In this document: piece after piece, positions 1 to 64,000 of the stretch
Layout: the number at the start of each line of letters is the position of its first letter
Numbering within the stretch: position 1 is the first letter of the stretch
From: Erysipelotrichaceae bacterium
GTDB lineage: Bacteria; Bacillota_I; Bacilli_A; RFN20; CAG-449
Assembly (NCBI GenBank): GCA_015059095.1
Contig: SVBA01000001.1
Location: 1-64,000 of the forward strand
Length of the DNA stretch: 64,000 bases
Direction of reading: 5' to 3'
Made by a program: the position numbers and the translations under genes
The notes under the pieces: model-generated
The model's input: the letters and a program-made list of their open reading frames with translations, nothing else
What the model was told of the DNA's origin: nothing
Databases searched by the model: none

Positions 1-24
1 TGTTTTTGTTACAAAACACGCTTT

Positions 25-510
25 TTAAAAGTATAATCCTAATATATCTAAATAGGCATAAGGAAATTGTTGTGCTCCTTCTTTTCTAAAACCATATTTC
101 CTATATAAAGAATAAGCTTTAATATTACATTCATCAACCAATATTCCCATTCCTTCAACACCTAATGTTTTAGATTCTTCAATCATAGATCTAACTAAGA
201 AATCGCCTACATGTTTTCCAACACATAAATCACTAACCATTAGTCTACCAAAACTTTGAACATTGTCTTTTTTAAATACGCCTTTCCCATATTCTTTTAT
301 AGCATGATGGAAGCAAGAATACGCTACTATTTTATTATCAATAACCACTATTCTTCCTTCATTATTTTCAATATCTTCAATAATCATTTCATCTAAAGGA
401 TAACCATTTTGCCAAATTGGTAATCCTTCTTTAATCACTCTTTGTTTAACTTCATTTTTTAATTTGATAATCTCTTCTAATTGAGACATCTTTGCCTTTT
501 TATATTCCAT
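25..510 (-). CDS. GNAT family N-acetyltransferase
   Basis: 161-residue protein of the GNAT fold, which transfers an acetyl group from acetyl-CoA to an amine. The acetyl-CoA segment lies around residues 95-110 (LCVGKHVGDFLVRSM, a degenerate form of the Q/R-x-x-G-x-G/A loop). It is followed by the usual C-terminal N-x-x-A-x-x-L-Y-x-x-x-G-F block (NIKAYSLYRKYGFRKEG). No membrane segment or signal peptide. The ATG at 510 has an AAGGTGA ribosome binding site. It is separated from the GH3 gene by a terminator, so it is probably its own unit. The substrate cannot be told from sequence. Confidence 0.85.
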   Translation of the reverse strand: MEYKKAKMSQLEEIIKLKNEVKQRVIKEGLPIWQNGYPLDEMIIEDIENNEGRIVVIDNKIVAYSCFHHAIKEYGKGVFKKDNVQSFGRLMVSDLCVGKHVGDFLVRSMIEESKTLGVEGMGILVDECNIKAYSLYRKYGFRKEGAQQFPYAYLDILGLYF

Positions 511-575
511 AAGTTAATCACCTTGAAAAAATAATATCATCTTTTTTAATAAACTAGCAATATTTATATTCATAG

Positions 576-604
576 AAAAAGCACATTTTCGAATATGTGC
601 TTTA
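576..604 (-). terminator. Rho-independent terminator after the GH3 gene
   Basis: Perfect 9-bp stem AAAGCACAT/ATGTGCTTT (578-586 with 595-603) with an 8-nt loop. Read on the minus strand it is followed by T residues. It lies 13 nt beyond the stop of the GH3 gene. Confidence 0.8.
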
Positions 605-616
605 AACTAATACTTA

Positions 617-2383
617 TTATAATCTAGTATCAAATAATCCACAGAAACTATCAATTGGATCTTTACCTTTAAATTCTTCTTTACCAACTAATGCATTTAC
701 AAGAGCATCCATTGTAGAAGGTTTTGAGTCATATGCATTGATATATGTTCTTAACATTGGAACGTCTGCTAACATTGTAGGAGCGTTAATTGAGATACCG
801 ATTACTGGTAATTCATAAACATACCATGGAATTTCACCGCCGCCTTTAGACATACCAAAGCTTGGTCTACCATTCATAACATCAAATAATGTGATAACTG
901 CATCTTGTTTAGAAACGAAATCTGCAATTGCATTTTTACCTGCAAAATAAAGATTAATACTTGGTCTTTCTCCTTTAGCGATTTGTTGTTTCATAATTTC
1001 AAGAGGTGAAACATAAATAAATGCTTCAAAGCCTAATTCATTTAATCTATCTCTTAAATCTTCTGCTGGAGTTTTCTTATTAGCACCACCCATCATCATC
1101 TTCATTAAGAAATCCATTGGGCCTGCTGCGCCTTTAACATCAACAATCATAATACGTTTATGTTTTGTAGGAGATAAAGGTAATACACCTTCTTCTTTAC
1201 TCTTAACAAGAGTAATCGCATCATGAGAAATAGCTGCTGCTACTTCTTGATGTTTTTCACAACCGATAACACTTAATGCTTCTGGAGAAGGAACTAATTC
1301 TTCTTTAGAAAGTTTGTGTAATCCCATATGAGCCTTCAAACCTAAGATACGAGTTAAAGCTTCGACCATTCTTTCTTCTGAGATTGTTCCATTTCTATAA
1401 GCTTCTAACATTGTGTTGAAGTCTTCATCTGGATCATTGAAGAATAAGAACATATCACAACCCGCATTAATAGCAAGAGGTAACATTTCTTTTCTTGTCA
1501 TTCTATTTGTCATACCAACCATATGAGACGCATCAGTAACAACCATACCATTAAATCCTAATTTATCTCTTAATAAACCAGTCATAATTTCATGACATAA
1601 AGTTGCTGGTAACATTTCTTCATCTTTAATACCAGGTTTAACTTCTCTCATATAGTTAGGCATCATAATATGACCACCCATAATTGCATCTAAATCATTA
1701 TCAATTAATGTTTTATATACATGGCCAAATGTTTCCATCCATTCTTTTTCGTTAAAGATATTTACATTATTAGAAATATGAGCATCTCTAAAATCATGTC
1801 CATTACCTGGGAAGTGTTTAGCTGCACAAGTAAATGCACCATTACTATGAGCTCCTTCTAAATATGCTTTTGACATTTCTGCTACTCTTTGAGGATCATT
1901 ACCATATGAACGAGCAACAATTTCTGTATTTTCCCAGTTATAGTGAATGTCTGCTACTGGAGCAAAAGCCATATTACAACCGATTGCTTTAGCTTCTACA
2001 TTAGCGTATTTGCCTAAATTATAAGCGTGTTCAACTTTTCTTGTCGCACCAATTTTAATTTGTGAAGCAATATATGTTCCATCACTACATCCACCTGCAC
2101 CACCATTTTCTGTATTACATGCAATAATTAATGGTATTTTTGCATATTTTTGTAAAATTCTATTTTGTTGTTGAACAGCTGCAGCAGGCATATTGTTATA
2201 TCTACAACCACCAAGATGATATTTTTCCATTAATTCTTTTAAGTATGCTTCATCCATACCTGCTGTTAATTGGAAAAATAATTGACCAACTTTTTCTTCA
2301 TCAGTCATATTAGAAATTGTATCCTCGACCCATTTAATATCTTCATCAGTTAAATAGTAAGGCTTAGCTTTTAAATTGACCAT
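617..2383 (-). CDS. Glycoside hydrolase family 3 protein (beta-N-acetylhexosaminidase-like)
   Basis: 588-residue GH3 protein. The N-terminal TIM-barrel carries the K-H-F-P-G-x-G motif (AKHFPGNGHDFRDAH, near residue 190) and the nucleophile segment VVTDASHM, whose Asp should form the glycosyl-enzyme intermediate. The C-terminal half is the GH3 alpha/beta sandwich. The KHFPG.G.H motif resembles NagZ/YbbD beta-N-acetylglucosaminidases that recycle peptidoglycan muropeptides, but other GH3 activities are possible. There is no signal peptide, so a cytoplasmic location is expected. Start ATG at 2383 with GGAGG upstream. Monocistronic, with its own terminator. Confidence 0.85.
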   Translation of the reverse strand: MVNLKAKPYYLTDEDIKWVEDTISNMTDEEKVGQLFFQLTAGMDEAYLKELMEKYHLGGCRYNNMPAAAVQQQNRILQKYAKIPLIIACNTENGGAGGCSDGTYIASQIKIGATRKVEHAYNLGKYANVEAKAIGCNMAFAPVADIHYNWENTEIVARSYGNDPQRVAEMSKAYLEGAHSNGAFTCAAKHFPGNGHDFRDAHISNNVNIFNEKEWMETFGHVYKTLIDNDLDAIMGGHIMMPNYMREVKPGIKDEEMLPATLCHEIMTGLLRDKLGFNGMVVTDASHMVGMTNRMTRKEMLPLAINAGCDMFLFFNDPDEDFNTMLEAYRNGTISEERMVEALTRILGLKAHMGLHKLSKEELVPSPEALSVIGCEKHQEVAAAISHDAITLVKSKEEGVLPLSPTKHKRIMIVDVKGAAGPMDFLMKMMMGGANKKTPAEDLRDRLNELGFEAFIYVSPLEIMKQQIAKGERPSINLYFAGKNAIADFVSKQDAVITLFDVMNGRPSFGMSKGGGEIPWYVYELPVIGISINAPTMLADVPMLRTYINAYDSKPSTMDALVNALVGKEEFKGKDPIDSFCGLFDTRL

Positions 2384-2462
2384 AGTATTACCTCCATTTA
2401 AGTCATCAATATAATGTTATCATAACTTATAAGAAAAAAATAGATAGATATTTTTATTGTTC

Positions 2463-2494
2463 AAAAAAAACACCTATTTTTCAATAGATGTTTT
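2463..2494 (-). terminator. Terminator overlapping the 3' end of the YhhN gene
   Basis: 12-bp stem AAAACACCTATT/AATAGATGTTTT (2467-2478 with 2483-2494, one mismatch) with a 4-nt loop. On the minus strand it runs into eight T. The TAG stop of the upstream gene sits inside the stem. Confidence 0.8.
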
Positions 2495-3181
2495 GCTTTT
2501 TAGATAATAGTAAATTGAATATGCAAATAAAATATTCGCTGGATAATAAACTGCCATACAAGTATAATTAAATGCTCTTGAAACTTTAGTAAACCAGAAC
2601 CAACAAATTAATAGACATAAATCTGATATTAAGAATAAGATTGCACCAATCATTAAATATAAATTCATTTTTTCTCTTTTAGTAACAAAATTTGAAACAG
2701 TTTTACCAACCATAAAAGAAAGAATAAACGCATAAATTATACATGCAATTTTTAAAACAGGAGCGTCAAATTTTAAATAAGGACAAAGAAGAACGAATAA
2801 TCCAGTAACTAAACCTAGTCCTCCTCCAATATATAAATCTAACATTTTAAACTTTTGCAACATGAAATATCCTGCTACATAGAAAACATGTCCTAAGGCA
2901 AATAATACAACTCCAATAATAAAATAATGATTAATAAAAGCATCTCCTAAAAAGCAAAAGATTGCTCCTAGTACCATAAACAATGGGTATTTTAAATCTT
3001 CTTTCTTTACACTTTCTTTAATACAATAAGTAATATTAATCATCGCAAGTAAAGCAAATAATCCGCTAGTAATACACTTTAAAGTAAAATTAAAATTGTT
3101 ATATTGGTAGAAATAATTTAATACATAAATGCATGCACTAAAGGCTATATTAATATATAAATAAATGTCTTGTTTTTTCAC
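2474..3181 (-). CDS. YhhN family membrane protein (lysoplasmalogenase-like)
   Basis: 235-residue polytopic protein with about eight hydrophobic helices. The family signature is visible in the middle: an acidic residue in a transmembrane helix (LGAIFCFLGDAF) followed by F-x-x-G-x-x-x-F-x-x-x-H-x-x-Y (ALGHVFYVAGYF). These are the conserved polar residues of the YhhN/TMEM86 family, whose animal members hydrolyse lysoplasmalogen vinyl-ether lipids. The start is GTG at 3181, preceded by GGAGGGGG. It ends 12 nt downstream of the acyltransferase gene and is probably co-transcribed with it, consistent with membrane-lipid metabolism. Confidence 0.75.
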   Translation of the reverse strand: MKKQDIYLYINIAFSACIYVLNYFYQYNNFNFTLKCITSGLFALLAMINITYCIKESVKKEDLKYPLFMVLGAIFCFLGDAFINHYFIIGVVLFALGHVFYVAGYFMLQKFKMLDLYIGGGLGLVTGLFVLLCPYLKFDAPVLKIACIIYAFILSFMVGKTVSNFVTKREKMNLYLMIGAILFLISDLCLLICWFWFTKVSRAFNYTCMAVYYPANILFAYSIYYYLKSKTSIEK

Positions 3182-3193
3182 AAAATCCCCCTC

Positions 3194-4018
3194 CTACATT
3201 GTCTTTTTATAGTTATCGATATTTTGATCTTCGTTATATGTTGGATCTCCTTCTTTAATACCAACTAATTCCTGCATTACTTTATATGCTTCTTTATGTA
3301 ATTTGTTAATTGCTTCATTTTTTTCTAAAGTTAAATCAGGAATAAGCGGTTCACCAATATGAAGGTCCGCCAATGGATTTTTACTAAATAATCTCATAAT
3401 ACCTTTTCTTTTTCTAAAAGAAATTGCCATAGGAATAATAGGTTTATTATGATTAACCGCAAATTTAAATACTGCAGGTTTTAAAGGTCGGATATCCGGA
3501 TAATAGAACCACATAGAACCTTCTGGAAAAACATGTAACCATTCTCCATCTTCTAAAACTTGATCAATCGCTTTTTTAAATTTAGACATTGCTCTAAAAT
3601 TATCAGTAGGAACAGGAATTCCGCCAACCCACTTGATCAATGGACCATTAGGTCCTTCAAAATTCGTCTTCCATGCAATGAGACGCTGCATTTTTGGTCT
3701 TATAGCTTTTAATACGCATAAATAATCCCACATAAAGACATGATTACAAATGGTAATCGCACCATTTTTAAATAATTCTTTATGTTTTTTTAATATTTTT
3801 CTATTATGTATTCTTAAACCATGACGGATAGTCGCCACTAAAAATCCAACAGTATTTAATAAAACCCAAAGCACTCCTCTTTTAAATTTAGTCCATGGTC
3901 TTTTATCATAATACAAATAGTTTTCATCAAAATTAGTATCTCTTAAATGTTTAACATCTATCATGTGTTGATCGGAACGTTCTGGATATTTATATCCTAA
4001 ATCTTCTCTATACTGCAT
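3194..4018 (-). CDS. 1-acyl-sn-glycerol-3-phosphate acyltransferase-like (PlsC family)
   Basis: 274-residue member of the PlsC/LPLAT fold. Block I is NHVFMWD (the catalytic H-x4-D), near residue 92, and block III is FPEGSMWF, near residue 165 (the substrate-binding P-E-G). One hydrophobic stretch (VLWVLLNTVGFLVATI, near residue 50) should anchor it to the membrane. It would acylate lysophosphatidic acid or a related acceptor in phospholipid synthesis. Another lysophospholipid acceptor is possible because only the catalytic blocks are decisive. ATG at 4018 with AGGAG upstream. It is followed at 12 nt by the YhhN gene. Confidence 0.82.
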   Translation of the reverse strand: MQYREDLGYKYPERSDQHMIDVKHLRDTNFDENYLYYDKRPWTKFKRGVLWVLLNTVGFLVATIRHGLRIHNRKILKKHKELFKNGAITICNHVFMWDYLCVLKAIRPKMQRLIAWKTNFEGPNGPLIKWVGGIPVPTDNFRAMSKFKKAIDQVLEDGEWLHVFPEGSMWFYYPDIRPLKPAVFKFAVNHNKPIIPMAISFRKRKGIMRLFSKNPLADLHIGEPLIPDLTLEKNEAINKLHKEAYKVMQELVGIKEGDPTYNEDQNIDNYKKTM

Positions 4019-4103
4019 AAAATTCTCCTAAGTTAAAGATATTATATATGAAAAAAACAATAGAAAAAAGACCAATAAGTATAAACATAACTATTGCCTG
4101 CTG

Positions 4104-4325
4104 TTAATTATTATTTTTTTCTTCTAAATATTGGGTTTGTGCCCCTATACATTGAATAATTTGTCCTATCGCTTCTAAAAAGTTACCTATTGCATTTTGT
4201 TGGTTAGACGTTAATCCTTGTGATAAATATAGGCCTGCTAATGAAGCTATGATTCCCAATTCATTTGGTGACAAAGTATTTAGAAAAGAAGCATAATTTT
4301 TAATTTCTTCGTTATTATTGCCCAT
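4104..4325 (-). CDS. Small conserved-looking protein of unknown function
   Basis: 73 residues, mostly helical. A hydrophobic core (ELGIIASLAGLYLSQGLT) is followed by a second amphipathic helix (NAIGNFLEAIGQIIQCIGAQ). I do not recognise a named family. Short Bacillota proteins with a similar layout exist, but I cannot match it to one. No convincing ribosome binding site precedes the ATG at 4325, unlike its neighbours, so translation may be weak or coupled to rpiB, whose stop is 38 nt upstream. The coding frame is otherwise clean. Confidence 0.5.
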   Translation of the reverse strand: MGNNNEEIKNYASFLNTLSPNELGIIASLAGLYLSQGLTSNQQNAIGNFLEAIGQIIQCIGAQTQYLEEKNNN

Positions 4326-4363
4326 ATTTATTAATATGAAAAAGAAAAAGAGAGTTTCCTCCC

Positions 4364-4795
4364 TTAGTCAATTTGAATTTTATTAACTCTATTTTCGTGT
4401 CTACCACCATCAAATGGAGTGTTTAAAAATAAGTCTATATATTTTAACGCTTCCTCTTTAGAAATATATTTTGCACCTAAAGCAACCATATTAACATTAT
4501 TATGTCTTCTAGTTAGTTCTGCAACCTCTTCGTTGTATAATAATCCACATCTAACATTATGATGTTTGTTTGCACAAATGCAAACCCCTTCTCCAGATGT
4601 GCATACTACAATTCCTCTCTCTACTTTGTTATTAGAAACAAGTTCTGCCGCCTTATGAGCATAATCTGGATAATCACACGAATCTAATGAATTAGTTCCA
4701 CAATCAATTACTTCATGTCCTAAAGCTTCTAAATGTTTCTTTACTTCTTCTTTTAAATGATAACCGCCATGGTCACACGCTAATGATATTTTCAT
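4364..4795 (-). CDS. rpiB: Ribose-5-phosphate isomerase B
   Basis: 143 residues, full length for the RpiB/LacAB family, which interconverts ribose-5-phosphate and ribulose-5-phosphate in the pentose phosphate pathway. Diagnostic segments are the N-terminal ACDHGGYHLK (substrate-phosphate loop), the catalytic Cys loop VVCTSGEGVCICANK and the C-terminal NRVNKI tail. The Cys is followed by T-S-G-E-G rather than the common G-T-G-I-G, a mild variant. Its ribosome binding site (AAGGA) overlaps the end of the upstream threonylcarbamoyl-AMP synthase gene, with 3 nt between the ORFs, so translation is probably coupled. Confidence 0.92.
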   Translation of the reverse strand: MKISLACDHGGYHLKEEVKKHLEALGHEVIDCGTNSLDSCDYPDYAHKAAELVSNNKVERGIVVCTSGEGVCICANKHHNVRCGLLYNEEVAELTRRHNNVNMVALGAKYISKEEALKYIDLFLNTPFDGGRHENRVNKIQID

Positions 4796-4798
4796 AAA

Positions 4799-5407
4799 TT
4801 ATTCCTTCTCCCATATTTCTTTTATTTTGTCAAAAGGTATTCCACCTTCTCTAACCAAGATTAATTCTTCATCACATATTACAATAGTAGAAGGTACTTT
4901 AGATTTCACTTCTCCTTTTACAATCATAGAAACCTTATTATTAAATTTCTCATACACTTCTTCAAAAGTTTGACACACTGGTTCATTAGAAATATTTGCA
5001 CTACTAACAAGCATTGGTTCGTTTACTTTATTAATCATATTGCATACTTCTTCAGAATCAGGAACTCTAACACCTATATATTTACTACCTAATGTTACCC
5101 AAGAAAACAATCCTTCCTTTGGTTTTAATAATAACGTTATTTCTCCAGGCATTAATTCATCAATAATATTCTTTGTTTTATGCGAAAAATCTGCATATTT
5201 TTCAATGTCTTCTTTATTTCCTAACATTAAAGTAAACGGTTTGTCTGGCCTTCTATTTTTAACATTAACTAAATTAATAAATGCTTCTTCACTATTATAA
5301 ATTACTCCTAATCCATAAACCGTTTCAGTTGGAAAAGCAACTACTTGATTTTCTCTAATAGAAGTATATAATTTTTCATCTTTAAATTTAGTTACTACTG
5401 TTTTCAT
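4799..5407 (-). CDS. tsaC: L-threonylcarbamoyladenylate synthase (Sua5/YrdC/YwlC family)
   Basis: 202 residues, the single-domain form without the C-terminal Sua5 domain. The YrdC signature is clear: VAFPTETVYGLG near residue 25, KNRRPDKPFTLM, PGEITLLLK and VSSANISNEP. It makes threonylcarbamoyl-AMP from threonine, bicarbonate and ATP, the first step of tRNA t6A37 modification. It is clustered with prmC and prfA upstream, an arrangement common in Bacillota (prfA-prmC-ywlC). ATG at 5407 with GGTGAG upstream; rpiB follows at 3 nt. Confidence 0.93.
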   Translation of the reverse strand: MKTVVTKFKDEKLYTSIRENQVVAFPTETVYGLGVIYNSEEAFINLVNVKNRRPDKPFTLMLGNKEDIEKYADFSHKTKNIIDELMPGEITLLLKPKEGLFSWVTLGSKYIGVRVPDSEEVCNMINKVNEPMLVSSANISNEPVCQTFEEVYEKFNNKVSMIVKGEVKSKVPSTIVICDEELILVREGGIPFDKIKEIWEKE

Positions 5408-5433
5408 TTTCTCACCACACTATTTATTATACA

Positions 5434-5829
5434 CTACTTAAATAATTCAAGAATATAATATTTTTCACGAATTACTTCTCCGTCACATTCATTTTTTCTA
5501 AATTGCCCTTTAATAATTTTTCCTTTTCCCTGACCTAATGTAATACAAATTGTTCCCATTTGATATGACACAGATGCATCATCTGATAATTTAAAGTGAT
5601 CTAAGTTATTAATTACATAGGATGTATGATCAGAAGAATCTAAAGTGAATAATTCATATTCGAACTTATCTATCATTTGTTCTTTATAATAATAACCTGC
5701 CGCATCATCTAGAGGACTATACGAATTTGTTTTGATCTGATACTTATATTCAAAAGACGAATAATTAACAACATTTGAAGACATTAATACTAATGAACTT
5801 AATACGCTTAAAATAATATTTGTTTTCAT
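5434..5829 (-). CDS. Small predicted secreted protein of unknown function
   Basis: 131 residues. The N-terminus (MKTNIILSVLSSLVLMSSN) looks like a signal peptide without a lipobox Cys. The mature part is polar and aromatic-rich, with no family I recognise. It is inserted between prmC and tsaC, where most relatives have nothing. The ribosome binding site (GAGGTAAG) and start lie in an inverted repeat (ATACTCTTACC with GGTTGAGTAT, 5828-5853) that could partly mask translation on the minus-strand transcript. Probably expressed with the prfA-prmC operon. Confidence 0.55.
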   Translation of the reverse strand: MKTNIILSVLSSLVLMSSNVVNYSSFEYKYQIKTNSYSPLDDAAGYYYKEQMIDKFEYELFTLDSSDHTSYVINNLDHFKLSDDASVSYQMGTICITLGQGKGKIIKGQFRKNECDGEVIREKYYILELFK

Positions 5830-5862
5830 ACTCTTACCTCAATAAATAGGTTGAGTATTTTT

Positions 5863-6696
5863 CTATTTCTTAAACTTAATAAATAAAAATCTATCAAAAT
5901 TATTTAAATCTTTTTCAAAATAGTAATCTACGTTCGTTAATTTATCTTCTATTAGTTTAGATAATCTAGATACTAAATCCGGAGATATTTCAAACGCTGC
6001 AATAGACGGTCTATTAATATAACTATCCATATTAGAAATAATTTTTTCATATATTGCTAGTCCATGATTATCTGCAAATAGCGCAGTATGTGGCTCATAT
6101 TTTAAAACTGAGTCTTGAACATATGTATCTTCATCAATATATGGTGGATTTGATATTATGACATCAAACTTATCATTTACATTTTCAAAGCAATCACTTT
6201 TATAAAAATTAACATTTGTATTATTTATTTTATTATTTCTATTACAGACCTCTAAAGCTTCTAAAGAAATATCCACACTATCTACTTTAGAATCTTTAAT
6301 TAATTTATTTAATGTAATCGCAATACATCCGCTCCCTGAACCAATATCTAAAATTTTTAAACTATCTTTTTTTAATTCTTCAACTAATTCTAAAGTTCTA
6401 TAAACTAAATCTTCAGTTTCACTTCTAGGAATTAAAGTATTATTATTTACTTCAAACTTATTTTTACAAAAGTAAGAATAACCTAAAACATATTCAACAG
6501 GTTTACCACTTTTTAATTCTTCTAATTTATCAATTAATAAATCATCAGAAAACTCTTCATCTTGTTTAAGGATGAAGTCTGTATGTGTTAATGAAAATGT
6601 TTCCTTGATAAGATATTCAATATCTTTCTTGGAAACACTATTTTCATCAACGTTTATAAAAGATTGTTTGACAATATCTTTTAATTTCTTAGTCAT
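5863..6696 (-). CDS. prmC: Peptide chain release factor N5-glutamine methyltransferase
   Basis: 277 residues from the chosen ATG at 6696. PrmC methylates the Gln of the GGQ motif in release factors. Visible are the N-terminal helical domain, the AdoMet-binding LDIGSGSGCIAITL near residue 118 and the catalytic NPPYIDED near residue 182. The open frame extends upstream to 6741, but those codons lie inside prfA. The internal ATG overlaps the prfA stop by 8 nt and has AGAGG upstream, so it is preferred. The substrate gene prfA is immediately upstream in the same operon. Confidence 0.93.
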   Translation of the reverse strand: MTKKLKDIVKQSFINVDENSVSKKDIEYLIKETFSLTHTDFILKQDEEFSDDLLIDKLEELKSGKPVEYVLGYSYFCKNKFEVNNNTLIPRSETEDLVYRTLELVEELKKDSLKILDIGSGSGCIAITLNKLIKDSKVDSVDISLEALEVCNRNNKINNTNVNFYKSDCFENVNDKFDVIISNPPYIDEDTYVQDSVLKYEPHTALFADNHGLAIYEKIISNMDSYINRPSIAAFEISPDLVSRLSKLIEDKLTNVDYYFEKDLNNFDRFLFIKFKK

Positions 6697-7780
6697 TATA
6701 TTTTTTAGCCTCTTGTTCCATTTTGTCTTGTTGGTCAGCATTAATTAAAGCATTAATAACTTCATCAAGATCTCCTTCAATAACTCTATCTAATTTTTGA
6801 ATTGTAAATCCAATTCTATGGTCTGTAATACGGTTTTGAGGATAGTTATATGTTCTAATTTTTTCACTTCTTTCACCAGTACCAACTTTTAATCTTCTTT
6901 CATTACCAATTTTTTCATCTTGTTCAGCTTGTTTTGCAGCATATAATTTTGCTTTTAACATATTCATTGCTATTTCTCTATTTTGAATTTGACTCTTTTC
7001 AATTTGACATGCTGCTACTATACCTGTTGGAATATGAGTAATTCTAACTGCAGATTCAGTTTTATTAACATTTTGTCCACCAGCACCTTGAGATCTATAT
7101 GTATCAACTTTTAAGTCTTCTTTTCTAATTTCAATATCAATGTCTTCTGCTTCAGGCATTACTAATACTGTCGCAGTAGAAGTATGAATTCTACCAGATG
7201 CCTCTGTAGAAGGAACTCTTTGTACACGATGTGCTCCACTTTCAAATTTTAATTTAGAATAAACCCCTTCGCCTTTAACACTAAAAATAACTAAGGCATA
7301 ACCGCCTGCTTCAGAAGGGTTAGAATCCATAATTTGATATTTCCAACCTTGAGTTTCAGCATATCTAGTATACATTCTAAATAAGTCACCAGCAAAAATA
7401 TTTGCTTCATCTCCACCTGCTGCGCCTCTAATTTCACAAACAATATTTTTGTCATCATTAGGATCTTTAGGTAAAAGCATAATTTTCATTTCTGCATATA
7501 AATTTTGTGTAGATTGAGTTAATTCTTTAATAGATTCTTTTGCAAATTCAGAAATTTCTGGATCTGAATCATTCGCCATAATTTCCGCATCTTGTAAATC
7601 ATTCATCATTTTCTTATAATTCAAATACGCTTCATATACTTCTGCTAAACTTGCTCTTTCTTTATTTAACGCTGTTAATTTACTTACATCAGAAACAATA
7701 GAGTCTTCGCATAACATTCTATCAATGTCATCGACTCTATGAATAATTGCTTCTAATCTTTCTATCATTTTATCTGCCAT
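6689..7780 (-). CDS. prfA: Peptide chain release factor 1
   Basis: 363 residues, full length. RF1 recognises UAA and UAG and triggers peptidyl-tRNA hydrolysis. The GGQ loop is intact (SQGAGGQNVNKTESAVR). The codon-recognition tripeptide in RVPSTEASGRIHTS is P-S-T, matching the P-x-T class of RF1 rather than the S-P-F of RF2. Start ATG at 7780 with AAGGAGG upstream. First gene of the prfA-prmC-(secreted protein)-tsaC-rpiB series. UAG stops do occur in this window (for example rsmI), consistent with RF1 being needed. Confidence 0.96.
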   Translation of the reverse strand: MADKMIERLEAIIHRVDDIDRMLCEDSIVSDVSKLTALNKERASLAEVYEAYLNYKKMMNDLQDAEIMANDSDPEISEFAKESIKELTQSTQNLYAEMKIMLLPKDPNDDKNIVCEIRGAAGGDEANIFAGDLFRMYTRYAETQGWKYQIMDSNPSEAGGYALVIFSVKGEGVYSKLKFESGAHRVQRVPSTEASGRIHTSTATVLVMPEAEDIDIEIRKEDLKVDTYRSQGAGGQNVNKTESAVRITHIPTGIVAACQIEKSQIQNREIAMNMLKAKLYAAKQAEQDEKIGNERRLKVGTGERSEKIRTYNYPQNRITDHRIGFTIQKLDRVIEGDLDEVINALINADQQDKMEQEAKKYND

Positions 7781-7832
7781 AAAGGAACCTCCTTACATTT
7801 GCCGATATAATGATAACAAAAGAAAACTAGAA

Positions 7833-7854
7833 AATAAATAGAAATCTATTTATT
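7833..7854. repeat. Perfect inverted repeat in the prfA / phosphodiesterase divergent region
   Basis: AATAAATAG / CTATTTATT, 9-bp arms with a 4-nt centre, midway between the divergent prfA and phosphodiesterase genes. It could be an operator, or chance in AT-rich DNA. The rest of the 119-nt intergenic region shows only weak promoter-like sequence. Confidence 0.3.
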
Positions 7855-7899
7855 CTCTAAAAACATATTTTATGTTAAAATTACTCTAGAGGTGATTTT

Positions 7900-9003
7900 A
7901 TGTCCACTTTTTTCTTTCAAAAAGACAATTGCTTAGTTTCAGTATCTAATGCAATTTTAAAACATTTTACAGGAGAATCTTTTCATAATCCACACCCAAA
8001 ATTAATGGAGATTTTAGGTAAAAACAACTATGATAAGGTCATATTAATGTTGTTTGATGGTATGGGAAAATCCATTCAAGAAAAATATTTAAAGGAGACT
8101 GATTTTTTATTAAGAAAAAAAGCTTTTGAAATTACTAGTGTCTTTCCACCAACAACAGTCGCAGCAACAACTGCAGTTATTTCTGGCAAGTATCCAAAAG
8201 AGACAGGTTGGTTAGGATGGAGACAATACTTTAAAAATCATTCTGTTGTCGTAGATATGTTTACCAATAATAATTCATTGACCACTGAAAAAGTTCAAGG
8301 ACCTTATCTATCATCAGTATATTGTGACTATCCAAGAATTTGGGAAATATTAGAAGAAAAAGGAATTAAAGCTGGTTGTCTTTATCCTAAACCTGTAGAC
8401 CCTTCTGGTCCTTCATCTTTAGAAGAATATTTTGAATGTGCTGATGCATTAATGAAAAAAGAAGGCCCTCATTTTTACTATATGTATTATCCTGATCCAG
8501 ACCATCAAATTCACGATAATGGAGTTGATCATAGAAGTGTAATGGAGGCAGTTAAGAAAATCAATAAAGGAGTTTGTAAACTCGCTAAAGAAAATAAAGA
8601 TAATTTAATTATTGTTCTAGCCGATCACTCATTAATCGATACAACTTTCTTTAATATAACAGAACACGAAGATTTCTTCTCAACTTTAATAACTATTTCT
8701 TCGTTAGACTCTAGAAGTGCGTTCTTCCACGTCAAAGAAGGACAAGAAACAAGATTTAAAGAACTATTTAATAAATACTATGGAGAACACTTTGTTTTAT
8801 TAACAAAAAAAGAAGTGATTGAACAAAATTGGTTTGGAGAAGGAACTCCTCATCCTATGTTTGAAGATTTCTTAGGTGATTTTATGGCTACTTCTATTTC
8901 AAAATATGGTTTTTGTCACGAAAAAGAAATGAAAATGATAGGAGCACACTCTGGCTCTGTCGAAGAAGAATCTATTATCAACGTCGCGGTTATTAATAAA
9001 TAA
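7900..9003 (+). CDS. Type I phosphodiesterase / nucleotide pyrophosphatase family protein (alkaline phosphatase superfamily)
   Basis: 367 residues, cytoplasmic (no signal peptide). Metal-binding and nucleophile motifs of the superfamily are present in order: LMLFDGMGKS (first Asp ligand), PPTTVAATTA (Thr nucleophile in the position typical of nucleotide pyrophosphatases), YPDPDHQIHDNG, LADHSLIDT and GAHSG near the C-terminus. It would cleave phosphodiester or phosphomonoester bonds using two metal ions. The substrate is unknown; phosphonoacetate hydrolase-like or sugar-phosphate relatives are possible. ATG at 7900 with GAGGTG upstream. It ends in a strong terminator before dnaX. Confidence 0.8.
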   Translation: MSTFFFQKDNCLVSVSNAILKHFTGESFHNPHPKLMEILGKNNYDKVILMLFDGMGKSIQEKYLKETDFLLRKKAFEITSVFPPTTVAATTAVISGKYPKETGWLGWRQYFKNHSVVVDMFTNNNSLTTEKVQGPYLSSVYCDYPRIWEILEEKGIKAGCLYPKPVDPSGPSSLEEYFECADALMKKEGPHFYYMYYPDPDHQIHDNGVDHRSVMEAVKKINKGVCKLAKENKDNLIIVLADHSLIDTTFFNITEHEDFFSTLITISSLDSRSAFFHVKEGQETRFKELFNKYYGEHFVLLTKKEVIEQNWFGEGTPHPMFEDFLGDFMATSISKYGFCHEKEMKMIGAHSGSVEEESIINVAVINK

Positions 9004-9015
9004 TCGCGTTTTTTT
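8985..9015 (+). terminator. Rho-independent terminator of the phosphodiesterase gene
   Basis: 10-bp stem CGCGGTTATT/AATAATCGCG (8985-8994 with 8999-9008, one G-U pair) with loop AATA and a run of seven T. It overlaps the last codons of the gene. Confidence 0.85.
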
Positions 9016-9037
9016 ATTACTGTTTAAAATCTTATTA

Positions 9038-9066
9038 TTTCCAATACACTTTTAAAAGTGTATAAT
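9038..9066 (+). promoter_or_regulatory. Promoter of the dnaX operon
   Basis: -10 box TATAAT (9061-9066) with a 17-nt spacer to a -35-like TTTCCA (9038-9043, 4 of 6 consensus). A short palindrome CACTTTTAAAAGTG fills the spacer. Predicted transcription starts near 9073, where the structured leader begins. Confidence 0.65.
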
Positions 9067-9072
9067 ACATAA

Positions 9073-9163
9073 TAGGTAATTGTGTATTTTACCAAAATCA
9101 GTTCTAACTACCTATTTTCATTTAGAACTAGAAAGGAGAGTTATCGATTTATTTAATCGATAA
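9073..9163 (+). promoter_or_regulatory. Structured 5' leader of dnaX: potential pseudoknot plus hairpin between SD and start codon
   Basis: TAGGTA (9073-9078) can pair with TACCTA (9109-9114). AGTTCTAA (9100-9107) can pair with TTAGAACT (9122-9129). The two stems interleave, giving the order of an H-type pseudoknot with one nucleotide between stems. GGTAA/TTACC (9075-9079 with 9089-9093) is a competing hairpin. The Shine-Dalgarno AAAGGAGAG (9132-9140) is followed directly by a perfect 9-bp hairpin TTATCGATT/AATCGATAA (9141-9149 with 9155-9163) and then 8 nt to the ATG. Whether this is a regulator is inference. I do not recognise a known riboswitch class. Confidence 0.5.
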
Positions 9164-9171
9164 AATATATT

Positions 9172-10800
9172 ATGTCTTATAAAGCTTTATATAGAACCTA
9201 TCGTCCTAGCACATTTGCTCAAGTTGCAGGACAACAACATATTGTAAAAACTTTATCTAACGCTCTTAAAGAAAATAAAATCGCTCACGCTTATTTATTT
9301 TGTGGACCAAGAGGAACAGGTAAAACATCAATGGCAAGATTATTCGCCAAATCCTTAAACTGTGAAGATGGTTTTGGTAATCAATGTAACTCTTGTCCTA
9401 ACTGTTTAGCGGTCATAGAAGGCTCTCATCCAGATATTATTGAAATGGACGCTGCTAGTAACCGTGGTATTGATGATATTAGAGATTTAGTTAGTAAAGT
9501 TAAATATTCTCCTACCTTAGGTAAATACAAAATATACATCATTGATGAAGTTCACATGATGACAACGGAAGCTTTTAATGCCTTATTAAAAACTTTAGAA
9601 GAACCTCCATCAAATGTTGTATTTATTCTTTGTACAACTGAACCATATAAATTAATGCCTACAATTTTATCTAGAGTTCAAAGATATGATTTTAATAAAG
9701 TTTCTGATAAAGATTTATTAGGCAATTTAAAATACGTATGTGAAAAAGAAGGTATCAAAGTAGAGGAAGAAGCTTTAAAACTTATCGTTTCATTGTCTGA
9801 TGGTGGTGTTAGAGACTCTTTATCTATGTTAGATCAAGCAATCGCATATTCTGGATCAACATTAGAATTACATCACATTGAAGAACTATACGGGCTAACT
9901 ACATTAGAAGAAAAAGTTAATCTATTAAAAGCATTAAATGATGGAAATGTTAAATACTTCTCTACTAAGTTAGATGAATTAATTAGTCATGGTACCGACA
10001 TCAAAAGATTAACTCAAGATTTAATTGACATAGTTAAAGATTTATTAATCTTTAAAAACACTAGAGACTATTCAATTCTTAAAGTAGTAACTAGAACTGT
10101 AGCAGATGAAACATCATTTTCTAAAAAGAACCTATTATTCATGTTAGATACATTAATTGATACTTATTCTCAATATCGTTTTGTATCCAACCTTTCTTCT
10201 TTATTAGAAATCTGCTTCTTAAAAATTTCTTCTTCGTGTGGTAATGAAGAACCTATAGTCGAGGAAGTTAAAGTTGAAAAGAAAGTAGAACCAAAAGTAG
10301 TTGCTACTCCTATTCAAGAAGTAAAAAAAGAAGAACCTAAAAAAGAAGAAATCAAAGTAGATTCTAAAGGTGTTAGAGAATTAGTTGATGAAGGAACTCC
10401 TTATTCTTTATCCGAAGAAGATACAATCAACATCATGCAACAAGGCGATAAACTAGAAAAACAAAGAATCATCGATTGTTGGCCAAAACTTGATAGTTTA
10501 GTAACTTCCGGAAATTTAGAAGGCTATGTTTCTTTATTAAAGAGTTCATGTTCCCCAAGAATTGTTTCTAAAAACGTTTTAGTATTAGAAGCACAATTTG
10601 GACACATCGCTAAAAAAATAAGCTTTAAAGAAAACCAAGATGGTTTAGTAAAAGTAATTGAAACTATTACAGGTAAAAAATACACTATTACAGTATTAAC
10701 AAATACTGAATATATTGATAGAGTTCAAAAATTCTTCAATTTAAGAAACGCAGGAAAACTACCTGATACTTACCCAGTAGAAATTAACATTAAAAAATAA
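9172..10800 (+). CDS. dnaX: DNA polymerase III subunit tau (gamma/tau)
   Basis: 542 residues. The clamp-loader ATPase loads the sliding clamp and, as tau, couples polymerase and helicase. Visible: Walker A GPRGTGKTSMAR near residue 45, a zinc module (Cys near residues 64, 73, 76 and 79), IDEVHMM (Walker B), TTEPYKL and the SRVQRYDF sensor region. A Lys/Glu-rich linker around residues 365-400 leads to a C-terminal tau domain. The only acceptable ATG at 9172 has its Shine-Dalgarno 31 nt upstream, brought to about 8 nt if the intervening hairpin forms. It heads the operon with ebfC, recR, tmk, holB, ricT and rsmI. The linker codes for a likely -1 slip site. Confidence 0.97.
   Translation: MSYKALYRTYRPSTFAQVAGQQHIVKTLSNALKENKIAHAYLFCGPRGTGKTSMARLFAKSLNCEDGFGNQCNSCPNCLAVIEGSHPDIIEMDAASNRGIDDIRDLVSKVKYSPTLGKYKIYIIDEVHMMTTEAFNALLKTLEEPPSNVVFILCTTEPYKLMPTILSRVQRYDFNKVSDKDLLGNLKYVCEKEGIKVEEEALKLIVSLSDGGVRDSLSMLDQAIAYSGSTLELHHIEELYGLTTLEEKVNLLKALNDGNVKYFSTKLDELISHGTDIKRLTQDLIDIVKDLLIFKNTRDYSILKVVTRTVADETSFSKKNLLFMLDTLIDTYSQYRFVSNLSSLLEICFLKISSSCGNEEPIVEEVKVEKKVEPKVVATPIQEVKKEEPKKEEIKVDSKGVRELVDEGTPYSLSEEDTINIMQQGDKLEKQRIIDCWPKLDSLVTSGNLEGYVSLLKSSCSPRIVSKNVLVLEAQFGHIAKKISFKENQDGLVKVIETITGKKYTITVLTNTEYIDRVQKFFNLRNAGKLPDTYPVEINIKK
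10323..10340 (+). other. Candidate -1 frameshift / slippage site in dnaX
   Basis: A run of seven A (10323-10329) in frame GTA AAA AAA GAA. After a -1 slip the next codons read AGA AGA ACC TAA, a stop at 10338-10340. The short product would be about 389 residues, ending just after clamp-loader domain III, as gamma does in E. coli and Thermus. A second A6 run (10339-10344) slips to a TAA at 10365-10367. No strong stimulatory hairpin is obvious downstream. Confidence 0.45.
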
Positions 10801-10814
10801 AGGAGAAAAATCTT

Positions 10815-11120
10815 ATGAATATTAACGCATTAATGCAACAAGCTCAAAAAATGCAAAAAGAAATGGCTAAAAAGCAAAAAGAACTAGAAGAAAAATTATT
10901 TGAAATCGAATCTTCTGGTGGTGCTATTAAAGTTTCTATTTATGGTAATAGAATCATTGAAAAAATTGATATTGATAGAGATGCCATCGATCCAGATGAC
11001 AAAGAAATGTTAGAAGATATGATTAAAATCGCTATCAATGAAGCAATTAAAGTTATCGATAAAGAAAACGAAAAAATTCAACAAAAAATGGCATCTTCTA
11101 TGGGAATGCCAAGGTTTTAA
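10815..11120 (+). CDS. ebfC: YbaB/EbfC family nucleoid-associated protein
   Basis: 101 residues, the usual size. YbaB/EbfC proteins form dimers that bind DNA and compact the nucleoid. Recognised by the N-terminal MQQAQKMQKEMAKKQKELE helix, the central IYGNRIIEKIDIDRD strands and the C-terminal helix IKIAINEAIKVIDKE. It sits between dnaX and recR, the near-universal context of the family. AGGAG precedes the ATG at 10815; recR begins 2 nt after its stop. Confidence 0.93.
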   Translation: MNINALMQQAQKMQKEMAKKQKELEEKLFEIESSGGAIKVSIYGNRIIEKIDIDRDAIDPDDKEMLEDMIKIAINEAIKVIDKENEKIQQKMASSMGMPRF

Positions 11121-11122
11121 TT

Positions 11123-11728
11123 ATGAACGAATTAAATACAATTACAAAATTAATTGAATCATTAAGAAGACTTCCTGGTATTGGATTAAAATCTGCAGAG
11201 CGTATGGCATATCAGATTCTTGATATGAAAGAAGAATACATCACTCAATTTATCGATGCTATGGATGGAGTAAAATCAAAAATTGGAAAATGTCCTATTT
11301 GTGGTTCATATACTGAAGACGATATTTGTCCTTTTTGTTCTGATATAGAAAGAGATTCCTCTACTCTAGTAGTAGTTTCTTATTTCAAAGATGCTTTAGC
11401 ATTTGAAAAATTAAAATCTTATCATGGACTATATCACATCTTAAATGGCTCTTTATCTCCTACTAAAGGGATTGGAATTAATGACATCAATTTTTCCTCT
11501 TTAATCACTAGAATTAAAGAAGGCGAAATAAAAGAAGTTATCTTAGCAACTAACCCTACAATTGAAGGAGAAACAACTGCTTTATATATTGAAAAAATGT
11601 TAGAACAATATAACATTACCATTTCTCGTCTAGCTTATGGTTTACCAATGGGCGCACAATTAGACTATACTGACGAATTAACTCTAACTAGAGCATTCGA
11701 AGGTAGAAAAATCGTAAGAAAGGAGTAA
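11123..11728 (+). CDS. recR: Recombination mediator protein RecR
   Basis: 201 residues, full length. With RecF and RecO it loads RecA on gapped DNA. Domain order is standard: N-terminal helix-hairpin-helix (LRRLPGIGLKSAERMAY), the Cys4 zinc finger CPICGSYTEDDICPFC near residue 57, then the Toprim domain (LVVVSYFKDALAFE; EVILATNPTIEGETTALYIE) and the C-terminal LPMGAQLDYTDELTL. Tightly packed between ebfC and tmk, with 2-nt gaps. Confidence 0.96.
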   Translation: MNELNTITKLIESLRRLPGIGLKSAERMAYQILDMKEEYITQFIDAMDGVKSKIGKCPICGSYTEDDICPFCSDIERDSSTLVVVSYFKDALAFEKLKSYHGLYHILNGSLSPTKGIGINDINFSSLITRIKEGEIKEVILATNPTIEGETTALYIEKMLEQYNITISRLAYGLPMGAQLDYTDELTLTRAFEGRKIVRKE

Positions 11729-11730
11729 CT

Positions 11731-12351
11731 ATGTCACTATTTATTACTTTAGAAGGTCCTGAAGGATCAGGAAAAACTTCTGCTATTAAAATTGTTAAAG
11801 AAACTTTAGAAAACGAAGGTTATCAAATTGTAATGACTAGAGAACCTGGTGGTACTCCTATTTCTGAACAAATTAGAAATGTTATTTTAGATAAAAATAA
11901 CACTGCTATGGACTATCGTACTGAAGCATTATTATATGCAGCAAGTAGAAGACAACATTTAGTAGAAAAAGTATGGCCTAATGTAAAAGAAGGAAAATTA
12001 GTTATTTGTGATCGCTATTTAGATTCTTCTTTAGCATATCAAGGCTTTGCTAGAGGTTTAGGAGTAGAAGACATTCTTAATGTAAATATGTATGCAACAG
12101 AAGGAACTTTCCCTGATTTAACATTATTATTCGATTTACCTCCTGAAGTAGGTCTAGCAAGAATAAACGCTAACTCAAATCGTGAAGTTAATAGACTAGA
12201 TTTAGAAAAGATATCATTCCATGAAAAAGTTAGAAACGGTTATTTAGAATTAGCGAAACGTTTCCCTACTCGTTATGTAATTATAGATGCTTCTATGCCT
12301 CTAGAAGAAGTGGCTAAAGCAGCTTTAAAAGCAATTAAAGAAAGATTATAG
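11731..12351 (+). CDS. tmk: Thymidylate kinase
   Basis: 206 residues. It phosphorylates dTMP to dTDP for dTTP synthesis. P-loop EGPEGSGKTSAIK at residue 8, the dTMP-binding D-R-Y motif (CDRYLDSSLAYQG) and the REPGG(T)P segment (TREPGGTPISEQIR) are intact. The lid is the usual short Bacillota type. Located between recR and holB as in B. subtilis; AAGGAG overlaps the end of recR. Confidence 0.96.
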   Translation: MSLFITLEGPEGSGKTSAIKIVKETLENEGYQIVMTREPGGTPISEQIRNVILDKNNTAMDYRTEALLYAASRRQHLVEKVWPNVKEGKLVICDRYLDSSLAYQGFARGLGVEDILNVNMYATEGTFPDLTLLFDLPPEVGLARINANSNREVNRLDLEKISFHEKVRNGYLELAKRFPTRYVIIDASMPLEEVAKAALKAIKERL

Positions 12352-12354
12352 AAT

Positions 12355-13350
12355 ATGGATTTTAAAAAGTACTTACAAGATTTTCAACCATTAGTCTTTA
12401 AAACGTTTTCTAACGCATTAAAGACAAACAAAATAGCACAAGCTTACTTAATTAAAGGTAATGACAGTGCTCCTGTTTTAGAATGCGCAAAATTCTTAAG
12501 TAAGACTTTAATTTGTGATGAAGGAGACTTCGCCTGCGACAATTGTTTGTCTTGTATTCGATTTGAAGAAGGAAATTATTCTGACTTCAAATTGCTTGAT
12601 GCTAGTAAACAATCCATCAAAGTAAAAGATGTTGAAGAACTTCAAGAATTTCTTTCTTCATCAAGTTTAGAAAACAAAAAGAAAAAAATTTATATTATTA
12701 ATCTTCTAGAAAACTGTAATAAAGAAACAATCAACGCTTTATTGAAAACTTTAGAAGAACCTCATCCAAATACATATGCTTTTATCACTACTCAAAATGA
12801 AAGTAAAATCTTACAAACAATCTTATCAAGATGTCAAATTTTAACTTTATTACCTAATGATAAAATCTATTTAAAAGAAGAGTTAAGGATTAAGAATGTA
12901 GATCCTCTTGATATAGATTTATTAACTAGTATTTATAGTAACCTTGATACTATTATTGAAATGAAAGATTCTTCTCTTTATTCTAAAGTTAAGCAAGCTT
13001 TATTAGATACAATAGAAGCACTTAATAAAAACAAAGAATATGCGCTTTTTTCCGCTCAAACAGATATTATCCCAAACATTAAATCTAAGGAAGAAGCAAG
13101 ATTATATTTAGATTTACTTTCTTTACTATTTAAAGATATTATTAGAGTAAAACTTAATCAAACTTTATATTTATCAAGTTTAAATTCTAAAATTATTTCT
13201 TTATCAAATAAATTAATAGATCCATATTCAAATTATTTAGAAATTTTATTAACTAGAGGTAAGATAGAATTAAATGTATCTATACCTTTATTAATTGAAC
13301 ACATATTTATAACTATTCAAAAAGGAGGAAAAGAAAATGGAAGAAAATAA
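12355..13350 (+). CDS. holB: DNA polymerase III delta' subunit
   Basis: 331 residues, AAA+ fold like DnaX but with the Walker A loop degenerated (LIKGNDSAPVLECAKFL, no G-K-T), as expected for the non-hydrolysing delta' subunit of the clamp loader. A zinc module is kept (CDEGDFACDNCLSC), and so is the arginine-finger region LLKTLEEPHPNTYAF...LQTILSRCQ. It completes the clamp loader with the dnaX product of the same operon. The stop overlaps the start of ricT by 14 nt. Confidence 0.9.
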   Translation: MDFKKYLQDFQPLVFKTFSNALKTNKIAQAYLIKGNDSAPVLECAKFLSKTLICDEGDFACDNCLSCIRFEEGNYSDFKLLDASKQSIKVKDVEELQEFLSSSSLENKKKKIYIINLLENCNKETINALLKTLEEPHPNTYAFITTQNESKILQTILSRCQILTLLPNDKIYLKEELRIKNVDPLDIDLLTSIYSNLDTIIEMKDSSLYSKVKQALLDTIEALNKNKEYALFSAQTDIIPNIKSKEEARLYLDLLSLLFKDIIRVKLNQTLYLSSLNSKIISLSNKLIDPYSNYLEILLTRGKIELNVSIPLLIEHIFITIQKGGKENGRK

Positions 13351-14239
13351 AGTATTATTAGTAAATGTTTTAGTTCTTGCAATGGAAAAATCTTTTTACT
13401 TTATTTGTGATGATTCTTCTTTCAATGTAGATGATCTAGTAATTGTAGAAACCACTAGAGGTATCGAACTAGGTAAAGTAGTTGAATCGCCAATTGAACA
13501 CGAAGTAAAAGAAAACGAAGAATACCCTCATGTAATAAAAAAAGGAGATCCTTCTGATTACAAATTATATGAAATTAATATTGAAAAATCTAAAGAAGCT
13601 GTTTCCTTTGTTCAAGAAGAATCAAACAAATTAAATTTAGATATGAAGATTATCTCAGCAGAATATATGTTAGATGGTACAAAAATTATCATTTATTATT
13701 TAGCAGATAATCGTGTAGACTTCCGTGAATTATTAAAAGTTTTAGCAAACGAATTAAAATGTAGAATCGAATTAAGACAAATCGGTACTAGAGATAAGGC
13801 TAAAATGATTGGAGGAATTGGAATTTGTGGATTAAAACTTTGTTGTGCAACTTTCTTAAATGAATTCGATGGAATTTCTATCACTATGGCAAAAAACCAA
13901 ATGCTCGCGCTTAATATTCCAAAATTAAGTGGTCATTGTGGCAAATTAATTTGTTGTTTAAAATTTGAAAACGATACTTATACAGAATTACAAAAGGATT
14001 TACCTCGCGTCGGATCTAAAGTTAAGTATAACGACGAAATCTTTAAAATTACTTCTATGAACGTTATCACTAAAATAATTCGTCTAGAAAATAAAGATAA
14101 TATTCTTTCTGTTCCGTATGAAGAAATTAAAGATTGCATTTTACCTAAAGATTACATATTCGCTCCTAATCAACAATTTAAACATCAACACGGGCCTCGT
14201 CCAATGAAGAAAGAAGGCAAAAAAGATGCAAAGAATTAA
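13337..14239 (+). CDS. ricT: PSP1 domain protein RicT (YaaT)
   Basis: 300 residues. The PSP1 domain spans roughly residues 60-250 with the conserved Cys-rich pairs (GICGLKLCCATF and GHCGKLICCLKFE), which in the B. subtilis Ric complex (RicA/F/T) help bind iron-sulfur clusters. That complex promotes RNase Y mRNA maturation and phosphorelay signalling. The extra Cys residues are all present, suggesting the same cofactor chemistry. The context holB-ricT-rsmI is conserved in Bacillota. The ATG at 13337 has AAGGAGG and overlaps holB by 14 nt. Confidence 0.9.
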   Translation: MEENKVLLVNVLVLAMEKSFYFICDDSSFNVDDLVIVETTRGIELGKVVESPIEHEVKENEEYPHVIKKGDPSDYKLYEINIEKSKEAVSFVQEESNKLNLDMKIISAEYMLDGTKIIIYYLADNRVDFRELLKVLANELKCRIELRQIGTRDKAKMIGGIGICGLKLCCATFLNEFDGISITMAKNQMLALNIPKLSGHCGKLICCLKFENDTYTELQKDLPRVGSKVKYNDEIFKITSMNVITKIIRLENKDNILSVPYEEIKDCILPKDYIFAPNQQFKHQHGPRPMKKEGKKDAKN

Positions 14240-15074
14240 AAGTTTTGAAAACGATGCTATTCTTTATGTAGTAGCAACTCCTATTGGTAACTTAAAAGAA
14301 TTATCCTTAAGAGGACAAGAAGTATTAAGTTCGGTTGATTTTGTCGCAAGCGAAGATACAAGAACTACTGCTTCTTTATTAAAACAATTTGGCATTAGTA
14401 AACCTTCAATATCTTGTCATGAACATAACGAACAAGAGGCTAGTCAAAAAATAATTTCCCTATTAAAAGAAGGAAAATCAATCGCTTTAACTTCTGATGC
14501 TGGTTATCCTGGCATTTCTGATCCAGGAGCAATCTTAATTAGACATTGTATTGAAAATGATATACCAGTTTCTATTATTAATGGAGCAAACGCTTTTATT
14601 CCCGCTTTAGTTGGTTCAGGACTTGATACAACTCACTTCTATTTTCATGGATTTCTAAATTCAAAAAGAAGTACAAGAAGAAGGGAACTAGAAGAAAACA
14701 AATCTAGAAAAGAAACAATGATATTCTATGAATCTCCTCATAGAATAGAAGAAACCCTTTTAGATATGTATGAAGTATTAGGTAATAGACAAGCAAGTAT
14801 TGCTAGAGAAATAACTAAACTACACGAAGAATATATTAGAGGCTCTTTAGAAGAATTATCTAGTATTGATCCTTCTTCTTTAAGAGGAGAAATGGTTGTT
14901 GTTGTTGAAGGAAATAAAGATATTAAAATGTTAACTGAAGATGACATTAAATCGTTACTAGAAGAAGAATTAAAACAAGGAAAAACTTTAAAAGACGCAA
15001 TAAAAGAAGTAAGCAAAGCTTACTCCTTAAAGAAAAATATCGTTTATGATATAGCAACTAGTTTAAAGCGCTAG
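14226..15074 (+). CDS. rsmI: 16S rRNA (cytidine1402-2'-O)-methyltransferase
   Basis: 282 residues of the tetrapyrrole-methylase fold. RsmI 2'-O-methylates C1402 in the decoding centre. Signature segments: VATPIGNLKELSLRG, ASEDTRTTASLLKQFGI, TSDAGYPGISDPGA and YESPHRIEETL. It overlaps ricT by 14 nt and is the last gene of the dnaX operon. Its TAG stop lies inside the terminator stem, and its last 12 nt overlap the convergent YfhO-like gene. Confidence 0.95.
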   Translation: MQRIKSFENDAILYVVATPIGNLKELSLRGQEVLSSVDFVASEDTRTTASLLKQFGISKPSISCHEHNEQEASQKIISLLKEGKSIALTSDAGYPGISDPGAILIRHCIENDIPVSIINGANAFIPALVGSGLDTTHFYFHGFLNSKRSTRRRELEENKSRKETMIFYESPHRIEETLLDMYEVLGNRQASIAREITKLHEEYIRGSLEELSSIDPSSLRGEMVVVVEGNKDIKMLTEDDIKSLLEEELKQGKTLKDAIKEVSKAYSLKKNIVYDIATSLKR

Positions 15075-15084
15075 TTGCTTTTTT
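15054..15084 (+). terminator. Terminator of the dnaX operon, shared with the convergent gene's 3' end
   Basis: Perfect 8-bp stem GCAACTAG/CTAGTTGC (15054-15061 with 15071-15078) and six T. The loop contains the stop codon of the convergent minus-strand gene, and the right arm contains the rsmI stop. On the minus strand the hairpin lacks a good T run. Confidence 0.85.
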
Positions 15085-18000
15085 ATATACTTTTTATCTT
15101 GGTATGTCATTTCAAATCCAATGTAAATACATCCAAGTAAGAATAAGCCAATCGCAAGGCCATATGTTCCTAGTTTCAATCCTGGAGTCATATAAGATAA
15201 TTTATAAGATACTTCTCCATCTTCTCCCACAAACCCTACAAACCCACCTTGAGCTTTAACTATTTCTACATTTTTTTCAACACCATCTTTATCTATCGCC
15301 TTTAAAGACCATCCTTTATCATAAGGAATAGTTAATACTACCATCTTCTTACTTTCATAATTAGTCTTAAATTTAAAGTCGTTAACTCCTATCTCTAAAT
15401 CTAGAATAGGATTTTCTTTTAATTTATCAATATTTTGTTTATATGTATCATAATATTGATAAGTAATATCTGGTTTATAAACATAATCCGATGATTTTAA
15501 AGTATCTTTAACAATAATTTCTACTCTAGTAACTTGATCATAAACATAGAATCCTCTTTCATATTTACGATCATTAGTAGAATTATATCCATGGAACATA
15601 TGAGTATCTTCAGTTAATAAATACTCTTCACCTTGATCATTAGTTCCAAATAATTTAATTAATAAATTATCGCCCATATGAGCTTTAATTGTGACATATG
15701 CTCCTCCTCTTTCTTTCGCTTGAGGTGCTACTAAATAAGAAGATAAATCAATATCTAATTTAGAATTCCATTTCAATCCTGTTGCGCTAGACTTTGAATA
15801 ATTAACCGGTTCTTCATAACCATCCATCTTACCTTTTTCTGCTTGATCCCAAATTGCTCTATGAACTTTAATATCACTGTTTTCAATATAGACCATCCTA
15901 GTAGTAACATTATATTCATTTTGAGTTAGATATGCTTTATAGTTCAATTCGTTTTCTTCTGCGAATTCTTTTGCAATTTCTGAATCTAATATTGCGTATC
16001 TAGTATATAAAGTATCGTTCAAAATTGCTCTTGCTTTATAGCGAGTATAACTTGTAGAATTTTCAAAAGTATCGGTCGAATATATTTGTCCATCGCTTAA
16101 AATAGTATCAAAAGCAAATCCAAATTCTACAAAATCTTTATTTACATATAAAGCTTTATTATCCTCTTCTAGCACCTTTTCATAGCCAAAAGGAATATTA
16201 GTATCTGTATTATCTAAAAGATAATATTTAATATTAGTGAATGTATCTAGATCCGCTCTTTTTTCATGCATTCCCATCGACCAACCTTGCCATCCATATG
16301 ACACTCTAGACCAATCGATGAAATCTTGTAATTCATAATTATAAATAGAATGGAATGTTCCTGTTCCTCTATAACCTTCTAACATACCCATATTATTTGC
16401 ATCACGATCAGAAGATGAATTATAAATTCTATAATATCCCAAATCTTCTTTTTCTATTTTTTTAATAATTTTTTCTTCTAATCTTACATCCTTATAACCA
16501 CCATATAAAGATGACATATCTTTAATTCCTTGACAAATAACACACACATTTCCTACTACTAAAATTTCTAAAATAGTTAGTTTATTTATCTTTGAAATAA
16601 AGCCTTTATCCTTAAGATTCTTCCTAATAAAGTGATAAACAAAAATAGTATATAGTGCCATAGCAATAGCATAATATTGTGTTCCATCCAATTTGTTTGT
16701 GCCCATTGTTCCTTGTTTACTATAACCTACCCACAACATTTGAATTTGCCATAAAAAAGTAAAAACAAAAGAAACATCGATTTGCCACTTCTTAACTTTA
16801 TCTATCTTATCGTAGGTAGTTGCAATATACATACACGAAATGACTACCACAAATAATTCCCATCGACCATAACATACTGTAGTAAATCCTGTAAAACAAT
16901 AATATGGGAATGGTGTAAATAACATTACTAAAATACCAATAACTGCGATTATATGCGAAATCCTTTTTTCTTTAATACTATTAATAATTGATGGAACAAG
17001 CATCAACATTAATGGAGTATAAATAAATAACGAACTATTAGTATTATCATAATAGTTATTATTATAAAGAATTGAATCATAACAAGATGATGGTGGATAG
17101 AAGAAAGAAATAATTGGATAAGTATATACTTTATAATTATAAGTCTCATCAAACTTTGTACATATTTCAAAAATTTCTTTTACATTTTCAAATACAACTT
17201 TATTATCCTTTATTTTGTATGCTTCGTAAGCTTCTTCTAATGCTGCGAGTAATTTACCAGTAAAAGTGTTGGCATTTTCCATATCTACTCTATTCGAGCC
17301 TAATGCAACTTGGAAGCAAGGAATTAAGACAACTAATGCCATTAACATTGCAATTACATAACATAATATACCTAATCCCATTACTGCAAAACCTTCACCG
17401 ACAGTATAATTTTTTGCATATTGACAGAATCTATAAATTGCATAAATTACAGAAGTAAAACAAATCATAATAAAGAAGAAATAGTTAGTTATCGCAGATA
17501 AAAATAATGAAACAACTAAGAACAAAACCTTCTTTTCTTTTAATACCTTTTCAATTCCTAATAAAACTAAAGGTAACAAAATAGTAATTTCTAAAAAATG
17601 ATTAAACCATAAATAAAACAAAGCCCAACCAGAAAAAGCATATGCCATTGAAATAAATGTACTTGTCTTTTCACTGATACCAATATATCTTAATAAAATC
17701 TTCATCACATAACCTGATAAAACAAATTTTGTGATAATTAAAAATGCTAAACCTTGAGGAACAAGTGCTCTAGGAAAAATTAAAATAGGTAAGAAAAATA
17801 TATTCCATAAATAATAGAATGCATTCGCCCCTACATTATTAACACCTAAAAATCCAGATTCATCCCATAAAGGAAATTCACCGGTTTTAATAAATATCCA
17901 CCAATCATCATAGCCGTTATGATAAAAAGGAATTTGTTGTAAATAAAAATCTCCCGAAACAACAATTGTTAGTTCATTATATAGTAAAGTAACAATAAAA

Positions 18001-18158
18001 ACTCCTATTGCAATTAGATATAAATGCAATACGAATTTTCTGTCTCCCTTACTAAAAAATTTATTAAGGAATTTCATAACTTTGGTTTGATTTAAATCAT
18101 CCCATTTGTTTTTTATTGTTTGATACATCGATTGAAACTTTTGTTTAATTATGTTCAT
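15063..18158 (-). CDS. YfhO family membrane protein (predicted lipid-linked glycosyltransferase)
   Basis: 1031 residues. About a dozen transmembrane helices fill the first half, followed by a large extracytoplasmic region (residues about 580-980) and a final helix before a Lys-rich tail. Layout and size match the YfhO family, whose B. subtilis member glycosylates lipoteichoic acid using a sugar-phosphate undecaprenyl donor. An acidic loop motif (TIVVSGDFYLQQIPFYH, near residue 70) fits the GT-C fold catalytic loop. It is last in the gdpP-rplI-dnaB-walJ-rlmH operon, 9 nt after rlmH. The exact sugar and acceptor are unknown. Confidence 0.8.
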   Translation of the reverse strand: MNIIKQKFQSMYQTIKNKWDDLNQTKVMKFLNKFFSKGDRKFVLHLYLIAIGVFIVTLLYNELTIVVSGDFYLQQIPFYHNGYDDWWIFIKTGEFPLWDESGFLGVNNVGANAFYYLWNIFFLPILIFPRALVPQGLAFLIITKFVLSGYVMKILLRYIGISEKTSTFISMAYAFSGWALFYLWFNHFLEITILLPLVLLGIEKVLKEKKVLFLVVSLFLSAITNYFFFIMICFTSVIYAIYRFCQYAKNYTVGEGFAVMGLGILCYVIAMLMALVVLIPCFQVALGSNRVDMENANTFTGKLLAALEEAYEAYKIKDNKVVFENVKEIFEICTKFDETYNYKVYTYPIISFFYPPSSCYDSILYNNNYYDNTNSSLFIYTPLMLMLVPSIINSIKEKRISHIIAVIGILVMLFTPFPYYCFTGFTTVCYGRWELFVVVISCMYIATTYDKIDKVKKWQIDVSFVFTFLWQIQMLWVGYSKQGTMGTNKLDGTQYYAIAMALYTIFVYHFIRKNLKDKGFISKINKLTILEILVVGNVCVICQGIKDMSSLYGGYKDVRLEEKIIKKIEKEDLGYYRIYNSSSDRDANNMGMLEGYRGTGTFHSIYNYELQDFIDWSRVSYGWQGWSMGMHEKRADLDTFTNIKYYLLDNTDTNIPFGYEKVLEEDNKALYVNKDFVEFGFAFDTILSDGQIYSTDTFENSTSYTRYKARAILNDTLYTRYAILDSEIAKEFAEENELNYKAYLTQNEYNVTTRMVYIENSDIKVHRAIWDQAEKGKMDGYEEPVNYSKSSATGLKWNSKLDIDLSSYLVAPQAKERGGAYVTIKAHMGDNLLIKLFGTNDQGEEYLLTEDTHMFHGYNSTNDRKYERGFYVYDQVTRVEIIVKDTLKSSDYVYKPDITYQYYDTYKQNIDKLKENPILDLEIGVNDFKFKTNYESKKMVVLTIPYDKGWSLKAIDKDGVEKNVEIVKAQGGFVGFVGEDGEVSYKLSYMTPGLKLGTYGLAIGLFLLGCIYIGFEMTYQDKKYIKKQLAL

Positions 18159-18167
18159 AAGTTCTCC

Positions 18168-18647
18168 TTATTTATGATACGTTTCGTTATTGTTAATTTT
18201 AAACGCACGATATATTTGTTCTAAAATAATAATTCGAGTCATTTGATGAGTAAAAGTCATAGGAGATAATTTTAATTTAAAATTACTTCTTTTTCTTAAT
18301 TCGTCACTAACTCCTAACGAGCCACCAATTACAAAAGTAATTGTTGAGTAATTTAATGATAAATCATTAAGTTTTTGGGCAAAATCCTCACTAGAAATTT
18401 CTTTACCATGTAAATCTAATAAGAAAACAAACTCATTTTCTTTAATTTGTTTTAGACAAGCGTTTCCTTCCTTATTTAATATGATTTCATTTTCTTTAAT
18501 AGATGAATTTTCTTTAATTTTTTCTTCTTCAACCTCTATTATGTTCACTTTAGAGTATCTAGATAATCTTTTTAAATATTCATTTATTTCATCTTTATGA
18601 AATTTTTCTTTTAATTTTCCAACGACTACTAACTTGATATTAATCAT
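18168..18647 (-). CDS. rlmH: 23S rRNA (pseudouridine1915-N3)-methyltransferase
   Basis: 159 residues, exact family length. RlmH is a SPOUT methyltransferase that methylates pseudouridine 1915 in helix 69 of 23S rRNA on assembled ribosomes. The trefoil-knot AdoMet site shows as FVLDLHGKEISSE, TFVIGGSLGVSDEL and the C-terminal LSPMTFTHQMTRIIILEQIYRAF. Its start overlaps the walJ stop by 4 nt (ATGA type). The walJ-rlmH pair is typical of Bacillota. Confidence 0.96.
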   Translation of the reverse strand: MINIKLVVVGKLKEKFHKDEINEYLKRLSRYSKVNIIEVEEEKIKENSSIKENEIILNKEGNACLKQIKENEFVFLLDLHGKEISSEDFAQKLNDLSLNYSTITFVIGGSLGVSDELRKRSNFKLKLSPMTFTHQMTRIIILEQIYRAFKINNNETYHK

Positions 18648-19405
18648 ACCTTAACCTCCACATCTCCACCAATCAATGTAGAAGTTTGAGAGGCGCATCT
18701 AATTAAATATTTAGTGTTATCAATTCCTCTTTCTTCAAACACTTCAATTAAATCAATCATCGCTTGATCAGGAGAATTAGCTTCTTCTGAAAGGTGCGCT
18801 AATACGATTTCTTTAGTGTTATCACCAATCACGTCGCATAAATAATTAGCAGAGTCTTCATTAGAAAGATGACCATAATCTCCCATTATTCTTTTTTTTA
18901 AAGTTTGAGGTCGGTTTGTATTCATCAACATTCTTACATTATGATTGGATTCAAAAATGTAATATGTTGCGTCCATAATCATGTCTACAACTCTTTCATA
19001 AATATACCCAGTATCTGTAATATAAACTAAAGTATCTTTATCATCTCTTATGATAAAACCACAAGAACCTTGCGAATCATGAGAAGTTGGTAAGCATGTA
19101 ATCTTAAAGCCTCCAATTTCATATTCTTTGAATGGAACCAGTTGATGATCTATTTTAGTTTTTTTATATGTAAATTTAGTAGAATAAATTATGTCATCAG
19201 AAAAAGCATTAATACCTGCGATATGATCAGTATGACTATGAGTTAATAATAAAGCTTCTACATCATCAATAGTTTTATTGATTTCGTTTAATTTTGCTTT
19301 TGTCTTTTTTATAGAAAGACCATTATCAATCATAATCGAATGATTATCATTAGTAATTAATGTACAATTCCCTTTAGATCCCGATTCAAAAATATAAAAT
19401 TTCAT
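18644..19405 (-). CDS. walJ: WalJ/YycJ metallo-beta-lactamase fold protein
   Basis: 253 residues. The MBL metal site THSHTDHIAG is at residue about 56, with later ligands in TSHDSQG, YITDTGY and LAHLSEEANSP. YycJ/WalJ is a 5'-3' exonuclease-like enzyme implicated in mismatch repair and cell-wall/division coordination. There is no WalRK two-component system in the window; here walJ is instead fused to the dnaB operon, overlapping dnaB by 1 nt and rlmH by 4 nt. This supports a link to DNA replication or repair. Confidence 0.9.
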   Translation of the reverse strand: MKFYIFESGSKGNCTLITNDNHSIMIDNGLSIKKTKAKLNEINKTIDDVEALLLTHSHTDHIAGINAFSDDIIYSTKFTYKKTKIDHQLVPFKEYEIGGFKITCLPTSHDSQGSCGFIIRDDKDTLVYITDTGYIYERVVDMIMDATYYIFESNHNVRMLMNTNRPQTLKKRIMGDYGHLSNEDSANYLCDVIGDNTKEIVLAHLSEEANSPDQAMIDLIEVFEERGIDNTKYLIRCASQTSTLIGGDVEVKV

Positions 19406-20820
19406 TATTCTTCTTGTGTCCTTCTATCGTTTTCAACAAACTTACCAATATTCATAAAGAATGTATATGAAAGGACACCTGTTTTACCATTTCTATTTTT
19501 TGCTACATTAATCTTTGTTTCTTCTGTATTAGCAAATGGGTTGGTATCCATTGGATCTTCATTTTCTTTTTCTTTTGCTGCTTGAGCGTTTTGATATTTT
19601 TCACGGTGAATAAATATAACAATATCCGCATCTTGTTCAATAGAACCAGAATCTCTTAAATCTGAAAGTTTTGGCATTCTTTCAGTAGCAGATCTTTGTT
19701 CACTACCTCTTGATAATTGTGATAAACAAATAATTGGAACTTCAACTTCTCTTGCTAAAGCTTTTAATTGACGAGAAATTTCAGAAACTTCTAATTGCCT
19801 ATTATCAATTCTTGAGTTATTAGTAGTAATTAAACCTAAATAGTCAATAAAGATACAGCACAAATCTGGGCATTGCGCCTTCAATTTTTGTACTTTTGTT
19901 TTAATATCCGTTAATTTTTGACCAGCAGTATCATCAATTAATAATTTAATATCTTTTAAAGCCTTAACACCTTGATCAAGTGCCAACCAATCGTCATCAG
20001 ATAATTCACCATTAGCAAACAAAGCCGAGTTAATTGATGCGGCGTTAGATAATAATCTTTTGACAATTGATTTTGCATCCATTTCTAAAGAGAAGAAAGC
20101 AACTGTTCCTCCACTTAATCTAGCAGCGTTATATGCTAAATTTAAAGAGAATGCTGTTTTACCTACTGAAGGTCTAGCACCTATAATATTAAGTTGTCCT
20201 GGTTGCCATCCCCCTTGAGTATAATAATCTAATAATTTAAAACCTGTTGAGACACCTTTAAAGCCTTTTTCATTTTTATTTCTACTAATTTTTAAATCTC
20301 TAGCAATTTGATCAACAATATCTGATGCCTTTTCAAATTCGGAAACTCTTCTTGCTTGTGTAATATCTAAAATCTTCTTTTCACATTGAGCAATATATTG
20401 ACCTACATCAGTAAATTCTTTCTTTTCAAATCCTTCTACACATTCATCTAAACATTCAATAAGTCTTCTAGAAAGTGCTAAATCTTTGATTGTATCTGCA
20501 TGATAAAGAGCATTAGAATCACTAATGTAACTATCGATTAATTCTCTAATATAATTAACCCCACCAATTTGACTTAATACTTTCATATTAACATCTAATT
20601 CAGTAGTAATAGACGCTACATCTACTACTTTACCATTATCCATCAAAGTATTAATTGCACGGAAAACTAATCTATTTGGAACAATCTCATCTTTTTTTCC
20701 TGTTCCATAAAAATCAGATTCAATTAATTTATTAACAATTTCATTTCTTACGTTATTTGATTCAATAAGAGCACCCAAAACCGCTCTTTCTGATTCTTCA
20801 TTATGTGGTAAAACTTTCAT
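19405..20820 (-). CDS. dnaB: Replicative DNA helicase
   Basis: 471 residues (called DnaC in B. subtilis). The N-terminal helical domain begins LPHNEESERAVLGAL; the RecA-like domain has Walker A GARPSVGKTAFSLNLA near residue 209, Walker B CCIFIDYLGLI and the LSQLSRGSEQR and RDSGSIEQDADI segments. It forms the hexameric fork helicase. No intein is present although this P-loop is a known intein site. Located between rplI and walJ; it starts 8 nt after rplI. Confidence 0.97.
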   Translation of the reverse strand: MKVLPHNEESERAVLGALIESNNVRNEIVNKLIESDFYGTGKKDEIVPNRLVFRAINTLMDNGKVVDVASITTELDVNMKVLSQIGGVNYIRELIDSYISDSNALYHADTIKDLALSRRLIECLDECVEGFEKKEFTDVGQYIAQCEKKILDITQARRVSEFEKASDIVDQIARDLKISRNKNEKGFKGVSTGFKLLDYYTQGGWQPGQLNIIGARPSVGKTAFSLNLAYNAARLSGGTVAFFSLEMDAKSIVKRLLSNAASINSALFANGELSDDDWLALDQGVKALKDIKLLIDDTAGQKLTDIKTKVQKLKAQCPDLCCIFIDYLGLITTNNSRIDNRQLEVSEISRQLKALAREVEVPIICLSQLSRGSEQRSATERMPKLSDLRDSGSIEQDADIVIFIHREKYQNAQAAKEKENEDPMDTNPFANTEETKINVAKNRNGKTGVLSYTFFMNIGKFVENDRRTQEE

Positions 20821-20828
20821 AAATACAC

Positions 20829-21278
20829 CTACTTCTTTTCTGATACGTGAACGCTAATTGTAGCAACGACATCTTTAAATAATTCAACTTTTAATCTTGT
20901 ATAACCAAAAGCATTACATGGATACTTATCAACAAACTTACGTTTATCAACTACAATACCATATTTATCTTTTAATTCTTGAACAATGACTTTTTCAGAA
21001 ATTGTTCCCATCATTCTTCCATCTTTTGAACTAGGAGCAGTAAATTCTAATACGATAGATTCAATTTTTGCTTTTACTTCTCTAGCTTCATTTTGTTTTC
21101 TAATGAATTCATCTTTTTCATGTTGAATTTGTTTGTCTCTAACTTCAACTCCGTGTTCGGAATAACGAACTGCTAATTTTCTAGGAATTAAGAAATTTGA
21201 ACCATAACCATCAGATACTTCAACAATTTGGTTTTTCTTTCCTACGCCTTTAACATCTTGTAATAAAATAACTTTCAT
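20829..21278 (-). CDS. rplI: 50S ribosomal protein bL9
   Basis: 149 residues. The bL9 signature is VKGVGKKNQIVEVSDGYGSNFLIPRK (residues 9-34, given here in part: GKKNQIVEVSDGYGSNFLIP). It has the long connecting helix and C-terminal rRNA-binding domain of full-length L9. Clustered gdpP-rplI-dnaB as in B. subtilis. A strong AGGAGG site precedes the ATG at 21278. Confidence 0.97.
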   Translation of the reverse strand: MKVILLQDVKGVGKKNQIVEVSDGYGSNFLIPRKLAVRYSEHGVEVRDKQIQHEKDEFIRKQNEAREVKAKIESIVLEFTAPSSKDGRMMGTISEKVIVQELKDKYGIVVDKRKFVDKYPCNAFGYTRLKVELFKDVVATISVHVSEKK

Positions 21279-21290
21279 AAAAATATCCTC

Positions 21291-23288
21291 CTATCTTTTT
21301 TCTGCCCTTGCATCTGAAAGATATAGATTTAAAGTTTCCTTTAAATAATCCATAGTTTCATCTACATTTTTATTTTCTAATTGAGAAGCGGCTGCAGCAA
21401 AATGTCCGCCACCACCCATTTTTTCCATTAAGTATTGAACGTTAATAGTTCCATCACTTCTAGCGGAAATATTACAACTCTTATTATCTGTTCTACCTAC
21501 AACAAAGCAAGCATTAACTCCTTTAATTTGTAAAGTATCTTGGGCAACTATAGCAAGCATTGTTCTATCAATAATATCATCATTATCCGCTCTACATACT
21601 ACTACACCAAAATGAGGAGTAATCGCAGTAGCCATAATTTTAATCTTTAATGCATATTCTTCAAACTCTTCTTTTAAGAAAGAATCTGCTAATAAGTTAT
21701 CCGCGCCAAATTCTTTTAAAATAACAGATGCATCATATGTTCTTTGCCCTGTTTTATTTCTGTAATAATTAGTATCAAGTAAAATACCTGAAAGCATCAT
21801 AGATGCTACTCTTTCACTTACTTCTAAACGTTTATCGTTATATCTAATTAATTCTGCAACTAATTCAGAGGCAGAAGATGCAGCAGGTTCTATATATACA
21901 TAAACAGGCGATTCTACGAATTCTTCACCACGTCTATGATGGTCAATAATTGCAACTTTTGAACATGTTTCAGTAAGTTTTCTTGATAAGGTTATTGAAG
22001 GCTTATGTACATCAGTAAGAATTAATAAAGATTGCGAAGTTACTTCATCTATCGCAACTTTTGGAAGAATTGTCATTTCTTTTATTTCTTCTCTAGAATA
22101 CATTTGTTTAAATGCTTTCTTTGTCTTATATTCTACAAATCTTTCATCATAAACTAGTTGTACCTTTTTACCAACTTGCTTAACAAATTCAAATATACCA
22201 AGAGCAGATCCTAAGGCATCTAAATCCATATCTTTGTGACCCATGACATAAACTTTATCTGCATCTTTAATTAAAGTATATAAAGATTTAGATAATACTC
22301 TAACTTTAACTCTACTTCTTTTAGTTTTTGCTTCTGACTTACCACCAATAAAGATTAATTTTTCACCATATGGAGAAACAACAACTTGATCTCCACCACG
22401 AGATAAGCATACATCTAAAGACGATGCTGCTAAATCATTTAATTTAATATAATCATCATGTCCTAAAGCTACGCCAATAGATAAAGTTAATTCAAAATCT
22501 TCTTCTTTGGAAACATTTCTAATTTCATCTAATAACGAAAAGTGATCTTCAATTAATTTATCATACTGCGCCTTAGTAGCGATTAATGAATAAGCATCTC
22601 CTCTAATTTTTCTAACTAATACCCCGAATTTTTTGAAATATTCAAAAATAATTCTTTGAATATTAGTAAATAATTCTGAAGATTTACTTTCATCGACAAT
22701 TGATAAAACATCTTGATAATTATCAATAGATATTAACCCAACAACTGGAGCGTGTTCTTTTTGGAAATGGCTTATAGCCTCAAAATCAGTGACATCTTTA
22801 AAAATAAATAAATTTGCCTCTTTTAGATATTTAACTTCATAAACTCGATTATCAATATCGACATTTATTTTCTTTACTTTTTTATCTTGAAGCGCTAATA
22901 GTTCTCTTTTCCAAGTATAAACGTTGTGGTCTACTAATCTAGTTTGAATATCTTCAAACCAGTCATTAGTCCAAATAACATTATTATAATCATCAACAAT
23001 AATTACACCAATTTGACCAAAATTATAAACTTCTTCTACACCTTCACCAACAATTTCCACTGCAGTAATATCATTTTTCTTTCTTGCGTTAGAAATGTTA
23101 GATAAAACTAAAGAAATATACAACAAATCAATTACAACTACCGCGCAGATAGAAATAACTAGTACATCTTCTGTATATTTAAATTCAGGCAATACTTTAG
23201 ATACAAAGACTAAGCCAACGATACAAATTAATTCAACAAAAAAGATTATTAAAGCGATAAACATGAATTTTTTAATCATCTTTTGCAT
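21291..23288 (-). CDS. gdpP: Cyclic-di-AMP phosphodiesterase GdpP
   Basis: 665 residues, full domain order: two N-terminal transmembrane helices (residues about 10-65), a PAS-like domain, a degenerate GGDEF domain (GGDQVV instead of GGDEF, residues about 175-310), then DHH (VMGHKDMDLDALGSALG, IDHHRRGEEF, LDTNYYRNKTGQ) and DHHA1 (MGGGGHFAAAAS). It degrades c-di-AMP to pApA at the membrane and so sets potassium and osmolyte balance and beta-lactam tolerance. All DHH metal ligands are visible. Flanked by the YybS-like gene upstream and rplI 12 nt downstream, matching the B. subtilis order. Confidence 0.95.
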   Translation of the reverse strand: MQKMIKKFMFIALIIFFVELICIVGLVFVSKVLPEFKYTEDVLVISICAVVVIDLLYISLVLSNISNARKKNDITAVEIVGEGVEEVYNFGQIGVIIVDDYNNVIWTNDWFEDIQTRLVDHNVYTWKRELLALQDKKVKKINVDIDNRVYEVKYLKEANLFIFKDVTDFEAISHFQKEHAPVVGLISIDNYQDVLSIVDESKSSELFTNIQRIIFEYFKKFGVLVRKIRGDAYSLIATKAQYDKLIEDHFSLLDEIRNVSKEEDFELTLSIGVALGHDDYIKLNDLAASSLDVCLSRGGDQVVVSPYGEKLIFIGGKSEAKTKRSRVKVRVLSKSLYTLIKDADKVYVMGHKDMDLDALGSALGIFEFVKQVGKKVQLVYDERFVEYKTKKAFKQMYSREEIKEMTILPKVAIDEVTSQSLLILTDVHKPSITLSRKLTETCSKVAIIDHHRRGEEFVESPVYVYIEPAASSASELVAELIRYNDKRLEVSERVASMMLSGILLDTNYYRNKTGQRTYDASVILKEFGADNLLADSFLKEEFEEYALKIKIMATAITPHFGVVVCRADNDDIIDRTMLAIVAQDTLQIKGVNACFVVGRTDNKSCNISARSDGTINVQYLMEKMGGGGHFAAAASQLENKNVDETMDYLKETLNLYLSDARAEKR

Positions 23289-23348
23289 AAAATCACCTCA
23301 TTTAAAATATTATACTATATATTTTTTGAATAATATATAGTAAAAATT

Positions 23349-24311
23349 TTAATTTTCAGTATGATTTATAGATTTATTATATATTTTACTCTGTAAAGAA
23401 ATAAAACTATCCACTAATCCAATAATTACAAAGAAAATTGGAACGATAATTAACAAAACAAATTCTAAAATTAATAAATACTTTTTATTCTTTAATTTAA
23501 TAAATAATGATGCAACCCTAATTCCAAAATAAATATAGATTGTCCCTACTATAAAAGTAAGATTAACTAAAATAACAATTAAAACTCTTAAAGCACCTTC
23601 GCTTTCAAAAAAGAAAGGAAGTAGGCTAAAAGAACTAATACAAATTAAAATATATAAGCAAGAAATCCACTTTGGTATTAAATTATTTAATGAGAAGAAA
23701 CTTAACACTTTACTAGAAAAATTATATTTAAATATTCTTTTAACAAGAATAACAAATAATAAATAAGTAACCAAAGAATTCATTAAAGAAATAATGATGA
23801 TAATAGATGGAATTAATCCTTCCATTAATGCTTGAATTATCGCAAAATCCCCTGTGTTTACACCGAAAAGTCTTTCCATTTCTAATATCATATTTTGTAT
23901 ATCTAGAAAGATATTTTCAAAGCCTAATAAACTAGCAAGGACAATAGATCCTAACACTTCTGTAATAGAAGTAATTAAAGTTAAAATTAGTATACTATAT
24001 ATCGGTTTTAATTCTTTCTTTAATAATAATCCTCCTAATAAAGATCCAATAAATAAGTATGGAATATTAAATACTAAAACATTTAGTGGATTAATACTTA
24101 ACAAAAAAGAAATTACTATACTAGCAACAAAAGGAACGATACTATTCTTCAAATCATATTTAAAAGCAAATATTGCTAAAGGTATAGGCATTAAAAAAGA
24201 TAGATTATATTCTAATTGTCCTCCTAAGAATCTAGAAATAAAGAATATTAATCCATATATTGCAACTATAATACTACCATCTGTAATCTTTCTAATTTGT
24301 TTAGCTTTCAT
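23349..24311 (-). CDS. YybS-like (DUF2232) membrane protein
   Basis: 320 residues with about eight transmembrane helices and little soluble sequence. Position immediately upstream of gdpP-rplI-dnaB is that of B. subtilis yybS, and the size and topology fit the DUF2232 family. Its function is unknown; relatives resemble small-molecule transporter S-components. The first Met is followed by KAKQIRKITDGSIIVA, then helix 1. It is likely the first gene of the seven-gene operon ending at the YfhO-like gene. Confidence 0.75.
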   Translation of the reverse strand: MKAKQIRKITDGSIIVAIYGLIFFISRFLGGQLEYNLSFLMPIPLAIFAFKYDLKNSIVPFVASIVISFLLSINPLNVLVFNIPYLFIGSLLGGLLLKKELKPIYSILILTLITSITEVLGSIVLASLLGFENIFLDIQNMILEMERLFGVNTGDFAIIQALMEGLIPSIIIIISLMNSLVTYLLFVILVKRIFKYNFSSKVLSFFSLNNLIPKWISCLYILICISSFSLLPFFFESEGALRVLIVILVNLTFIVGTIYIYFGIRVASLFIKLKNKKYLLILEFVLLIIVPIFFVIIGLVDSFISLQSKIYNKSINHTEN

Positions 24312-24391
24312 ATTTCTCCCAATTAATATGTACTAATTATATCATAGATTTATTAATATATTATGAATAATATTCTTTTTATAAAGATATA

Positions 24392-24420
24392 AGAAAAACG
24401 ACACTTTAGATTAGTGTCGC
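24392..24420 (-). terminator. Terminator after the InlB-repeat lipoprotein gene
   Basis: 7-bp stem CGACACT/AGTGTCG (24399-24405 with 24413-24419), 7-nt loop, followed by five T on the minus strand. It isolates the lipoprotein gene from the YybS-gdpP operon. Confidence 0.8.
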
Positions 24421-24425
24421 ATTTT

Positions 24426-26168
24426 TTACCATGGAACCATTTCTCCATCAACATATCTCCAATATTTATTTACAGTATCTATTGGTTCAGTTTCGCTATA
24501 GTAATACATATTTTCTGGTACTAATCTAGGATAACCTTCTTTTTCTATAGCTTCCCACATTTCAACACTGCCTTTATAAAAGACATTTTCAACATCAGTA
24601 AATCCAAAAGAACAATCTCCTAAATACTCTAAACTTGCAGGAAGATATACGGTTTTTAATTTTTTACATGCATAGAACGCATCTTCTTCAATTCTAGTAA
24701 TATAATCATTTAAAATTAAAGTTTCAAGCTCAAGACAATTTTCAAAAGCTCTTTTTCCAATATTTACTAAAGTTGGTATATCATCAAAAACAACTTTTTT
24801 AACTACAAAATTACCATGGAATCCATCTTCTATTACCCCTGTTATTTTCGAAGTATAATAGTTATTACCATCTTTAATAGGAATATTTGGTCCGGTAATC
24901 AAGAACGTTTTATAAGTTTCATTCGCACATTTAACTTTATAAGTATATTCTCCATTATCATAATTTTGAATTCTTTCTAATCCATCTTTAGTATAATACC
25001 AATCTGTCCATATAGCATTTATTTCTGTATCAGAATATATCGGAGTAGAAAAATCAAAGTCCCATCCAATGAAATCTTTAGTGTATCCATCTTTTGGAGA
25101 TTCTAAATCACCAATAGGATATGCCTTTTCTCCATAATCTACATACAAATAATCAGTATATCCTAACCCTGTTTTAAACGAAACTTTAAAAGATTTAGTA
25201 TGTTTATAATATTTAGCAACAAATTCTCTATCCTCTTTTACTCTATCAGAATATTGATAATCGCCTTGAGGAATCCAATATGAAAATGTGTAAAAATATT
25301 TTGGATCTTCACTTTCCTTAACTGGTTCATCAAGAGGATAACCATAATACGAATTATGCGATACTTTATCTTGATAAAGTATTGTTCCATCATCGTCTTT
25401 AAATACAACATCATATGTGTAATAATCTAATCTAAACTTAGCGACAAACTCAGTATCTTGAGTAATTGGAGTTGTTTCTGGATTAGGAGAAAAACCTATA
25501 AAACTGTATGTACCTAATTCTATAGGATCCTTAGTTGGAATTTCTCCAGTATATGAAGCATATTCTCCTTTTTTTATTATTTGTCTTTCTAAAGTCCATC
25601 CATTTTCGTTTTTAAAAGTCACATCGTAAGAATGTCTTGTTTTTGTAAAATCAGCATATAAATGCAAATTTTTTGTTACATTATTAGGAGCGTTTCCATA
25701 AAAATCATACCATCCACGAAATGCATAATCATAATAATCATCTGATTCTTTAGTAGGTATTTTATCATATACAAATGAATCATTATGTTTGACAGAAATA
25801 CTATCTAATAAAGTATTATCGTCTCCATAAAAATTAACTGTATAATATTTATCATTTATAGAAAATTCAGGATAAAAAGAAGTATCTTCAATAATATCAT
25901 TTAAAGGTTTATCCCAAGAAACAAACACCGCTTCTTTTCCTTCTTCTACTTCTAATGAAGGATTTTTTCCTTCATAAGTGATATCCTCACCTTTTTCAAT
26001 TTCTTTTTCTAATAAAATGGTATTATCTCCATCATAAAAAGTTACTTTCACGTAATCTTTTTGTTCATTAGAAGAACTAGGAATAATAAAACTACAACTT
26101 GAAAGCACACTTATAAAAGCAATAGAACTTAAAAGCAATTTCTTTATCTTCATATCTCTCATATACAA
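24426..26168 (-). CDS. Surface lipoprotein with InlB-type beta-grasp repeats and a BspA-type leucine-rich repeat
   Basis: 580 residues. Signal peptide with lipobox (AFISVLSSC), lipidated Cys near residue 25. Five or six InlB B-like repeats follow (VTFYDGDNTILLEKEIEKGE, VNFYGDDNTLLDSISVKHND, VTFKNENGW, VVFKDDDGT, VSFKTGLGY), each ending in a F-x-G/F-x-x-W segment. After residue about 410 there is a BspA/LRR_5 stretch (VVFDDIPTLVNIGKRAFENC, AFYACKKLKTVYLPASLEYL). Such proteins are cell-surface adhesins or scaffolds in gut Bacillota. The start could be the ATG at 26153, which gives a tighter signal peptide; neither has a clear ribosome binding site. Confidence 0.85.
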   Translation of the reverse strand: MYMRDMKIKKLLLSSIAFISVLSSCSFIIPSSSNEQKDYVKVTFYDGDNTILLEKEIEKGEDITYEGKNPSLEVEEGKEAVFVSWDKPLNDIIEDTSFYPEFSINDKYYTVNFYGDDNTLLDSISVKHNDSFVYDKIPTKESDDYYDYAFRGWYDFYGNAPNNVTKNLHLYADFTKTRHSYDVTFKNENGWTLERQIIKKGEYASYTGEIPTKDPIELGTYSFIGFSPNPETTPITQDTEFVAKFRLDYYTYDVVFKDDDGTILYQDKVSHNSYYGYPLDEPVKESEDPKYFYTFSYWIPQGDYQYSDRVKEDREFVAKYYKHTKSFKVSFKTGLGYTDYLYVDYGEKAYPIGDLESPKDGYTKDFIGWDFDFSTPIYSDTEINAIWTDWYYTKDGLERIQNYDNGEYTYKVKCANETYKTFLITGPNIPIKDGNNYYTSKITGVIEDGFHGNFVVKKVVFDDIPTLVNIGKRAFENCLELETLILNDYITRIEEDAFYACKKLKTVYLPASLEYLGDCSFGFTDVENVFYKGSVEMWEAIEKEGYPRLVPENMYYYSETEPIDTVNKYWRYVDGEMVPW

Positions 26169-26447
26169 TTTAAGTATATCACATTTTACTAATAATGAAA
26201 GAAAACTATATTTTTTCTAAACATCTTCCCTTTAAAATTATAATTATTATATACACATTCCACTCCCGCTCATAAATGAAAACGAACATTTACACAACGA
26301 ATATAAAACATAAGGTTAATAATGGACTTTTTAGCAAAAAACAAATATAAAAGACCACTGAATTCAGTGATCTTTTGGTTCGTTTGGAATAGACTCTTCC
26401 ATCTGTGGTTGATTAATAGGTCTTATTCTTTTATAAACTGTATAAAA
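26169..26447. other. Intergenic region, no protein gene called
   Basis: About 280 nt between the InlB-type lipoprotein gene and the small ORF behind the Sel1 gene. It holds the Sel1-unit terminator (26345-26375) and the presumed promoter of the lipoprotein gene (AT-rich, no clear -35). A 76-codon plus-strand open frame at 26322-26552 is not convincing. Confidence 0.4.
26345..26375 (-). terminator. Terminator of the Sel1-repeat gene unit
   Basis: Stem GACCACTG/CAGTGATC (26353-26372, loop AATT, one G-U). On the minus strand it is followed by TTTT-A-T-A-T-T-T. It lies about 75 nt past the small ORF. Confidence 0.75.
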
Positions 26448-26561
26448 TTAATAGTTAGAAAATTCAAACATAAATACACTAACATCATATCCTTCATAAG
26501 CGTATACAACCTGATAATCTTCTCCATCTATTCTTTGGAAATTTTTATCTAGTTCTACCAT
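26448..26561 (-). CDS. 37-residue peptide translationally coupled to the Sel1-repeat gene
   Basis: Its ATG (26561-26559) overlaps the TAA stop of the Sel1-repeat gene in a TAATG junction, the classic coupling arrangement. The frame then runs MVELDKNFQRIDGEDYQVVY and ends ...FEFSNY before a TAA at 26448, with the unit's terminator further on. It is acidic and aromatic, without a membrane segment or signal. I do not recognise it; it could be an authentic small protein or the relic of a longer one. It is too short for routine gene calling. Confidence 0.45.
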   Translation of the reverse strand: MVELDKNFQRIDGEDYQVVYAYEGYDVSVFMFEFSNY

Positions 26562-28465
26562 TATGACTTCTTTTGTTCTAATTTCATTTTTTTAGCTTTT
26601 TCATATAATTCTTTAGCTTTTCTGATATTCTTTCTTACTCCATAACCTCTTTCATACATAACGCCTATATTATGAACCGCATTAAATTCTCCATATTTAG
26701 CTGCAATTGAATAATATTTTATTGCATCTTTATATTTTTTATTTTCTACAGAGATGTATCCAATTCTAAAAGTATTTATCATATAATAATTCTCATAATT
26801 TGAAATCAATTTATTCTTTTTAATAAATTTACTACTAATCATCAAAGAAACATATGCGTTTTTAAAGTCCTCCTTCAAATATCGTACATCATTGATTACG
26901 TCTAAGACACGAACATATACATCTGAGTATTTTTTAGTAAGTTTATTTTTTTCTAAATATTCTACTATTTTTGTTCCTATTAATTCTGCTTTAATATCGT
27001 TTTTTATTTTATAAGCATAAATGTAAGCAAGAGCATAATTTGACCAAATATATTCAAGTTGTTCTTCCACAATTTTTCCTTCTTTTTCTAATTTCGAAAC
27101 AATTAATTTAAAGGTTACTTCAGCTTCAGCATATCGTTCTGCAATAAATAATAATCTTGATTTTTTATATAATGCATTTATATCTCCTTTAACCTCATTA
27201 TAATATTTTATAGCTTTTTCAATATCTTTTTCTCCTAAAAATCCTTCTTCATAATAAATCCCTAAGAAATAAGCGGCATGTAAATTTCCTTCTTTATAAG
27301 CCTTTTCAAAATACTCAAAAGCCTTGCTCAAGTCTTTTTCAACTATGTTACCACGATAATATTCTAAGGCAATATTATATAAAACAACGGGACTTTTATT
27401 TAACTCATAGGCTCTTTCATACATCGAAATGATCTTTTTTCCATCGACTTTTTTATCAAGAACATATAAATTTGTCAAATTGTTTAATACTTTTTTTTCG
27501 TGTTTTTCTAATAGACTTTCATATAATTTAATCGCTTCTTCTCGATTTTTTTTGTTATTTTTATATTCCGATAATATGTAGGCTTTATTAAATATTACGT
27601 CTTCATTATCTTTATATTCTTTATGTAAATCATTAATTAACTTAAGGGCTTCTTCCCTTTTTCCTTCTTGAGCACATAATAGGATAGCATATCTTGCTTT
27701 TTCATAAACTCCCCCAAATTCCCATATATCCTTAATTATTTTATATTCCAAACCTATTGCATTAATTTGTCTATAACAATCAGCCATTCTATATAAATTA
27801 TTTAAAGTCAAATTAGCTTTACCAAAATACTTAGCGGCACGTAACATATTAGTAGGATTAACCTTTGCATTCATACTTTGAAAACCAATCAATAAATGTC
27901 CTGCATTAGTTTCCTTAATACGATATTCTTTAACTAATTGTTCTGCTTTAATGTAATCTTTATCATTAGATGCTGCTAAAACCATTGCCTCTTGAGCATA
28001 ATAAACTTTTTCTTTTAATGCTAAATCTATATAGTGATTTGCAAGTTCGTTATTCGCTTCAATGTTATATTTTTCATCTTTTGCTTTTACGCCATAATGA
28101 TAAATTTTAAACATACAAACTCTAGCATAATTATTGCCATTATCTGCTTCTAATTTAATTCTATTTAATTCTTCTTGATATAAAGTTCCGCCATCTAAAA
28201 TAAATACTTTTTGCATTGCATCATAAATAACAAATAAAACATTTCCTTGTTTTAGATATTTTTCAAATTCTTTAGGTCTTTCTACTTTAAAACTATCACA
28301 CAAATAAGTTTGATATAAAATTTTTCCTTCTTCTGTAGAATAAATTGGTTTTAAATCTCTTCTACTTTGATTTTCTTTATGAGCTTTATCTTGATATTTT
28401 TCTACAACACGAAGAAAAGCTTCTTTTCTTTTTTTTGCTATTATATTTTCATTAAGTGATCCCAT
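26561..28465 (-). CDS. Sel1/TPR repeat protein
   Basis: 634 residues, no signal peptide, so cytoplasmic. It is built of helical repeats, with two clear Sel1 units (A-F-E-Y-F-E-K-A-Y-K-E-G-N-L-H-A-A-Y-F-L, and AKYGEFNAVHNIGVMYERGY near the C-terminus) and several TPR-like units between. Such repeats are protein-interaction scaffolds; there is no catalytic domain. ATG at 28465 with AGGAG upstream. A 37-residue ORF is coupled to its stop. The partner is unknown. Confidence 0.8.
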   Translation of the reverse strand: MGSLNENIIAKKRKEAFLRVVEKYQDKAHKENQSRRDLKPIYSTEEGKILYQTYLCDSFKVERPKEFEKYLKQGNVLFVIYDAMQKVFILDGGTLYQEELNRIKLEADNGNNYARVCMFKIYHYGVKAKDEKYNIEANNELANHYIDLALKEKVYYAQEAMVLAASNDKDYIKAEQLVKEYRIKETNAGHLLIGFQSMNAKVNPTNMLRAAKYFGKANLTLNNLYRMADCYRQINAIGLEYKIIKDIWEFGGVYEKARYAILLCAQEGKREEALKLINDLHKEYKDNEDVIFNKAYILSEYKNNKKNREEAIKLYESLLEKHEKKVLNNLTNLYVLDKKVDGKKIISMYERAYELNKSPVVLYNIALEYYRGNIVEKDLSKAFEYFEKAYKEGNLHAAYFLGIYYEEGFLGEKDIEKAIKYYNEVKGDINALYKKSRLLFIAERYAEAEVTFKLIVSKLEKEGKIVEEQLEYIWSNYALAYIYAYKIKNDIKAELIGTKIVEYLEKNKLTKKYSDVYVRVLDVINDVRYLKEDFKNAYVSLMISSKFIKKNKLISNYENYYMINTFRIGYISVENKKYKDAIKYYSIAAKYGEFNAVHNIGVMYERGYGVRKNIRKAKELYEKAKKMKLEQKKS

Positions 28466-28510
28466 ATATACACTTCTCCTATTTTTAATATTATAACATA
28501 TTATTAAACA

Positions 28511-28624
28511 TTAGATGCATATTTGTATAACAAATTGCTGTTGTTCTAAATAAAGAATTGCAATTAATGCCATAATTTCTATTTTAGAAAGATAACCATC
28601 TATTTTATTTAGTGCTCCTTTTTT
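28511..28624 (-). pseudogene. Relic of a short Cys-repeat (KxYCG) gene 3' end
   Basis: The minus strand translates as ...NKIDGYLSKIEIMALIAILY followed by an extra tail. It aligns with the last residues of the intact gene at 32867-33208 (YEIEGFLSHKELMMLIAILF): I-x-G-[FY]-L-S-x-x-E-[IL]-M-x-L-I-A-I-L are shared. An in-frame TAG stands just upstream (28628-28630), there is no start codon, and the Cys repeats are gone. It lies in the gap between the Sel1-repeat gene and the HicB-like gene. Confidence 0.55.
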
Positions 28625-28679
28625 CTTCTAAACTAAATGAGAAATCTTTATTCCATTATTTAAAGAAATATTTTTCACA

Positions 28680-29342
28680 CTATTCTCTTTCTATTTCTAC
28701 TTTTACCATTACTACAATATCATTAGGAAAGTTCTTTTTTGTTTCTTCTAAACTCTTAGGTTTAAAACATTGACCTGGAGCCTCTATCAACATCATTTTG
28801 ACCATATCTTCTGCCATTTTTAACGCATCTTCATAATTATCTCCACAGGTTACTCCTCCAAAAATGTCTGGAACAGTTACACTATATCCTTCTCCTTCTT
28901 TTTCAAATACTGCAGGATATAAATATACATCTCTTAATAGAGGAGGTTCATAATATCTAAGAGACTTCCCATCAAAAAACTTTTTAATATCTTCTTCATT
29001 ATACTCTTTTAAAAGATCTTCTCTTAATTTTAAACATTCTTCTGTATTAGATGGATCATTAAAAATTGGATAAGTATTATTATCTATACAAATCTCATTA
29101 ATTTCTTTAAATATATTTTCATATTCTTTACGAAGAGATTCATCATTATCTTTTTCTACTTCATACATAATTCTTTGATGTTCATCAGTTAAATCATATT
29201 TAGAATTTTTAAACTCTTCTATAGATCTAGTACGAACTCTATGAAATTCAAATTGACTATCCTTATCAAACAAAAAAATTAATCTTTTTCTAGATTGAAT
29301 TTCAATATTCTTAATTAAATATTCTAATTTACATCTAATCAT
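28680..29342 (-). CDS. Protein with a C-terminal HicB-like domain
   Basis: 220 residues. The C-terminal third is a HicB-like (UPF0150) fold: YPAVFEKEGEGYSVTVPDI, then GDNYEDALKMAEDMVKMMLI, the partial RNase-H-like domain of HicB antitoxins. The N-terminal 140 residues are charged and helical and I do not recognise them. A HicA toxin gene (about 60-80 codons with a double-stranded-RNA-binding fold) is not present on either side, and there is no DNA-binding tail, so this is an orphan HicB-like protein rather than a complete toxin-antitoxin pair. ATG at 29342. Confidence 0.65.
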   Translation of the reverse strand: MIRCKLEYLIKNIEIQSRKRLIFLFDKDSQFEFHRVRTRSIEEFKNSKYDLTDEHQRIMYEVEKDNDESLRKEYENIFKEINEICIDNNTYPIFNDPSNTEECLKLREDLLKEYNEEDIKKFFDGKSLRYYEPPLLRDVYLYPAVFEKEGEGYSVTVPDIFGGVTCGDNYEDALKMAEDMVKMMLIEAPGQCFKPKSLEETKKNFPNDIVVMVKVEIERE

Positions 29343-29469
29343 AATCTTAATGTCCCTTACATATTTTATTATACATTTGTTTTTTATTAATGGAAAATAA
29401 TTATTTATTTACTAATTTAGTAAGTAGCGTTAAACTAAAAGTAGTCAAATAATTATTGGAGGTAAAATA

Positions 29470-29694
29470 ATGTTAGTATATGGTATTAAAGTTTATTTAG
29501 TAAACGGTGATTGGGGTTATGTTTGTAATAACGGTTATGGCGGATTCGATATGACTAGAGACGAAGGAAGTATCCTTTGTTTCCAAACATTAGATGAAGC
29601 TAGAGATTTCTATTATAAACACATCAGAAACGCTACAGTAAATGGTGTTCCAGTAGATCGTAATAGAACAGCTTGTGTAAACGTTCGTTATTAA
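29470..29694 (+). CDS. Small soluble protein of unknown function
   Basis: 74 residues, with a strong ribosome binding site (TTGGAGG, 7 nt before the ATG) and its own terminator, so it is probably well expressed. The sequence (start MLVYGIKVYLVNGDWGYVCN, later GSILCFQTLDEARDFYYKHI) suggests a small beta-beta-alpha domain: two strands, then a segment like those that read 'display-and-edit' parameter fields. I do not recognise a family. It is the only plus-strand gene in about 37 kb around it. Confidence 0.65.
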   Translation: MLVYGIKVYLVNGDWGYVCNNGYGGFDMTRDEGSILCFQTLDEARDFYYKHIRNATVNGVPVDRNRTACVNVRY

Positions 29695-29697
29695 AGT

Positions 29698-29725
29698 AAA
29701 AACCGTTCTTGATTGAGCGGTTTTA
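29698..29725. terminator. Bidirectional terminator between convergent genes
   Basis: 8-bp stem AACCGTTC/GAGCGGTT (29701-29708 with 29715-29722, one G-U pair). T runs follow in both directions. It serves the 74-residue gene (+) and the lipoprotein gene (-). Confidence 0.85.
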
Positions 29726-29730
29726 TTATA

Positions 29731-30318
29731 CTAATCTTTCCAATCTGCTCTAACGCAACATTCAGTACAAATATATGTTGGTTCGGAATATTTATTATTT
29801 ACCCAATTATGTTCTTTTCTTTCTATAGATTCATAAGTTGTGTATTCACACTTAGTACAGCGAACTATTTTATGTCCGATGTTATTACAAGTAGCTTCTT
29901 TTTGAATATATCCTTCATTTAGTTCATGTTTACAAAGAGAATTATATTTATATTTTTCATAAATTGTTCCATCGACATCTAATAATCTATATTTAGAGAT
30001 TGCAAGCATCTCTCTTGCAGTAAAATCATCTGAATTAAACTCAATATGATATTCTTGACCCGCGATTACTTTTCCAATTTTTTTCATTCTTGATCCTACT
30101 GGAAATTCGTTTTTATCATAAAAGCCAATTTCAATTGATAAATAATCAACATCTATTTGTGGTCTAACAATAAATCCATAATATAAACTATTAGAATTCT
30201 TTTCTAATATTATTTCTCTAGTAGTAAGCATTCTTTTATAAGTACTTTCTTTATTAAAACAACCGACTAAAGAAAATAAGAATATGATAATTGAAAGCAT
30301 AGAAAACATTTTTTTCAT
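29731..30318 (-). CDS. Lipoprotein with a C-terminal zinc-ribbon-like tail
   Basis: 195 residues. Signal peptide with lipobox (FLFSLVGC), lipidated Cys at residue 20. The middle (residues 40-115) is a beta-rich domain of FxLYD-like appearance (GFIVRPQIDVDYLSIEIGFY...). The end has paired Cys (C-K-H..., ATCNNIGHKIVRCTKCEY, YICTECCVRADW) that could bind zinc, which is unusual outside the membrane. Function unknown. Own promoter region upstream; convergent with the 74-residue gene. Confidence 0.7.
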   Translation of the reverse strand: MKKMFSMLSIIIFLFSLVGCFNKESTYKRMLTTREIILEKNSNSLYYGFIVRPQIDVDYLSIEIGFYDKNEFPVGSRMKKIGKVIAGQEYHIEFNSDDFTAREMLAISKYRLLDVDGTIYEKYKYNSLCKHELNEGYIQKEATCNNIGHKIVRCTKCEYTTYESIERKEHNWVNNKYSEPTYICTECCVRADWKD

Positions 30319-30421
30319 AAACGTGACCTCATAATTAATCCATTATTTATTATAAATCTTATAATTATTTTTTTATAGATTTAATAATTAATAAAAATCA
30401 TTTTGTGTAAATTGACATATT

Positions 30422-30465
30422 AAAAGACTACCTAGAATGATGTAATCTTTCTTAAGTAGTCTTTT
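30422..30465 (-). terminator. Terminator after the Big_2-type lipoprotein gene
   Basis: Arms AAAAGACTACCTAG (30422-30435) and CTTAAGTAGTCTTTT (30451-30465) pair over at least 10 bp, with a T-rich end on the minus strand (GTCTTTTAAT). Confidence 0.7.
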
Positions 30466-30476
30466 GTTTGTCTTAA

Positions 30477-32282
30477 TTAAATAATATCAGTAATTCCTGA
30501 ATAATGATATTTAGTATAATTTTTAATAAATTTATCTAATTGTTCTTTAGCAGTGTTATATACACTCTTTGCATCAATATCAATCGCAGATATACCATAT
30601 TGATAACCTGTATATTTTTCTTGTACAAATGTTCCATTAGTTACTGAATAAACTGCTCCACCAGAGTTTCCATCTGACCACAATGCAAATACTTCCATAT
30701 TAATAGTGTTTGTCTTTAAACTTGTTAAATAAACAGTTCCTTCATAAGAAGATGTTTTTGTTGAAGTTTGATAGTAATGATAAACTTTAATTCCTACACT
30801 ATTTAAACTAGAATCATAAACTAAATGAGCAGTATCTACTGATTTAATATAATTGTTATCTTGAACTTTTCTATAAATTTCATAACCATTGACATTAGGT
30901 TTTGCATAACTTTCTAATGTATTGTATACATCTGTATATTTTGTAGCCTTATCATAAGGTCTTTCATCTTCAATGTTAATTGTTAATTCTGCTGTTTTAT
31001 CATGACATGTATATGTTAATACTACTGTTCCTTTATCATTTAACATTAAATAACCATACTCATTAATAGTAGCTTTATTATTACTTAAAGAATAAGTTGT
31101 TTCAAATGTTGTATTTTCTGGTAATACCGTTACTTCTGTTAACATAGAAACTAAAACATTTTCTTCTGCTCTATAAAGAGTAATTTCAGAATCTTTTAAT
31201 GTAATTGATGTAGGATAAACATGACGATCTTTTACCTCTACTTCAATACTACATTCTTTATCATCATAAGAATAAGTTACTTTAGTTGTTCCTATTTTTT
31301 GACCAACAAATAAGTGATCATATGACTCAATTTGTCTCAAAATACTGTTATCTTCAACTTCATATTTTCCAAAATTCACATAAATTGGTTCTGCTTTTAA
31401 ATAACTGCTTATATCAATTTGTTCGTTTAAGTATACTGAAACTTTGTTTTCTTTAAATGAAAGGCTTATTTCATTTTTATGTTTTGGTGTTACTATATAT
31501 TCTAGCTTAACACCATCTCCTTCAACATAAAGAATAATATCTTCAAATTGGTTTGATGTATAACTATTTACTTTGAAAGTGGTATTTAATAATTGTTGTG
31601 CAGTAAATCTTCTGGTAATTCCAGATAGGAAGGAAATACCAAACCCTTCTTGATCTTTTCCTACAATTAAATTTGAACTTGCGGAAACGTATAAATCTTT
31701 TTCTAATTGATCTGTAGTAAAATCTAATTTAAATTCTTCTCCATAATAAGCATCAATATTTGTATTTCCTGCTGTAATATTAGTAACAACCATTCCATCC
31801 CAATGAATCGTTGAAGTAGTAACATATTCTTGTTCATTATGATAATCAATTAAAGTTAATTTAATATCAAAATAACCCGCTACAAATGAATTAACCTTTA
31901 TTTGAGGATAAACAGGATTTTCAAAATAGAAATCCATACTAGTAGTTTCCCCAAATCCGCTATAAATATAATTAATAGGATCAAATACATTTACTGGCGA
32001 AGTTGACGAAGATACAGGAGCATATTCATATTGACCATTATTATATATTTTTTCATGAATATTAGATATATCTGTTTTTAATATATATATTCCTTCGTTT
32101 TTTTTCGGTTCAGCTAATTCGACATACTCATTTAAATTAATTTCAAAATCCGATTTTGTTTGATTTATTACAATCTTTTCTTCTTTAAACTCTATTAGAG
32201 GTTTTGGTTCTTCTGTTCCACCACAGCTTGAAATAGATAAAATAGTGAAACAAGATAGTAAAAATTTTATTATTTTTTTCAT
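30477..32282 (-). CDS. Surface lipoprotein with Big_2-like domains, behind a poly-G promoter
   Basis: 601 residues. Signal peptide and lipobox (TILSISSC), lipidated Cys at residue 20. The body is made of beta-sandwich domains; a bacterial Ig-like Big_2 unit is evident around residues 350-440 (PTSITLKDSEITLYRAEENV, ending G-Y-L-M-L-N-D-K-G-T-V-V-L-T-Y). The last 150 residues form a separate domain (ATKYTDVYNTLESY...). No enzyme motif seen. Probably a surface-exposed scaffold or adhesin. ATG at 32282 with AAAGGAG. The promoter contains nine consecutive G between -35 and -10, so its expression may switch on and off. Confidence 0.8.
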   Translation of the reverse strand: MKKIIKFLLSCFTILSISSCGGTEEPKPLIEFKEEKIVINQTKSDFEINLNEYVELAEPKKNEGIYILKTDISNIHEKIYNNGQYEYAPVSSSTSPVNVFDPINYIYSGFGETTSMDFYFENPVYPQIKVNSFVAGYFDIKLTLIDYHNEQEYVTTSTIHWDGMVVTNITAGNTNIDAYYGEEFKLDFTTDQLEKDLYVSASSNLIVGKDQEGFGISFLSGITRRFTAQQLLNTTFKVNSYTSNQFEDIILYVEGDGVKLEYIVTPKHKNEISLSFKENKVSVYLNEQIDISSYLKAEPIYVNFGKYEVEDNSILRQIESYDHLFVGQKIGTTKVTYSYDDKECSIEVEVKDRHVYPTSITLKDSEITLYRAEENVLVSMLTEVTVLPENTTFETTYSLSNNKATINEYGYLMLNDKGTVVLTYTCHDKTAELTINIEDERPYDKATKYTDVYNTLESYAKPNVNGYEIYRKVQDNNYIKSVDTAHLVYDSSLNSVGIKVYHYYQTSTKTSSYEGTVYLTSLKTNTINMEVFALWSDGNSGGAVYSVTNGTFVQEKYTGYQYGISAIDIDAKSVYNTAKEQLDKFIKNYTKYHYSGITDII

Positions 32283-32303
32283 GATATTCTTCTCCTTTAA
32301 AAT

Positions 32304-32334
32304 ATGATACCCCCCCCCGGCCTATTTTTGTCAA
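32304..32334 (-). promoter_or_regulatory. Promoter with a G9 tract in the -35/-10 spacer (candidate phase-variable)
   Basis: On the minus strand: perfect -35 TTGACA (32329-32334), a 19-nt spacer ending in nine G (32310-32318), then -10 TATCAT (32304-32309, 5 of 6). Slippage by two bases would give the optimal 17-nt spacer. The predicted transcription start (about 32297) lies at the Shine-Dalgarno, giving a very short leader. It is by far the longest G/C homopolymer in the window. Confidence 0.6.
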
Positions 32335-32377
32335 TATTATCTCAACCAAAACGAACTACTTTTTTAAGAAATTTCTC

Positions 32378-32407
32378 AAAAAAAAGAGCGATTAATCATC
32401 ACTCTTT
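32378..32407 (-). terminator. Terminator after the AAA_33-type kinase gene
   Basis: 10-bp stem AAAGAGCGAT/ATCACTCTTT (32383-32392 with 32398-32407, one G-U pair), 5-nt loop, then eight T on the minus strand. Confidence 0.85.
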
Positions 32408-32853
32408 ATTACAATTATTTCATCAAAGCCTTCTTCTTTAGAAGGAGGAATAAGGTTCTTACCATAAGATTCTATTACTTCTAAAGGAATAAATAATTCT
32501 TTAGGGTCTTTGTTTCTTATTTCTACTCTTCTTAGACATTCTTCTACAGGAGTATTTAAATATACTGCCACTTTTTCATATTGAATTTCATATTGATCTA
32601 ATGCATCAAAACTTCTTTTTCTAACTTTAGGAGTAATATGTGTCGCATCTAAAATAACATTATGATTTTGCTTTATTTCTTCAGCACATAATTTATATAC
32701 TGTTGGAAATACATCTTTTTCTTCAATACCGATACAAGTTTGTCTAACTCTATCTGTAGAAATAACTTTAGCATTATATTCTTCCATTAACTTTTTAGAA
32801 TAAGTTGTTTTTCCACTTCCTTGAATGCCGATTAACATAATTAATTTTGCCAT
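32392..32853 (-). CDS. P-loop kinase (AAA_33 / polynucleotide-kinase-like)
   Basis: 153 residues from the preferred ATG at 32853. Walker A is right at the N-terminus (MLIGIQGSGKTTYSKKLM), then STDRVRQTC, a kinase-type Walker B/hairpin (NVILDATHITPKVRKRSFDA) and a lid with Arg residues (VEECLRRVEIRNKDP). This is the pattern of T4 Pnk-like/AAA_33 kinases that phosphorylate nucleic-acid ends or small metabolites; the substrate is unknown. The open frame extends to 32886 but would overlap the preceding gene, and AAAGGAG sits correctly for the internal ATG. Confidence 0.78.
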   Translation of the reverse strand: MAKLIMLIGIQGSGKTTYSKKLMEEYNAKVISTDRVRQTCIGIEEKDVFPTVYKLCAEEIKQNHNVILDATHITPKVRKRSFDALDQYEIQYEKVAVYLNTPVEECLRRVEIRNKDPKELFIPLEVIESYGKNLIPPSKEEGFDEIIVIKSDD

Positions 32854-32866
32854 ATACTTCTCCTTT

Positions 32867-33208
32867 TTATGCGAATAAAATTGCAATTAACATCATTAGT
32901 TCTTTATGAGATAAAAATCCTTCTATTTCATATAAATACCCACCACAATACTCTTTAATTTTATTACCTTGAATTTCTGCGATAATTGGTCCACAATATC
33001 TTTTAATTTTAGTACCACTAACTTCTAAAACATAACTTCCACAGTATTCTTTTATCTTGTCTCCTTGAATTTCGTATAAATATCTGCCACAGTATTCTTT
33101 AACTTTATTATTACTTATTTCATATTTATAACTACCACAATATTCTTTTATTTTTTCGTTATTAATTTCTAAAATTATTGGTCCACAATATCTTTTTACC
33201 TTTGCCAT
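32867..33208 (-). CDS. Tandem 16-residue Cys-repeat protein (KxYCG repeats)
   Basis: 113 residues. Six tandem units of exactly 16 residues from residue 5: KRYCGPIILEINNEKI, KEYCGSYKYEISNNKV, KEYCGRYLYEIQGDKI, KEYCGSYVLEVSGTKI, KRYCGPIIAEIQGNKI, then KEYCGGYLYEIEGF. A short hydrophobic helix (ELMMLIAILFA) ends the protein. One Cys per unit in a two-strand pattern predicts a beta-solenoid or barrel with an aligned Cys ladder that could bind metal or form disulfides. No signal peptide. Function unknown. It precedes the P-loop kinase by 13 nt. A decayed relative lies at 28511-28624. Confidence 0.7.
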   Translation of the reverse strand: MAKVKRYCGPIILEINNEKIKEYCGSYKYEISNNKVKEYCGRYLYEIQGDKIKEYCGSYVLEVSGTKIKRYCGPIIAEIQGNKIKEYCGGYLYEIEGFLSHKELMMLIAILFA

Positions 33209-33238
33209 AATTAGCTCCTTATAATAATTATACCTTGT

Positions 33239-35848
33239 TTACTCCTTTGTTTTAATAATTTGAACAGGTTTTATTCTACAAATTTTAATCATTGGAACAA
33301 CAAAAGAAATGATAGATAAAACAACAATTAATCCTGAATTGGATAAAGCTATTATCGGCTTATAAGATAAAATTTCTAAATCTAGGACAACTCTATGTTC
33401 TGCGAGTTGTTTTAAAGAAGAAATTAACACATCATTGGCTTGATCTATAAAGAAATAATAACCTAATATCGATAAAATTACAGTTAGTATTGCTAATAGC
33501 AATAATTGAAGACCAAAGATCATTCCGATTGTTGAATTTTTAGATCCTAATGCTTTTAATATACCAATATCATGGTACTTATCTTTAATCATTTTAAATG
33601 AAAAATTTACTAATATAAAAATAATACCAACGCATAAAAATCCACCAACTAATTCAAAAATTGGAACGAATACTTCTACTGCTCTTATCATTGTACTAAT
33701 CCCTTCTACAGTATAAGATTGGAAAGAATATTTATTCTTATTACATTCTTCAATAATTTTACCAATACTATTAAGACCTTCAAAGTAGATGCCTTGATAG
33801 AAGAAAGAATGATCTGCAAATTCTTTAAATACCTTATCACTTGCAATAAACATTGCGCCATTTGTATGTAACTCTTTTATTTTTACTTTAATTTCTTTTA
33901 ATGGCTTTTTAAATTCATAATCATATAATTGATATTGTTTTATACTTACTTCTTGAGGAACAAAATCTTTAAAAGTTGCAGTTGTATAATTAGTTTTAAA
34001 CATTTCATTATACTTTGTATAATTCATAGTTACTTCATTATCTAATAATTCTTCTTTTAAATTCATGTTCTTTCCTAATAAAACATGTCTACCATTATTA
34101 AAGATTGCTCTTGTTGAGTTGTTAAACACTAAATTATGTGTCCAAACAATTCCGTTTATTGGATCGTTTTTAGAAGCTTCAACAAAATTTGGATTAAAAG
34201 AAAATGAATATCCTAAATAATCATAAAGATCGTTAATGAAAGAAAAATATTCTTGTCCTTCATAAATTTCCTTTAATTCTTCTTGATTTGCTTTTAATAA
34301 TTTAGAAAATAGCTCTTGATATTTTGCTTTATAGTTTGTCTTAATTATCCCATTTATGTACGCGTTTTTAGTGGTTTCTGTATCTAAAGAATATACCCCT
34401 AAAATATCTTTATATTCTTTATTTTTATATCTTCTTCCATAGCCTAAAATCATATCTGCAGTAAAATCAGTTATTAATACACCTCTGTCATCAAAATCAT
34501 CTAATTTTTCTACAAATTCTAGATTGCCGACTTTATTAATAAAGAATTCCTCATCAACTATTAATGTTCCAAATGTTTCATCTAGCATTTGCTTATTTAG
34601 ATAACTATGGAAAATATTATACGCTCCACTATTTAAAGTAATAGGAACACTACTATTAACCAATGGATAAACTTTTGTATCTTGATATTTTGTTTTAAAA
34701 TTATCAATTGTCTTTTGTTCGATAACTTCATAATAGCTTTCATACTCATGAAAAATATTAGTTTCTTTATTTTGCTTTTTTACAAACAAAGAAGTTTGAT
34801 TTTGTTTGATCATTTCTTTTTTTATTACTTCTCCACTATCAAAATTAATAATAGTTTGTGCAAGAGATAAAATAACCATGATGACCGCCACTATAAAACT
34901 CGAAGTAAATATTCTTAACACTTTGTTTTTTAAAAATGTCAAACAAATATTAAGAACACTCTTAAACGTAGGTTTTTCACGCAAAATCTCTATTTTTTTA
35001 TTTTCGTTTTTATTATTTTTTTCTGTATCTAAAAACTTATTTTCTACAAGAACCATTTTCTTGATTTTGTTTTCTTTTATACCTTTATTAATATTTTCAA
35101 TATCTTGACTATCTAAAGTTCTTAAATAAGGATAATAAACTTCTTCGTTTTCGAATTTTAGATCATCAATAAAAGATGAATTTCTTGTCTGATCTGATAA
35201 AACCGTCCCTTTATTTAATCTAATTATTCGATCGGCATATTTATATGTATCACTTGTATTATGAGAAACAATAATAATTAAACAATCTTTAGATAAAAAT
35301 TTTAGTAAATCAATAATTGCTGTTGCAGTAATATTATCTAAATTACCGGTAGGTTCATCTGCAAGAATTATTCGCGGATTTTTTACTATTGCTCTAGCAA
35401 TTGCAACTCTTTGTCTTTCTCCTCCAGATAGTTCGCTAGGAAATCTATTTTCATATCCTTCTAATCCAACCTTTTTTAATGATTCTCTTATTTCTCCATT
35501 ATCAACTCTACGCGTCAATTTTAATGCTAACAGTATATTTTCATAAACAGTTAATTCTTCTAAAAGATGATAATCTTGAAATATAAAACCAATATGATTA
35601 TTTCTATAGTCTGCAAATCTTCTTTCATTAAAGGTAGAAATATCATTTCCATCAACAATAATATTTCCACTAGTAATACTATCTAGTCCTCCTATTAAAT
35701 TTAATAATGTTGATTTACCAGATCCGGATTTTCCCAAAACAAAAATCAAACCCTCATTACCAAACAATAAATTAATATTATCTAATGCTTTATGTTTTCC
35801 TTTTCTTTTTGATTTATAAATTTTTGTAACGTTCTTTAATTCAATCAT
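33239..35848 (-). CDS. ABC transporter, ATPase fused to an FtsX-type permease
   Basis: 869 residues from the preferred ATG at 35848. The ABC domain comes first (Walker A GKSGSGKSTLLNL, signature LSGGERQRVAIARA, Walker B RIILADEPTGNLD). A linker follows, then one transmembrane helix near residue 310, a large extracellular domain (about 340-720) and three C-terminal helices of the FtsX/MacB fold. MacB-like pumps use a mechanical stroke to move peptides or lipoproteins and often resist antimicrobial peptides. The GTG at 35857 is a weaker start; ATG 35848 has AGGTG at the right distance and follows the upstream stop at once, so it is coupled to the Big_2-VanZ gene. Confidence 0.85.
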   Translation of the reverse strand: MIELKNVTKIYKSKRKGKHKALDNINLLFGNEGLIFVLGKSGSGKSTLLNLIGGLDSITSGNIIVDGNDISTFNERRFADYRNNHIGFIFQDYHLLEELTVYENILLALKLTRRVDNGEIRESLKKVGLEGYENRFPSELSGGERQRVAIARAIVKNPRIILADEPTGNLDNITATAIIDLLKFLSKDCLIIIVSHNTSDTYKYADRIIRLNKGTVLSDQTRNSSFIDDLKFENEEVYYPYLRTLDSQDIENINKGIKENKIKKMVLVENKFLDTEKNNKNENKKIEILREKPTFKSVLNICLTFLKNKVLRIFTSSFIVAVIMVILSLAQTIINFDSGEVIKKEMIKQNQTSLFVKKQNKETNIFHEYESYYEVIEQKTIDNFKTKYQDTKVYPLVNSSVPITLNSGAYNIFHSYLNKQMLDETFGTLIVDEEFFINKVGNLEFVEKLDDFDDRGVLITDFTADMILGYGRRYKNKEYKDILGVYSLDTETTKNAYINGIIKTNYKAKYQELFSKLLKANQEELKEIYEGQEYFSFINDLYDYLGYSFSFNPNFVEASKNDPINGIVWTHNLVFNNSTRAIFNNGRHVLLGKNMNLKEELLDNEVTMNYTKYNEMFKTNYTTATFKDFVPQEVSIKQYQLYDYEFKKPLKEIKVKIKELHTNGAMFIASDKVFKEFADHSFFYQGIYFEGLNSIGKIIEECNKNKYSFQSYTVEGISTMIRAVEVFVPIFELVGGFLCVGIIFILVNFSFKMIKDKYHDIGILKALGSKNSTIGMIFGLQLLLLAILTVILSILGYYFFIDQANDVLISSLKQLAEHRVVLDLEILSYKPIIALSNSGLIVVLSIISFVVPMIKICRIKPVQIIKTKE

Positions 35849-35857
35849 AATCATCAC

Positions 35858-37489
35858 CTACTCAACTTGTTTTTTATTTTTTAAATAATTAATCAGATAA
35901 ACAATCCCAATAATGATACTTACTATCAAGGTCGCTGTCATATACCCTGAAAAATCTAACCAGATATCTGACCATGAACCATACCTTCCTGGAACAAATG
36001 TTTGAATATATTCTGTTAGTGATGCTACTCCAAACCCTAACCCTACAGTTAAAGGAACAGAGAATAACCATTTCTTTTTATCAAATGTAAATAAGAATGC
36101 AAAACCTCCTAAACCACCTAAAACAAAGAATGCACCAAAATGACCTATGCTCTTTCTTACAAAATAATAAAATTCAGATAAATCTTCTAAGAAAGGTTTT
36201 CCTTCTACTACAATATCAATTTCATAAGTTAAAGGAGTTGAATATCCATCATCAATAATTATTGTAACTTTTGCTTTACCTATTTTAATTGGTGTTAATT
36301 GACCATCCTCTCCTACTAATAAAACTTTTTCGTTACTACTTGAATAAGTCGCATTAGTAAACGTTGCTCCTTCAATAAAATTACAATTGATATTTCCTCC
36401 CATACCATTTCTAATATGATAAGAATTATCTTTTTCATTATATTTTAAATATTCTTGAACAAGAGTAAACTCCTCTTCTTTTAATCCAATAATATTAGTT
36501 ACTTCTATTTGTACTTCTTTTTTTATTTCTTTATCTTGACTGACTACTTCAATAGTAGCGATACCTGCGCTTTTTCCTACCAATTTATTATTTTCTATAT
36601 TAACGATTTCTGGATTCTTTGAAAGGTAAGTTAAATTTTTATTTGTAGTGTTTTTTGGCGAAAAACTGACACCAAAAGGATCGTTTGACAAACTCATTTC
36701 TTCATTAACATGCATATCAATTTTGGCTTTGGAAAAATTGTAATCTATAATATCAATTACCTCAATCACTACTTCTTCAATACATATTGTAAATGAATTT
36801 TCTATACCATCACATATAGTATTTATTTTAAGTTCGTTTATCGGTTCTTTAGCGTACAATTTATTATTTGAAATAGAAACGTAATTCTTATCATATGTAT
36901 AAGACACTTTTGTTATAGAAGCATCTTCGGGCACAAAAGAATTATTAATTGTATAAGTTTCATATTGCTTTAATAAATAAATTCCATTATCTAATTTAAC
37001 ATTTTCATTATCTTTGACTAATGAACTAGAAAATGAGTTTAAATTAATTTTATTCACCTCTACATTAAAAGTTTTTTTGATTTCAGGATAGTCTTTGTTA
37101 GAAACGGTTATTTTCACTTCTCCATCTTTAAGAAAATTAATTTTTCCAGAAGTAGAAATAGAAGCAATTTTAGAATCGCTTGATTCATATTTTAAAGATT
37201 TATATGACGAATCTTCTGGTAAAGTTTTACATTTTAGTTTATACGATTGGCCAATATGGGCACTATAAATTTCATTTTCAATAATTAAATCTGTTGGTTC
37301 AATCAATATTGTTTGATCTCCTTTTGTATCGTTTACAATTCCTGATAATTCATCTCCAACTGCACTAGATTGATTAGAACTTTCTTTACCATCTAAAGAA
37401 GCATGATACACTAAAAAAGCGGATAGGCAAAGATATCCAATAAAACAAAATATTACAAATATTTTTAAAAATTTTGACTTTTTTATCAT
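35858..37489 (-). CDS. Big_2 Ig-like / VanZ-like fusion membrane protein
   Basis: 543 residues. N-terminal transmembrane helix (residues 8-28), then several bacterial Ig-like Big_2 domains outside the membrane (for example SKIASISTSGKINFLKDGEV and LVGKSAGIATIEV). The C-terminal 130 residues form a VanZ-like domain: RKSIGHFGAFFVLGGLGGFA, a middle helix, SLTEYIQTFVPGRYGSWSDI and a final helix. VanZ proteins are linked to teicoplanin/lipoglycopeptide resistance. The Ig-VanZ fusion is unusual and suggests envelope binding. It is immediately followed by the FtsX-type ABC transporter gene, suggesting a joint envelope-defence or envelope-remodelling role. Confidence 0.8.
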   Translation of the reverse strand: MIKKSKFLKIFVIFCFIGYLCLSAFLVYHASLDGKESSNQSSAVGDELSGIVNDTKGDQTILIEPTDLIIENEIYSAHIGQSYKLKCKTLPEDSSYKSLKYESSDSKIASISTSGKINFLKDGEVKITVSNKDYPEIKKTFNVEVNKINLNSFSSSLVKDNENVKLDNGIYLLKQYETYTINNSFVPEDASITKVSYTYDKNYVSISNNKLYAKEPINELKINTICDGIENSFTICIEEVVIEVIDIIDYNFSKAKIDMHVNEEMSLSNDPFGVSFSPKNTTNKNLTYLSKNPEIVNIENNKLVGKSAGIATIEVVSQDKEIKKEVQIEVTNIIGLKEEEFTLVQEYLKYNEKDNSYHIRNGMGGNINCNFIEGATFTNATYSSSNEKVLLVGEDGQLTPIKIGKAKVTIIIDDGYSTPLTYEIDIVVEGKPFLEDLSEFYYFVRKSIGHFGAFFVLGGLGGFAFLFTFDKKKWLFSVPLTVGLGFGVASLTEYIQTFVPGRYGSWSDIWLDFSGYMTATLIVSIIIGIVYLINYLKNKKQVE

Positions 37490-37531
37490 GATCTTCTCTT
37501 TCTTGATATTAATATATACTTAATATTAATA

Positions 37532-37559
37532 TAAAAAGCGGATTGAATGCAATCCGCTT
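37532..37559 (-). terminator. Terminator after the zinc-finger-like membrane protein gene
   Basis: Perfect 10-bp stem AAGCGGATTG/CAATCCGCTT (37536-37545 with 37550-37559), loop of 4 nt, then TTTTTAT on the minus strand. Confidence 0.85.
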
Positions 37560-37577
37560 ATATAATTTATTATTAAT

Positions 37578-38507
37578 TTATTTAATTGTTCCTTGTCTTT
37601 TAACAGATTTTGATAATTGAACTATTTCAAAAATCACACCAATTGCTGTAAATACAACTGTCATTAATAAATTGGATGTAAATTCTTTGGAGAATTCTGG
37701 AATAGTCATCATATCATTAAAAGCTTGTAAACCTGTAGAAGCAAATCCATACTCAAGCGCTAATGTTTCTGCTGCAAAGACATAGATTCCCCATACTGAT
37801 AATAACATTGCCGCTATTGAAACAACTGAAACAATAACTACCATTATAGCATTTGGTTTTCCACCAAACTTTTTATATAAATATGTTCCAAGAACAATAG
37901 CAATTAAAGATGTAATAGCAGAAATAAAACCAATAAAGAATAATACAATAAATGCAATTGCTCCTACTAAAGCACCGATTACAGCACCAATTGTTCCTTT
38001 TAAATAATTATTAGGAGCCTCTTTAAAATCTTTATTTACAGCCTCAATAACTTCATTAACTTTATTTACGCATTCAGGATCCATAGTAATTAAAGCCCCA
38101 CTAATATTATATTGTTTTGCTCCTTCTTTTAATTCTTCTCCACATAATGGACAATATCCAATGCCTTTTGCTTCATATTTTGTAAAGATAGCAAAAATTT
38201 TATCTAACATTTCAGGCATTCTTTTTATTAATCTACCTACAGTCCAAGGATCATTAAAACCTAAAGTGATACCATATGCATCTGCGCTGGCAATAAAATA
38301 CTTTAATCTTAAATTTTGTAATTCTCTAAGAATTTTTCCTTTATTTTCATCGCTTGCATATAAATTTACATGTAATTTTACAGGCGCAACATGATCTAAC
38401 ATTACAACATTAACACTTACTTCATAATTATTTAAGCTACCATATGCGTTATTTCCTTGTACATTAAATCCTAATTGTTCAAAATAGTTTTTAAGTTTTT
38501 TGTTCAT
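37578..38507 (-). CDS. Membrane protein with a Cys2 motif, function unknown
   Basis: 309 residues. The soluble N-terminal half (1-165) has a C-P-L-C-G-E-E-L module (residues about 118-125, GIGYCPLCGEEL) with a later Cys (DPECV), like one half of a zinc ribbon. Four hydrophobic helices follow (near residues 172-195, 197-212, 220-245, 280-300). No family recognised. Neighbours are lipoprotein genes. ATG at 38507 with AAGGAG. Its function cannot be inferred beyond a membrane location. Confidence 0.6.
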   Translation of the reverse strand: MNKKLKNYFEQLGFNVQGNNAYGSLNNYEVSVNVVMLDHVAPVKLHVNLYASDENKGKILRELQNLRLKYFIASADAYGITLGFNDPWTVGRLIKRMPEMLDKIFAIFTKYEAKGIGYCPLCGEELKEGAKQYNISGALITMDPECVNKVNEVIEAVNKDFKEAPNNYLKGTIGAVIGALVGAIAFIVLFFIGFISAITSLIAIVLGTYLYKKFGGKPNAIMVVIVSVVSIAAMLLSVWGIYVFAAETLALEYGFASTGLQAFNDMMTIPEFSKEFTSNLLMTVVFTAIGVIFEIVQLSKSVKRQGTIK

Positions 38508-38540
38508 AAATTATTTCTCCTTAGTATCCTTTCTTCTTTC

Positions 38541-39464
38541 TTATTTTGTTGTGAAATTATCATTTGTCAAATTCACTACAGCATTAATTGTATATTCGCT
38601 ATAGCCTATATATTCAATCTTTGTCATATCTAAGTTGCACTTAAAGATTAGAAATGGTGCATTAAGCTTATTTGTTGGTCTATCATGTATGGATAAAAAT
38701 AATTCATTACCTGTAGAAAAATAATTAGCGATAATCGCCGTTTGGTTGTATTCAAATTTAGAATACATTTCTTTAATTACAGACTCTAATTCAAGTAAAT
38801 CGTTTTGATATGGTAACTCATTAACTTCGCCTGTTACTGTATTAGTTAATGTTCTTTTAAAGTTATCTAGCGTATATTTTACGCCACCTTCAATATAATA
38901 ATCTTTAATATTAGGTTCTTCAATATCTTCTAAATCATAACTTAGCTTACTTAAATCATAGTCAAATTCTAATTTATTAGTATCTTTAAAGAAAACTATA
39001 TCGATAACTTCTGGACTATTAATTTCTTCTTTGAAAGTGTAACAAACAAATTTATCGGTAGAAAAATTATAATCGAACATATATCTTTCATAATCAAAAT
39101 AATCTACATATACTTTAGAAGTATTTAAATCTACATAACCTATCGCATGATGCCCTATGTCATCTTTCCTTTTATATTCATAACAAAAATAAAGAGAATC
39201 TCCAACTAATGTTTTTTGAGATCTGGTACCATATAATAGTTCGACCATTCTTCCATCTAACATTATTTTTTTGTTTATTATTTTACTAAAATCGATTCTT
39301 TTATCTTTTAACTGATAACCATCATTAGTCACAATTAAATAGTTATCATTAGCAGCATATGATGTATCTAGTATCTGTTTATTATATTCATAAATTTCAT
39401 TTTTCGAGCAAGATGTCAATAAGGAACAAAATAGTAAAATGATTAAGCTTATTTTTTTCATCAT
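38541..39464 (-). CDS. Predicted lipoprotein of unknown function
   Basis: 307 residues. Signal peptide with lipobox (FCSLLTSC), lipidated Cys at residue 20. The mature part is beta-rich and acidic, with no recognised domain. Paired start codons ATG ATG at 39464; GGAGGGAAGG precedes them. It lies 33 nt upstream of the zinc-ribbon-like membrane protein gene and is probably transcribed with it. Confidence 0.65.
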   Translation of the reverse strand: MMKKISLIILLFCSLLTSCSKNEIYEYNKQILDTSYAANDNYLIVTNDGYQLKDKRIDFSKIINKKIMLDGRMVELLYGTRSQKTLVGDSLYFCYEYKRKDDIGHHAIGYVDLNTSKVYVDYFDYERYMFDYNFSTDKFVCYTFKEEINSPEVIDIVFFKDTNKLEFDYDLSKLSYDLEDIEEPNIKDYYIEGGVKYTLDNFKRTLTNTVTGEVNELPYQNDLLELESVIKEMYSKFEYNQTAIIANYFSTGNELFLSIHDRPTNKLNAPFLIFKCNLDMTKIEYIGYSEYTINAVVNLTNDNFTTK

Positions 39465-39523
39465 CCTTCCCTCCTCTATTATACATTCGTCATATAGATT
39501 ATATCACGTAACTCTATCTTTAA

Positions 39524-40960
39524 TTACTTTTTATTAATTCTTTTTCCACTATTAAAAACGCATTTTTCTTTTACACCGTTTTTATAATAAATAATTCCCT
39601 CTCCGTGGAGCTCACTTTTCTTCCATTCACCAATATACTTTTTACCACTTGCATAATACATGGTGCCTTTCCCATCTCGTTTTCCGTTTTTCCATTCACC
39701 AACATATTTATCTCCGCTTTTCCAAAAATATGTACCTTGTCCATGACGTATACCGTCTTTCATCTCGCCTTCATACCACGAACCATCATCATATGTTTTA
39801 CGAATGTTATTAGGTAAAGTTGAAACTAATGTTCCGTTATTATATACAAGTTTTTTAGATGTTCCATCGTTATAATAGACAATCCCTTCTCCATGGAGTT
39901 CACTTTTCTTCCATTCGCCGACATACTTTTTACCACTTGCATAATACATAGTGCCCTTCCCGTCTCGTTTTCCATTTTTCCATTCTCCAACATATTTATC
40001 TCCACTTTTCCATAAATATGTGCCTTGTCCATGACGTACATTATTTTTAATTTCACCTTCATACAATGATCCATCATCATACGTGATCTTTTTTGGTCTA
40101 TCAGGATATAAAGCATTTGCAAATTCTTCAACTGATAGTAAGTTGCTTACAGTCTGCGAATATCCAAGATATTCAAATCTTTCAGTATCTAAAATCTTAT
40201 TAAAAGGGCCAATCCATTCGTATCCGTGATTAGTTTTAAAATCAATATGTTTTTTTACTTCATCTATAGTAAGATTTAACTCTAGGCCTCTTCTTTTAGC
40301 AAACTCAGTAATTTTTTCTACAGTATGTCCATAATTCTTTTTAGTTTTCGCTAAGAGGGCCATATCCATAAAATATTCTTTATATTGTTCTGGTTCTCCA
40401 CAAGCCTCTCTACATACCGATATATCGCTATAATGAGAGCCCACATAAACATTCTTATAATATTTTTTTACATATTCCTGTGCTTTCTCTACTATTCGCA
40501 TAAGTTCAACATAATATTCTTTAACTATTGGATCTTCTCTAACTGCTGTTTCACATAAATACATTTTAGTTATAGGATCAATCGGTCTCAAAGAAATAGT
40601 TTTTGCTTTAGTTGTGTCACCTTCTTTAATATCCCATAAATCTTCTGGGTGATAAATCAAATCTTCAATGTCTGCACATATATCGATAATATAACTCACA
40701 CTAAAACCGTTTGCATAAGAACTAGGAACTCCGTTTCTTATATAAGCAAAAGAATAATTTACTTTGACATATTCTTCTCTGTCAAAGCCATAATAGCAGA
40801 TATCACATCTTTTTAAATCGCCTGGGCGAACTTTAACATATTTAACGCTTTTTTTCTGAAATTTTTCATTAGCGCCTACAACCATAGGCGAAATGTATTG
40901 TTCTATATCTCTTAAGATTTCTTTACTTTTTTCAATCTGTCCTTTAGTTACTATTGCCAT
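39524..40960 (-). CDS. MORN-repeat protein
   Basis: 478 residues, no signal peptide. The N-terminal 290 residues are of unknown type (Cys in KRCDICYYGF). The C-terminal part is two copies of a 96-residue block (from residue 294 and from 390), each with three MORN units (YEGEIKNNVRHGQGTY, YVGEWKNGKRDGKGTM, YVGEWKKSELHGEGIVYY). MORN repeats bind membranes or mediate protein contacts, and in bacteria often coat the inner surface. The two blocks are almost identical, so the duplication is recent. Only the second copy carries the end of the protein. Confidence 0.8.
   Translation of the reverse strand: MAIVTKGQIEKSKEILRDIEQYISPMVVGANEKFQKKSVKYVKVRPGDLKRCDICYYGFDREEYVKVNYSFAYIRNGVPSSYANGFSVSYIIDICADIEDLIYHPEDLWDIKEGDTTKAKTISLRPIDPITKMYLCETAVREDPIVKEYYVELMRIVEKAQEYVKKYYKNVYVGSHYSDISVCREACGEPEQYKEYFMDMALLAKTKKNYGHTVEKITEFAKRRGLELNLTIDEVKKHIDFKTNHGYEWIGPFNKILDTERFEYLGYSQTVSNLLSVEEFANALYPDRPKKITYDDGSLYEGEIKNNVRHGQGTYLWKSGDKYVGEWKNGKRDGKGTMYYASGKKYVGEWKKSELHGEGIVYYNDGTSKKLVYNNGTLVSTLPNNIRKTYDDGSWYEGEMKDGIRHGQGTYFWKSGDKYVGEWKNGKRDGKGTMYYASGKKYIGEWKKSELHGEGIIYYKNGVKEKCVFNSGKRINKK
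39527..40081 (-). repeat. 288-bp tandem duplication inside the MORN gene
   Basis: Copy 1 covers 39794-40081 and copy 2 covers 39527-39793 (truncated at the 3' end). The period is 288 nt (96 codons), so changes in copy number keep the frame. The copies differ at scattered, largely synonymous sites. Confidence 0.8.
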
Positions 40961-41037
40961 ATAAAATCACTCTACTTTATTAATCTAATTTTACTAAAAA
41001 ATTATATCATATAATATTAGAAAATTAAAATTCCATG

Positions 41038-41066
41038 AAAAAGACCTACCAGTTCGGTAGATCTTT
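41038..41066 (-). terminator. Terminator after the acetyltransferase gene pair
   Basis: Stem GACCTACC/GGTAGATC (41043-41050 with 41056-41063, one mismatch) with loop AGTTC, T run on the minus strand. Nearly the same sequence recurs at 47402-47427. Confidence 0.7.
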
Positions 41067-41081
41067 AATAATTATTTAAAT

Positions 41082-41567
41082 TTATAATTTAAATATGGCT
41101 GGTATTTCTCCTCCGTTTTTATATAAATCCATTCTTTCTTCAAATCCCATAGAAATATATAATTTTCTTCCTACTTCATTATTTGGTTCATAAGATAACC
41201 AGCAATATTCTGCTTCTCCACAAGGAAAAGATTTAATAAAGTCTATGCCTTGCTTTAAAGCCTCTCTTCCATATCCTTTATGTTGATGTTTTTTATCAAT
41301 CATAAATCTCCATATATAATAATTTTCTGGTAGACCATAATGCTCTTTAGCCCATGGTACATCATATGCAATCATTAAAAAACCTATTGGTTTCTTATCA
41401 TTATAAATTCCAAAGGTAAATACTTTTCTATTATCCTCTGTCATAGAAAAATAAGCATCTATCATACTATCTCTATTAGATGCAACAAACCTTTTTTGTT
41501 CTTTTTTAACTTTTAGTTTAAGAATATCATCAACATTATCCCATGTAAGCTTTTCTATATGTACCAT
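41082..41567 (-). CDS. GNAT acetyltransferase (spermidine/PaiA-type)
   Basis: 161 residues. The acetyl-CoA loop is DKKHQHKGYGREALKQG (Q-H-K-G-Y-G-R), followed by the C-terminal SYEPNNEVGRKLYISMGF block. The overall pattern resembles the spermidine N-acetyltransferase BltD/PaiA group but the substrate is uncertain. It starts 2 nt after the preceding acetyltransferase gene, so the pair is an operon. Both may be rather recently duplicated stress or detoxification genes. Confidence 0.78.
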   Translation of the reverse strand: MVHIEKLTWDNVDDILKLKVKKEQKRFVASNRDSMIDAYFSMTEDNRKVFTFGIYNDKKPIGFLMIAYDVPWAKEHYGLPENYYIWRFMIDKKHQHKGYGREALKQGIDFIKSFPCGEAEYCWLSYEPNNEVGRKLYISMGFEERMDLYKNGGEIPAIFKL

Positions 41568-41569
41568 AA

Positions 41570-42067
41570 TTAGTTCTTATTCTCCCTTACTTCAAAATCC
41601 ATATCAAATATTTTTTCTTTACCTATAACATTTTGCTTTTCTGTATGAAAATCTTTTCTTATGGTAATTGTATTTAAGCAATCATAGCCAATTTTATGAT
41701 ATAAACGAATGGCGTTAATATTTCTACTAGAAACTTCAATATAAAGTGATTCAGAGTATTCTTTTACCATTTCTTCTACAATTTGAATTGTTCTAGTACC
41801 AATTCCTTGTCTTTGATATTTTGGAAGAACAAATATATCTTCAAGCCAGTCTATTTCACAACCTCTACTACCTAAATGTACAAAACCAACACATTCATTG
41901 TCTACACTAATAAAATAAAAGATATGTCCTTCTCTAGTCCATTCAATTAAATTTTCATTAGCATCCTCTTCGCTAGGAGTGATATGATTATGTTCTTTCC
42001 AAAAATTAACAATGAGATTAATCGCAAGTTCATTTTCTTCACTATATCTAATTAATTCTATTTTCAT
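41570..42067 (-). CDS. GNAT acetyltransferase
   Basis: 165 residues. Acetyl-CoA loop VLPKYQRQGIGTRTIQIVEEM (Q-R-Q-G-I-G), then IEVSSRNINAIRLYHKIGY. The two acetyltransferases in this pair are only distantly alike. Substrate unknown: the DWLEDIFV segment is typical of amino-group acetyltransferases of small molecules or ribosomal proteins. AGGAG precedes the ATG at 42067. Confidence 0.8.
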   Translation of the reverse strand: MKIELIRYSEENELAINLIVNFWKEHNHITPSEEDANENLIEWTREGHIFYFISVDNECVGFVHLGSRGCEIDWLEDIFVLPKYQRQGIGTRTIQIVEEMVKEYSESLYIEVSSRNINAIRLYHKIGYDCLNTITIRKDFHTEKQNVIGKEKIFDMDFEVRENKN

Positions 42068-42135
42068 TTTCTTTTCTCCTATAAATAATTATGCTTTTTA
42101 AAATTATACCACTTGTATAATAAAATCTATACTTC

Positions 42136-43032
42136 TCAATTATGATATTTTATCTTGAAGTAATCTAAATATGTTTTAACAATATCTTGTGCAAACAAAC
42201 AAGTATCTACAAGATATCCTTTATTATTCTTATACTCTTTTAAGCCTCTATAGTAATAAAACTTTAATTCTTCATTAATAATCATTGGAACTATATTATG
42301 TTTTAAACATTCTTTCAACATTATTAACCTACCAACTCTACCATTTCCATCTTGGAAAGGATGGATTTTTTCAAATTCATAATGAAATTCAATTATATCT
42401 TCTACTGTTACTTTTTGTTTTGAATTATATTTTTTTAATAGTTCTTTAATTTGTACTTTTACTTCAGAAACAGGACAAGTATCATCTTCGCCAACTTCAT
42501 TGTCCATTAGTTTATAATCTCCTATTTTAAACCAAGTTTTTCTTGAATCACTAGTTCCTGACTTTAAAATAAAATGTAATTGTTTGATAAATGATTCGCT
42601 TAATTTATATTTTGCCGATTCAATAACTAAATCAACACATCTAAAGTGGTTTGCTGTTTCAATAATATCGTCAACATTTATATTTTCTTTAGTAGCGCCT
42701 ATAGTTTTTGTTTCGTAAATATATTTAGTTTGATCATGTGTTAATTTACTACCTTCAATATGATTAGAGTTATATGTCATTTCAATCTGTAGTTTATGAT
42801 AAATACCCCCTTTAACTTGTCCTTCCTTTTCTTCTACAAGAATCTCTAAAAGTGTTCTTTTTCTAATAGAATGCCTTATTTCTCTTTCTGGTTTTTTTGC
42901 GTTTTCAGGAATCATCCAAGTTTTTCCATTCAATATAGCTCCTATAACTCTTCCTTTATGACAATAATTTCTTACACTTCTTTCAGACACTTTCCAAATA
43001 GAAGCAATCTCTTCACTAGTTAAATATTTCAT
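42136..43032 (-). CDS. Fic domain protein with an N-terminal helix-turn-helix
   Basis: 298 residues. The N-terminal 55 residues are a DNA-binding helix-turn-helix (LTSEEIASIWKVSERSVRNY). The Fic core is HPFQDGNGRVGR near residue 218 (H-P-F-x-D-G-N-G-R-x-x-R intact), the AMP-transfer loop. A preceding alpha-inhibition motif S-N-H-I-E-G (residue about 95) places it in the class II N-terminally autoinhibited group. Fic proteins AMPylate target proteins, or de-AMPylate them. Combination with a DNA-binding domain suggests a self-regulating protein; paired TATCGGCAA sites lie at the promoter. No separate antitoxin gene adjoins it. Confidence 0.86.
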   Translation of the reverse strand: MKYLTSEEIASIWKVSERSVRNYCHKGRVIGAILNGKTWMIPENAKKPEREIRHSIRKRTLLEILVEEKEGQVKGGIYHKLQIEMTYNSNHIEGSKLTHDQTKYIYETKTIGATKENINVDDIIETANHFRCVDLVIESAKYKLSESFIKQLHFILKSGTSDSRKTWFKIGDYKLMDNEVGEDDTCPVSEVKVQIKELLKKYNSKQKVTVEDIIEFHYEFEKIHPFQDGNGRVGRLIMLKECLKHNIVPMIINEELKFYYYRGLKEYKNNKGYLVDTCLFAQDIVKTYLDYFKIKYHN

Positions 43033-43203
43033 AATAGTTAATCACCTAATTATATTATACTCTCTATCGGCAATTTATAAAAACATTTTTATATATATTT
43101 TTTCTTCATATTTTGCCGATAACTATTTTTTTCTTTTAAAATATATTCAAAAAAGACCTACCACGAAGGTAGGTCTTTTAAGTTTTTCGTTATATTAAAC
43201 AAC
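43033..43203. promoter_or_regulatory. fic promoter region with a widely spaced inverted repeat
   Basis: TATCGGCAA (43065-43073) and TTGCCGATA (43113-43121) are perfect inverted copies 48 bp apart. The fic -10 TATAAT lies at 43054-43059 and the proximal site overlaps its spacer. These are the only CGG/CCG-bearing islands in the AT-rich upstream DNA. A bidirectional terminator (43152-43178) lies between this region and the small gene upstream. Confidence 0.5.
43152..43178. terminator. Bidirectional terminator
   Basis: Perfect 11-bp stem AAAGACCTACC/GGTAGGTCTTT (43152-43162 with 43168-43178), loop ACGAA, with T runs on both sides. It serves the 78-residue gene on the minus strand. Confidence 0.85.
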
Positions 43204-43440
43204 TTATTTCTTTGCAAAAATACTATCAATAAATTTATCTACTTGAGCAACTAATTCAACCAACTTTCTATCACTTGTATCTTCAATTACAAATGAAGGT
43301 TTTTCATTATCTAATTTTTCAAAAATCTTTTCTTTGTTTGCCATACCTAAAAAAATTGTAAACAAAGCAAATGGTTCTTCTTTTCCATCCATTGTATAGT
43401 AAATATCTTTCCCTTTTCTAAATACTTTAATTTCTTTCAT
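43204..43440 (-). CDS. Small protein of unknown function
   Basis: 78 residues, acidic and helical (MKEIKVFRKGKDIYYTMDGK at the start, later IEDTSDRKLVELVAQVDKFI). No signal, no membrane segment, no recognised family. Good Shine-Dalgarno (AAAGGAG) before the ATG at 43440 and its own terminator downstream, so it is probably a real gene. Confidence 0.55.
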   Translation of the reverse strand: MKEIKVFRKGKDIYYTMDGKEEPFALFTIFLGMANKEKIFEKLDNEKPSFVIEDTSDRKLVELVAQVDKFIDSIFAKK

Positions 43441-43606
43441 AATTTGTCTCCTTTATAATATGTCTTTATATTTAAAGTATAAAATAAAAGCGAAAACAAC
43501 ACAATAAGCTACTAAATTATTTTGTTTTACATTTTTTATGTGTCGCCTGAAAAAGTAAATGCTTATAAGGCAATTAAAACAAGATTTTTTGTATATTTCA
43601 TATTAA

Positions 43607-44815
43607 TTACCATGTTCCATAATAATTAAATTTACCATTATTTTCAATAAAGAATTCAATCGCATCATATCTAGATGTACCTATTGAAGTTTTTATTTCT
43701 CCGATATAAGAATAATCAGCTTGATACATTAATTCTTCATTAAAATAAACATTATATTCATATCCTTCAAAGTTTTTATTATAAACATAATAAGGAAAAT
43801 AAATAGTAGTTACAGGTATATCATATACTTCTGGATAAATAGTATATGCACCTTTTTCTACATAAACTAAATCGAAATAAGATAAGGATATATCTGCTTC
43901 AAATTCATTATCATAGTAAGAATACTCTATTCCATTTTGTTCAAAGTTACGTATATCATAATCTTCATAATCTACACTTAAAAACAATTCTTCATCGATA
44001 TTAATTTTAGTATTACCTATATTAGAATAAGAGTAATATGTTACTTCACTATTTGTAAACTCTTCATGAATATAATAATTATATATTTCTAAGTTAAATG
44101 TATTATCTTTAATAGAATATTCACTATATTCTTTTTTATAAAAATCTAAGGAAGAATTTAAGAATCCTCCTTCTTCACTTTTAGTTAGATATGCAAAAGG
44201 AGTAGCAATAAATTTATTAATAAATGTATCATAAAATGCTTCTAAAGGGATTTTATAATAATTAATGGAATTATTATATAAATTAGTTAATGCTATATGC
44301 ACTTTATCATCAATGATTTTAGCAACTTCTAAAGTATCATAAATATATTCATTTTCTTCGATATAATCAATTTTATGATAAAAGATTCCTTCTTCAATTT
44401 CTATAGTTTCATATATTGAAGGTTCATAAATGATACTTTCATCTTCATAAATTTGTCTAGATCCAATTTCAATATTAAGTGTGAAATTCTTCTTATTTAA
44501 TTCATTATAAAAATCATCATATTTTAAATCTTTATTAAATTTAAATTGTTCATTACTTGAACTTGTATCTTCTAATGATGAAGTACTACTTGATGAACTA
44601 ACAATAGTACTTTCTGATTCTTCTTTTTGTAAACTACTTATAGATGAAAATGAATTTGACAATTCTTCTTCACTTGAAATGCTTACTTCACTACTTGAAC
44701 TTATTACACTAGATATTGAACTAGTTAATGATGAACTTACTTCACTTGAGGAAGGATTTACTTTACATGAAGAAAAAAGAAATATTGATAAGCATAATAA
44801 AAATTTATTTTTCAT
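43607..44815 (-). CDS. Serine-rich surface lipoprotein
   Basis: 402 residues. Signal peptide with lipobox (IFLFSSC), lipidated Cys at residue 17, then a 70-residue linker that is more than half Ser plus Glu and Thr (SSSEVSSSLTSSISSVISSS...). The remaining 300 residues are rich in Tyr, Asp and Glu and beta-strand-like, with no recognised domain. A Ser-rich stalk would lift the globular part away from the membrane. AAGGAGG upstream of the ATG. No clear promoter partner. Confidence 0.75.
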   Translation of the reverse strand: MKNKFLLCLSIFLFSSCKVNPSSSEVSSSLTSSISSVISSSSEVSISSEEELSNSFSSISSLQKEESESTIVSSSSSTSSLEDTSSSNEQFKFNKDLKYDDFYNELNKKNFTLNIEIGSRQIYEDESIIYEPSIYETIEIEEGIFYHKIDYIEENEYIYDTLEVAKIIDDKVHIALTNLYNNSINYYKIPLEAFYDTFINKFIATPFAYLTKSEEGGFLNSSLDFYKKEYSEYSIKDNTFNLEIYNYYIHEEFTNSEVTYYSYSNIGNTKINIDEELFLSVDYEDYDIRNFEQNGIEYSYYDNEFEADISLSYFDLVYVEKGAYTIYPEVYDIPVTTIYFPYYVYNKNFEGYEYNVYFNEELMYQADYSYIGEIKTSIGTSRYDAIEFFIENNGKFNYYGTW

Positions 44816-44977
44816 AAGTATTTCCTCCTTGTTTTAACAATTATATCATAACTTAATATTATATAAAATATATATTAATAGCATCTATATTATCGCAAAT
44901 AAACACTTATATTTGGTCGCCAAATAAGCGACATTTTATTAATAAAGTAATCACCTAAACTAAGTTTCATCAAATTA

Positions 44978-45946
44978 TCATTTAAATCTTTCATGATACT
45001 TTTCGAACTCTCTTTGCTCTCTTTTTCGCTTATATTCTTCCGCCCTAAGTTCACTTTCCCTTTCTTGTTCTTTTCTTTCTTTCTCAAGTTTTTTAGTTTT
45101 ATCTCTAAGTTTTTGCAGTTCAGGAAAACGTTCAGCAAATCTAGAACTCGAACCCGAACTTGAACCCGAACTTGAACCTGAGCCATTTCCAACATTCTGT
45201 GCTACTGAAATTGCTCCTAATATTAAATACTTCCAAATGTAAATCGATGCAATAATTCCAAATATAGCCCCAACACCAATTAAAGCTATAATTGCTTTTT
45301 CTGCTATAAATGCGTGTAAAATTGTAGGAATATCTTCACCAGTAATTCCATAATTAATTAATGCCATTATAACTGGTGGAACGAATGTTATAAATGCTAC
45401 AACAGTCATAATAATGTTGCTAAATAAAATTGATAACAAAATTCCTTTTACTCTGTCTTTAACTTCATAATCTTCAGAAATTAAATCATCAAATCTTTTA
45501 CCAAATCCTACTGCTGAAATAACAGATGAGAATAAACAAATGACTATTAATGCTAAATATAGCCAACCGATATTACCAGTTTCAACTGTAAAATCCATAT
45601 TGAATAATCCTATAGTATTTCCATTTATATCTGATGCATAGAATATTTCCATTACGAATACTAATGCAGACCATAAAACCGCAAATAATAAACCTATAGC
45701 ATTACATCCTCTTCTTAATAACATACATGTTAAAGGTGCAAATAATAGAATTGCAAAGAACGGATAAATCATTCCCAATATTTCAAATAACATTTTTACG
45801 TCTGTTACTTCAACTGGTCCTTGACCAATATATTGAGCTAATCCTTCAGGCAAAATTGCTCCATTGTTAATACAACAAAAAGCAAATAACCCCATAAATA
45901 ATAAAGCTATACAGCTATAAATAATTGTTCTTGCTCCAGACTTCAT
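44978..45946 (-). CDS. Polytopic membrane protein with a low-complexity charged tail
   Basis: 322 residues with about six hydrophobic helices (near 10-30, 55-75, 85-105, 130-155, 170-195, 220-245). A GSSSGSSSGSSS linker follows, then a charged coiled-coil tail (KLRDKTKKLEKERKEQERES). The linker is encoded by three in-frame 12-bp tandem repeats (GGTTCAAGTTCG) that could change length by slippage. AAGGAGG upstream. The C-terminus should be cytoplasmic. No family recognised. Confidence 0.6.
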   Translation of the reverse strand: MKSGARTIIYSCIALLFMGLFAFCCINNGAILPEGLAQYIGQGPVEVTDVKMLFEILGMIYPFFAILLFAPLTCMLLRRGCNAIGLLFAVLWSALVFVMEIFYASDINGNTIGLFNMDFTVETGNIGWLYLALIVICLFSSVISAVGFGKRFDDLISEDYEVKDRVKGILLSILFSNIIMTVVAFITFVPPVIMALINYGITGEDIPTILHAFIAEKAIIALIGVGAIFGIIASIYIWKYLILGAISVAQNVGNGSGSSSGSSSGSSSRFAERFPELQKLRDKTKKLEKERKEQERESELRAEEYKRKREQREFEKYHERFK

Positions 45947-46107
45947 AGTAATACCTCCTTAAAAGACTTCAAAGCCTAATTCATATTTTAATTCATTTAT
46001 ATCAACAAAATCATAAATTTTTATTGATAGACAAAATGTCTAAAAAATAGTCCAAAACACATAATTTCAGTGTGTTTTTCTGTCATCGTCCAAAGTCATT
46101 TAACGAG

Positions 46108-46123
46108 AATTGTCTAAGTTCGC
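46108..46123 (+). repeat. AATTGTCTAAGTTCGC site, inverted copy at 47450-47465
   Basis: Matches the reverse complement of 47450-47465 (AATTGTCTAAATTCGC) at 15 of 16 positions. The two sites face each other across the winged-helix gene and its leader. Related TTGTC-type motifs occur at 46842-46852 and 47297-47316. Confidence 0.45.
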
Positions 46124-46171
46124 CTAAAATTATTATGCCGTGTTTTGATGAGTTCGCGAGCCCCCGAAACT

Positions 46172-46205
46172 AAAAAAGATCAAGTTTTTCACCTGATCTT
46201 GTTTT
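46172..46205 (-). terminator. Terminator after the winged-helix gene
   Basis: Arms AAGATCAAGT (46176-46185) and ACCTGATCTT (46191-46200) pair with one mismatch; the minus-strand continuation is T-rich. Confidence 0.75.
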
Positions 46206-46208
46206 ATA

Positions 46209-46802
46209 TTAGAAAGTAAAGTTTTCAACTGGTTTGGTCGGAATTTTGTAGTCCACACACCACCCAAGCTGATGATTTATAGAATTATATTGATTTTGTT
46301 TTTCCAACCAGTCTTCACGTAAATGTTTCATGTTTTTTCTAAAACTTTCTTTAATAGAATCCTTTTTATCTGCTTCAGATTCAATAAATACTTTTAATTT
46401 TTCATTAAATTCTTTGTATTTACCTACTTTAATACTGAAGTGTCTTCTTTTAGGAAACGAACCTCTATTCCAACACTCAATTAAATCGTGTTCTTTTAAT
46501 ACATTAATAGCTTTTTTCTGACGTTCTTCACCCATACCAGTAATTTGTTTAACATAGTTAATAGACATTGAAATATCTTCTTTGATATTTCCAGATACTT
46601 TTTTTAAGTACGCAGCTTTTTCAAAAATAACACCTAACATTAATGCCGCGTCGAAACCAATAAATCTACCTAGCCATGGATTAACCGGAATGTAATTAAA
46701 GGTAATCATTTTAGAAGCAATAAGTTCTTCTTCCGCCCTTTCTAATTCGATTTTAAGGTTAAAAACTTCCATTTCATATTTTTCTAAATCTTTTGTTTTC
46801 AT
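46209..46802 (-). CDS. Winged-helix protein of the mobile element (replication-initiator-like, uncertain)
   Basis: 197 residues. The N-terminal coiled-coil (residues 5-27) is followed by a winged-helix domain of the kind seen in phage/plasmid replication-initiator and organiser proteins: MSINYVKQITGMGEERQKKA as recognition helix region, then ALNVLKEHDLIECWNRGSFPK-like wing (written here only in part). No nuclease or ATPase motif. Its upstream DNA has operator-like repeats and an intrinsic terminator in the leader. Plasmid-like replication control would fit, but it could equally be a transcription regulator. ATG at 46802 with AGGAGG. Confidence 0.55.
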   Translation of the reverse strand: MKTKDLEKYEMEVFNLKIELERAEEELIASKMITFNYIPVNPWLGRFIGFDAALMLGVIFEKAAYLKKVSGNIKEDISMSINYVKQITGMGEERQKKAINVLKEHDLIECWNRGSFPKRRHFSIKVGKYKEFNEKLKVFIESEADKKDSIKESFRKNMKHLREDWLEKQNQYNSINHQLGWCVDYKIPTKPVENFTF

Positions 46803-46909
46803 CGTCTTTTTGACCTCCTATTAAATAATTAAGATTTATAAATTGTCTACTCACATCGCGCGCCATTTGCTTTTGACAAGTTTATTTTATAATATATAGA
46901 ATCACAGAA

Positions 46910-46931
46910 TGTCCCTTCGATAGAGACAGAT
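46910..46931 (-). promoter_or_regulatory. 22-bp operator-like repeat, proximal copy
   Basis: TGTCCCTTCGATAGAGACAGAT. The copy at 47198-47219 matches 20 of 22 positions in the same orientation, 288 bp away. Each has an internal imperfect dyad (TGTCCCT/AGAGACA). On the minus strand the repeat ends in GGGACA followed about 13-14 nt later by TATATAT, so it may overlap the -35 of two similar promoters. Confidence 0.45.
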
Positions 46932-46941
46932 AAAATGCATT

Positions 46942-46962
46942 TTATAATACTTTGTATTATAA
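46942..46962. repeat. Perfect palindrome TTATAATAC-TTT-GTATTATAA
   Basis: 9-bp arms and a 3-nt centre, between the winged-helix gene's leader terminator and its proximal 22-bp repeat. Could be an operator or a short hairpin. Confidence 0.4.
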
Positions 46963-46967
46963 CTAAT

Positions 46968-47022
46968 AAAAAAAAAGACCGACCGCTAGAAAAAAGCGAG
47001 GTAATGATAAATGCGATCGGTC
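46968..47022 (-). terminator. Intrinsic terminator (attenuator candidate) in the winged-helix gene leader
   Basis: On the minus strand GACCGATCGC pairs with GCGGTCGGTC (47013-47022 with 46977-46986, one G-U), then nine T (46968-46976). The loop can form a nested CGCT/AGCG stem. It lies 166 nt upstream of the winged-helix start, so it either ends an upstream non-coding RNA or attenuates the mRNA. Confidence 0.7.
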
Positions 47023-47190
47023 AATTTGTGTGTAGGTATGTAATATTAAACGAATTAAAGAAAGAGACAATTAAAATGAACTTAAACAATACTATCATCG
47101 GACGACCTACACAACGTCCGACCTACTCGCGATGTTTTACACCGAACCTTTCTATCGCTTTCGACACTGTCATTATCCCATATATATAAA
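46968..47190 (-). ncRNA. Candidate structured RNA with a potential loop-target pseudoknot
   Basis: Minus-strand transcript ending at the terminator. It contains hairpin GGACG-TTGTGTAGGT-CGTCC (47119-47100); its 10-nt loop contains TGTGTAGGT, perfectly complementary to ACCTACACA (47037-47029) further on, immediately upstream of the terminator arm. Such loop-target pairing typifies antisense or attenuation control RNAs. The 5' end is not certain; a promoter near 47198-47219 is inferred. Confidence 0.4.
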
Positions 47191-47197
47191 CCTACGT

Positions 47198-47219
47198 TGT
47201 CCCTTTGAGAGAGACAGAT
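47198..47219 (-). promoter_or_regulatory. 22-bp operator-like repeat, distal copy
   Basis: TGTCCCTTTGAGAGAGACAGAT, 20 of 22 identical to 46910-46931. Followed on the minus strand by TATATAT and GGGATAATG, a possible -10, so it may control the leader RNA. Confidence 0.45.
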
Positions 47220-47401
47220 GAATACTTACACTCAAAATAGTTCTGAGGCCAAAATTTCACGTCGACTGGCAAATATTAAGACAGACTAAAAAAATCTTTG
47301 TCGAATATTGTCGAAAATGTAAAAATATTTTTGCATAATGTAAACTTTCTTTTACATTTCACTATCAAAAATCAAAGTTTCTTTGGATTTAGTAAACACT
47401 A

Positions 47402-47427
47402 AAAAAGACCTACCAGTTCGGCAGATC
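47402..47427 (-). terminator. Terminator after the serine recombinase gene
   Basis: GACCTACC-AGTTC-GGCAGATC hairpin with six T on the minus strand. It differs from 41038-41066 at only two or three positions, including one that weakens the stem. Confidence 0.6.
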
Positions 47428-47449
47428 ATTTAATATTTATGGTCGTTCA

Positions 47450-47465
47450 GCGAATTTAGACAATT
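47450..47465 (-). repeat. Inverted partner of the 46108-46123 site
   Basis: On the minus strand AATTGTCTAAATTCGC, 15 of 16 identical to 46108-46123. It lies just past the serine recombinase stop, a place where serine integrases often have attP. Confidence 0.45.
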
Positions 47466-47496
47466 TCCGTACAATGAATTCAGCCGACTACATTTT

Positions 47497-49185
47497 CTAC
47501 TTTTTGGCATCCTTTAGACATAGCAACACTATTGTCTCGAAAGTATTATTTGAGTCCCACTCAATTATATTACGTATTTCACCATTATAATAAATTGGGA
47601 ACTTAAATCTTATAGATTTAATAATCCTTCTATCTTCACGTCTTTCAGGAAAGATTTGAATCTCCTTAATAAAGCGATTCATGAATGTTTTTCTCTCCAT
47701 ATCATTCATTTTATCATATAGCTTATCAAAACAACATAGGCAACGATAAATTTCATCTGCAGTTACTTTATCTAATCTAATATTAGATATCTTAACTTCT
47801 AAATCTTCGATCTCTTTTTCTATCAATTCTATTTCATCGTAAAATGAAGAAAGTCTATTTTGCATATCTTGGTATTTTCTTTCATAATGCCTGTCATCAT
47901 AATCTAGTTTATCAATTTCTCTAGATAATCTATCTTTTAAAAGAATAGCATTATTTAAATTTTTCTTTTTATTTAATAACTCTTGATTTAACAAATCAAT
48001 ATCAACCTTATTTTCTATTAAACTTTTAGTCTTAATAGCAAACCTTTTATCCTTAACTAATCCTCTAATAATTTCTACTACAGCACTATCAACTAACTTT
48101 TGATTCCATTGTCTATTATAAGAACAAATCTTACCATCTAAATATGGGCGATGTTTACATTTATAATAAAAATTATCAGTATAGTATAGTTCAGGATTCT
48201 TTTTACTTTTCTTACGATTTACATTACCATACATCGAACCACCACAAATAGGACACTTTAATAAACCTGATAAAATATGTTCATGATCTAAACTATGTTT
48301 TTTAGGTTTCCAAGTAGAGGTGTCTTTTCTTTTTATTTGTGCTTTTAACCATATTTCTTCACTAATAATCGCCTCATGTTTACCATCACAAATCATATAT
48401 TCTTCTGATTTGATTTTATGAAACTGATTTCTAGTTCCTTTTATTTTAGCGTTAGTTCTTCTTCCATAAGCAATTTTGCCATAGTAGACTGGATTATCAA
48501 TTAATTTAGTAATGAAGTTAGAAGTAAAAGTATTCATTTTATTATTTAAGTGTGTTCGTTTACGATAGCCATTTTCATTTAAAAATATAGCAATCTTTTC
48601 ACTTCCCATATCGAAGTTAATATACTTATCATAAATTAATCTGACAATTTCAGCTTCTTCTGGAATTATCTTTAAAATCCCTTTATCGATTGCGTAACCA
48701 AATGGAGCCATGCCACCATTCCATTTGCCCTCACGAGCTTTTTGTCTTCTTCCTTCCATAGTTTGCACTAAGATATTGTCTCTTTCAATTTCAGATACTG
48801 CAGATAATACAGAAATCATTAGTTTGCCACTATCTTTAGAAGAATCTATACCATCTTCAACGCATATTAAGTTAACACCATAATCTTGCATTAATTGCAA
48901 AGAAGATAAAACATCTGCAGCGTTTCTACCAAATCTAGATAACTTAAAAACTAAAACATAATCTATATTATCAACTTGATTTTCAATATCCATTAGCATT
49001 TGTTTAAACTGAGGTCTACCATCTACATTCTTACCAGATTTACCTTCATCAGAATATTCTTTAATAACTTTCATATCAAATGCTTCAGCGTACTTTTTTA
49101 ATTTTTCTTTTTGTGCATCTAAAGAATAACCATCTACTTGCATAATAGTAGAAACTCTTGTATAGATGTAACATTTTTTAACCAT
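47497..49185 (-). CDS. Large serine recombinase (site-specific integrase/excisionase of the element)
   Basis: 562 residues from the preferred ATG at 49185 (AGGAGG, 8 nt upstream). The N-terminal catalytic domain has YTRVSTIMQVDGYSLDAQK (nucleophile Ser in R-V-S), then KLSRFGRNAADVLSSLQLMQ and SAVSEIERDNI. A Recombinase domain follows (APFGYAIDKGILKIIPEEAE), then a zinc ribbon (CPICGGSMYG and YYKCKHRP...C), and a long coiled coil around residues 390-480 that links subunits. It should insert and excise the mobile element between attP and attB. Downstream sequence contains a TTGTC site pair. Confidence 0.9.
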   Translation of the reverse strand: MVKKCYIYTRVSTIMQVDGYSLDAQKEKLKKYAEAFDMKVIKEYSDEGKSGKNVDGRPQFKQMLMDIENQVDNIDYVLVFKLSRFGRNAADVLSSLQLMQDYGVNLICVEDGIDSSKDSGKLMISVLSAVSEIERDNILVQTMEGRRQKAREGKWNGGMAPFGYAIDKGILKIIPEEAEIVRLIYDKYINFDMGSEKIAIFLNENGYRKRTHLNNKMNTFTSNFITKLIDNPVYYGKIAYGRRTNAKIKGTRNQFHKIKSEEYMICDGKHEAIISEEIWLKAQIKRKDTSTWKPKKHSLDHEHILSGLLKCPICGGSMYGNVNRKKSKKNPELYYTDNFYYKCKHRPYLDGKICSYNRQWNQKLVDSAVVEIIRGLVKDKRFAIKTKSLIENKVDIDLLNQELLNKKKNLNNAILLKDRLSREIDKLDYDDRHYERKYQDMQNRLSSFYDEIELIEKEIEDLEVKISNIRLDKVTADEIYRCLCCFDKLYDKMNDMERKTFMNRFIKEIQIFPERREDRRIIKSIRFKFPIYYNGEIRNIIEWDSNNTFETIVLLCLKDAKK

Positions 49186-49203
49186 TAACATTTCCTCCTT
49201 TCC

Positions 49204-49446
49204 TTACTTCATCAGTTCTTTTTTTATATCACTCCAACTAATATCAATAGTTGGTATATCATTATAATTTTTAATAATTTCTTGATTAACATTAGTTTCT
49301 AAAGGTACATCACTTAAATCTATTTCATGAATATACTTAGATACAATACTACCTAAGAAATCACAAAATCTTTCAAATTCAAAGCTTTTACCTTTAACTA
49401 ATTTATAACTATATTCATTCATCTTTTCTCTTTTTAATTCGTACAT
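49204..49446 (-). CDS. Small protein of the mobile element, unknown
   Basis: 80 residues from ATG 49446 (or 72 from ATG 49422, which overlaps the upstream stop as ATGAATGA). The open frame to 49512 overlaps the upstream gene by almost 100 nt, so a later start is likely. Acidic, no membrane segment, no recognised family. It precedes the recombinase gene by 12 nt, so it may help integration or excision or simply ride in the operon. Confidence 0.5.
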   Translation of the reverse strand: MYELKREKMNEYSYKLVKGKSFEFERFCDFLGSIVSKYIHEIDLSDVPLETNVNQEIIKNYNDIPTIDISWSDIKKELMK

Positions 49447-49729
49447 TCGATTCCCCCAATCTTTGAAAAAATTCATCACTGCTACAATAGACATACTTCT
49501 TTTCTTCTTCAATCCATTTTAGGTTAAACATTAAACCATCCATAAAAGTAAATATTGGTTTATGTCCCCATAATGCTGATTGTCTATTCGCATTATCTAC
49601 ATAAATATTAATTGCTTCTTCCATACTCATTCCTGCTTGTTCAATTTCTTCTTCTAAACAATCTGGAGTTGTATATTCAAGCATTTCTATAATTTCTTTT
49701 TTAGTTAAAATTTCATCATTATCTAACAT
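49415..49729 (-). CDS. Small acidic protein of the mobile element, unknown
   Basis: 104 residues, very acidic in the first half (MLDNDEILTKKEIIEMLEYT) and with a C-terminal basic end (RIKKRKDE). No recognised family. It lies between the relaxase gene and the small gene ahead of the recombinase. AGGAG is seen upstream of its ATG. Such acidic small proteins in mobile elements can be anti-restriction or DNA-mimic proteins, but nothing here proves it. Confidence 0.5.
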   Translation of the reverse strand: MLDNDEILTKKEIIEMLEYTTPDCLEEEIEQAGMSMEEAINIYVDNANRQSALWGHKPIFTFMDGLMFNLKWIEEEKKYVYCSSDEFFQRLGESNVRIKKRKDE

Positions 49730-49857
49730 GTTTTTAATTCCTCCTAATGTTTTATAATTAGAAATAGGTATCCTATTTGCTACCCAATTTGGAAGTTAAC
49801 CAAATATTAGGTTAATTTCCCTTATGCCCTTTTATTATTAAAGGTATTTTCCATAAA

Positions 49858-51075
49858 TTAATATGCTTCCATTTCATCTTTATCGATTATACCTTCTTCA
49901 ATTAAACGGTCAATTTCGGCTTCTTTCATTCTTTGTAAATACTCCATAAATAAGCGATTCTCTTCATCTTCTAATCTAGAAGCAATTTGTTTATAGTGAA
50001 GTATTTTATCTAAGTCTTTCGAAACGCCAATTTCTTTTTTTCTACGTTCGTGTTTATCTTTAATATTGCTATATTGTTCATATGCTTTCTTTCTTTTTTT
50101 AACAGCATCTTTAATAACGATATTACCAAGTCGCTTTTTTAAATCTTTATGATATTTTTGATAAATCATATAGGAAGAAGGATCAATTCCAAATTCATTA
50201 CATAATTTTCTAACTCTATTATCTTCAGTAGTTAAAATATCATTAATTTCTTTAAATAAAGGTTTATGATAAGGATGATTCATATATAACTCTACAACTT
50301 GGTCTACAATACCTCTTACAGCGTCCATATTCTTACTTTGATAACTAATTGAACCAGTTTTAGGTATTTGTTCAAAAAGTTGTCTATAGTGGTAAAATAA
50401 GGCTTTTTCAAAGTCTTCAATGTTTTTACCTGCTAAATCTAATTTAATTCTTTCTAACGCTTTATATCTTGCTAAATTATATTTATGAACATCACTTTCA
50501 AAATGATTTATTATATTTAATTTTAACTCATCCATTGTTTTCTTTTTAAAAACACCTTTTCTAAAATGAGTATTCTTACTTCCTTTAGTATAGAAAATCG
50601 GCTCGTGTTCAAAAATACAAATATGGATATGACGATTATCAGTGTTTTCATGTAGGCCTGCAAACCAGGTAGTGTTTTCAAGTCTAAAGCCAGCACTTTT
50701 TAAAAACTTAGGAAAGACATCTTTCATTAACTCAATAGCGTCATTACCAGTTTTTAAATGTTCTTTATCATATCCTTTTTGTAAAGAGATTAAACAATCC
50801 CAAATTAACGATTTTGTTTTCCTTAATTTACTTCTAATCTCTTCAATTTCTTCTTTGGTTAAATATCCATTTTGATTAAAGACTCCAAATGATTTATCAT
50901 TATCTCCAACATAATTAAGATAATCAAATTCCTTAGTCTCATTTATACCAGTAGCAATATATTGCATATAATCTCCTCCGCCTGTAGAGGATGAATAATA
51001 CGCCCTTTTCTTATCACCGACTTCATAAAAATGAGATTTAAATACTACTGTCTTGCTACTAATCACGTAAGCCAC
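49858..51075 (-). CDS. mobL: MobL-family relaxase
   Basis: 405 residues, GTG start. The relaxase histidine cluster H-x6-H-x-H (H142, H149, H151 in GLHENTDNRHIHICIFEHE) matches MobL-type relaxases. These nick oriT, covalently attach to DNA and lead the strand in transfer. The catalytic Tyr is probably among the N-terminal tyrosines. A charged helical C-terminal half follows (LDKILHYKQIASRLEDEENR). No type IV coupling protein or secretion genes are present, so the element is mobilizable rather than self-transmissible. It overlaps the accessory gene by 17 nt. Confidence 0.82.
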   Translation of the reverse strand: MAYVISSKTVVFKSHFYEVGDKKRAYYSSSTGGGDYMQYIATGINETKEFDYLNYVGDNDKSFGVFNQNGYLTKEEIEEIRSKLRKTKSLIWDCLISLQKGYDKEHLKTGNDAIELMKDVFPKFLKSAGFRLENTTWFAGLHENTDNRHIHICIFEHEPIFYTKGSKNTHFRKGVFKKKTMDELKLNIINHFESDVHKYNLARYKALERIKLDLAGKNIEDFEKALFYHYRQLFEQIPKTGSISYQSKNMDAVRGIVDQVVELYMNHPYHKPLFKEINDILTTEDNRVRKLCNEFGIDPSSYMIYQKYHKDLKKRLGNIVIKDAVKKRKKAYEQYSNIKDKHERRKKEIGVSKDLDKILHYKQIASRLEDEENRLFMEYLQRMKEAEIDRLIEEGIIDKDEMEAY

Positions 51076-51619
51076 TATAGTTCACATCCTTTGAAATAGT
51101 AAATCTTTCAGGCAAGACATCATATTTACCATTATTAATATCTTCTAGTTTAAGCACATTACCTTTAAGAAAACTTTTGTTATTAACTTCTAAGTTAAAA
51201 TTAATAATAAATGCTAACATTTTTGATAGTTCTTCTTGATTAGTTAATATTTGATTTATACCTCGATTATTAGCTTGATAGTTTTTATTTAATCTATCAC
51301 ACCAATTATTTAATAGATTAGTAAACTTACTAACACATTCATCAATAGAAGCACTATCATTAATATCTTTAATTATGTTTGAGACAACCTTTAATTCTTT
51401 AAATATTTCAGACACAATATCTAATGTCTTTTCTAAATCTTTTGGTTTTTGTTTTTGATCCAAAGCATACTCTAATAAATTAGCAGCATATTTTGATTTA
51501 CATGTATAAGAAGACTTTAAAAAATCTTCTTTTAATCTTTCACTAAAAATAACATCATCTGCATACACAGATATTCTTCTAAAATTTACATCTTCTTTTT
51601 TAATCTTTTTATTACTCAA
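51059..51619 (-). CDS. Mobilization accessory protein (MobC/relaxosome-like)
   Basis: 186 residues. TTG start at 51619, supported by GGAGG 9 nt upstream and by no in-frame ATG for over 100 codons. The N-terminal basic strand-helix (RRISVYADDVIFSERLKEDF) looks like a ribbon-helix-helix DNA-binding segment. The rest is helical. It precedes and overlaps mobL by 17 nt, the usual place of relaxosome accessory genes. Direct 10-bp repeats lie upstream (51731-51776). Confidence 0.65.
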   Translation of the reverse strand: MSNKKIKKEDVNFRRISVYADDVIFSERLKEDFLKSSYTCKSKYAANLLEYALDQKQKPKDLEKTLDIVSEIFKELKVVSNIIKDINDSASIDECVSKFTNLLNNWCDRLNKNYQANNRGINQILTNQEELSKMLAFIINFNLEVNNKSFLKGNVLKLEDINNGKYDVLPERFTISKDVNYSGLRD

Positions 51620-51730
51620 ATAAGCATTCCTCCATTTCTTTCTTTTAATTTATTTTATTTTTGTAATATATAAGCACACTCTTAATTAACTAATAATTCA
51701 TTAAATACTCAAGATATAAATGTGTCTATA

Positions 51731-51776
51731 AATAAGACAAAATAAGATAACATAAGAATAAATAAGTTAATATAAG
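51731..51776. repeat. Five helically phased NATAAG direct repeats (10-bp period)
   Basis: AATAAG, AATAAG, CATAAG, AATAAG and TATAAG start at 51731, 51741, 51751, 51761 and 51771, exactly 10 bp apart and so on one face of the helix. They lie 112 bp upstream of the relaxosome gene, in non-coding DNA. Possible origin of transfer, accessory-protein sites, or intrinsic bend. Confidence 0.5.
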
Positions 51777-51841
51777 AGAACTAACCAACTTTTAACCTAA
51801 AATTACCATCAGCATCACCTCCAAATCATAGAAACCATAAA

Positions 51842-51895
51842 GTTGTCAAAGTGGCATCTATTATTATTTTATATTAAAGATGTCATATTGTCAAC
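51842..51895 (-). promoter_or_regulatory. Promoter and operator dyad of the mobilization operon
   Basis: -35 TTGACA (51889-51894) and -10 TAAAAT (51866-51871) with a 17-nt spacer, reading to the minus strand. The arms GTTGTCAAAGTGGCATC (51842-51858) and GATGTCATATTGTCAAC (51879-51895) are inverted copies matching 13 of 17. One arm overlaps the -35, the other lies downstream of the -10, a layout suited to repression, probably by the XRE protein. Confidence 0.6.
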
Positions 51896-52011
51896 ACAAA
51901 TAATAAAAATGTTTTTAACATTGTGTCATCATATACATCAAATAAATAAAAAAGGCCAATATTTAGGTCAAGATTAGATATGTAGAGTGTCGACTTTTTT
52001 AGTTTGATTAG

Positions 52012-52040
52012 TAGACAAAAAGACAACAAAATGATATAAT
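52012..52040 (+). promoter_or_regulatory. Promoter of the XRE regulator gene
   Basis: -35 TAGACA (52012-52017) and -10 TATAAT (52035-52040) with a 17-nt spacer. Further GACA/TGTC sequences overlap it (TAGACAAAAAGACAAC), similar to the dyad of the mobilization operon promoter. Confidence 0.65.
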
Positions 52041-52064
52041 ATTACTATATTTGAGGTGATAAAG

Positions 52065-52661
52065 ATGTCAGAAAAGCTAACATTAGCTCAAAAAATTAGA
52101 TTAAGAAGAAAAGAATTAGGCTTAACTCAGCAAGATTTAGCAGATATGGTAGGATTCACTTCTAAAACTGCTATTGCTAAAATTGAAGCTGGAGAGCGTC
52201 AAATTAATATACATAAAATTAATGTATTTGCAAGTGCTTTAGAAGTGGATGCTTCATACCTTTTAGACGACTTTGATGATGTAAATACTGGAGTGGATAG
52301 AATCATAGTAATATCAAGTGATGGCACAAAGCAAAATTATGTTTTGACACCTAAACAAATGTTGGAATTACATGAATTATTAAACAAATTTACAATTGAA
52401 GCGTTTAATGGAGAACTTGATGAATCAAAGCCGACATTCATAGAACTAATATTAGGTTCAAAAGATGCCCCTCAAGAAGTAAGATTAAACAAATTATATA
52501 ATATATTAATTATGTTAGATTGGGATAATATTCCATCAGATATTGAGCCACTAATAGATCAATATTGTATCTTAGCTAATACTACTAGAAAGAAAATTAT
52601 GGATGATGCTAAAAGATACAAACGAAGCAGAGAAAAACGTGGATTACCATATCCATTTTAA
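52065..52661 (+). CDS. XRE family transcription regulator (element repressor)
   Basis: 198 residues from ATG 52065 (GAGGTG 6 nt upstream; the GTG at 52056 lies inside that site). N-terminal helix-turn-helix (IRLRRKELGLTQQDLADMVG, then KTAIAKIEAGERQIN) with the recognition helix complete. The C-terminal part is helical and may dimerise or sense a signal; there is no peptidase domain. Divergent to the mobilization operon, with dyads in between, so it is the likely repressor of that operon and perhaps of its own gene. Confidence 0.85.
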   Translation: MSEKLTLAQKIRLRRKELGLTQQDLADMVGFTSKTAIAKIEAGERQINIHKINVFASALEVDASYLLDDFDDVNTGVDRIIVISSDGTKQNYVLTPKQMLELHELLNKFTIEAFNGELDESKPTFIELILGSKDAPQEVRLNKLYNILIMLDWDNIPSDIEPLIDQYCILANTTRKKIMDDAKRYKRSREKRGLPYPF

Positions 52662-52680
52662 GTACAATAAAAGCACTAAA

Positions 52681-52711
52681 GGAGTAGCAAAATCGCTACT
52701 CCTCTATTTTT
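52681..52711 (+). terminator. Terminator of the XRE gene
   Basis: Perfect 8-bp stem GGAGTAGC/GCTACTCC (52681-52688 with 52695-52702), loop AAAATC, then TCTATTTTTG. Probably also serves the convergent lipoprotein gene. Confidence 0.8.
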
Positions 52712-52774
52712 GTTAGGCAATATACACTCTTATAATTATTCCATTATTTCAAGGATTTAATTATCGCTTCATCA

Positions 52775-53341
52775 TTAACTATGATAATATCCATTTTCAA
52801 AGCAACTAACATTTGGAGCCAAATAACAATGAAAACAACTTTGATAATTGCTTACATAATTTTCATTGTCATTTTCCATTAGGTATCCACCCATTCCAAA
52901 ATCACAATATAAAATATCGAAATGTGAAGAATCTTCAGCATTGTCACTTCTATGATTAATAATTTCGTCTGTTAAATTAAAACTATAATAACAATATGTT
53001 TCTTCACCTAATTTCGCTATAGAAGAACTTGATAATAAAACACATTCTTCAAAAACCATTGCAGTATCATTAATATTTGTTATTTCATAATACAAACTAA
53101 ACGAATTAACGTTTTCTGTATAACAAAACAATCCTCCAACAATAATTTTTTTACTTTCAACAGATAAATAATCAATTTGATAGTAGCCTTTTTGAGTTTC
53201 TATTTTTTTATTAAACGAATCAACAGTAGTAGGTGTGTGATTTTCAGAACCACCTGTATTGCTGTTGCTACTATTATTAGAACTTGTACAGCTACATAGT
53301 GATAACATAATTAAGCCCAGTAAAAAAAATGTTTTTTTCAT
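52775..53341 (-). CDS. Lipoprotein, last gene of the sigma/radical-SAM locus
   Basis: 188 residues from ATG 53341 (AAGGTG upstream). Signal peptide with lipobox (LIMLSLCSC), lipidated Cys at residue 18. A Ser/Asn-rich stretch (SSNNSSNSNTGG) follows, then a domain with several Cys (LFCYTENVN..., YCYYSFNLT, LYCDFGMGG, YQSCFHCYLAPNVSCFENG). The Cys richness is unusual and may mean disulfides. No recognised family. It follows the cysteine-protease gene after 10 nt, in the same operon. Confidence 0.65.
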   Translation of the reverse strand: MKKTFFLLGLIMLSLCSCTSSNNSSNSNTGGSENHTPTTVDSFNKKIETQKGYYQIDYLSVESKKIIVGGLFCYTENVNSFSLYYEITNINDTAMVFEECVLLSSSSIAKLGEETYCYYSFNLTDEIINHRSDNAEDSSHFDILYCDFGMGGYLMENDNENYVSNYQSCFHCYLAPNVSCFENGYYHS

Positions 53342-53351
53342 AATCATCACC

Positions 53352-54773
53352 TTAACAAGTAGGCCAGGTCAGACTATTTCTATCAATTACACCAAAAGAT
53401 ACAGAACATTGATTTGGATCAAACCAATTAATTCTATTTCCGTTTCCATCAAAAAATGATGAGTCATTTATTGGACCATGTCCACTATCAACCATCCAAA
53501 AATATGCATATCTAGTTTCAGTCCACCATAAAATATCTACAGTATATGAATATTTAGCATAACCATAAACAGCCATAGCGTGATCATCATATGTTTCACT
53601 TCCATTTGTACTTATTAATGAAGGTATCCCATATTTGATATTTGATATAACTGACTCCGCAGAACTAGTTGTTTGGAAATCTATATTATATCCATACAAT
53701 TCATCAGTTTCTTCTACTAATTTTTTTGTTTTACTAAATTTCATTCCTTTGTTAGGCAAATATCCTTCGTCTATTGCAACCGTTCTTAATTGCATATATA
53801 AAATAGGAATATCTTCTATGGAAGGATTGCTTCGAGAGTTATTAATATAATTTACTTCCCTATAACCATCTAAGTATTCATTAAGATTTTGATCATATAC
53901 GGTTTCATAGTAAACAGTATCACCATAATCAGCATATAATTGATCAGCTAAAACAGCAACAGAATAATCCATAGTATTAGTACCGCTAAAATAATTTTCG
54001 TTATAACGCCAATTATAATAATAAGGGTTTTTCACAGTTGGTAAATTGGATAACATTGAATAAGTAGCATTAATAACACAATTACCCTCTGAAGAATAAG
54101 AAACTAAATTACCATTTTTTCTATAATAATTAGTTACATATACACTATTATCCATTTGATATGCCCACTTATAGCCTTTCAAATAACTACTTTCAACAAG
54201 TGTATAATTAGGATATCTATCAGCTACATAAGAATTTAAATCATATATTTGACCATCTCCTTCTTTTGCTTGGCCATTATGAATAACTGGCGTGTTTAAC
54301 ACTTCTTCCATTTTGCATATAACATCAGAAAATTCATTATTATATATTTTTTCATATCTATACTTTTCATCATTATATATTACAAATCCATCTATAGAAC
54401 TATAAGCAAAAGACTCAAGATGTCTAAGTTCTACTAAATCACCATTCGTTTCAAATTCATAAATTGTATCACTATCTCCAACCAAAAAACCATTAGAACA
54501 ATCAAAATCTATATAATAAACTTTTTTATTTTGGTTATTTAAAATTTCGATTTCTTTTATGTATTCAATCCCTTTTGGCGACCAATCTGAATTGCTTTCT
54601 GTTGCTTTTTCAAATAAATCCTTAAAAGATGAATATACGTAGTTGTAATCAACTAGATTACTTTTTAACTTGATTTCTTCATCCATAAACATATTGACAA
54701 CTTTGTTATTAATTGGAATGCCAAGACAAGCCGTCAACAAACATGTATTAAGTAATAATATTGTTTTTTTCAT
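53352..54773 (-). CDS. Secreted C10-like cysteine protease ending in -WPTC
   Basis: 473 residues. Signal peptide with a lipobox-like end (LLTAC, Cys16), so possibly a lipoprotein. A prodomain-like region around residues 80-130 (KVYYIDFDCSNGFLVGDSDT) resembles the inhibitory segment of C10 (streptopain-type) peptidases. Catalytic residues can be placed as Cys232 (EGNCVINATYSML), His398 (SYDDHAMAVYGY) and Asp429 (WMVDSGHGP). The last four residues are W-P-T-C, shared with the serine protease of the same locus. The partner lipoprotein genes lie 4 nt upstream and 10 nt downstream. Confidence 0.72.
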   Translation of the reverse strand: MKKTILLLNTCLLTACLGIPINNKVVNMFMDEEIKLKSNLVDYNYVYSSFKDLFEKATESNSDWSPKGIEYIKEIEILNNQNKKVYYIDFDCSNGFLVGDSDTIYEFETNGDLVELRHLESFAYSSIDGFVIYNDEKYRYEKIYNNEFSDVICKMEEVLNTPVIHNGQAKEGDGQIYDLNSYVADRYPNYTLVESSYLKGYKWAYQMDNSVYVTNYYRKNGNLVSYSSEGNCVINATYSMLSNLPTVKNPYYYNWRYNENYFSGTNTMDYSVAVLADQLYADYGDTVYYETVYDQNLNEYLDGYREVNYINNSRSNPSIEDIPILYMQLRTVAIDEGYLPNKGMKFSKTKKLVEETDELYGYNIDFQTTSSAESVISNIKYGIPSLISTNGSETYDDHAMAVYGYAKYSYTVDILWWTETRYAYFWMVDSGHGPINDSSFFDGNGNRINWFDPNQCSVSFGVIDRNSLTWPTC

Positions 54774-54777
54774 TCTT

Positions 54778-55275
54778 TTACACCCCTTTTGTAAAATTTT
54801 CGATTTCTGATATATTCACATATAAGTATGTTTCAACATACCCTTTTTGAGAAATACATAAATTAAAAGATAATGTATCAGTAGTAGTATAATCAATGCA
54901 ATCATCGTTAAAAGCCAAGATAAAGTCCCCTTCATAATTAAATTCATCAACATTATTGCTTATTAAATTTAGCGATTTGGTTTGCTCAATGTTCAGTTCA
55001 ACATTATCGCTATTTTGAGTTATTAAAGCCATATTTTCTAAAGATTTAAAATCTTTAAAAATAAAATAACCATATAGATAAATAAAGTTTTCCTCTTTTA
55101 TGGCTTTATTAATTTTGTATGAATTTCCTAGACTATCACTCACCATACTATTAATATAGGATATATAATATGAAGATGGTTTTTGTTGTTCGCTATTAGA
55201 ATGAGGGTTTTGATAAAAGCATCCTGAAAGAAATCCAGCCAGCAAAATACATATAACTATTTTTAATTTTTTCAT
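54778..55275 (-). CDS. Lipoprotein of the sigma/radical-SAM locus
   Basis: 165 residues from ATG 55275 (GGAGGAAA upstream). Signal peptide with lipobox (AGFLSGC), lipidated Cys at residue 19. The mature part is a small beta-rich domain with no recognised family. It stands between the radical SAM gene and the cysteine protease gene (4-nt gap), so it may act as a substrate, inhibitor or anchor of the protease. Confidence 0.65.
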   Translation of the reverse strand: MKKLKIVICILLAGFLSGCFYQNPHSNSEQQKPSSYYISYINSMVSDSLGNSYKINKAIKEENFIYLYGYFIFKDFKSLENMALITQNSDNVELNIEQTKSLNLISNNVDEFNYEGDFILAFNDDCIDYTTTDTLSFNLCISQKGYVETYLYVNISEIENFTKGV

Positions 55276-55355
55276 TATTATTTCCTCCATATATGTTTAT
55301 AATTTTTATAAAGTTAAACATTATTATACATCGGTCTCACCTATTTTTTTAGTAT

Positions 55356-56711
55356 TTAATATTTCTTATTTAAATTATCAAAGACTTTCTTTCCTTCTAT
55401 AAAATTATATTCAGGATGCTCTTTTAAAAATTTATCTAATTCTTTATCTAATTTACTTCTAGATCCTACTTCTTTAGTAAAATCTAATAGTTTCATAAAT
55501 TCAAAATTATTTTTATTTTGAAGTGTAATAACAAAATAAATTGCTAATAATATAAGATGTTTTTTATATTTACACATTAATTTATTATTTCCTTTAGATA
55601 ATGTTTTTTCTATTAAACATTCTCCTCCACAAATATACTTAACACTACAATCTTTACAATAATTTCTATTCATTTGAATATCAAATAATTTAGATTGTGC
55701 ACTATAATCAATTAAATATAAATTACCTACTTTAAATTCTTCATATTCTATAGATGAAGGACAAATATAAATATTACCATCATCATTTAACGTTAATCTT
55801 GATAGCCCTCCATCACATCTAATTAAACATCTTTGATTTAAGATTATTCTTTTTATAAATTTACCAAAATAGTCATCACCATTTAATAACGTTTTAATAT
55901 ATTTATGATTACCTTTTATTGATTCATCAATTAAAAATAAAGTTAATTTATCATATTCTTTTAACCATAAATCAATTGAATTATCATCAAAAGCTTCATT
56001 ACAATTTCTTGCTGGTTTATACCCAATTGTATTAAATGTTTTACTTAATTCTTTAATAGAATTTACTAATGAGAAAACATCTTTAGTTAATGTTGTAGCA
56101 CATCCAACATATTCATGATGAGGAACATTATTTACATTTTCAATAATATCTTTATATGTTTCTTTATTATCTATTGTTCTACGATGTTTGTTATGAATTA
56201 ATTCATTACCATCTAAACTAACCCCAAATAATATTCCTCTTTTTTGTAATATATCTGCTACTTCTTTAGTAAGTAATGTTCCATTACATACAAATGAAAC
56301 TAATATTTCTCTATTAATTTTATTTGATATTGTTTCACAATACTCTTTTACTTCTAAAATAGTTTTTAAGAATAATAAAGGTTCTCCTTTACCACTTAAA
56401 TCAACATAATATTTTTCTTTATTAGGATATGTATTAAAGCACAAATCTAAATATTGTTTTATAGTATTTAAATCAATAGATTTACCATTTTTATTACTAT
56501 TAAAACAATAGTCACATTTAAGATTACATCCATTAGATAAATTAATACAAAACACCATTGAACTTGTATTATAATCATAAAAACTTAAATTTACATAATC
56601 ATAGTTATTTGCATAAAAATTATTTTCTAATATGTATTTATAAATACTAAAATTCCCATTTGAACTTTCAATATAAATATCTAAATCTAAAATATTTTCT
56701 TCAATAATCAT
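55356..56711 (-). CDS. Radical SAM enzyme with a SPASM domain (peptide or protein maturase)
   Basis: 451 residues from ATG 56711. The iron-sulfur motif CNLKCDYC (Cys62, 66, 69) is the C-x3-C-x2-C of radical SAM enzymes, with the GGE-like LSGKGEPLLF. The C-terminal SPASM domain has its Cys set (QRCLIRCDGG, IYICPSS, YCKDCSVKYICGGECL, LMCKYKK) for two auxiliary clusters. Such enzymes modify peptides (thioethers, epimers, crosslinks) or act as sulfatase maturases. No sulfatase is present. The N-terminal 55 residues are not a recognised leader-binding domain. Its neighbours are two secreted proteases with a common C-terminal tail. Confidence 0.85.
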   Translation of the reverse strand: MIIEENILDLDIYIESSNGNFSIYKYILENNFYANNYDYVNLSFYDYNTSSMVFCINLSNGCNLKCDYCFNSNKNGKSIDLNTIKQYLDLCFNTYPNKEKYYVDLSGKGEPLLFLKTILEVKEYCETISNKINREILVSFVCNGTLLTKEVADILQKRGILFGVSLDGNELIHNKHRRTIDNKETYKDIIENVNNVPHHEYVGCATTLTKDVFSLVNSIKELSKTFNTIGYKPARNCNEAFDDNSIDLWLKEYDKLTLFLIDESIKGNHKYIKTLLNGDDYFGKFIKRIILNQRCLIRCDGGLSRLTLNDDGNIYICPSSIEYEEFKVGNLYLIDYSAQSKLFDIQMNRNYCKDCSVKYICGGECLIEKTLSKGNNKLMCKYKKHLILLAIYFVITLQNKNNFEFMKLLDFTKEVGSRSKLDKELDKFLKEHPEYNFIEGKKVFDNLNKKY

Positions 56712-56775
56712 TAAATACACATCCCTTTACTATATAAGTGTTATAAAGCATTCAATTTGGTGTTACTATTTTTCT

Positions 56776-57936
56776 TTAACATGTTGGCCAGTTATGTTCT
56801 GTTACGAAACTATTTAAATAATGGAAAATAAATGAATTAATTTTAGTTGCGCCATTATAATTTGTTTGATTTCCGAATAACCAATACCAATTTGTATGAG
56901 TAATTACACCAGTAACATAAGTGCCTGAATTAGTATCTACAAATAGAGGTGAACCACTTTGACCAGGAATGATATCAAGTGTAGTTTTGTAAAAATAATC
57001 AGTTTTACCACTAATCGTTCCTGTAGACAACCACATTTCTCCATCTTTATCTTCCGGATATCCAAATGAATATACGGCATGATCTTTTTCATACCAATTT
57101 CCAATTTTTCCATTCCATCCAGTTATATTTCCAATATTAGATGATAATGTTACAGCCGCCCAGTCATAATCTTTATCTGGATTTTCATAATATTCTTTTT
57201 GAATACTAATAATACTAGCAGTAATATCATAACAATTAGATATATCATTATCACCATTTAAGCCAGGATAGTAATGAACTTCATCTGGGAAAGTGTAATT
57301 TATAATATTGTCATCTAGCACTCCTTCAGAAGTAACATCTGCATAAATAACATGAGCGGCAGTTAAAAGCAAATTAGGTCCTTGCAATGATCCGGTTCCT
57401 GATTCTGTATGAGTGTATGTTACACCATCTGTCCCTTTAAGACCATACCAAATCGCTTCAATTAATCCTGTAGTATAATATGGAAATGCTTTTGGATTTG
57501 TAACTCTAATTCTCTCATCTTCTCCTATAATCCCTATTGTACCTCTTGTATTTGCGTTTAATGAATTTTCAGAAGAAGGATTATATCCATTTGTAAACAT
57601 TATCCCCTTTTCTTCATTATACTGAATATTTGTGGAAATTAATTGTTCATTACTTTCAAGTGAAATATTTTCATTAATAGTTCTTGTTCCATTTCTTTTA
57701 GCATATGAGTTTTCGTTAAATAATTCAAAACTAGTAATACCAGAAGAAACATTATAATTAACCATATTATAACTTGATGAACTCATAACAATTGATCTAG
57801 GTGTCGTTTCATCACTTGAAATATCTGAAATTTCTATTTTGTAATCACTAACATTTTGTGTTTTAAAACACTGAAATTTAGGTACATTTATCATAGATAA
57901 TAATGTCGACAAACTTAAAATTAAAATTTTATTCAT
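56776..57936 (-). CDS. Secreted V8-like serine protease ending in -WPTC
   Basis: 386 residues. Signal peptide, then a propeptide of about 120 residues. The trypsin-like domain has the triad at His195 (LLTAAHVIYAD), Asp258 (DKDYDWAAVTL) and Ser327 (DIIPGQSGSPLF), matching glutamyl endopeptidase/V8-type proteases. The C-terminus is H-N-W-P-T-C, the same W-P-T-C end as the cysteine protease three genes on. It is the first product gene after the sigma/anti-sigma pair, separated by a 103-nt gap that may hold a promoter. Confidence 0.83.
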   Translation of the reverse strand: MNKILILSLSTLLSMINVPKFQCFKTQNVSDYKIEISDISSDETTPRSIVMSSSSYNMVNYNVSSGITSFELFNENSYAKRNGTRTINENISLESNEQLISTNIQYNEEKGIMFTNGYNPSSENSLNANTRGTIGIIGEDERIRVTNPKAFPYYTTGLIEAIWYGLKGTDGVTYTHTESGTGSLQGPNLLLTAAHVIYADVTSEGVLDDNIINYTFPDEVHYYPGLNGDNDISNCYDITASIISIQKEYYENPDKDYDWAAVTLSSNIGNITGWNGKIGNWYEKDHAVYSFGYPEDKDGEMWLSTGTISGKTDYFYKTTLDIIPGQSGSPLFVDTNSGTYVTGVITHTNWYWLFGNQTNYNGATKINSFIFHYLNSFVTEHNWPTC

Positions 57937-58039
57937 ATATTATTTTCTCCTTTATTAAGTTTTTATATTTTGTAAACAATATTGTATATATAAAAATAAA
58001 TGTTTAAAACAATAAATATTGGTGATTTTTATAGTTAAA

Positions 58040-58915
58040 TTAGAACATGTTTTTCTTAGAAATATTTTTTATAATATAATCAATGAAATTATTCACTTTT
58101 TCTTCACCAATATAGAATGTTTTAGCAGTGCCTAAAATATTAGTTTGAATATATCCTTCATCATTTACTGCTAACGAAACATTTTCAATTCCTAATGCTT
58201 CTATATCAGAACTGATACTCATTAATGGATTTTTGTAATTATTATTTGTTAAACTTGTATTTGTTAAAGAATAATCCGAAAGTAACATATCCCAAACAAT
58301 AGAATCATCAAAATCTTTATATACAATATTATTTTTATATGTTGCAGTTCCAAATTGCAAATACTCTTCTAAATTTAATTTTTCTATAAAGTCACCTAAA
58401 GTTTCAAATTCATAATTTGTATTCAAATATGAATAGTATTCTTTATCACCTTCGAATTTTATTGCGTATGCACACTCTTTATAAACATTTTTAATTTCAT
58501 AAATTTCCGCATTGATAAAATACTCCTTATCTTGATTATAATCATCAATTCCACTAACAGTAATATCATCAACCTTATTTCCAACATATTTAGTATCAAT
58601 TCCTTCTTTTATTTCAGTTGAAAAAATAGTGTATCGAATATTTGAATATGTAAATGTTGGATATTTTTGAACAATACTTTTGTCCTCCCAATATTGAACT
58701 ACAAAACTGTTATTAATTATATTAGGTAAAACAACACCTCCCGTTATCAAAAGGATAAGCATAGAACAAATACCAACCATTAATTTATTAAAATATACTT
58801 TATTTTGATTCTTTACATTATTTACAGAATAGTTTATTTTACTAGCAATTGATTCGAAATCTCCATTAAATGGAAATCGCATTTTAAGTTCTTCATCCAT
58901 GAAGTTATTTTGCAT
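58040..58915 (-). CDS. Membrane anti-sigma factor-like protein
   Basis: 291 residues from ATG 58915 (GAAAGGAG 8 nt upstream). The cytoplasmic N-terminus is about 45 residues, then one transmembrane helix (LMVGICSMLILLITGGVVL), then a 220-residue extracytoplasmic domain. The start overlaps the sigma gene stop by 11 nt, so production is coupled one to one. This is the standard arrangement of an ECF anti-sigma factor that senses a cell-surface signal. Its extracellular part is of no recognised family. The N-terminus is shorter than a typical zinc anti-sigma domain and has no HxxxCxxC. Confidence 0.72.
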   Translation of the reverse strand: MQNNFMDEELKMRFPFNGDFESIASKINYSVNNVKNQNKVYFNKLMVGICSMLILLITGGVVLPNIINNSFVVQYWEDKSIVQKYPTFTYSNIRYTIFSTEIKEGIDTKYVGNKVDDITVSGIDDYNQDKEYFINAEIYEIKNVYKECAYAIKFEGDKEYYSYLNTNYEFETLGDFIEKLNLEEYLQFGTATYKNNIVYKDFDDSIVWDMLLSDYSLTNTSLTNNNYKNPLMSISSDIEALGIENVSLAVNDEGYIQTNILGTAKTFYIGEEKVNNFIDYIIKNISKKNMF

Positions 58916-59450
58916 ACTTCTTACTCCTTTCACTATTTTTAAATTTTTTTACAGCTCTTTCAAAAGTTTTATTTATAGTCTTAGATTTAATTTTATATAT
59001 TTTCTCTAATTCATTAAAAGTTAATCCATCAACACAATGCTTTATAATGATAGATACCTCATAATCAGATAAAACATTTCTTAAGTCATCAACTAATTCA
59101 TTATATAAATAATGACTATTTTTATTATCAAAAGATATATTAATTTTATTTATGTCATCAACAAGTATAATATTGTTTTCTTTTTTTAAATAATTAATTG
59201 CAATATTTCTAGCAGAAGACAACAAATAATATTTTACAGAACTTTTAACATTTAATACATTTTCAAAAAAGTTTAAAAAGACATCATTTGTAAGATCTTT
59301 AATAAGTTCAATATCAGTACAATATTTTGCAATACAAAAAGCTACTAATTTATAGTATTGATAATAAATATACTCATATATTTCTCTTATCTTTTTTTCA
59401 TCACCTTTTGATAAAGCGTTAGATAAGAGTTGATCAATTTTCTTATCCAT
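58905..59450 (-). CDS. ECF-type RNA polymerase sigma factor
   Basis: 181 residues from ATG 59450 (GAGGT 8 nt upstream; the open frame extends to 59546 but those codons lie in repeats). Region 2 (EIYEYIYYQYYKLVAFCIAK, NDVFLNFFENV, LLSSARNIAINYLKK) and region 4 (VLSDYEVSIIIKHCVDGLTF then TFNELEKIYKIKSKTINKTF) are present; there is no region 1 or 3. It would direct polymerase to the protease/radical-SAM genes when released from its anti-sigma factor. Confidence 0.8.
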   Translation of the reverse strand: MDKKIDQLLSNALSKGDEKKIREIYEYIYYQYYKLVAFCIAKYCTDIELIKDLTNDVFLNFFENVLNVKSSVKYYLLSSARNIAINYLKKENNIILVDDINKINISFDNKNSHYLYNELVDDLRNVLSDYEVSIIIKHCVDGLTFNELEKIYKIKSKTINKTFERAVKKFKNSERSKKYAK

Positions 59451-59497
59451 GTAATTTAACCTCGAATTCATAATTATGTTTTCATATAATAAGACAA

Positions 59498-59543
59498 TTT
59501 TACATATTAAAATGCGACACATATTTATTTTTTTGTCACATAT
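59498..59543 (-). promoter_or_regulatory. Repeats upstream of the ECF sigma gene
   Basis: On the minus strand ATATGTGACA (59543-59534), ATATGTGTCG (59524-59515) and ATATGTAAAA (59507-59498) are spaced 19 and 17 nt. The pair TGTGACA...TGTCGC spaced 14-15 nt resembles an ECF -35/-10 and could be the autoregulated promoter, but it is unproven. Confidence 0.35.
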
Positions 59544-59667
59544 CAATTATATCATTATTTACATTTATTTTATCCAATATTAATATATAAGACACTACTA
59601 AAAAGTAAAAACAAACAATTCAATTAAAAAAGCTGTGCAATTACTCCTTACAAAATTTTCTAACAAC

Positions 59668-59704
59668 ACAAAAAAAGCCCATTTACCTAAATTGATAAAA
59701 GGCT
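59668..59704 (-). terminator. Terminator after the rRNA methyltransferase gene
   Basis: Arms AGCCCATTTACC (59676-59687) and GATAAAAGGCT (59694-59704) pair with bulges, followed by a seven-T run on the minus strand. Confidence 0.7.
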
Positions 59705-59709
59705 ATCTT

Positions 59710-61335
59710 TTAAATCATTTTATAGTATCTAAATGCATCAATAATATAGTTTTCTTTTTCTTTAGTACATTTAGGTTGAAGATATTTACTATTATCTTTA
59801 CCTTTGTTGTAACATTCTCTTTCTTTAATGCCATATTTTTGTTTCATTTGAGCAATTTCTAAATTAGTAACTTTAACATTGTATTTCTTTAATACATACT
59901 CAATTATATCTTGATAAGTTGCTTTTAATTCTGCACTTGTTATAGGAAAATCATCAGTAGTTATTTCAACTTCAACATAATCATCTGCTTTGCGGTGGGA
60001 CAAAAGAACTACCGTTTCCACATGACTTGTCATTGGGAACATATCTACAGGTTGAACATATGTAACTTCATACATTTCGCTTAATTCTTCTAAATCTCTT
60101 GCAAGAGTTTCTGGATCACAAGAAATATAAATTACTTTTTTTATTTTTCTAGACATAACAGCTGATAAGAAATTATGATCACTACCTTTTCTAGGAGGAT
60201 CCATAATAACTACATCAATTTTTCCTGGATAATTTTGAATAAATTTGCCCGCATCATCTAGATAGAATTGAATGTTGGTAATATTGTTTCTTCTTGCATT
60301 TTCTTTTGCATTTCTATGAGAAGATTCATTTATTTCTACAGAGATAACTTCTTTTGCATTTTTAGATGCGATCATTCCAATTGTTCCTACTCCCGAATAA
60401 GCATCTAATACAATTTCATTATTATTAATATCAATTAAATCTAACGCCTTTTGGTATAATACTTCTACTTGAATAGGATTAACTTGATAAAAACTTGATG
60501 CAGATATTTCAAAAGTACAACCTAAAATAGAATCTTTAATTACGCCTTTTCCATATAATACTTTTTCTTTATTTCCTAATATAACATTAGTAGATCGACT
60601 ATTTTCATTAGCGACCACAGTAGTTATTTCTGGATGCAATTTAATTAATGCATCGATAAAATTTCTTTGTCCTGGGAAATTAATTTTAGAAACAACTAAA
60701 ACAATCATTATTTCATCAAAGTGATAACTAGTTCTAACTAATACATAGCGAAGAATGCCTTGTCTACTATCTTCGTTATATACAGGTATATTATGTTTCT
60801 TAATTAATTCTTTTATATCCCAAAGAATAGAACTTGCTCTTTTATCCTCAATAACACATTCCTTCACTGGAATTATTTCGTGTGTATTTTGTCTATAGAA
60901 GCCATAGCAAACATTTCCTTTTTTATCTTTAGCATATGGCATTTGAATTTTATTACGATAATAATATGGATCTTCCATACCTAAACATGGGTTAACTTTT
61001 GTTTTGATATGACCTATTCTTTCTAATGCATCTTTCACTCTTTTGGTTTTAATAACTAATTGTTCTTGATAATTCAATTGTTGATATTGACAACCACCAC
61101 AAGAAGAACAAATTTTACATTTAGGTTGAATTCTTTTATCTGAAAGATTATATAATTTTTTTACTTTACCAAATAAAACATTCGCACGTCTATAAAGAAT
61201 TTCAATATCTGCTGTTTCGCCAACAAAAAGACCGTCACAAAAGATAATTTCTCCTTTTGCTTTTACAACACCTTTTCCTTCGTGAGAAATGTCTATACAT
61301 GTTCCTTTAATAAATCTTTCAAAATCTCTTCTCAT
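59710..61335 (-). CDS. rlmD: 23S rRNA (uracil1939-C5)-methyltransferase (RlmD/TrmA family)
   Basis: 541 residues from ATG 61335 (AAGGAAAG upstream). It has an N-terminal TRAM domain, a 4Fe-4S motif (CKICSSCGGCQYQQ), the AdoMet site VLDAYSGVGTIGMIASK, MDPPRKGSD and the catalytic Cys in IYISCDPETLARDL. The C-terminal extension with RECYNKGKDNSKYLQPKC is common in clostridial/bacillal relatives. Whether it modifies U1939 or U747 is not certain. The open frame extends upstream to 61395, but that stretch overlaps a terminator hairpin, so the shorter start is preferred. Confidence 0.85.
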   Translation of the reverse strand: MRRDFERFIKGTCIDISHEGKGVVKAKGEIIFCDGLFVGETADIEILYRRANVLFGKVKKLYNLSDKRIQPKCKICSSCGGCQYQQLNYQEQLVIKTKRVKDALERIGHIKTKVNPCLGMEDPYYYRNKIQMPYAKDKKGNVCYGFYRQNTHEIIPVKECVIEDKRASSILWDIKELIKKHNIPVYNEDSRQGILRYVLVRTSYHFDEIMIVLVVSKINFPGQRNFIDALIKLHPEITTVVANENSRSTNVILGNKEKVLYGKGVIKDSILGCTFEISASSFYQVNPIQVEVLYQKALDLIDINNNEIVLDAYSGVGTIGMIASKNAKEVISVEINESSHRNAKENARRNNITNIQFYLDDAGKFIQNYPGKIDVVIMDPPRKGSDHNFLSAVMSRKIKKVIYISCDPETLARDLEELSEMYEVTYVQPVDMFPMTSHVETVVLLSHRKADDYVEVEITTDDFPITSAELKATYQDIIEYVLKKYNVKVTNLEIAQMKQKYGIKERECYNKGKDNSKYLQPKCTKEKENYIIDAFRYYKMI

Positions 61336-61382
61336 AAATCTTTCCTTATAATTTAACAAACAAATTTTATCATTAACAAAAA

Positions 61383-61422
61383 GAAAAAACCACACTAATT
61401 CATTTTAAGAGTGTGATTTTTG
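61383..61422 (-). terminator. Terminator after the TPR gene
   Basis: 10-bp stem AAACCACACT/AGTGTGATTT (61387-61396 with 61410-61419, one mismatch) with T run on the minus strand. It separates the TPR genes from rlmD. Confidence 0.75.
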
Positions 61423-61493
61423 TTTTTATTTTTTGATTTTTATAAGAAAGTTATTAATAATGTAACGGTTTTTCTCCTAAAAACCCCTGTGTT

Positions 61494-62711
61494 TTAACTG
61501 AATTTTACATTTTCTTCATCGACAAAAGTTTCTTCTTCCTCGTCCTTTTGATTGAATTTCATAATCGTATAAATGTGCATCATTCCTCCTAAAGAAAGAG
61601 ACACTCTTACATCATTAATTTCGATCAAATATTTATCAACCATAGTATCTAACATTTTTGATAAAAACTTTCTATCATCATTTGGAATAAATTTTCTTTC
61701 TTCTAAAATTGCTTGTTTCTTTTGTTCACTTATCGCTTTAAAGATTCTTTCTTTGGTTGGATCTTTATCTGAATAATTACATTCATCAAAAATTTTAAAC
61801 ATTGCATTAATTTCATCTTCTGAAAGATAATCAATTATTGCATCTCCTCTATAAGACAAGAATGCTTTCATATAAAGTTCTAGAGCTTCATTATCTAAAG
61901 TGTCTTCTATATCTAGAAGTGCTAAAAGAGTTTCTTCTATACTTCCATAAGGGAAATAATTAATGTTTTTTAGATTATCTAAAGCCTTTTGTCTTATTTC
62001 TAAATAATTAGCAAAATAATAAACAATGAAATGATTTCTTTTTAATAATTCTTTCATTTCTTTTTTTACATCTTTTCCTTCGTGGAATTTAATCGCATAA
62101 TCTAAAGTTTGTAATATTAAATTCTTCGGATGCTTTTTATATAAATCTTGAATCTTTACATATTCCTTATTATTAAAATACATTAAAGAAAGATTATCTA
62201 ACATACTTAACGAATCCGCAGGATTTAAAAATAAAATTCTTTCTGCTGTTTTTAAATATTCTTCTTTTTTATTAATATCTAAATAACAAACAGCAATTTT
62301 ATCTAATAATCTAATATATTCTCTTCCTTCGACAAAACAAAATAAATCATCGCTTCCATCAAGAGGAAATTCTTTTTCTTTCAATTCATTAACACATTCT
62401 TTTTCTAATAATTCTAATCCTTTAATTTTTTCTACAGTACTAGTATTAGCACAATAAACATTATCAGATAAAATATCAAAATCCTTTGGAACTAGCTTTA
62501 AGATTCTTTTTCCAATATCTTCTCTTAATTTATTATCTTCCTCTTCATAATACATACTATATAATTCATCGAGATTATATTCATATGTTCCTTTTGTATT
62601 CATTAATTTTTCAATCTTTTTTTTAATCAATTGTTCTTTGACATTAGAAAAAGCTTTTTCCTTCATAAGTTCATTATTTATTAAATAATGGATTACTTCT
62701 TTTCTTTTCAT
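61494..62711 (-). CDS. TPR-repeat protein, ST7-like (paralog A)
   Basis: 405 residues, no signal peptide. Mostly helical with TPR-like pairs (DNLSLMYFNNKEYVKIQDLY). The central segment FVEGREYIRLLDKIAVCYL and LNPADSLSMLDNLSLMYF matches a pattern (R-x-Y-x-R-x-L... L-N-P-x-D-x-x-x) seen in bacterial ST7-like proteins. A paralog with the same layout is directly upstream; both end in a short Gly-containing strand (VRVSLSLGGMMHIYTIM). Probably a protein-interaction scaffold. Function unknown. Confidence 0.6.
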   Translation of the reverse strand: MKRKEVIHYLINNELMKEKAFSNVKEQLIKKKIEKLMNTKGTYEYNLDELYSMYYEEEDNKLREDIGKRILKLVPKDFDILSDNVYCANTSTVEKIKGLELLEKECVNELKEKEFPLDGSDDLFCFVEGREYIRLLDKIAVCYLDINKKEEYLKTAERILFLNPADSLSMLDNLSLMYFNNKEYVKIQDLYKKHPKNLILQTLDYAIKFHEGKDVKKEMKELLKRNHFIVYYFANYLEIRQKALDNLKNINYFPYGSIEETLLALLDIEDTLDNEALELYMKAFLSYRGDAIIDYLSEDEINAMFKIFDECNYSDKDPTKERIFKAISEQKKQAILEERKFIPNDDRKFLSKMLDTMVDKYLIEINDVRVSLSLGGMMHIYTIMKFNQKDEEEETFVDEENVKFS

Positions 62712-62784
62712 AAGCCCCTCCTCAATTCATTAATATCTTATCATATGTTTATTTTAAAATACAATAACGCTCACTTTTTGCTTT

Positions 62785-63984
62785 TTAATTAATATAATTA
62801 TTTTCTTCTAATTCTAAATCTTCTTCTCCATCAATAATAGTCAACGCTAGAACAAGTCCTCCTGGAGCGAGTCTAACTTTTTTATCTTCCAAACAAATTA
62901 AATGTTTTGTTTCTAATTCTTTTAAAAAGTCTTTTAAGTCTTCTTTATTTTCAAACATCCATGAATCAAATAAAGGTATATCTTTTGCTTTATTAGAAAT
63001 TGTTTTGTCTCCCTTAATTATTCTAAATAAATAATCAATTGTAGGCGTAATGTTATTTGCATTTTCTGCTAATGCAATTAAAGATAATATGAGTTCTATT
63101 TCCTCTTCTATAAAAGGTTCAAACTTTTCAATTTCATCATGTAAAGGACCAATAGCGTCTGCAATTCTATCAAAAGATTCACCTTTTAATTCTCTATCAA
63201 AAGCAAACATAACAGAAGCAAATTCTTCAAAACTTCCTGGTTCAAAATAAGAACCTATACTATTATCAAGAGCGTCTTCATCTAACACATATATACCCGA
63301 TAAGCAAAAAGCAGCAAACCTATTTGCTTCTACTAATTTCTTTAGTTTACGCTCATATCTTTTTCCTTCTTCAACAGTAACAACCAAATCAAGAATCATT
63401 CCATCTAAAGAATATGGAAATTTTTTACAAAGGCGTTTAAATTCATTTACATCGTTTTCAAAATAATACGGAATTAAAGAAATTCTTACTCCTAAATTAT
63501 CTCTAGGATTAAGTTTAATAATTTTACTCCAACACTTAATTGATGATTCTACATCATCTTTAATTCTATAAAGATATCCTAATTGATGAAGTCCTCTTAG
63601 ATATTCTCTAGCAGGAACAAAATAATAAACATCGTCTTCTCCTATAGTATAACCATACTTTTCTTTTAAATGATTTTCGCATTCTTTTAGCATCTTTTTC
63701 ACTTTTTTGATTGCTTCATCATGATTTTTGTTTAATATTATTTCTCTTTGAATCAATATATCATAATCATATGGATTGATTTTTAAAATTTTAGACGATA
63801 TTGTTAAATATTCTTTTTCTATTTCCACATCTTCCAAATCTTGATATAAAGACAAAAGTTCATATAAAGCTGTTCCTTTAGTATGTGCCTCTTTATTAAC
63901 CTGATTCATCGCTTCTTTTGGATCAACTTTTTCTTTTTCTAAAATTTCAATCATTCTTCTAGTTAACAATTCGTTTGCTTTCAT
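62785..63984 (-). CDS. TPR-repeat protein, ST7-like (paralog B)
   Basis: 399 residues. Same domain order as the downstream paralog: helical N-terminus (LLTRRMIEILEKEKVDPKEA), FVPAREYLRGLHQLGYLYRI, IKLNPRDNLGVRISLIPYYF and a C-terminal VRLAPGGLVLALTII segment. The two proteins are only moderately similar, so the duplication is old. AAGGAG precedes the ATG at 63984. Its true 5' end and promoter lie close to or beyond the window edge. Confidence 0.6.
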   Translation of the reverse strand: MKANELLTRRMIEILEKEKVDPKEAMNQVNKEAHTKGTALYELLSLYQDLEDVEIEKEYLTISSKILKINPYDYDILIQREIILNKNHDEAIKKVKKMLKECENHLKEKYGYTIGEDDVYYFVPAREYLRGLHQLGYLYRIKDDVESSIKCWSKIIKLNPRDNLGVRISLIPYYFENDVNEFKRLCKKFPYSLDGMILDLVVTVEEGKRYERKLKKLVEANRFAAFCLSGIYVLDEDALDNSIGSYFEPGSFEEFASVMFAFDRELKGESFDRIADAIGPLHDEIEKFEPFIEEEIELILSLIALAENANNITPTIDYLFRIIKGDKTISNKAKDIPLFDSWMFENKEDLKDFLKELETKHLICLEDKKVRLAPGGLVLALTIIDGEEDLELEENNYIN

Positions 63985-64000
63985 ATTAATATCTCCTTTT

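Follow-up and report, generated by a model that had tools for sequence, protein, structure and literature searches.

The locus at positions 52775–59450 of the window, the 64,000-nucleotide stretch of DNA that was analysed, is very probably one case of a two-part post-translational modification system, consisting of a dedicated SPASM radical SAM enzyme (rSAM) and a C-terminal cysteine tag. At the level of sequence, this reading is carried by the linkage of enzyme and tail, the absence of the cysteine from unlinked homologues, tails which track the enzyme, and the lack of any other universal partner. The original prediction, that a W-P-T-C tail shared by two unrelated secreted proteases is a recognition or modification site for the neighbouring enzyme, is as a whole partly supported.

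All genes of the locus are encoded on the reverse strand. A secreted papain-like (C10/C39-like) cysteine protease of 473 amino acids (53352..54773) with conserved C232, H398, and D442 ends in NSLTWPTC, and a secreted trypsin/V8-like serine protease of 386 amino acids (56776..57936) ends in TEHNWPTC. The tails are encoded by TGG CCT ACT TGT TAA (53352..53366) and TGG CCA ACA TGT TAA (56776..56790), respectively, and the W-P-T-C ends, directly followed by the stop codon, as well as the third-position differences in the Pro and Thr codons were confirmed. The pattern TGGCCNACNTGYTRR was found at just these two sites in the 1.76-Mb genome from which the window derives, where its reversed control gave zero occurrences. 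The two proteases are also the only Cys-ended open reading frames (ORFs) of at least 100 amino acids in the window. The earlier label "C10-like" for the cysteine protease was approximate: Pfam returned only a sub-threshold Peptidase_C39_2 match, a sequence search against the PDB gave no match, and a fold search with the AF2 model, in which the last residues are disordered, revealed only weak matches to the papain fold.

Between the two proteases lies the gene of the proposed C-terminal-Cys modifying enzyme, a SPASM rSAM of 454 amino acids (55356..56720). Both predicted lipoproteins are present as lipobox proteins; the one of 170 amino acids (54778..55290, lipobox LSGC) is a probable inhibitor or immunity partner of a tail protease, and the one of 191 amino acids (52775..53350) a probable partner of the papain-like protease. 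Of the proposed regulatory pair, the ECF sigma factor (58905..59546, with the likely true start near 59450) scored over the cut-off of TIGR02937. Its neighbour (58040..58933) is only a probable anti-sigma factor, assigned by position; it has one hydrophobic stretch and no match to a Pfam or NCBIfam family. A mobilisable element adjoins the locus within the window.

Membership in the radical SAM/SPASM group was judged by the motifs CX3CX2C and CX9-15GX4C-CX2CX5CX3C-C. The window enzyme contains both, the radical SAM motif CxxxCxxC at C65/C69/C72 and a seven-Cys SPASM motif (C302...G-x4-C320, C355xxC358x5C364x3C368, and C383). Pfam Radical_SAM and TIGR04085 scored over their cut-offs, in agreement with its earlier assignment as a SPASM protein. 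All ten cysteines are invariant across the family profile A3, and the motif NGDD-x-FG is characteristic of the family. The top-scoring NCBIfam model was NF047865 (PapB), which matches 25/25 members, with a score of 158 bits for the window enzyme, below the curated cut-off of 340 bits. Scores also remained below the cut-offs for TIGR03906 (QhpD; 113 vs. 453 bits), TIGR03974 (SCIFF/CteB; 89 vs. 425 bits), and TIGR03942 (anaerobic sulfatase maturase; 83 vs. 349 bits). The nearest PDB fold to the AF2 model (pLDDT 92) was CteB (E 2e-21), followed by the anaerobic sulfatase-maturating enzyme anSME. Unlike a full leader-binding domain, the N-terminal region of about 50 amino acids ahead of the core is modelled as a hairpin and a short helix only. 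No conserved eighth Cys ligand was found in the SPASM region of the family, for which reason an open site at auxiliary cluster I (Aux I) is predicted. In CteB the Aux I site is open, whereas the clusters of anSME are fully ligated (PMC6231123). Among the invariant positions, no family-specific residue able to bind a C-terminal carboxylate could be singled out, because nearly all invariant residues are common to the sister RiPP group.

A scan of genome contigs with the window enzyme as a single sequence gave zero matches, and family members were found there with profile A3. In total, 46 loci with this rSAM family were collected, 37 of which encode a neighbour, usually Sec-secreted, that ends exactly in Cys. 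Seven of the remaining nine are cut by contig ends; the neighbour at locus L013 ends in IPYCG, one Gly beyond the Cys, and locus L010, in the same genome as the window, has no terminal-Cys neighbour. For the first 33 loci, 29/215 ORFs at distances of up to 3.5 kb from the rSAM gene were Cys-ended vs. 2/242 farther away (Fisher p = 1.7e-8), and because of this enrichment the W-P-T-C match in the window is more than chance. The rSAM was the sole universal gene (37/37 sampled loci; the next gene occurred in 7/37), and clustering of ORFs of at least 80 amino acids revealed no third conserved ORF at Cys-tail loci. A conserved transporter was rejected as a general part of the system, as ABC modules adjoin the rSAM at a minority of loci only (L013, L053, and L072). 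The family is spread sporadically, in 20/279 genomes of the order; its carriers are gut and sediment bacteria. One cultured carrier is the Mycoplasmatota strain zrk2 (CP076020, locus L074/L131), with the tail ITHIGSC, and the enzymes at loci L127 and L123 come from Clostridia.

About 18–20 groups without detectable similarity to one another are represented among the 40 tail proteins, including the papain-like protease, trypsin, MACPF, DUF6973, and uncharacterised proteins; 33/40 carry a Sec-type N-terminal stretch according to a crude score. Their consensus is hydrophobic-[P/S]-x-C-COOH, with the terminal Cys as the only invariant part. Therefore W-P-T-C itself does not hold as the signal: W-P-x-C is confined to one rSAM clade, and other clades end in IPVC, FPPYC, -SRC, -SSC, or -LVEC. 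The residues ahead of the Cys in non-homologous tails track rSAM identity (P about 5e-4 for all tails; P = 0.004 for positions -2 to -4 in 25 representatives), although these values are only indicative, given the dependence between homologous tails of one clade. Position -2 is highly variable, and the clades have no conserved acceptor residue in common.

Homologues of the tail proteins without a linked rSAM complete the picture. For papain-like proteases, 8/9 rSAM-positive genomes with a readable end had a Cys-ended homologue, in one case unlinked (L084, ending in VDLSLC), and an unlinked paralogue (L091) in the rSAM-positive genome G125 lacks the terminal Cys; in rSAM-negative genomes it was found in 0/5 intact homologues. 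None of 11 trypsin homologues was Cys-ended, and the WPTC of the window trypsin stands precisely where its relatives run on, replacing their C-terminal extension. The rSAM-linked MACPF protein ends in IIYSMC, while 0/9 others end in Cys. DUF6973 occurs in 4/273 genomes of the order, in all cases adjoining this rSAM and Cys-ended. The predicted tie between tail and enzyme was thereby borne out at about 40 loci, and in three unrelated protein families the tail was not equally common without the rSAM gene. The small lipoproteins were rejected as tagging machinery, because they accompany papain-like proteases also in rSAM-negative genomes, where the tail is absent (L085, L087, and L090).

In the mechanism we propose, the short tag on unrelated Sec-exported proteins would be bound as a flexible tail via its terminal Cys by the rSAM on the cytoplasmic side, either ahead of Sec export or while it proceeds. 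The Cys thiolate would probably occupy the open site of Aux I, and the 5'-deoxyadenosyl radical would abstract a hydrogen from a nearby carbon. The product would be a thioether, 2 Da lighter and closing a small macrocycle at the C-terminus, or a related oxidised form of Cys, and the mature protein would be exported with a C-terminus that is blocked and has no free thiol. A Cys thioether appears the most likely product on account of the seven-Cys SPASM region without an eighth ligand and of CteB as the nearest fold. The PapB-type Cys-Asp ranthionine was rejected as the likely reaction. PapB requires the Cys N-terminal to its acidic acceptor and does not accept the transposed order (PMC9413430), whereas here the Cys, which in PapB substrates lies upstream of Asp/Glu, is the last residue, and D/E occurs at -2 to -8 in only 16/40 tails; the reaction therefore cannot be that of PapB as known. 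More speculatively, the substrates may be secreted effectors (proteases and a MACPF pore-former), often paired with small lipoprotein inhibitors or immunity proteins, and an ECF sigma/anti-sigma pair may control a subset of the loci.

Known systems share parts of this arrangement. As in CteB and the other SCIFF/sactipeptide maturases, radical SAM and SPASM domains with seven auxiliary-cluster Cys are combined, but the substrate of CteB is a small leader-bearing peptide, with six Cys and encoded beside the enzyme, whereas the window rSAM has neighbours of 170–473 amino acids and its family appears to target the C-terminal residue of full-size secreted proteins with many different folds. QhpD, likewise a SPASM rSAM, introduces thioethers into a larger polypeptide that is still in the cytoplasm, a precedent for this chemistry on a protein prior to export (PMC7876137), yet with one dedicated substrate, an internal Cys, and a leader. 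A C-terminal Cys is enzymatically modified in the TglHI pearlin pathway (PMC12452194), there by an MNIO enzyme of another superfamily and on a scaffold peptide, to which the Cys is added and from which it is later released.

Among the alternatives, it is possible but somewhat doubtful that the rSAM oxidises the terminal Cys itself (to a C-terminal aldehyde in the manner of a sulfatase maturase, or by epimerisation or decarboxylation) without a thioether to another residue. With a variable -2 position and no conserved acceptor, only the atoms of the Cys and its carboxylate are constant, and anSME likewise acts on Cys in full-length exported proteins; its site, however, is an internal CxPSR and its Aux I is fully ligated, while the seven SPASM Cys here resemble CteB and the closest sequence models are thioether-forming maturases. 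The modification site could also lie elsewhere in the substrate, with the Cys serving for docking only. It is improbable that the modified Cys is attached covalently to lipid, glycan, cell wall, or a lipoprotein. A short C-terminal tag common to unrelated exoproteins does recall those of sortase, exosortase, and rhombosortase, and lipoproteins are frequent neighbours, but the tag ends the protein without a basic segment, a transmembrane-like stretch was present in the last 40 residues of 0/40 tails, and no sortase-like or other second conserved enzyme was found at the loci. The papain-associated lipoproteins, as described above, also occur apart from the system. Furthermore, the family occurs in Acholeplasmataceae, Anaeroplasma, and Izemoplasma-type records, mollicutes devoid of peptidoglycan, which makes general wall anchoring unlikely; the lipid attachment considered in the original prediction is equally unsupported.

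We give very little weight to the idea that the terminal Cys forms a disulfide or binds a metal and is linked to the rSAM incidentally, through shared mobile gene cassettes. The sporadic spread and the adjoining mobilisable element suggest that the cassette may move, but mobility alone would explain neither the exact C-terminal Cys on 18–20 unrelated proteins, nor its absence in three families from relatives that have no linked rSAM, nor the way in which tail residues follow enzyme identity. Just as remote is the maturation of an undetected small peptide, with the secreted proteins as its export or processing helpers: sister enzymes of Ruminococcus and Treponema do adjoin double-glycine-leader peptides or proteins and C39-peptidase transporters, but no C39 transporter was seen beside Cys-tail loci, where a third conserved ORF is also missing, and the terminal-Cys pattern would stay unexplained.

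The radical SAM maturases known so far act mainly on small peptides with a leader or on single dedicated proteins. A description of an rSAM with a C-terminal Cys tag was not found in the open-access literature or family libraries, and this proposed tail-finishing system of exported proteins is apparently undescribed. We consider it reasonably likely that a single dedicated SPASM enzyme modifies any exported protein with the terminal Cys tag and thereby creates a new kind of C-terminus, which would serve to arm or protect secreted effectors in Bacilli/mollicutes and Clostridia. If true, this would be the first rSAM modification set by a portable C-terminal tag instead of a leader peptide or internal motif, and the recruitment of an rSAM to unrelated full-size exoproteins by four residues would constitute a new class of protein modification. 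The system would give access to C-terminal protein chemistry and possibly a ligation or protection tag for biotechnology, and in gut Bacilli, mollicutes, and Clostridia the tag would help to recognise secreted effectors that otherwise lack annotation.

Both proteases of the window, the papain-like (53352-54773) and the trypsin-like one (56776-57936), end in WPTC at the positions originally predicted, with differing Pro and Thr codons; no other window ORF of 100 aa or more has a terminal Cys. The tail pattern TGGCCNACNTGYTRR occurs twice in the entire genome, namely at these two ends. The enzyme beside them (55356-56720, minus strand; rSAM) carries a radical SAM motif and a complete seven-Cys SPASM domain, which bears out its predicted class. 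It reached none of the NCBIfam equivalog cut-offs; PapB came nearest (158 of 340 bits), and its model was matched by all 25 members of the rSAM family alignment. The claimed sigma factor and lipoproteins were found as well, whereas the anti-sigma assignment follows from position and one hydrophobic stretch. A large serine recombinase (47497-49191, minus strand) and a MobL relaxase (49858-51075, minus strand) adjoin the cluster, and the locus may be flanked by, or lie within, an integrative mobilisable element.

A search with the window enzyme retrieved two paralogues from its own genome, as well as more distant relatives within the genus. Their neighbours likewise end in Cys, preceded by different residues (TIPVC, IYSMC, FPPYC). 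The tie between tail and rSAM gene, the core of the original prediction, was right, but WPTC itself is not the signal. Profile searches detected the family in 20 of 279 genomes of the order and in 12 of 395 sampled from the class; with GTDB contigs searched as well, they yielded 46 family loci, 37 of which encode a protein ending exactly in Cys within ~4.5 kb of rSAM. Seven of the other nine lie near contig ends (L044, L052, L053, L057, L115, L118, L120). At locus L013 the candidate substrate ends in ...PYIPYCG, one residue beyond the Cys. The ninth, L010, is a third rSAM copy in the window's own genome (contig C11, 63% identical), which may act in trans or be an orphan; probable IS607-type transposon genes lie directly downstream. 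Among the first 33 loci, Cys-ended ORFs numbered 29/215 near rSAM versus 2/242 far from it. Three loci of one rSAM clade (L013, L053, L072) have a four-gene ABC transporter module between rSAM and the tail protein.

Had WPTC ends been equally frequent without rSAM, the original prediction was to count as refuted; the homologue families checked here, for Cys ends, do not refute it. Papain-like homologues end in Cys in eight rSAM-positive genomes (the window's, G069, G075, G076, G054, G080, G145, and G092, where the gene, ending in ...VDLSLC, lies on a contig other than that of rSAM). Of six homologues from rSAM-negative genomes of the order, that of G025 is broken and the five intact ones end in VVME, LIVG, KYTW, EENA, and SEAQ. 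In the rSAM-positive genome G125, an unlinked paralogue (L091:102-1841) extends beyond the Cys position: it has the CGCG-x-LME segment at which the proteins of L045 and L051 end in Cys, but continues. None of the trypsin-like homologues from 11 other genomes ends in Cys, and the closest run on exactly at the WPTC site (slash; ...SFIFHYLNSFVTEHN/WPTC versus ...SFIFHYLNSFVSYHN/YEHLAAT..., and ...FLNSFVANHN/VIYEV... in another). The MACPF protein with a linked rSAM ends in ...KIIYSMC, while none of nine others is Cys-ended, the near ones stopping at the corresponding site (...RVDITLRK). Only 4 of the order's 273 genomes encode DUF6973, each time adjoining this rSAM and Cys-ended.

Clustering sorts the 40 tail proteins into 20 groups at E < 1e-4 and, when filters are off, into 18 at E < 0.01. 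Among them are papain-like proteases, one trypsin-like protease, one MACPF protein, and DUF6973 proteins; many match no Pfam family. By a crude score, 33 have a clear N-terminal hydrophobic stretch; none of the 40 has a C-terminal transmembrane stretch. Counting back from the terminal Cys, 18 tails have Pro and 11 have Ser at position -3, and -4 is mostly hydrophobic or Pro. In the alignment of papain-like proteases (18-30% identity to the window protein), the terminal Cys is among ten invariant columns, as are C232, H398, and D442. The AF2 model of the window protease leaves its final residues disordered, as expected for an accessible tail.

On the rSAM tree, tails group by clade: WPxC surrounds the window enzyme, PPYC/PPLC/PRYC go with DUF6973, -SRC/-PRC/-ARC occur in Clostridia, and -SSC/-PSC/-SGC in a mollicute-type clade. 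When only pairs of non-homologous tail proteins were compared, similarity at -2 to -4 increased with rSAM identity (permutation P ~5e-4 for all, 0.004 for 25 representatives); the rows not being fully independent, this match supports, but does not prove, a correspondence of tail and enzyme.

Only rSAM was universal among 37 sampled loci, so the minimal module is rSAM plus a terminal Cys. Papain-like proteases, ECF sigma factors, and ABC ATPases followed with 7 loci each. Small lipoproteins are frequent, also beside papain-like proteases lacking rSAM and tail, and we infer that they are inhibitors or immunity proteins. Next to some tail proteins they stand in tandem, resembling amplified immunity genes (L055:6407-8322, L119:6497-7897, L125:10728-12707). 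Sigma/anti-sigma pairs adjoin the system in the window (58040-59546) and at the distant loci L042, L043, L121, L123, and L125; control of expression by stress or signals may be an old trait of the system.

The AF2 model of rSAM (pLDDT 92) is nearest to CteB (E 2e-21), followed by anSME. The family shares with CteB, but not with anSME, a set of seven SPASM Cys that lacks a conserved eighth ligand. In CteB, this absence leaves the auxiliary cluster I site open, where the substrate Cys binds (PMC6231123); by this analogy, the terminal Cys likely ligates auxiliary cluster I and is likely joined in the end to an upstream residue by a C-S bond. The product would be a thioether (-2 Da). QhpD is a precedent: this SPASM enzyme introduces thioethers into a larger polypeptide while it is still in the cytoplasm, ahead of export (PMC7876137). 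Less probably, the enzyme may produce an oxidation limited to the terminal Cys instead of a thioether. The known reaction of PapB does not fit, as PapB is inactive on the transposed order (PMC9413430) and most tails lack an acidic acceptor. Peptidoglycan attachment as a general function is unlikely because the system is present in wall-less lineages, as named in sequence records.

The sister group on the rSAM tree (Ruminococcus bromii, Pseudoruminococcus, Treponema) adjoins double-glycine-leader peptides or proteins. Such peptides (L144:9497-9829 in R. bromii, L141:9598-9867 in Pseudoruminococcus) lie beside sister enzymes of 592-594 aa; the C39-peptidase transporter of R. bromii, confirmed by Pfam, is an ABC exporter. 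Two Treponema proteins (L139:6283-7590, L140:9116-10354) combine a double-glycine leader with repeated GGG-x-C motifs next to sister-group rSAM and C39-like transporter genes, and are possibly unusual protein-sized RiPPs. Nearly all invariant residues of the rSAM family are common to the sister group. Given these leader peptides and shared residues, the family probably arose from peptide maturases by a change of substrate, in which tails of Sec-exported proteins took the place of leader-bearing peptides.
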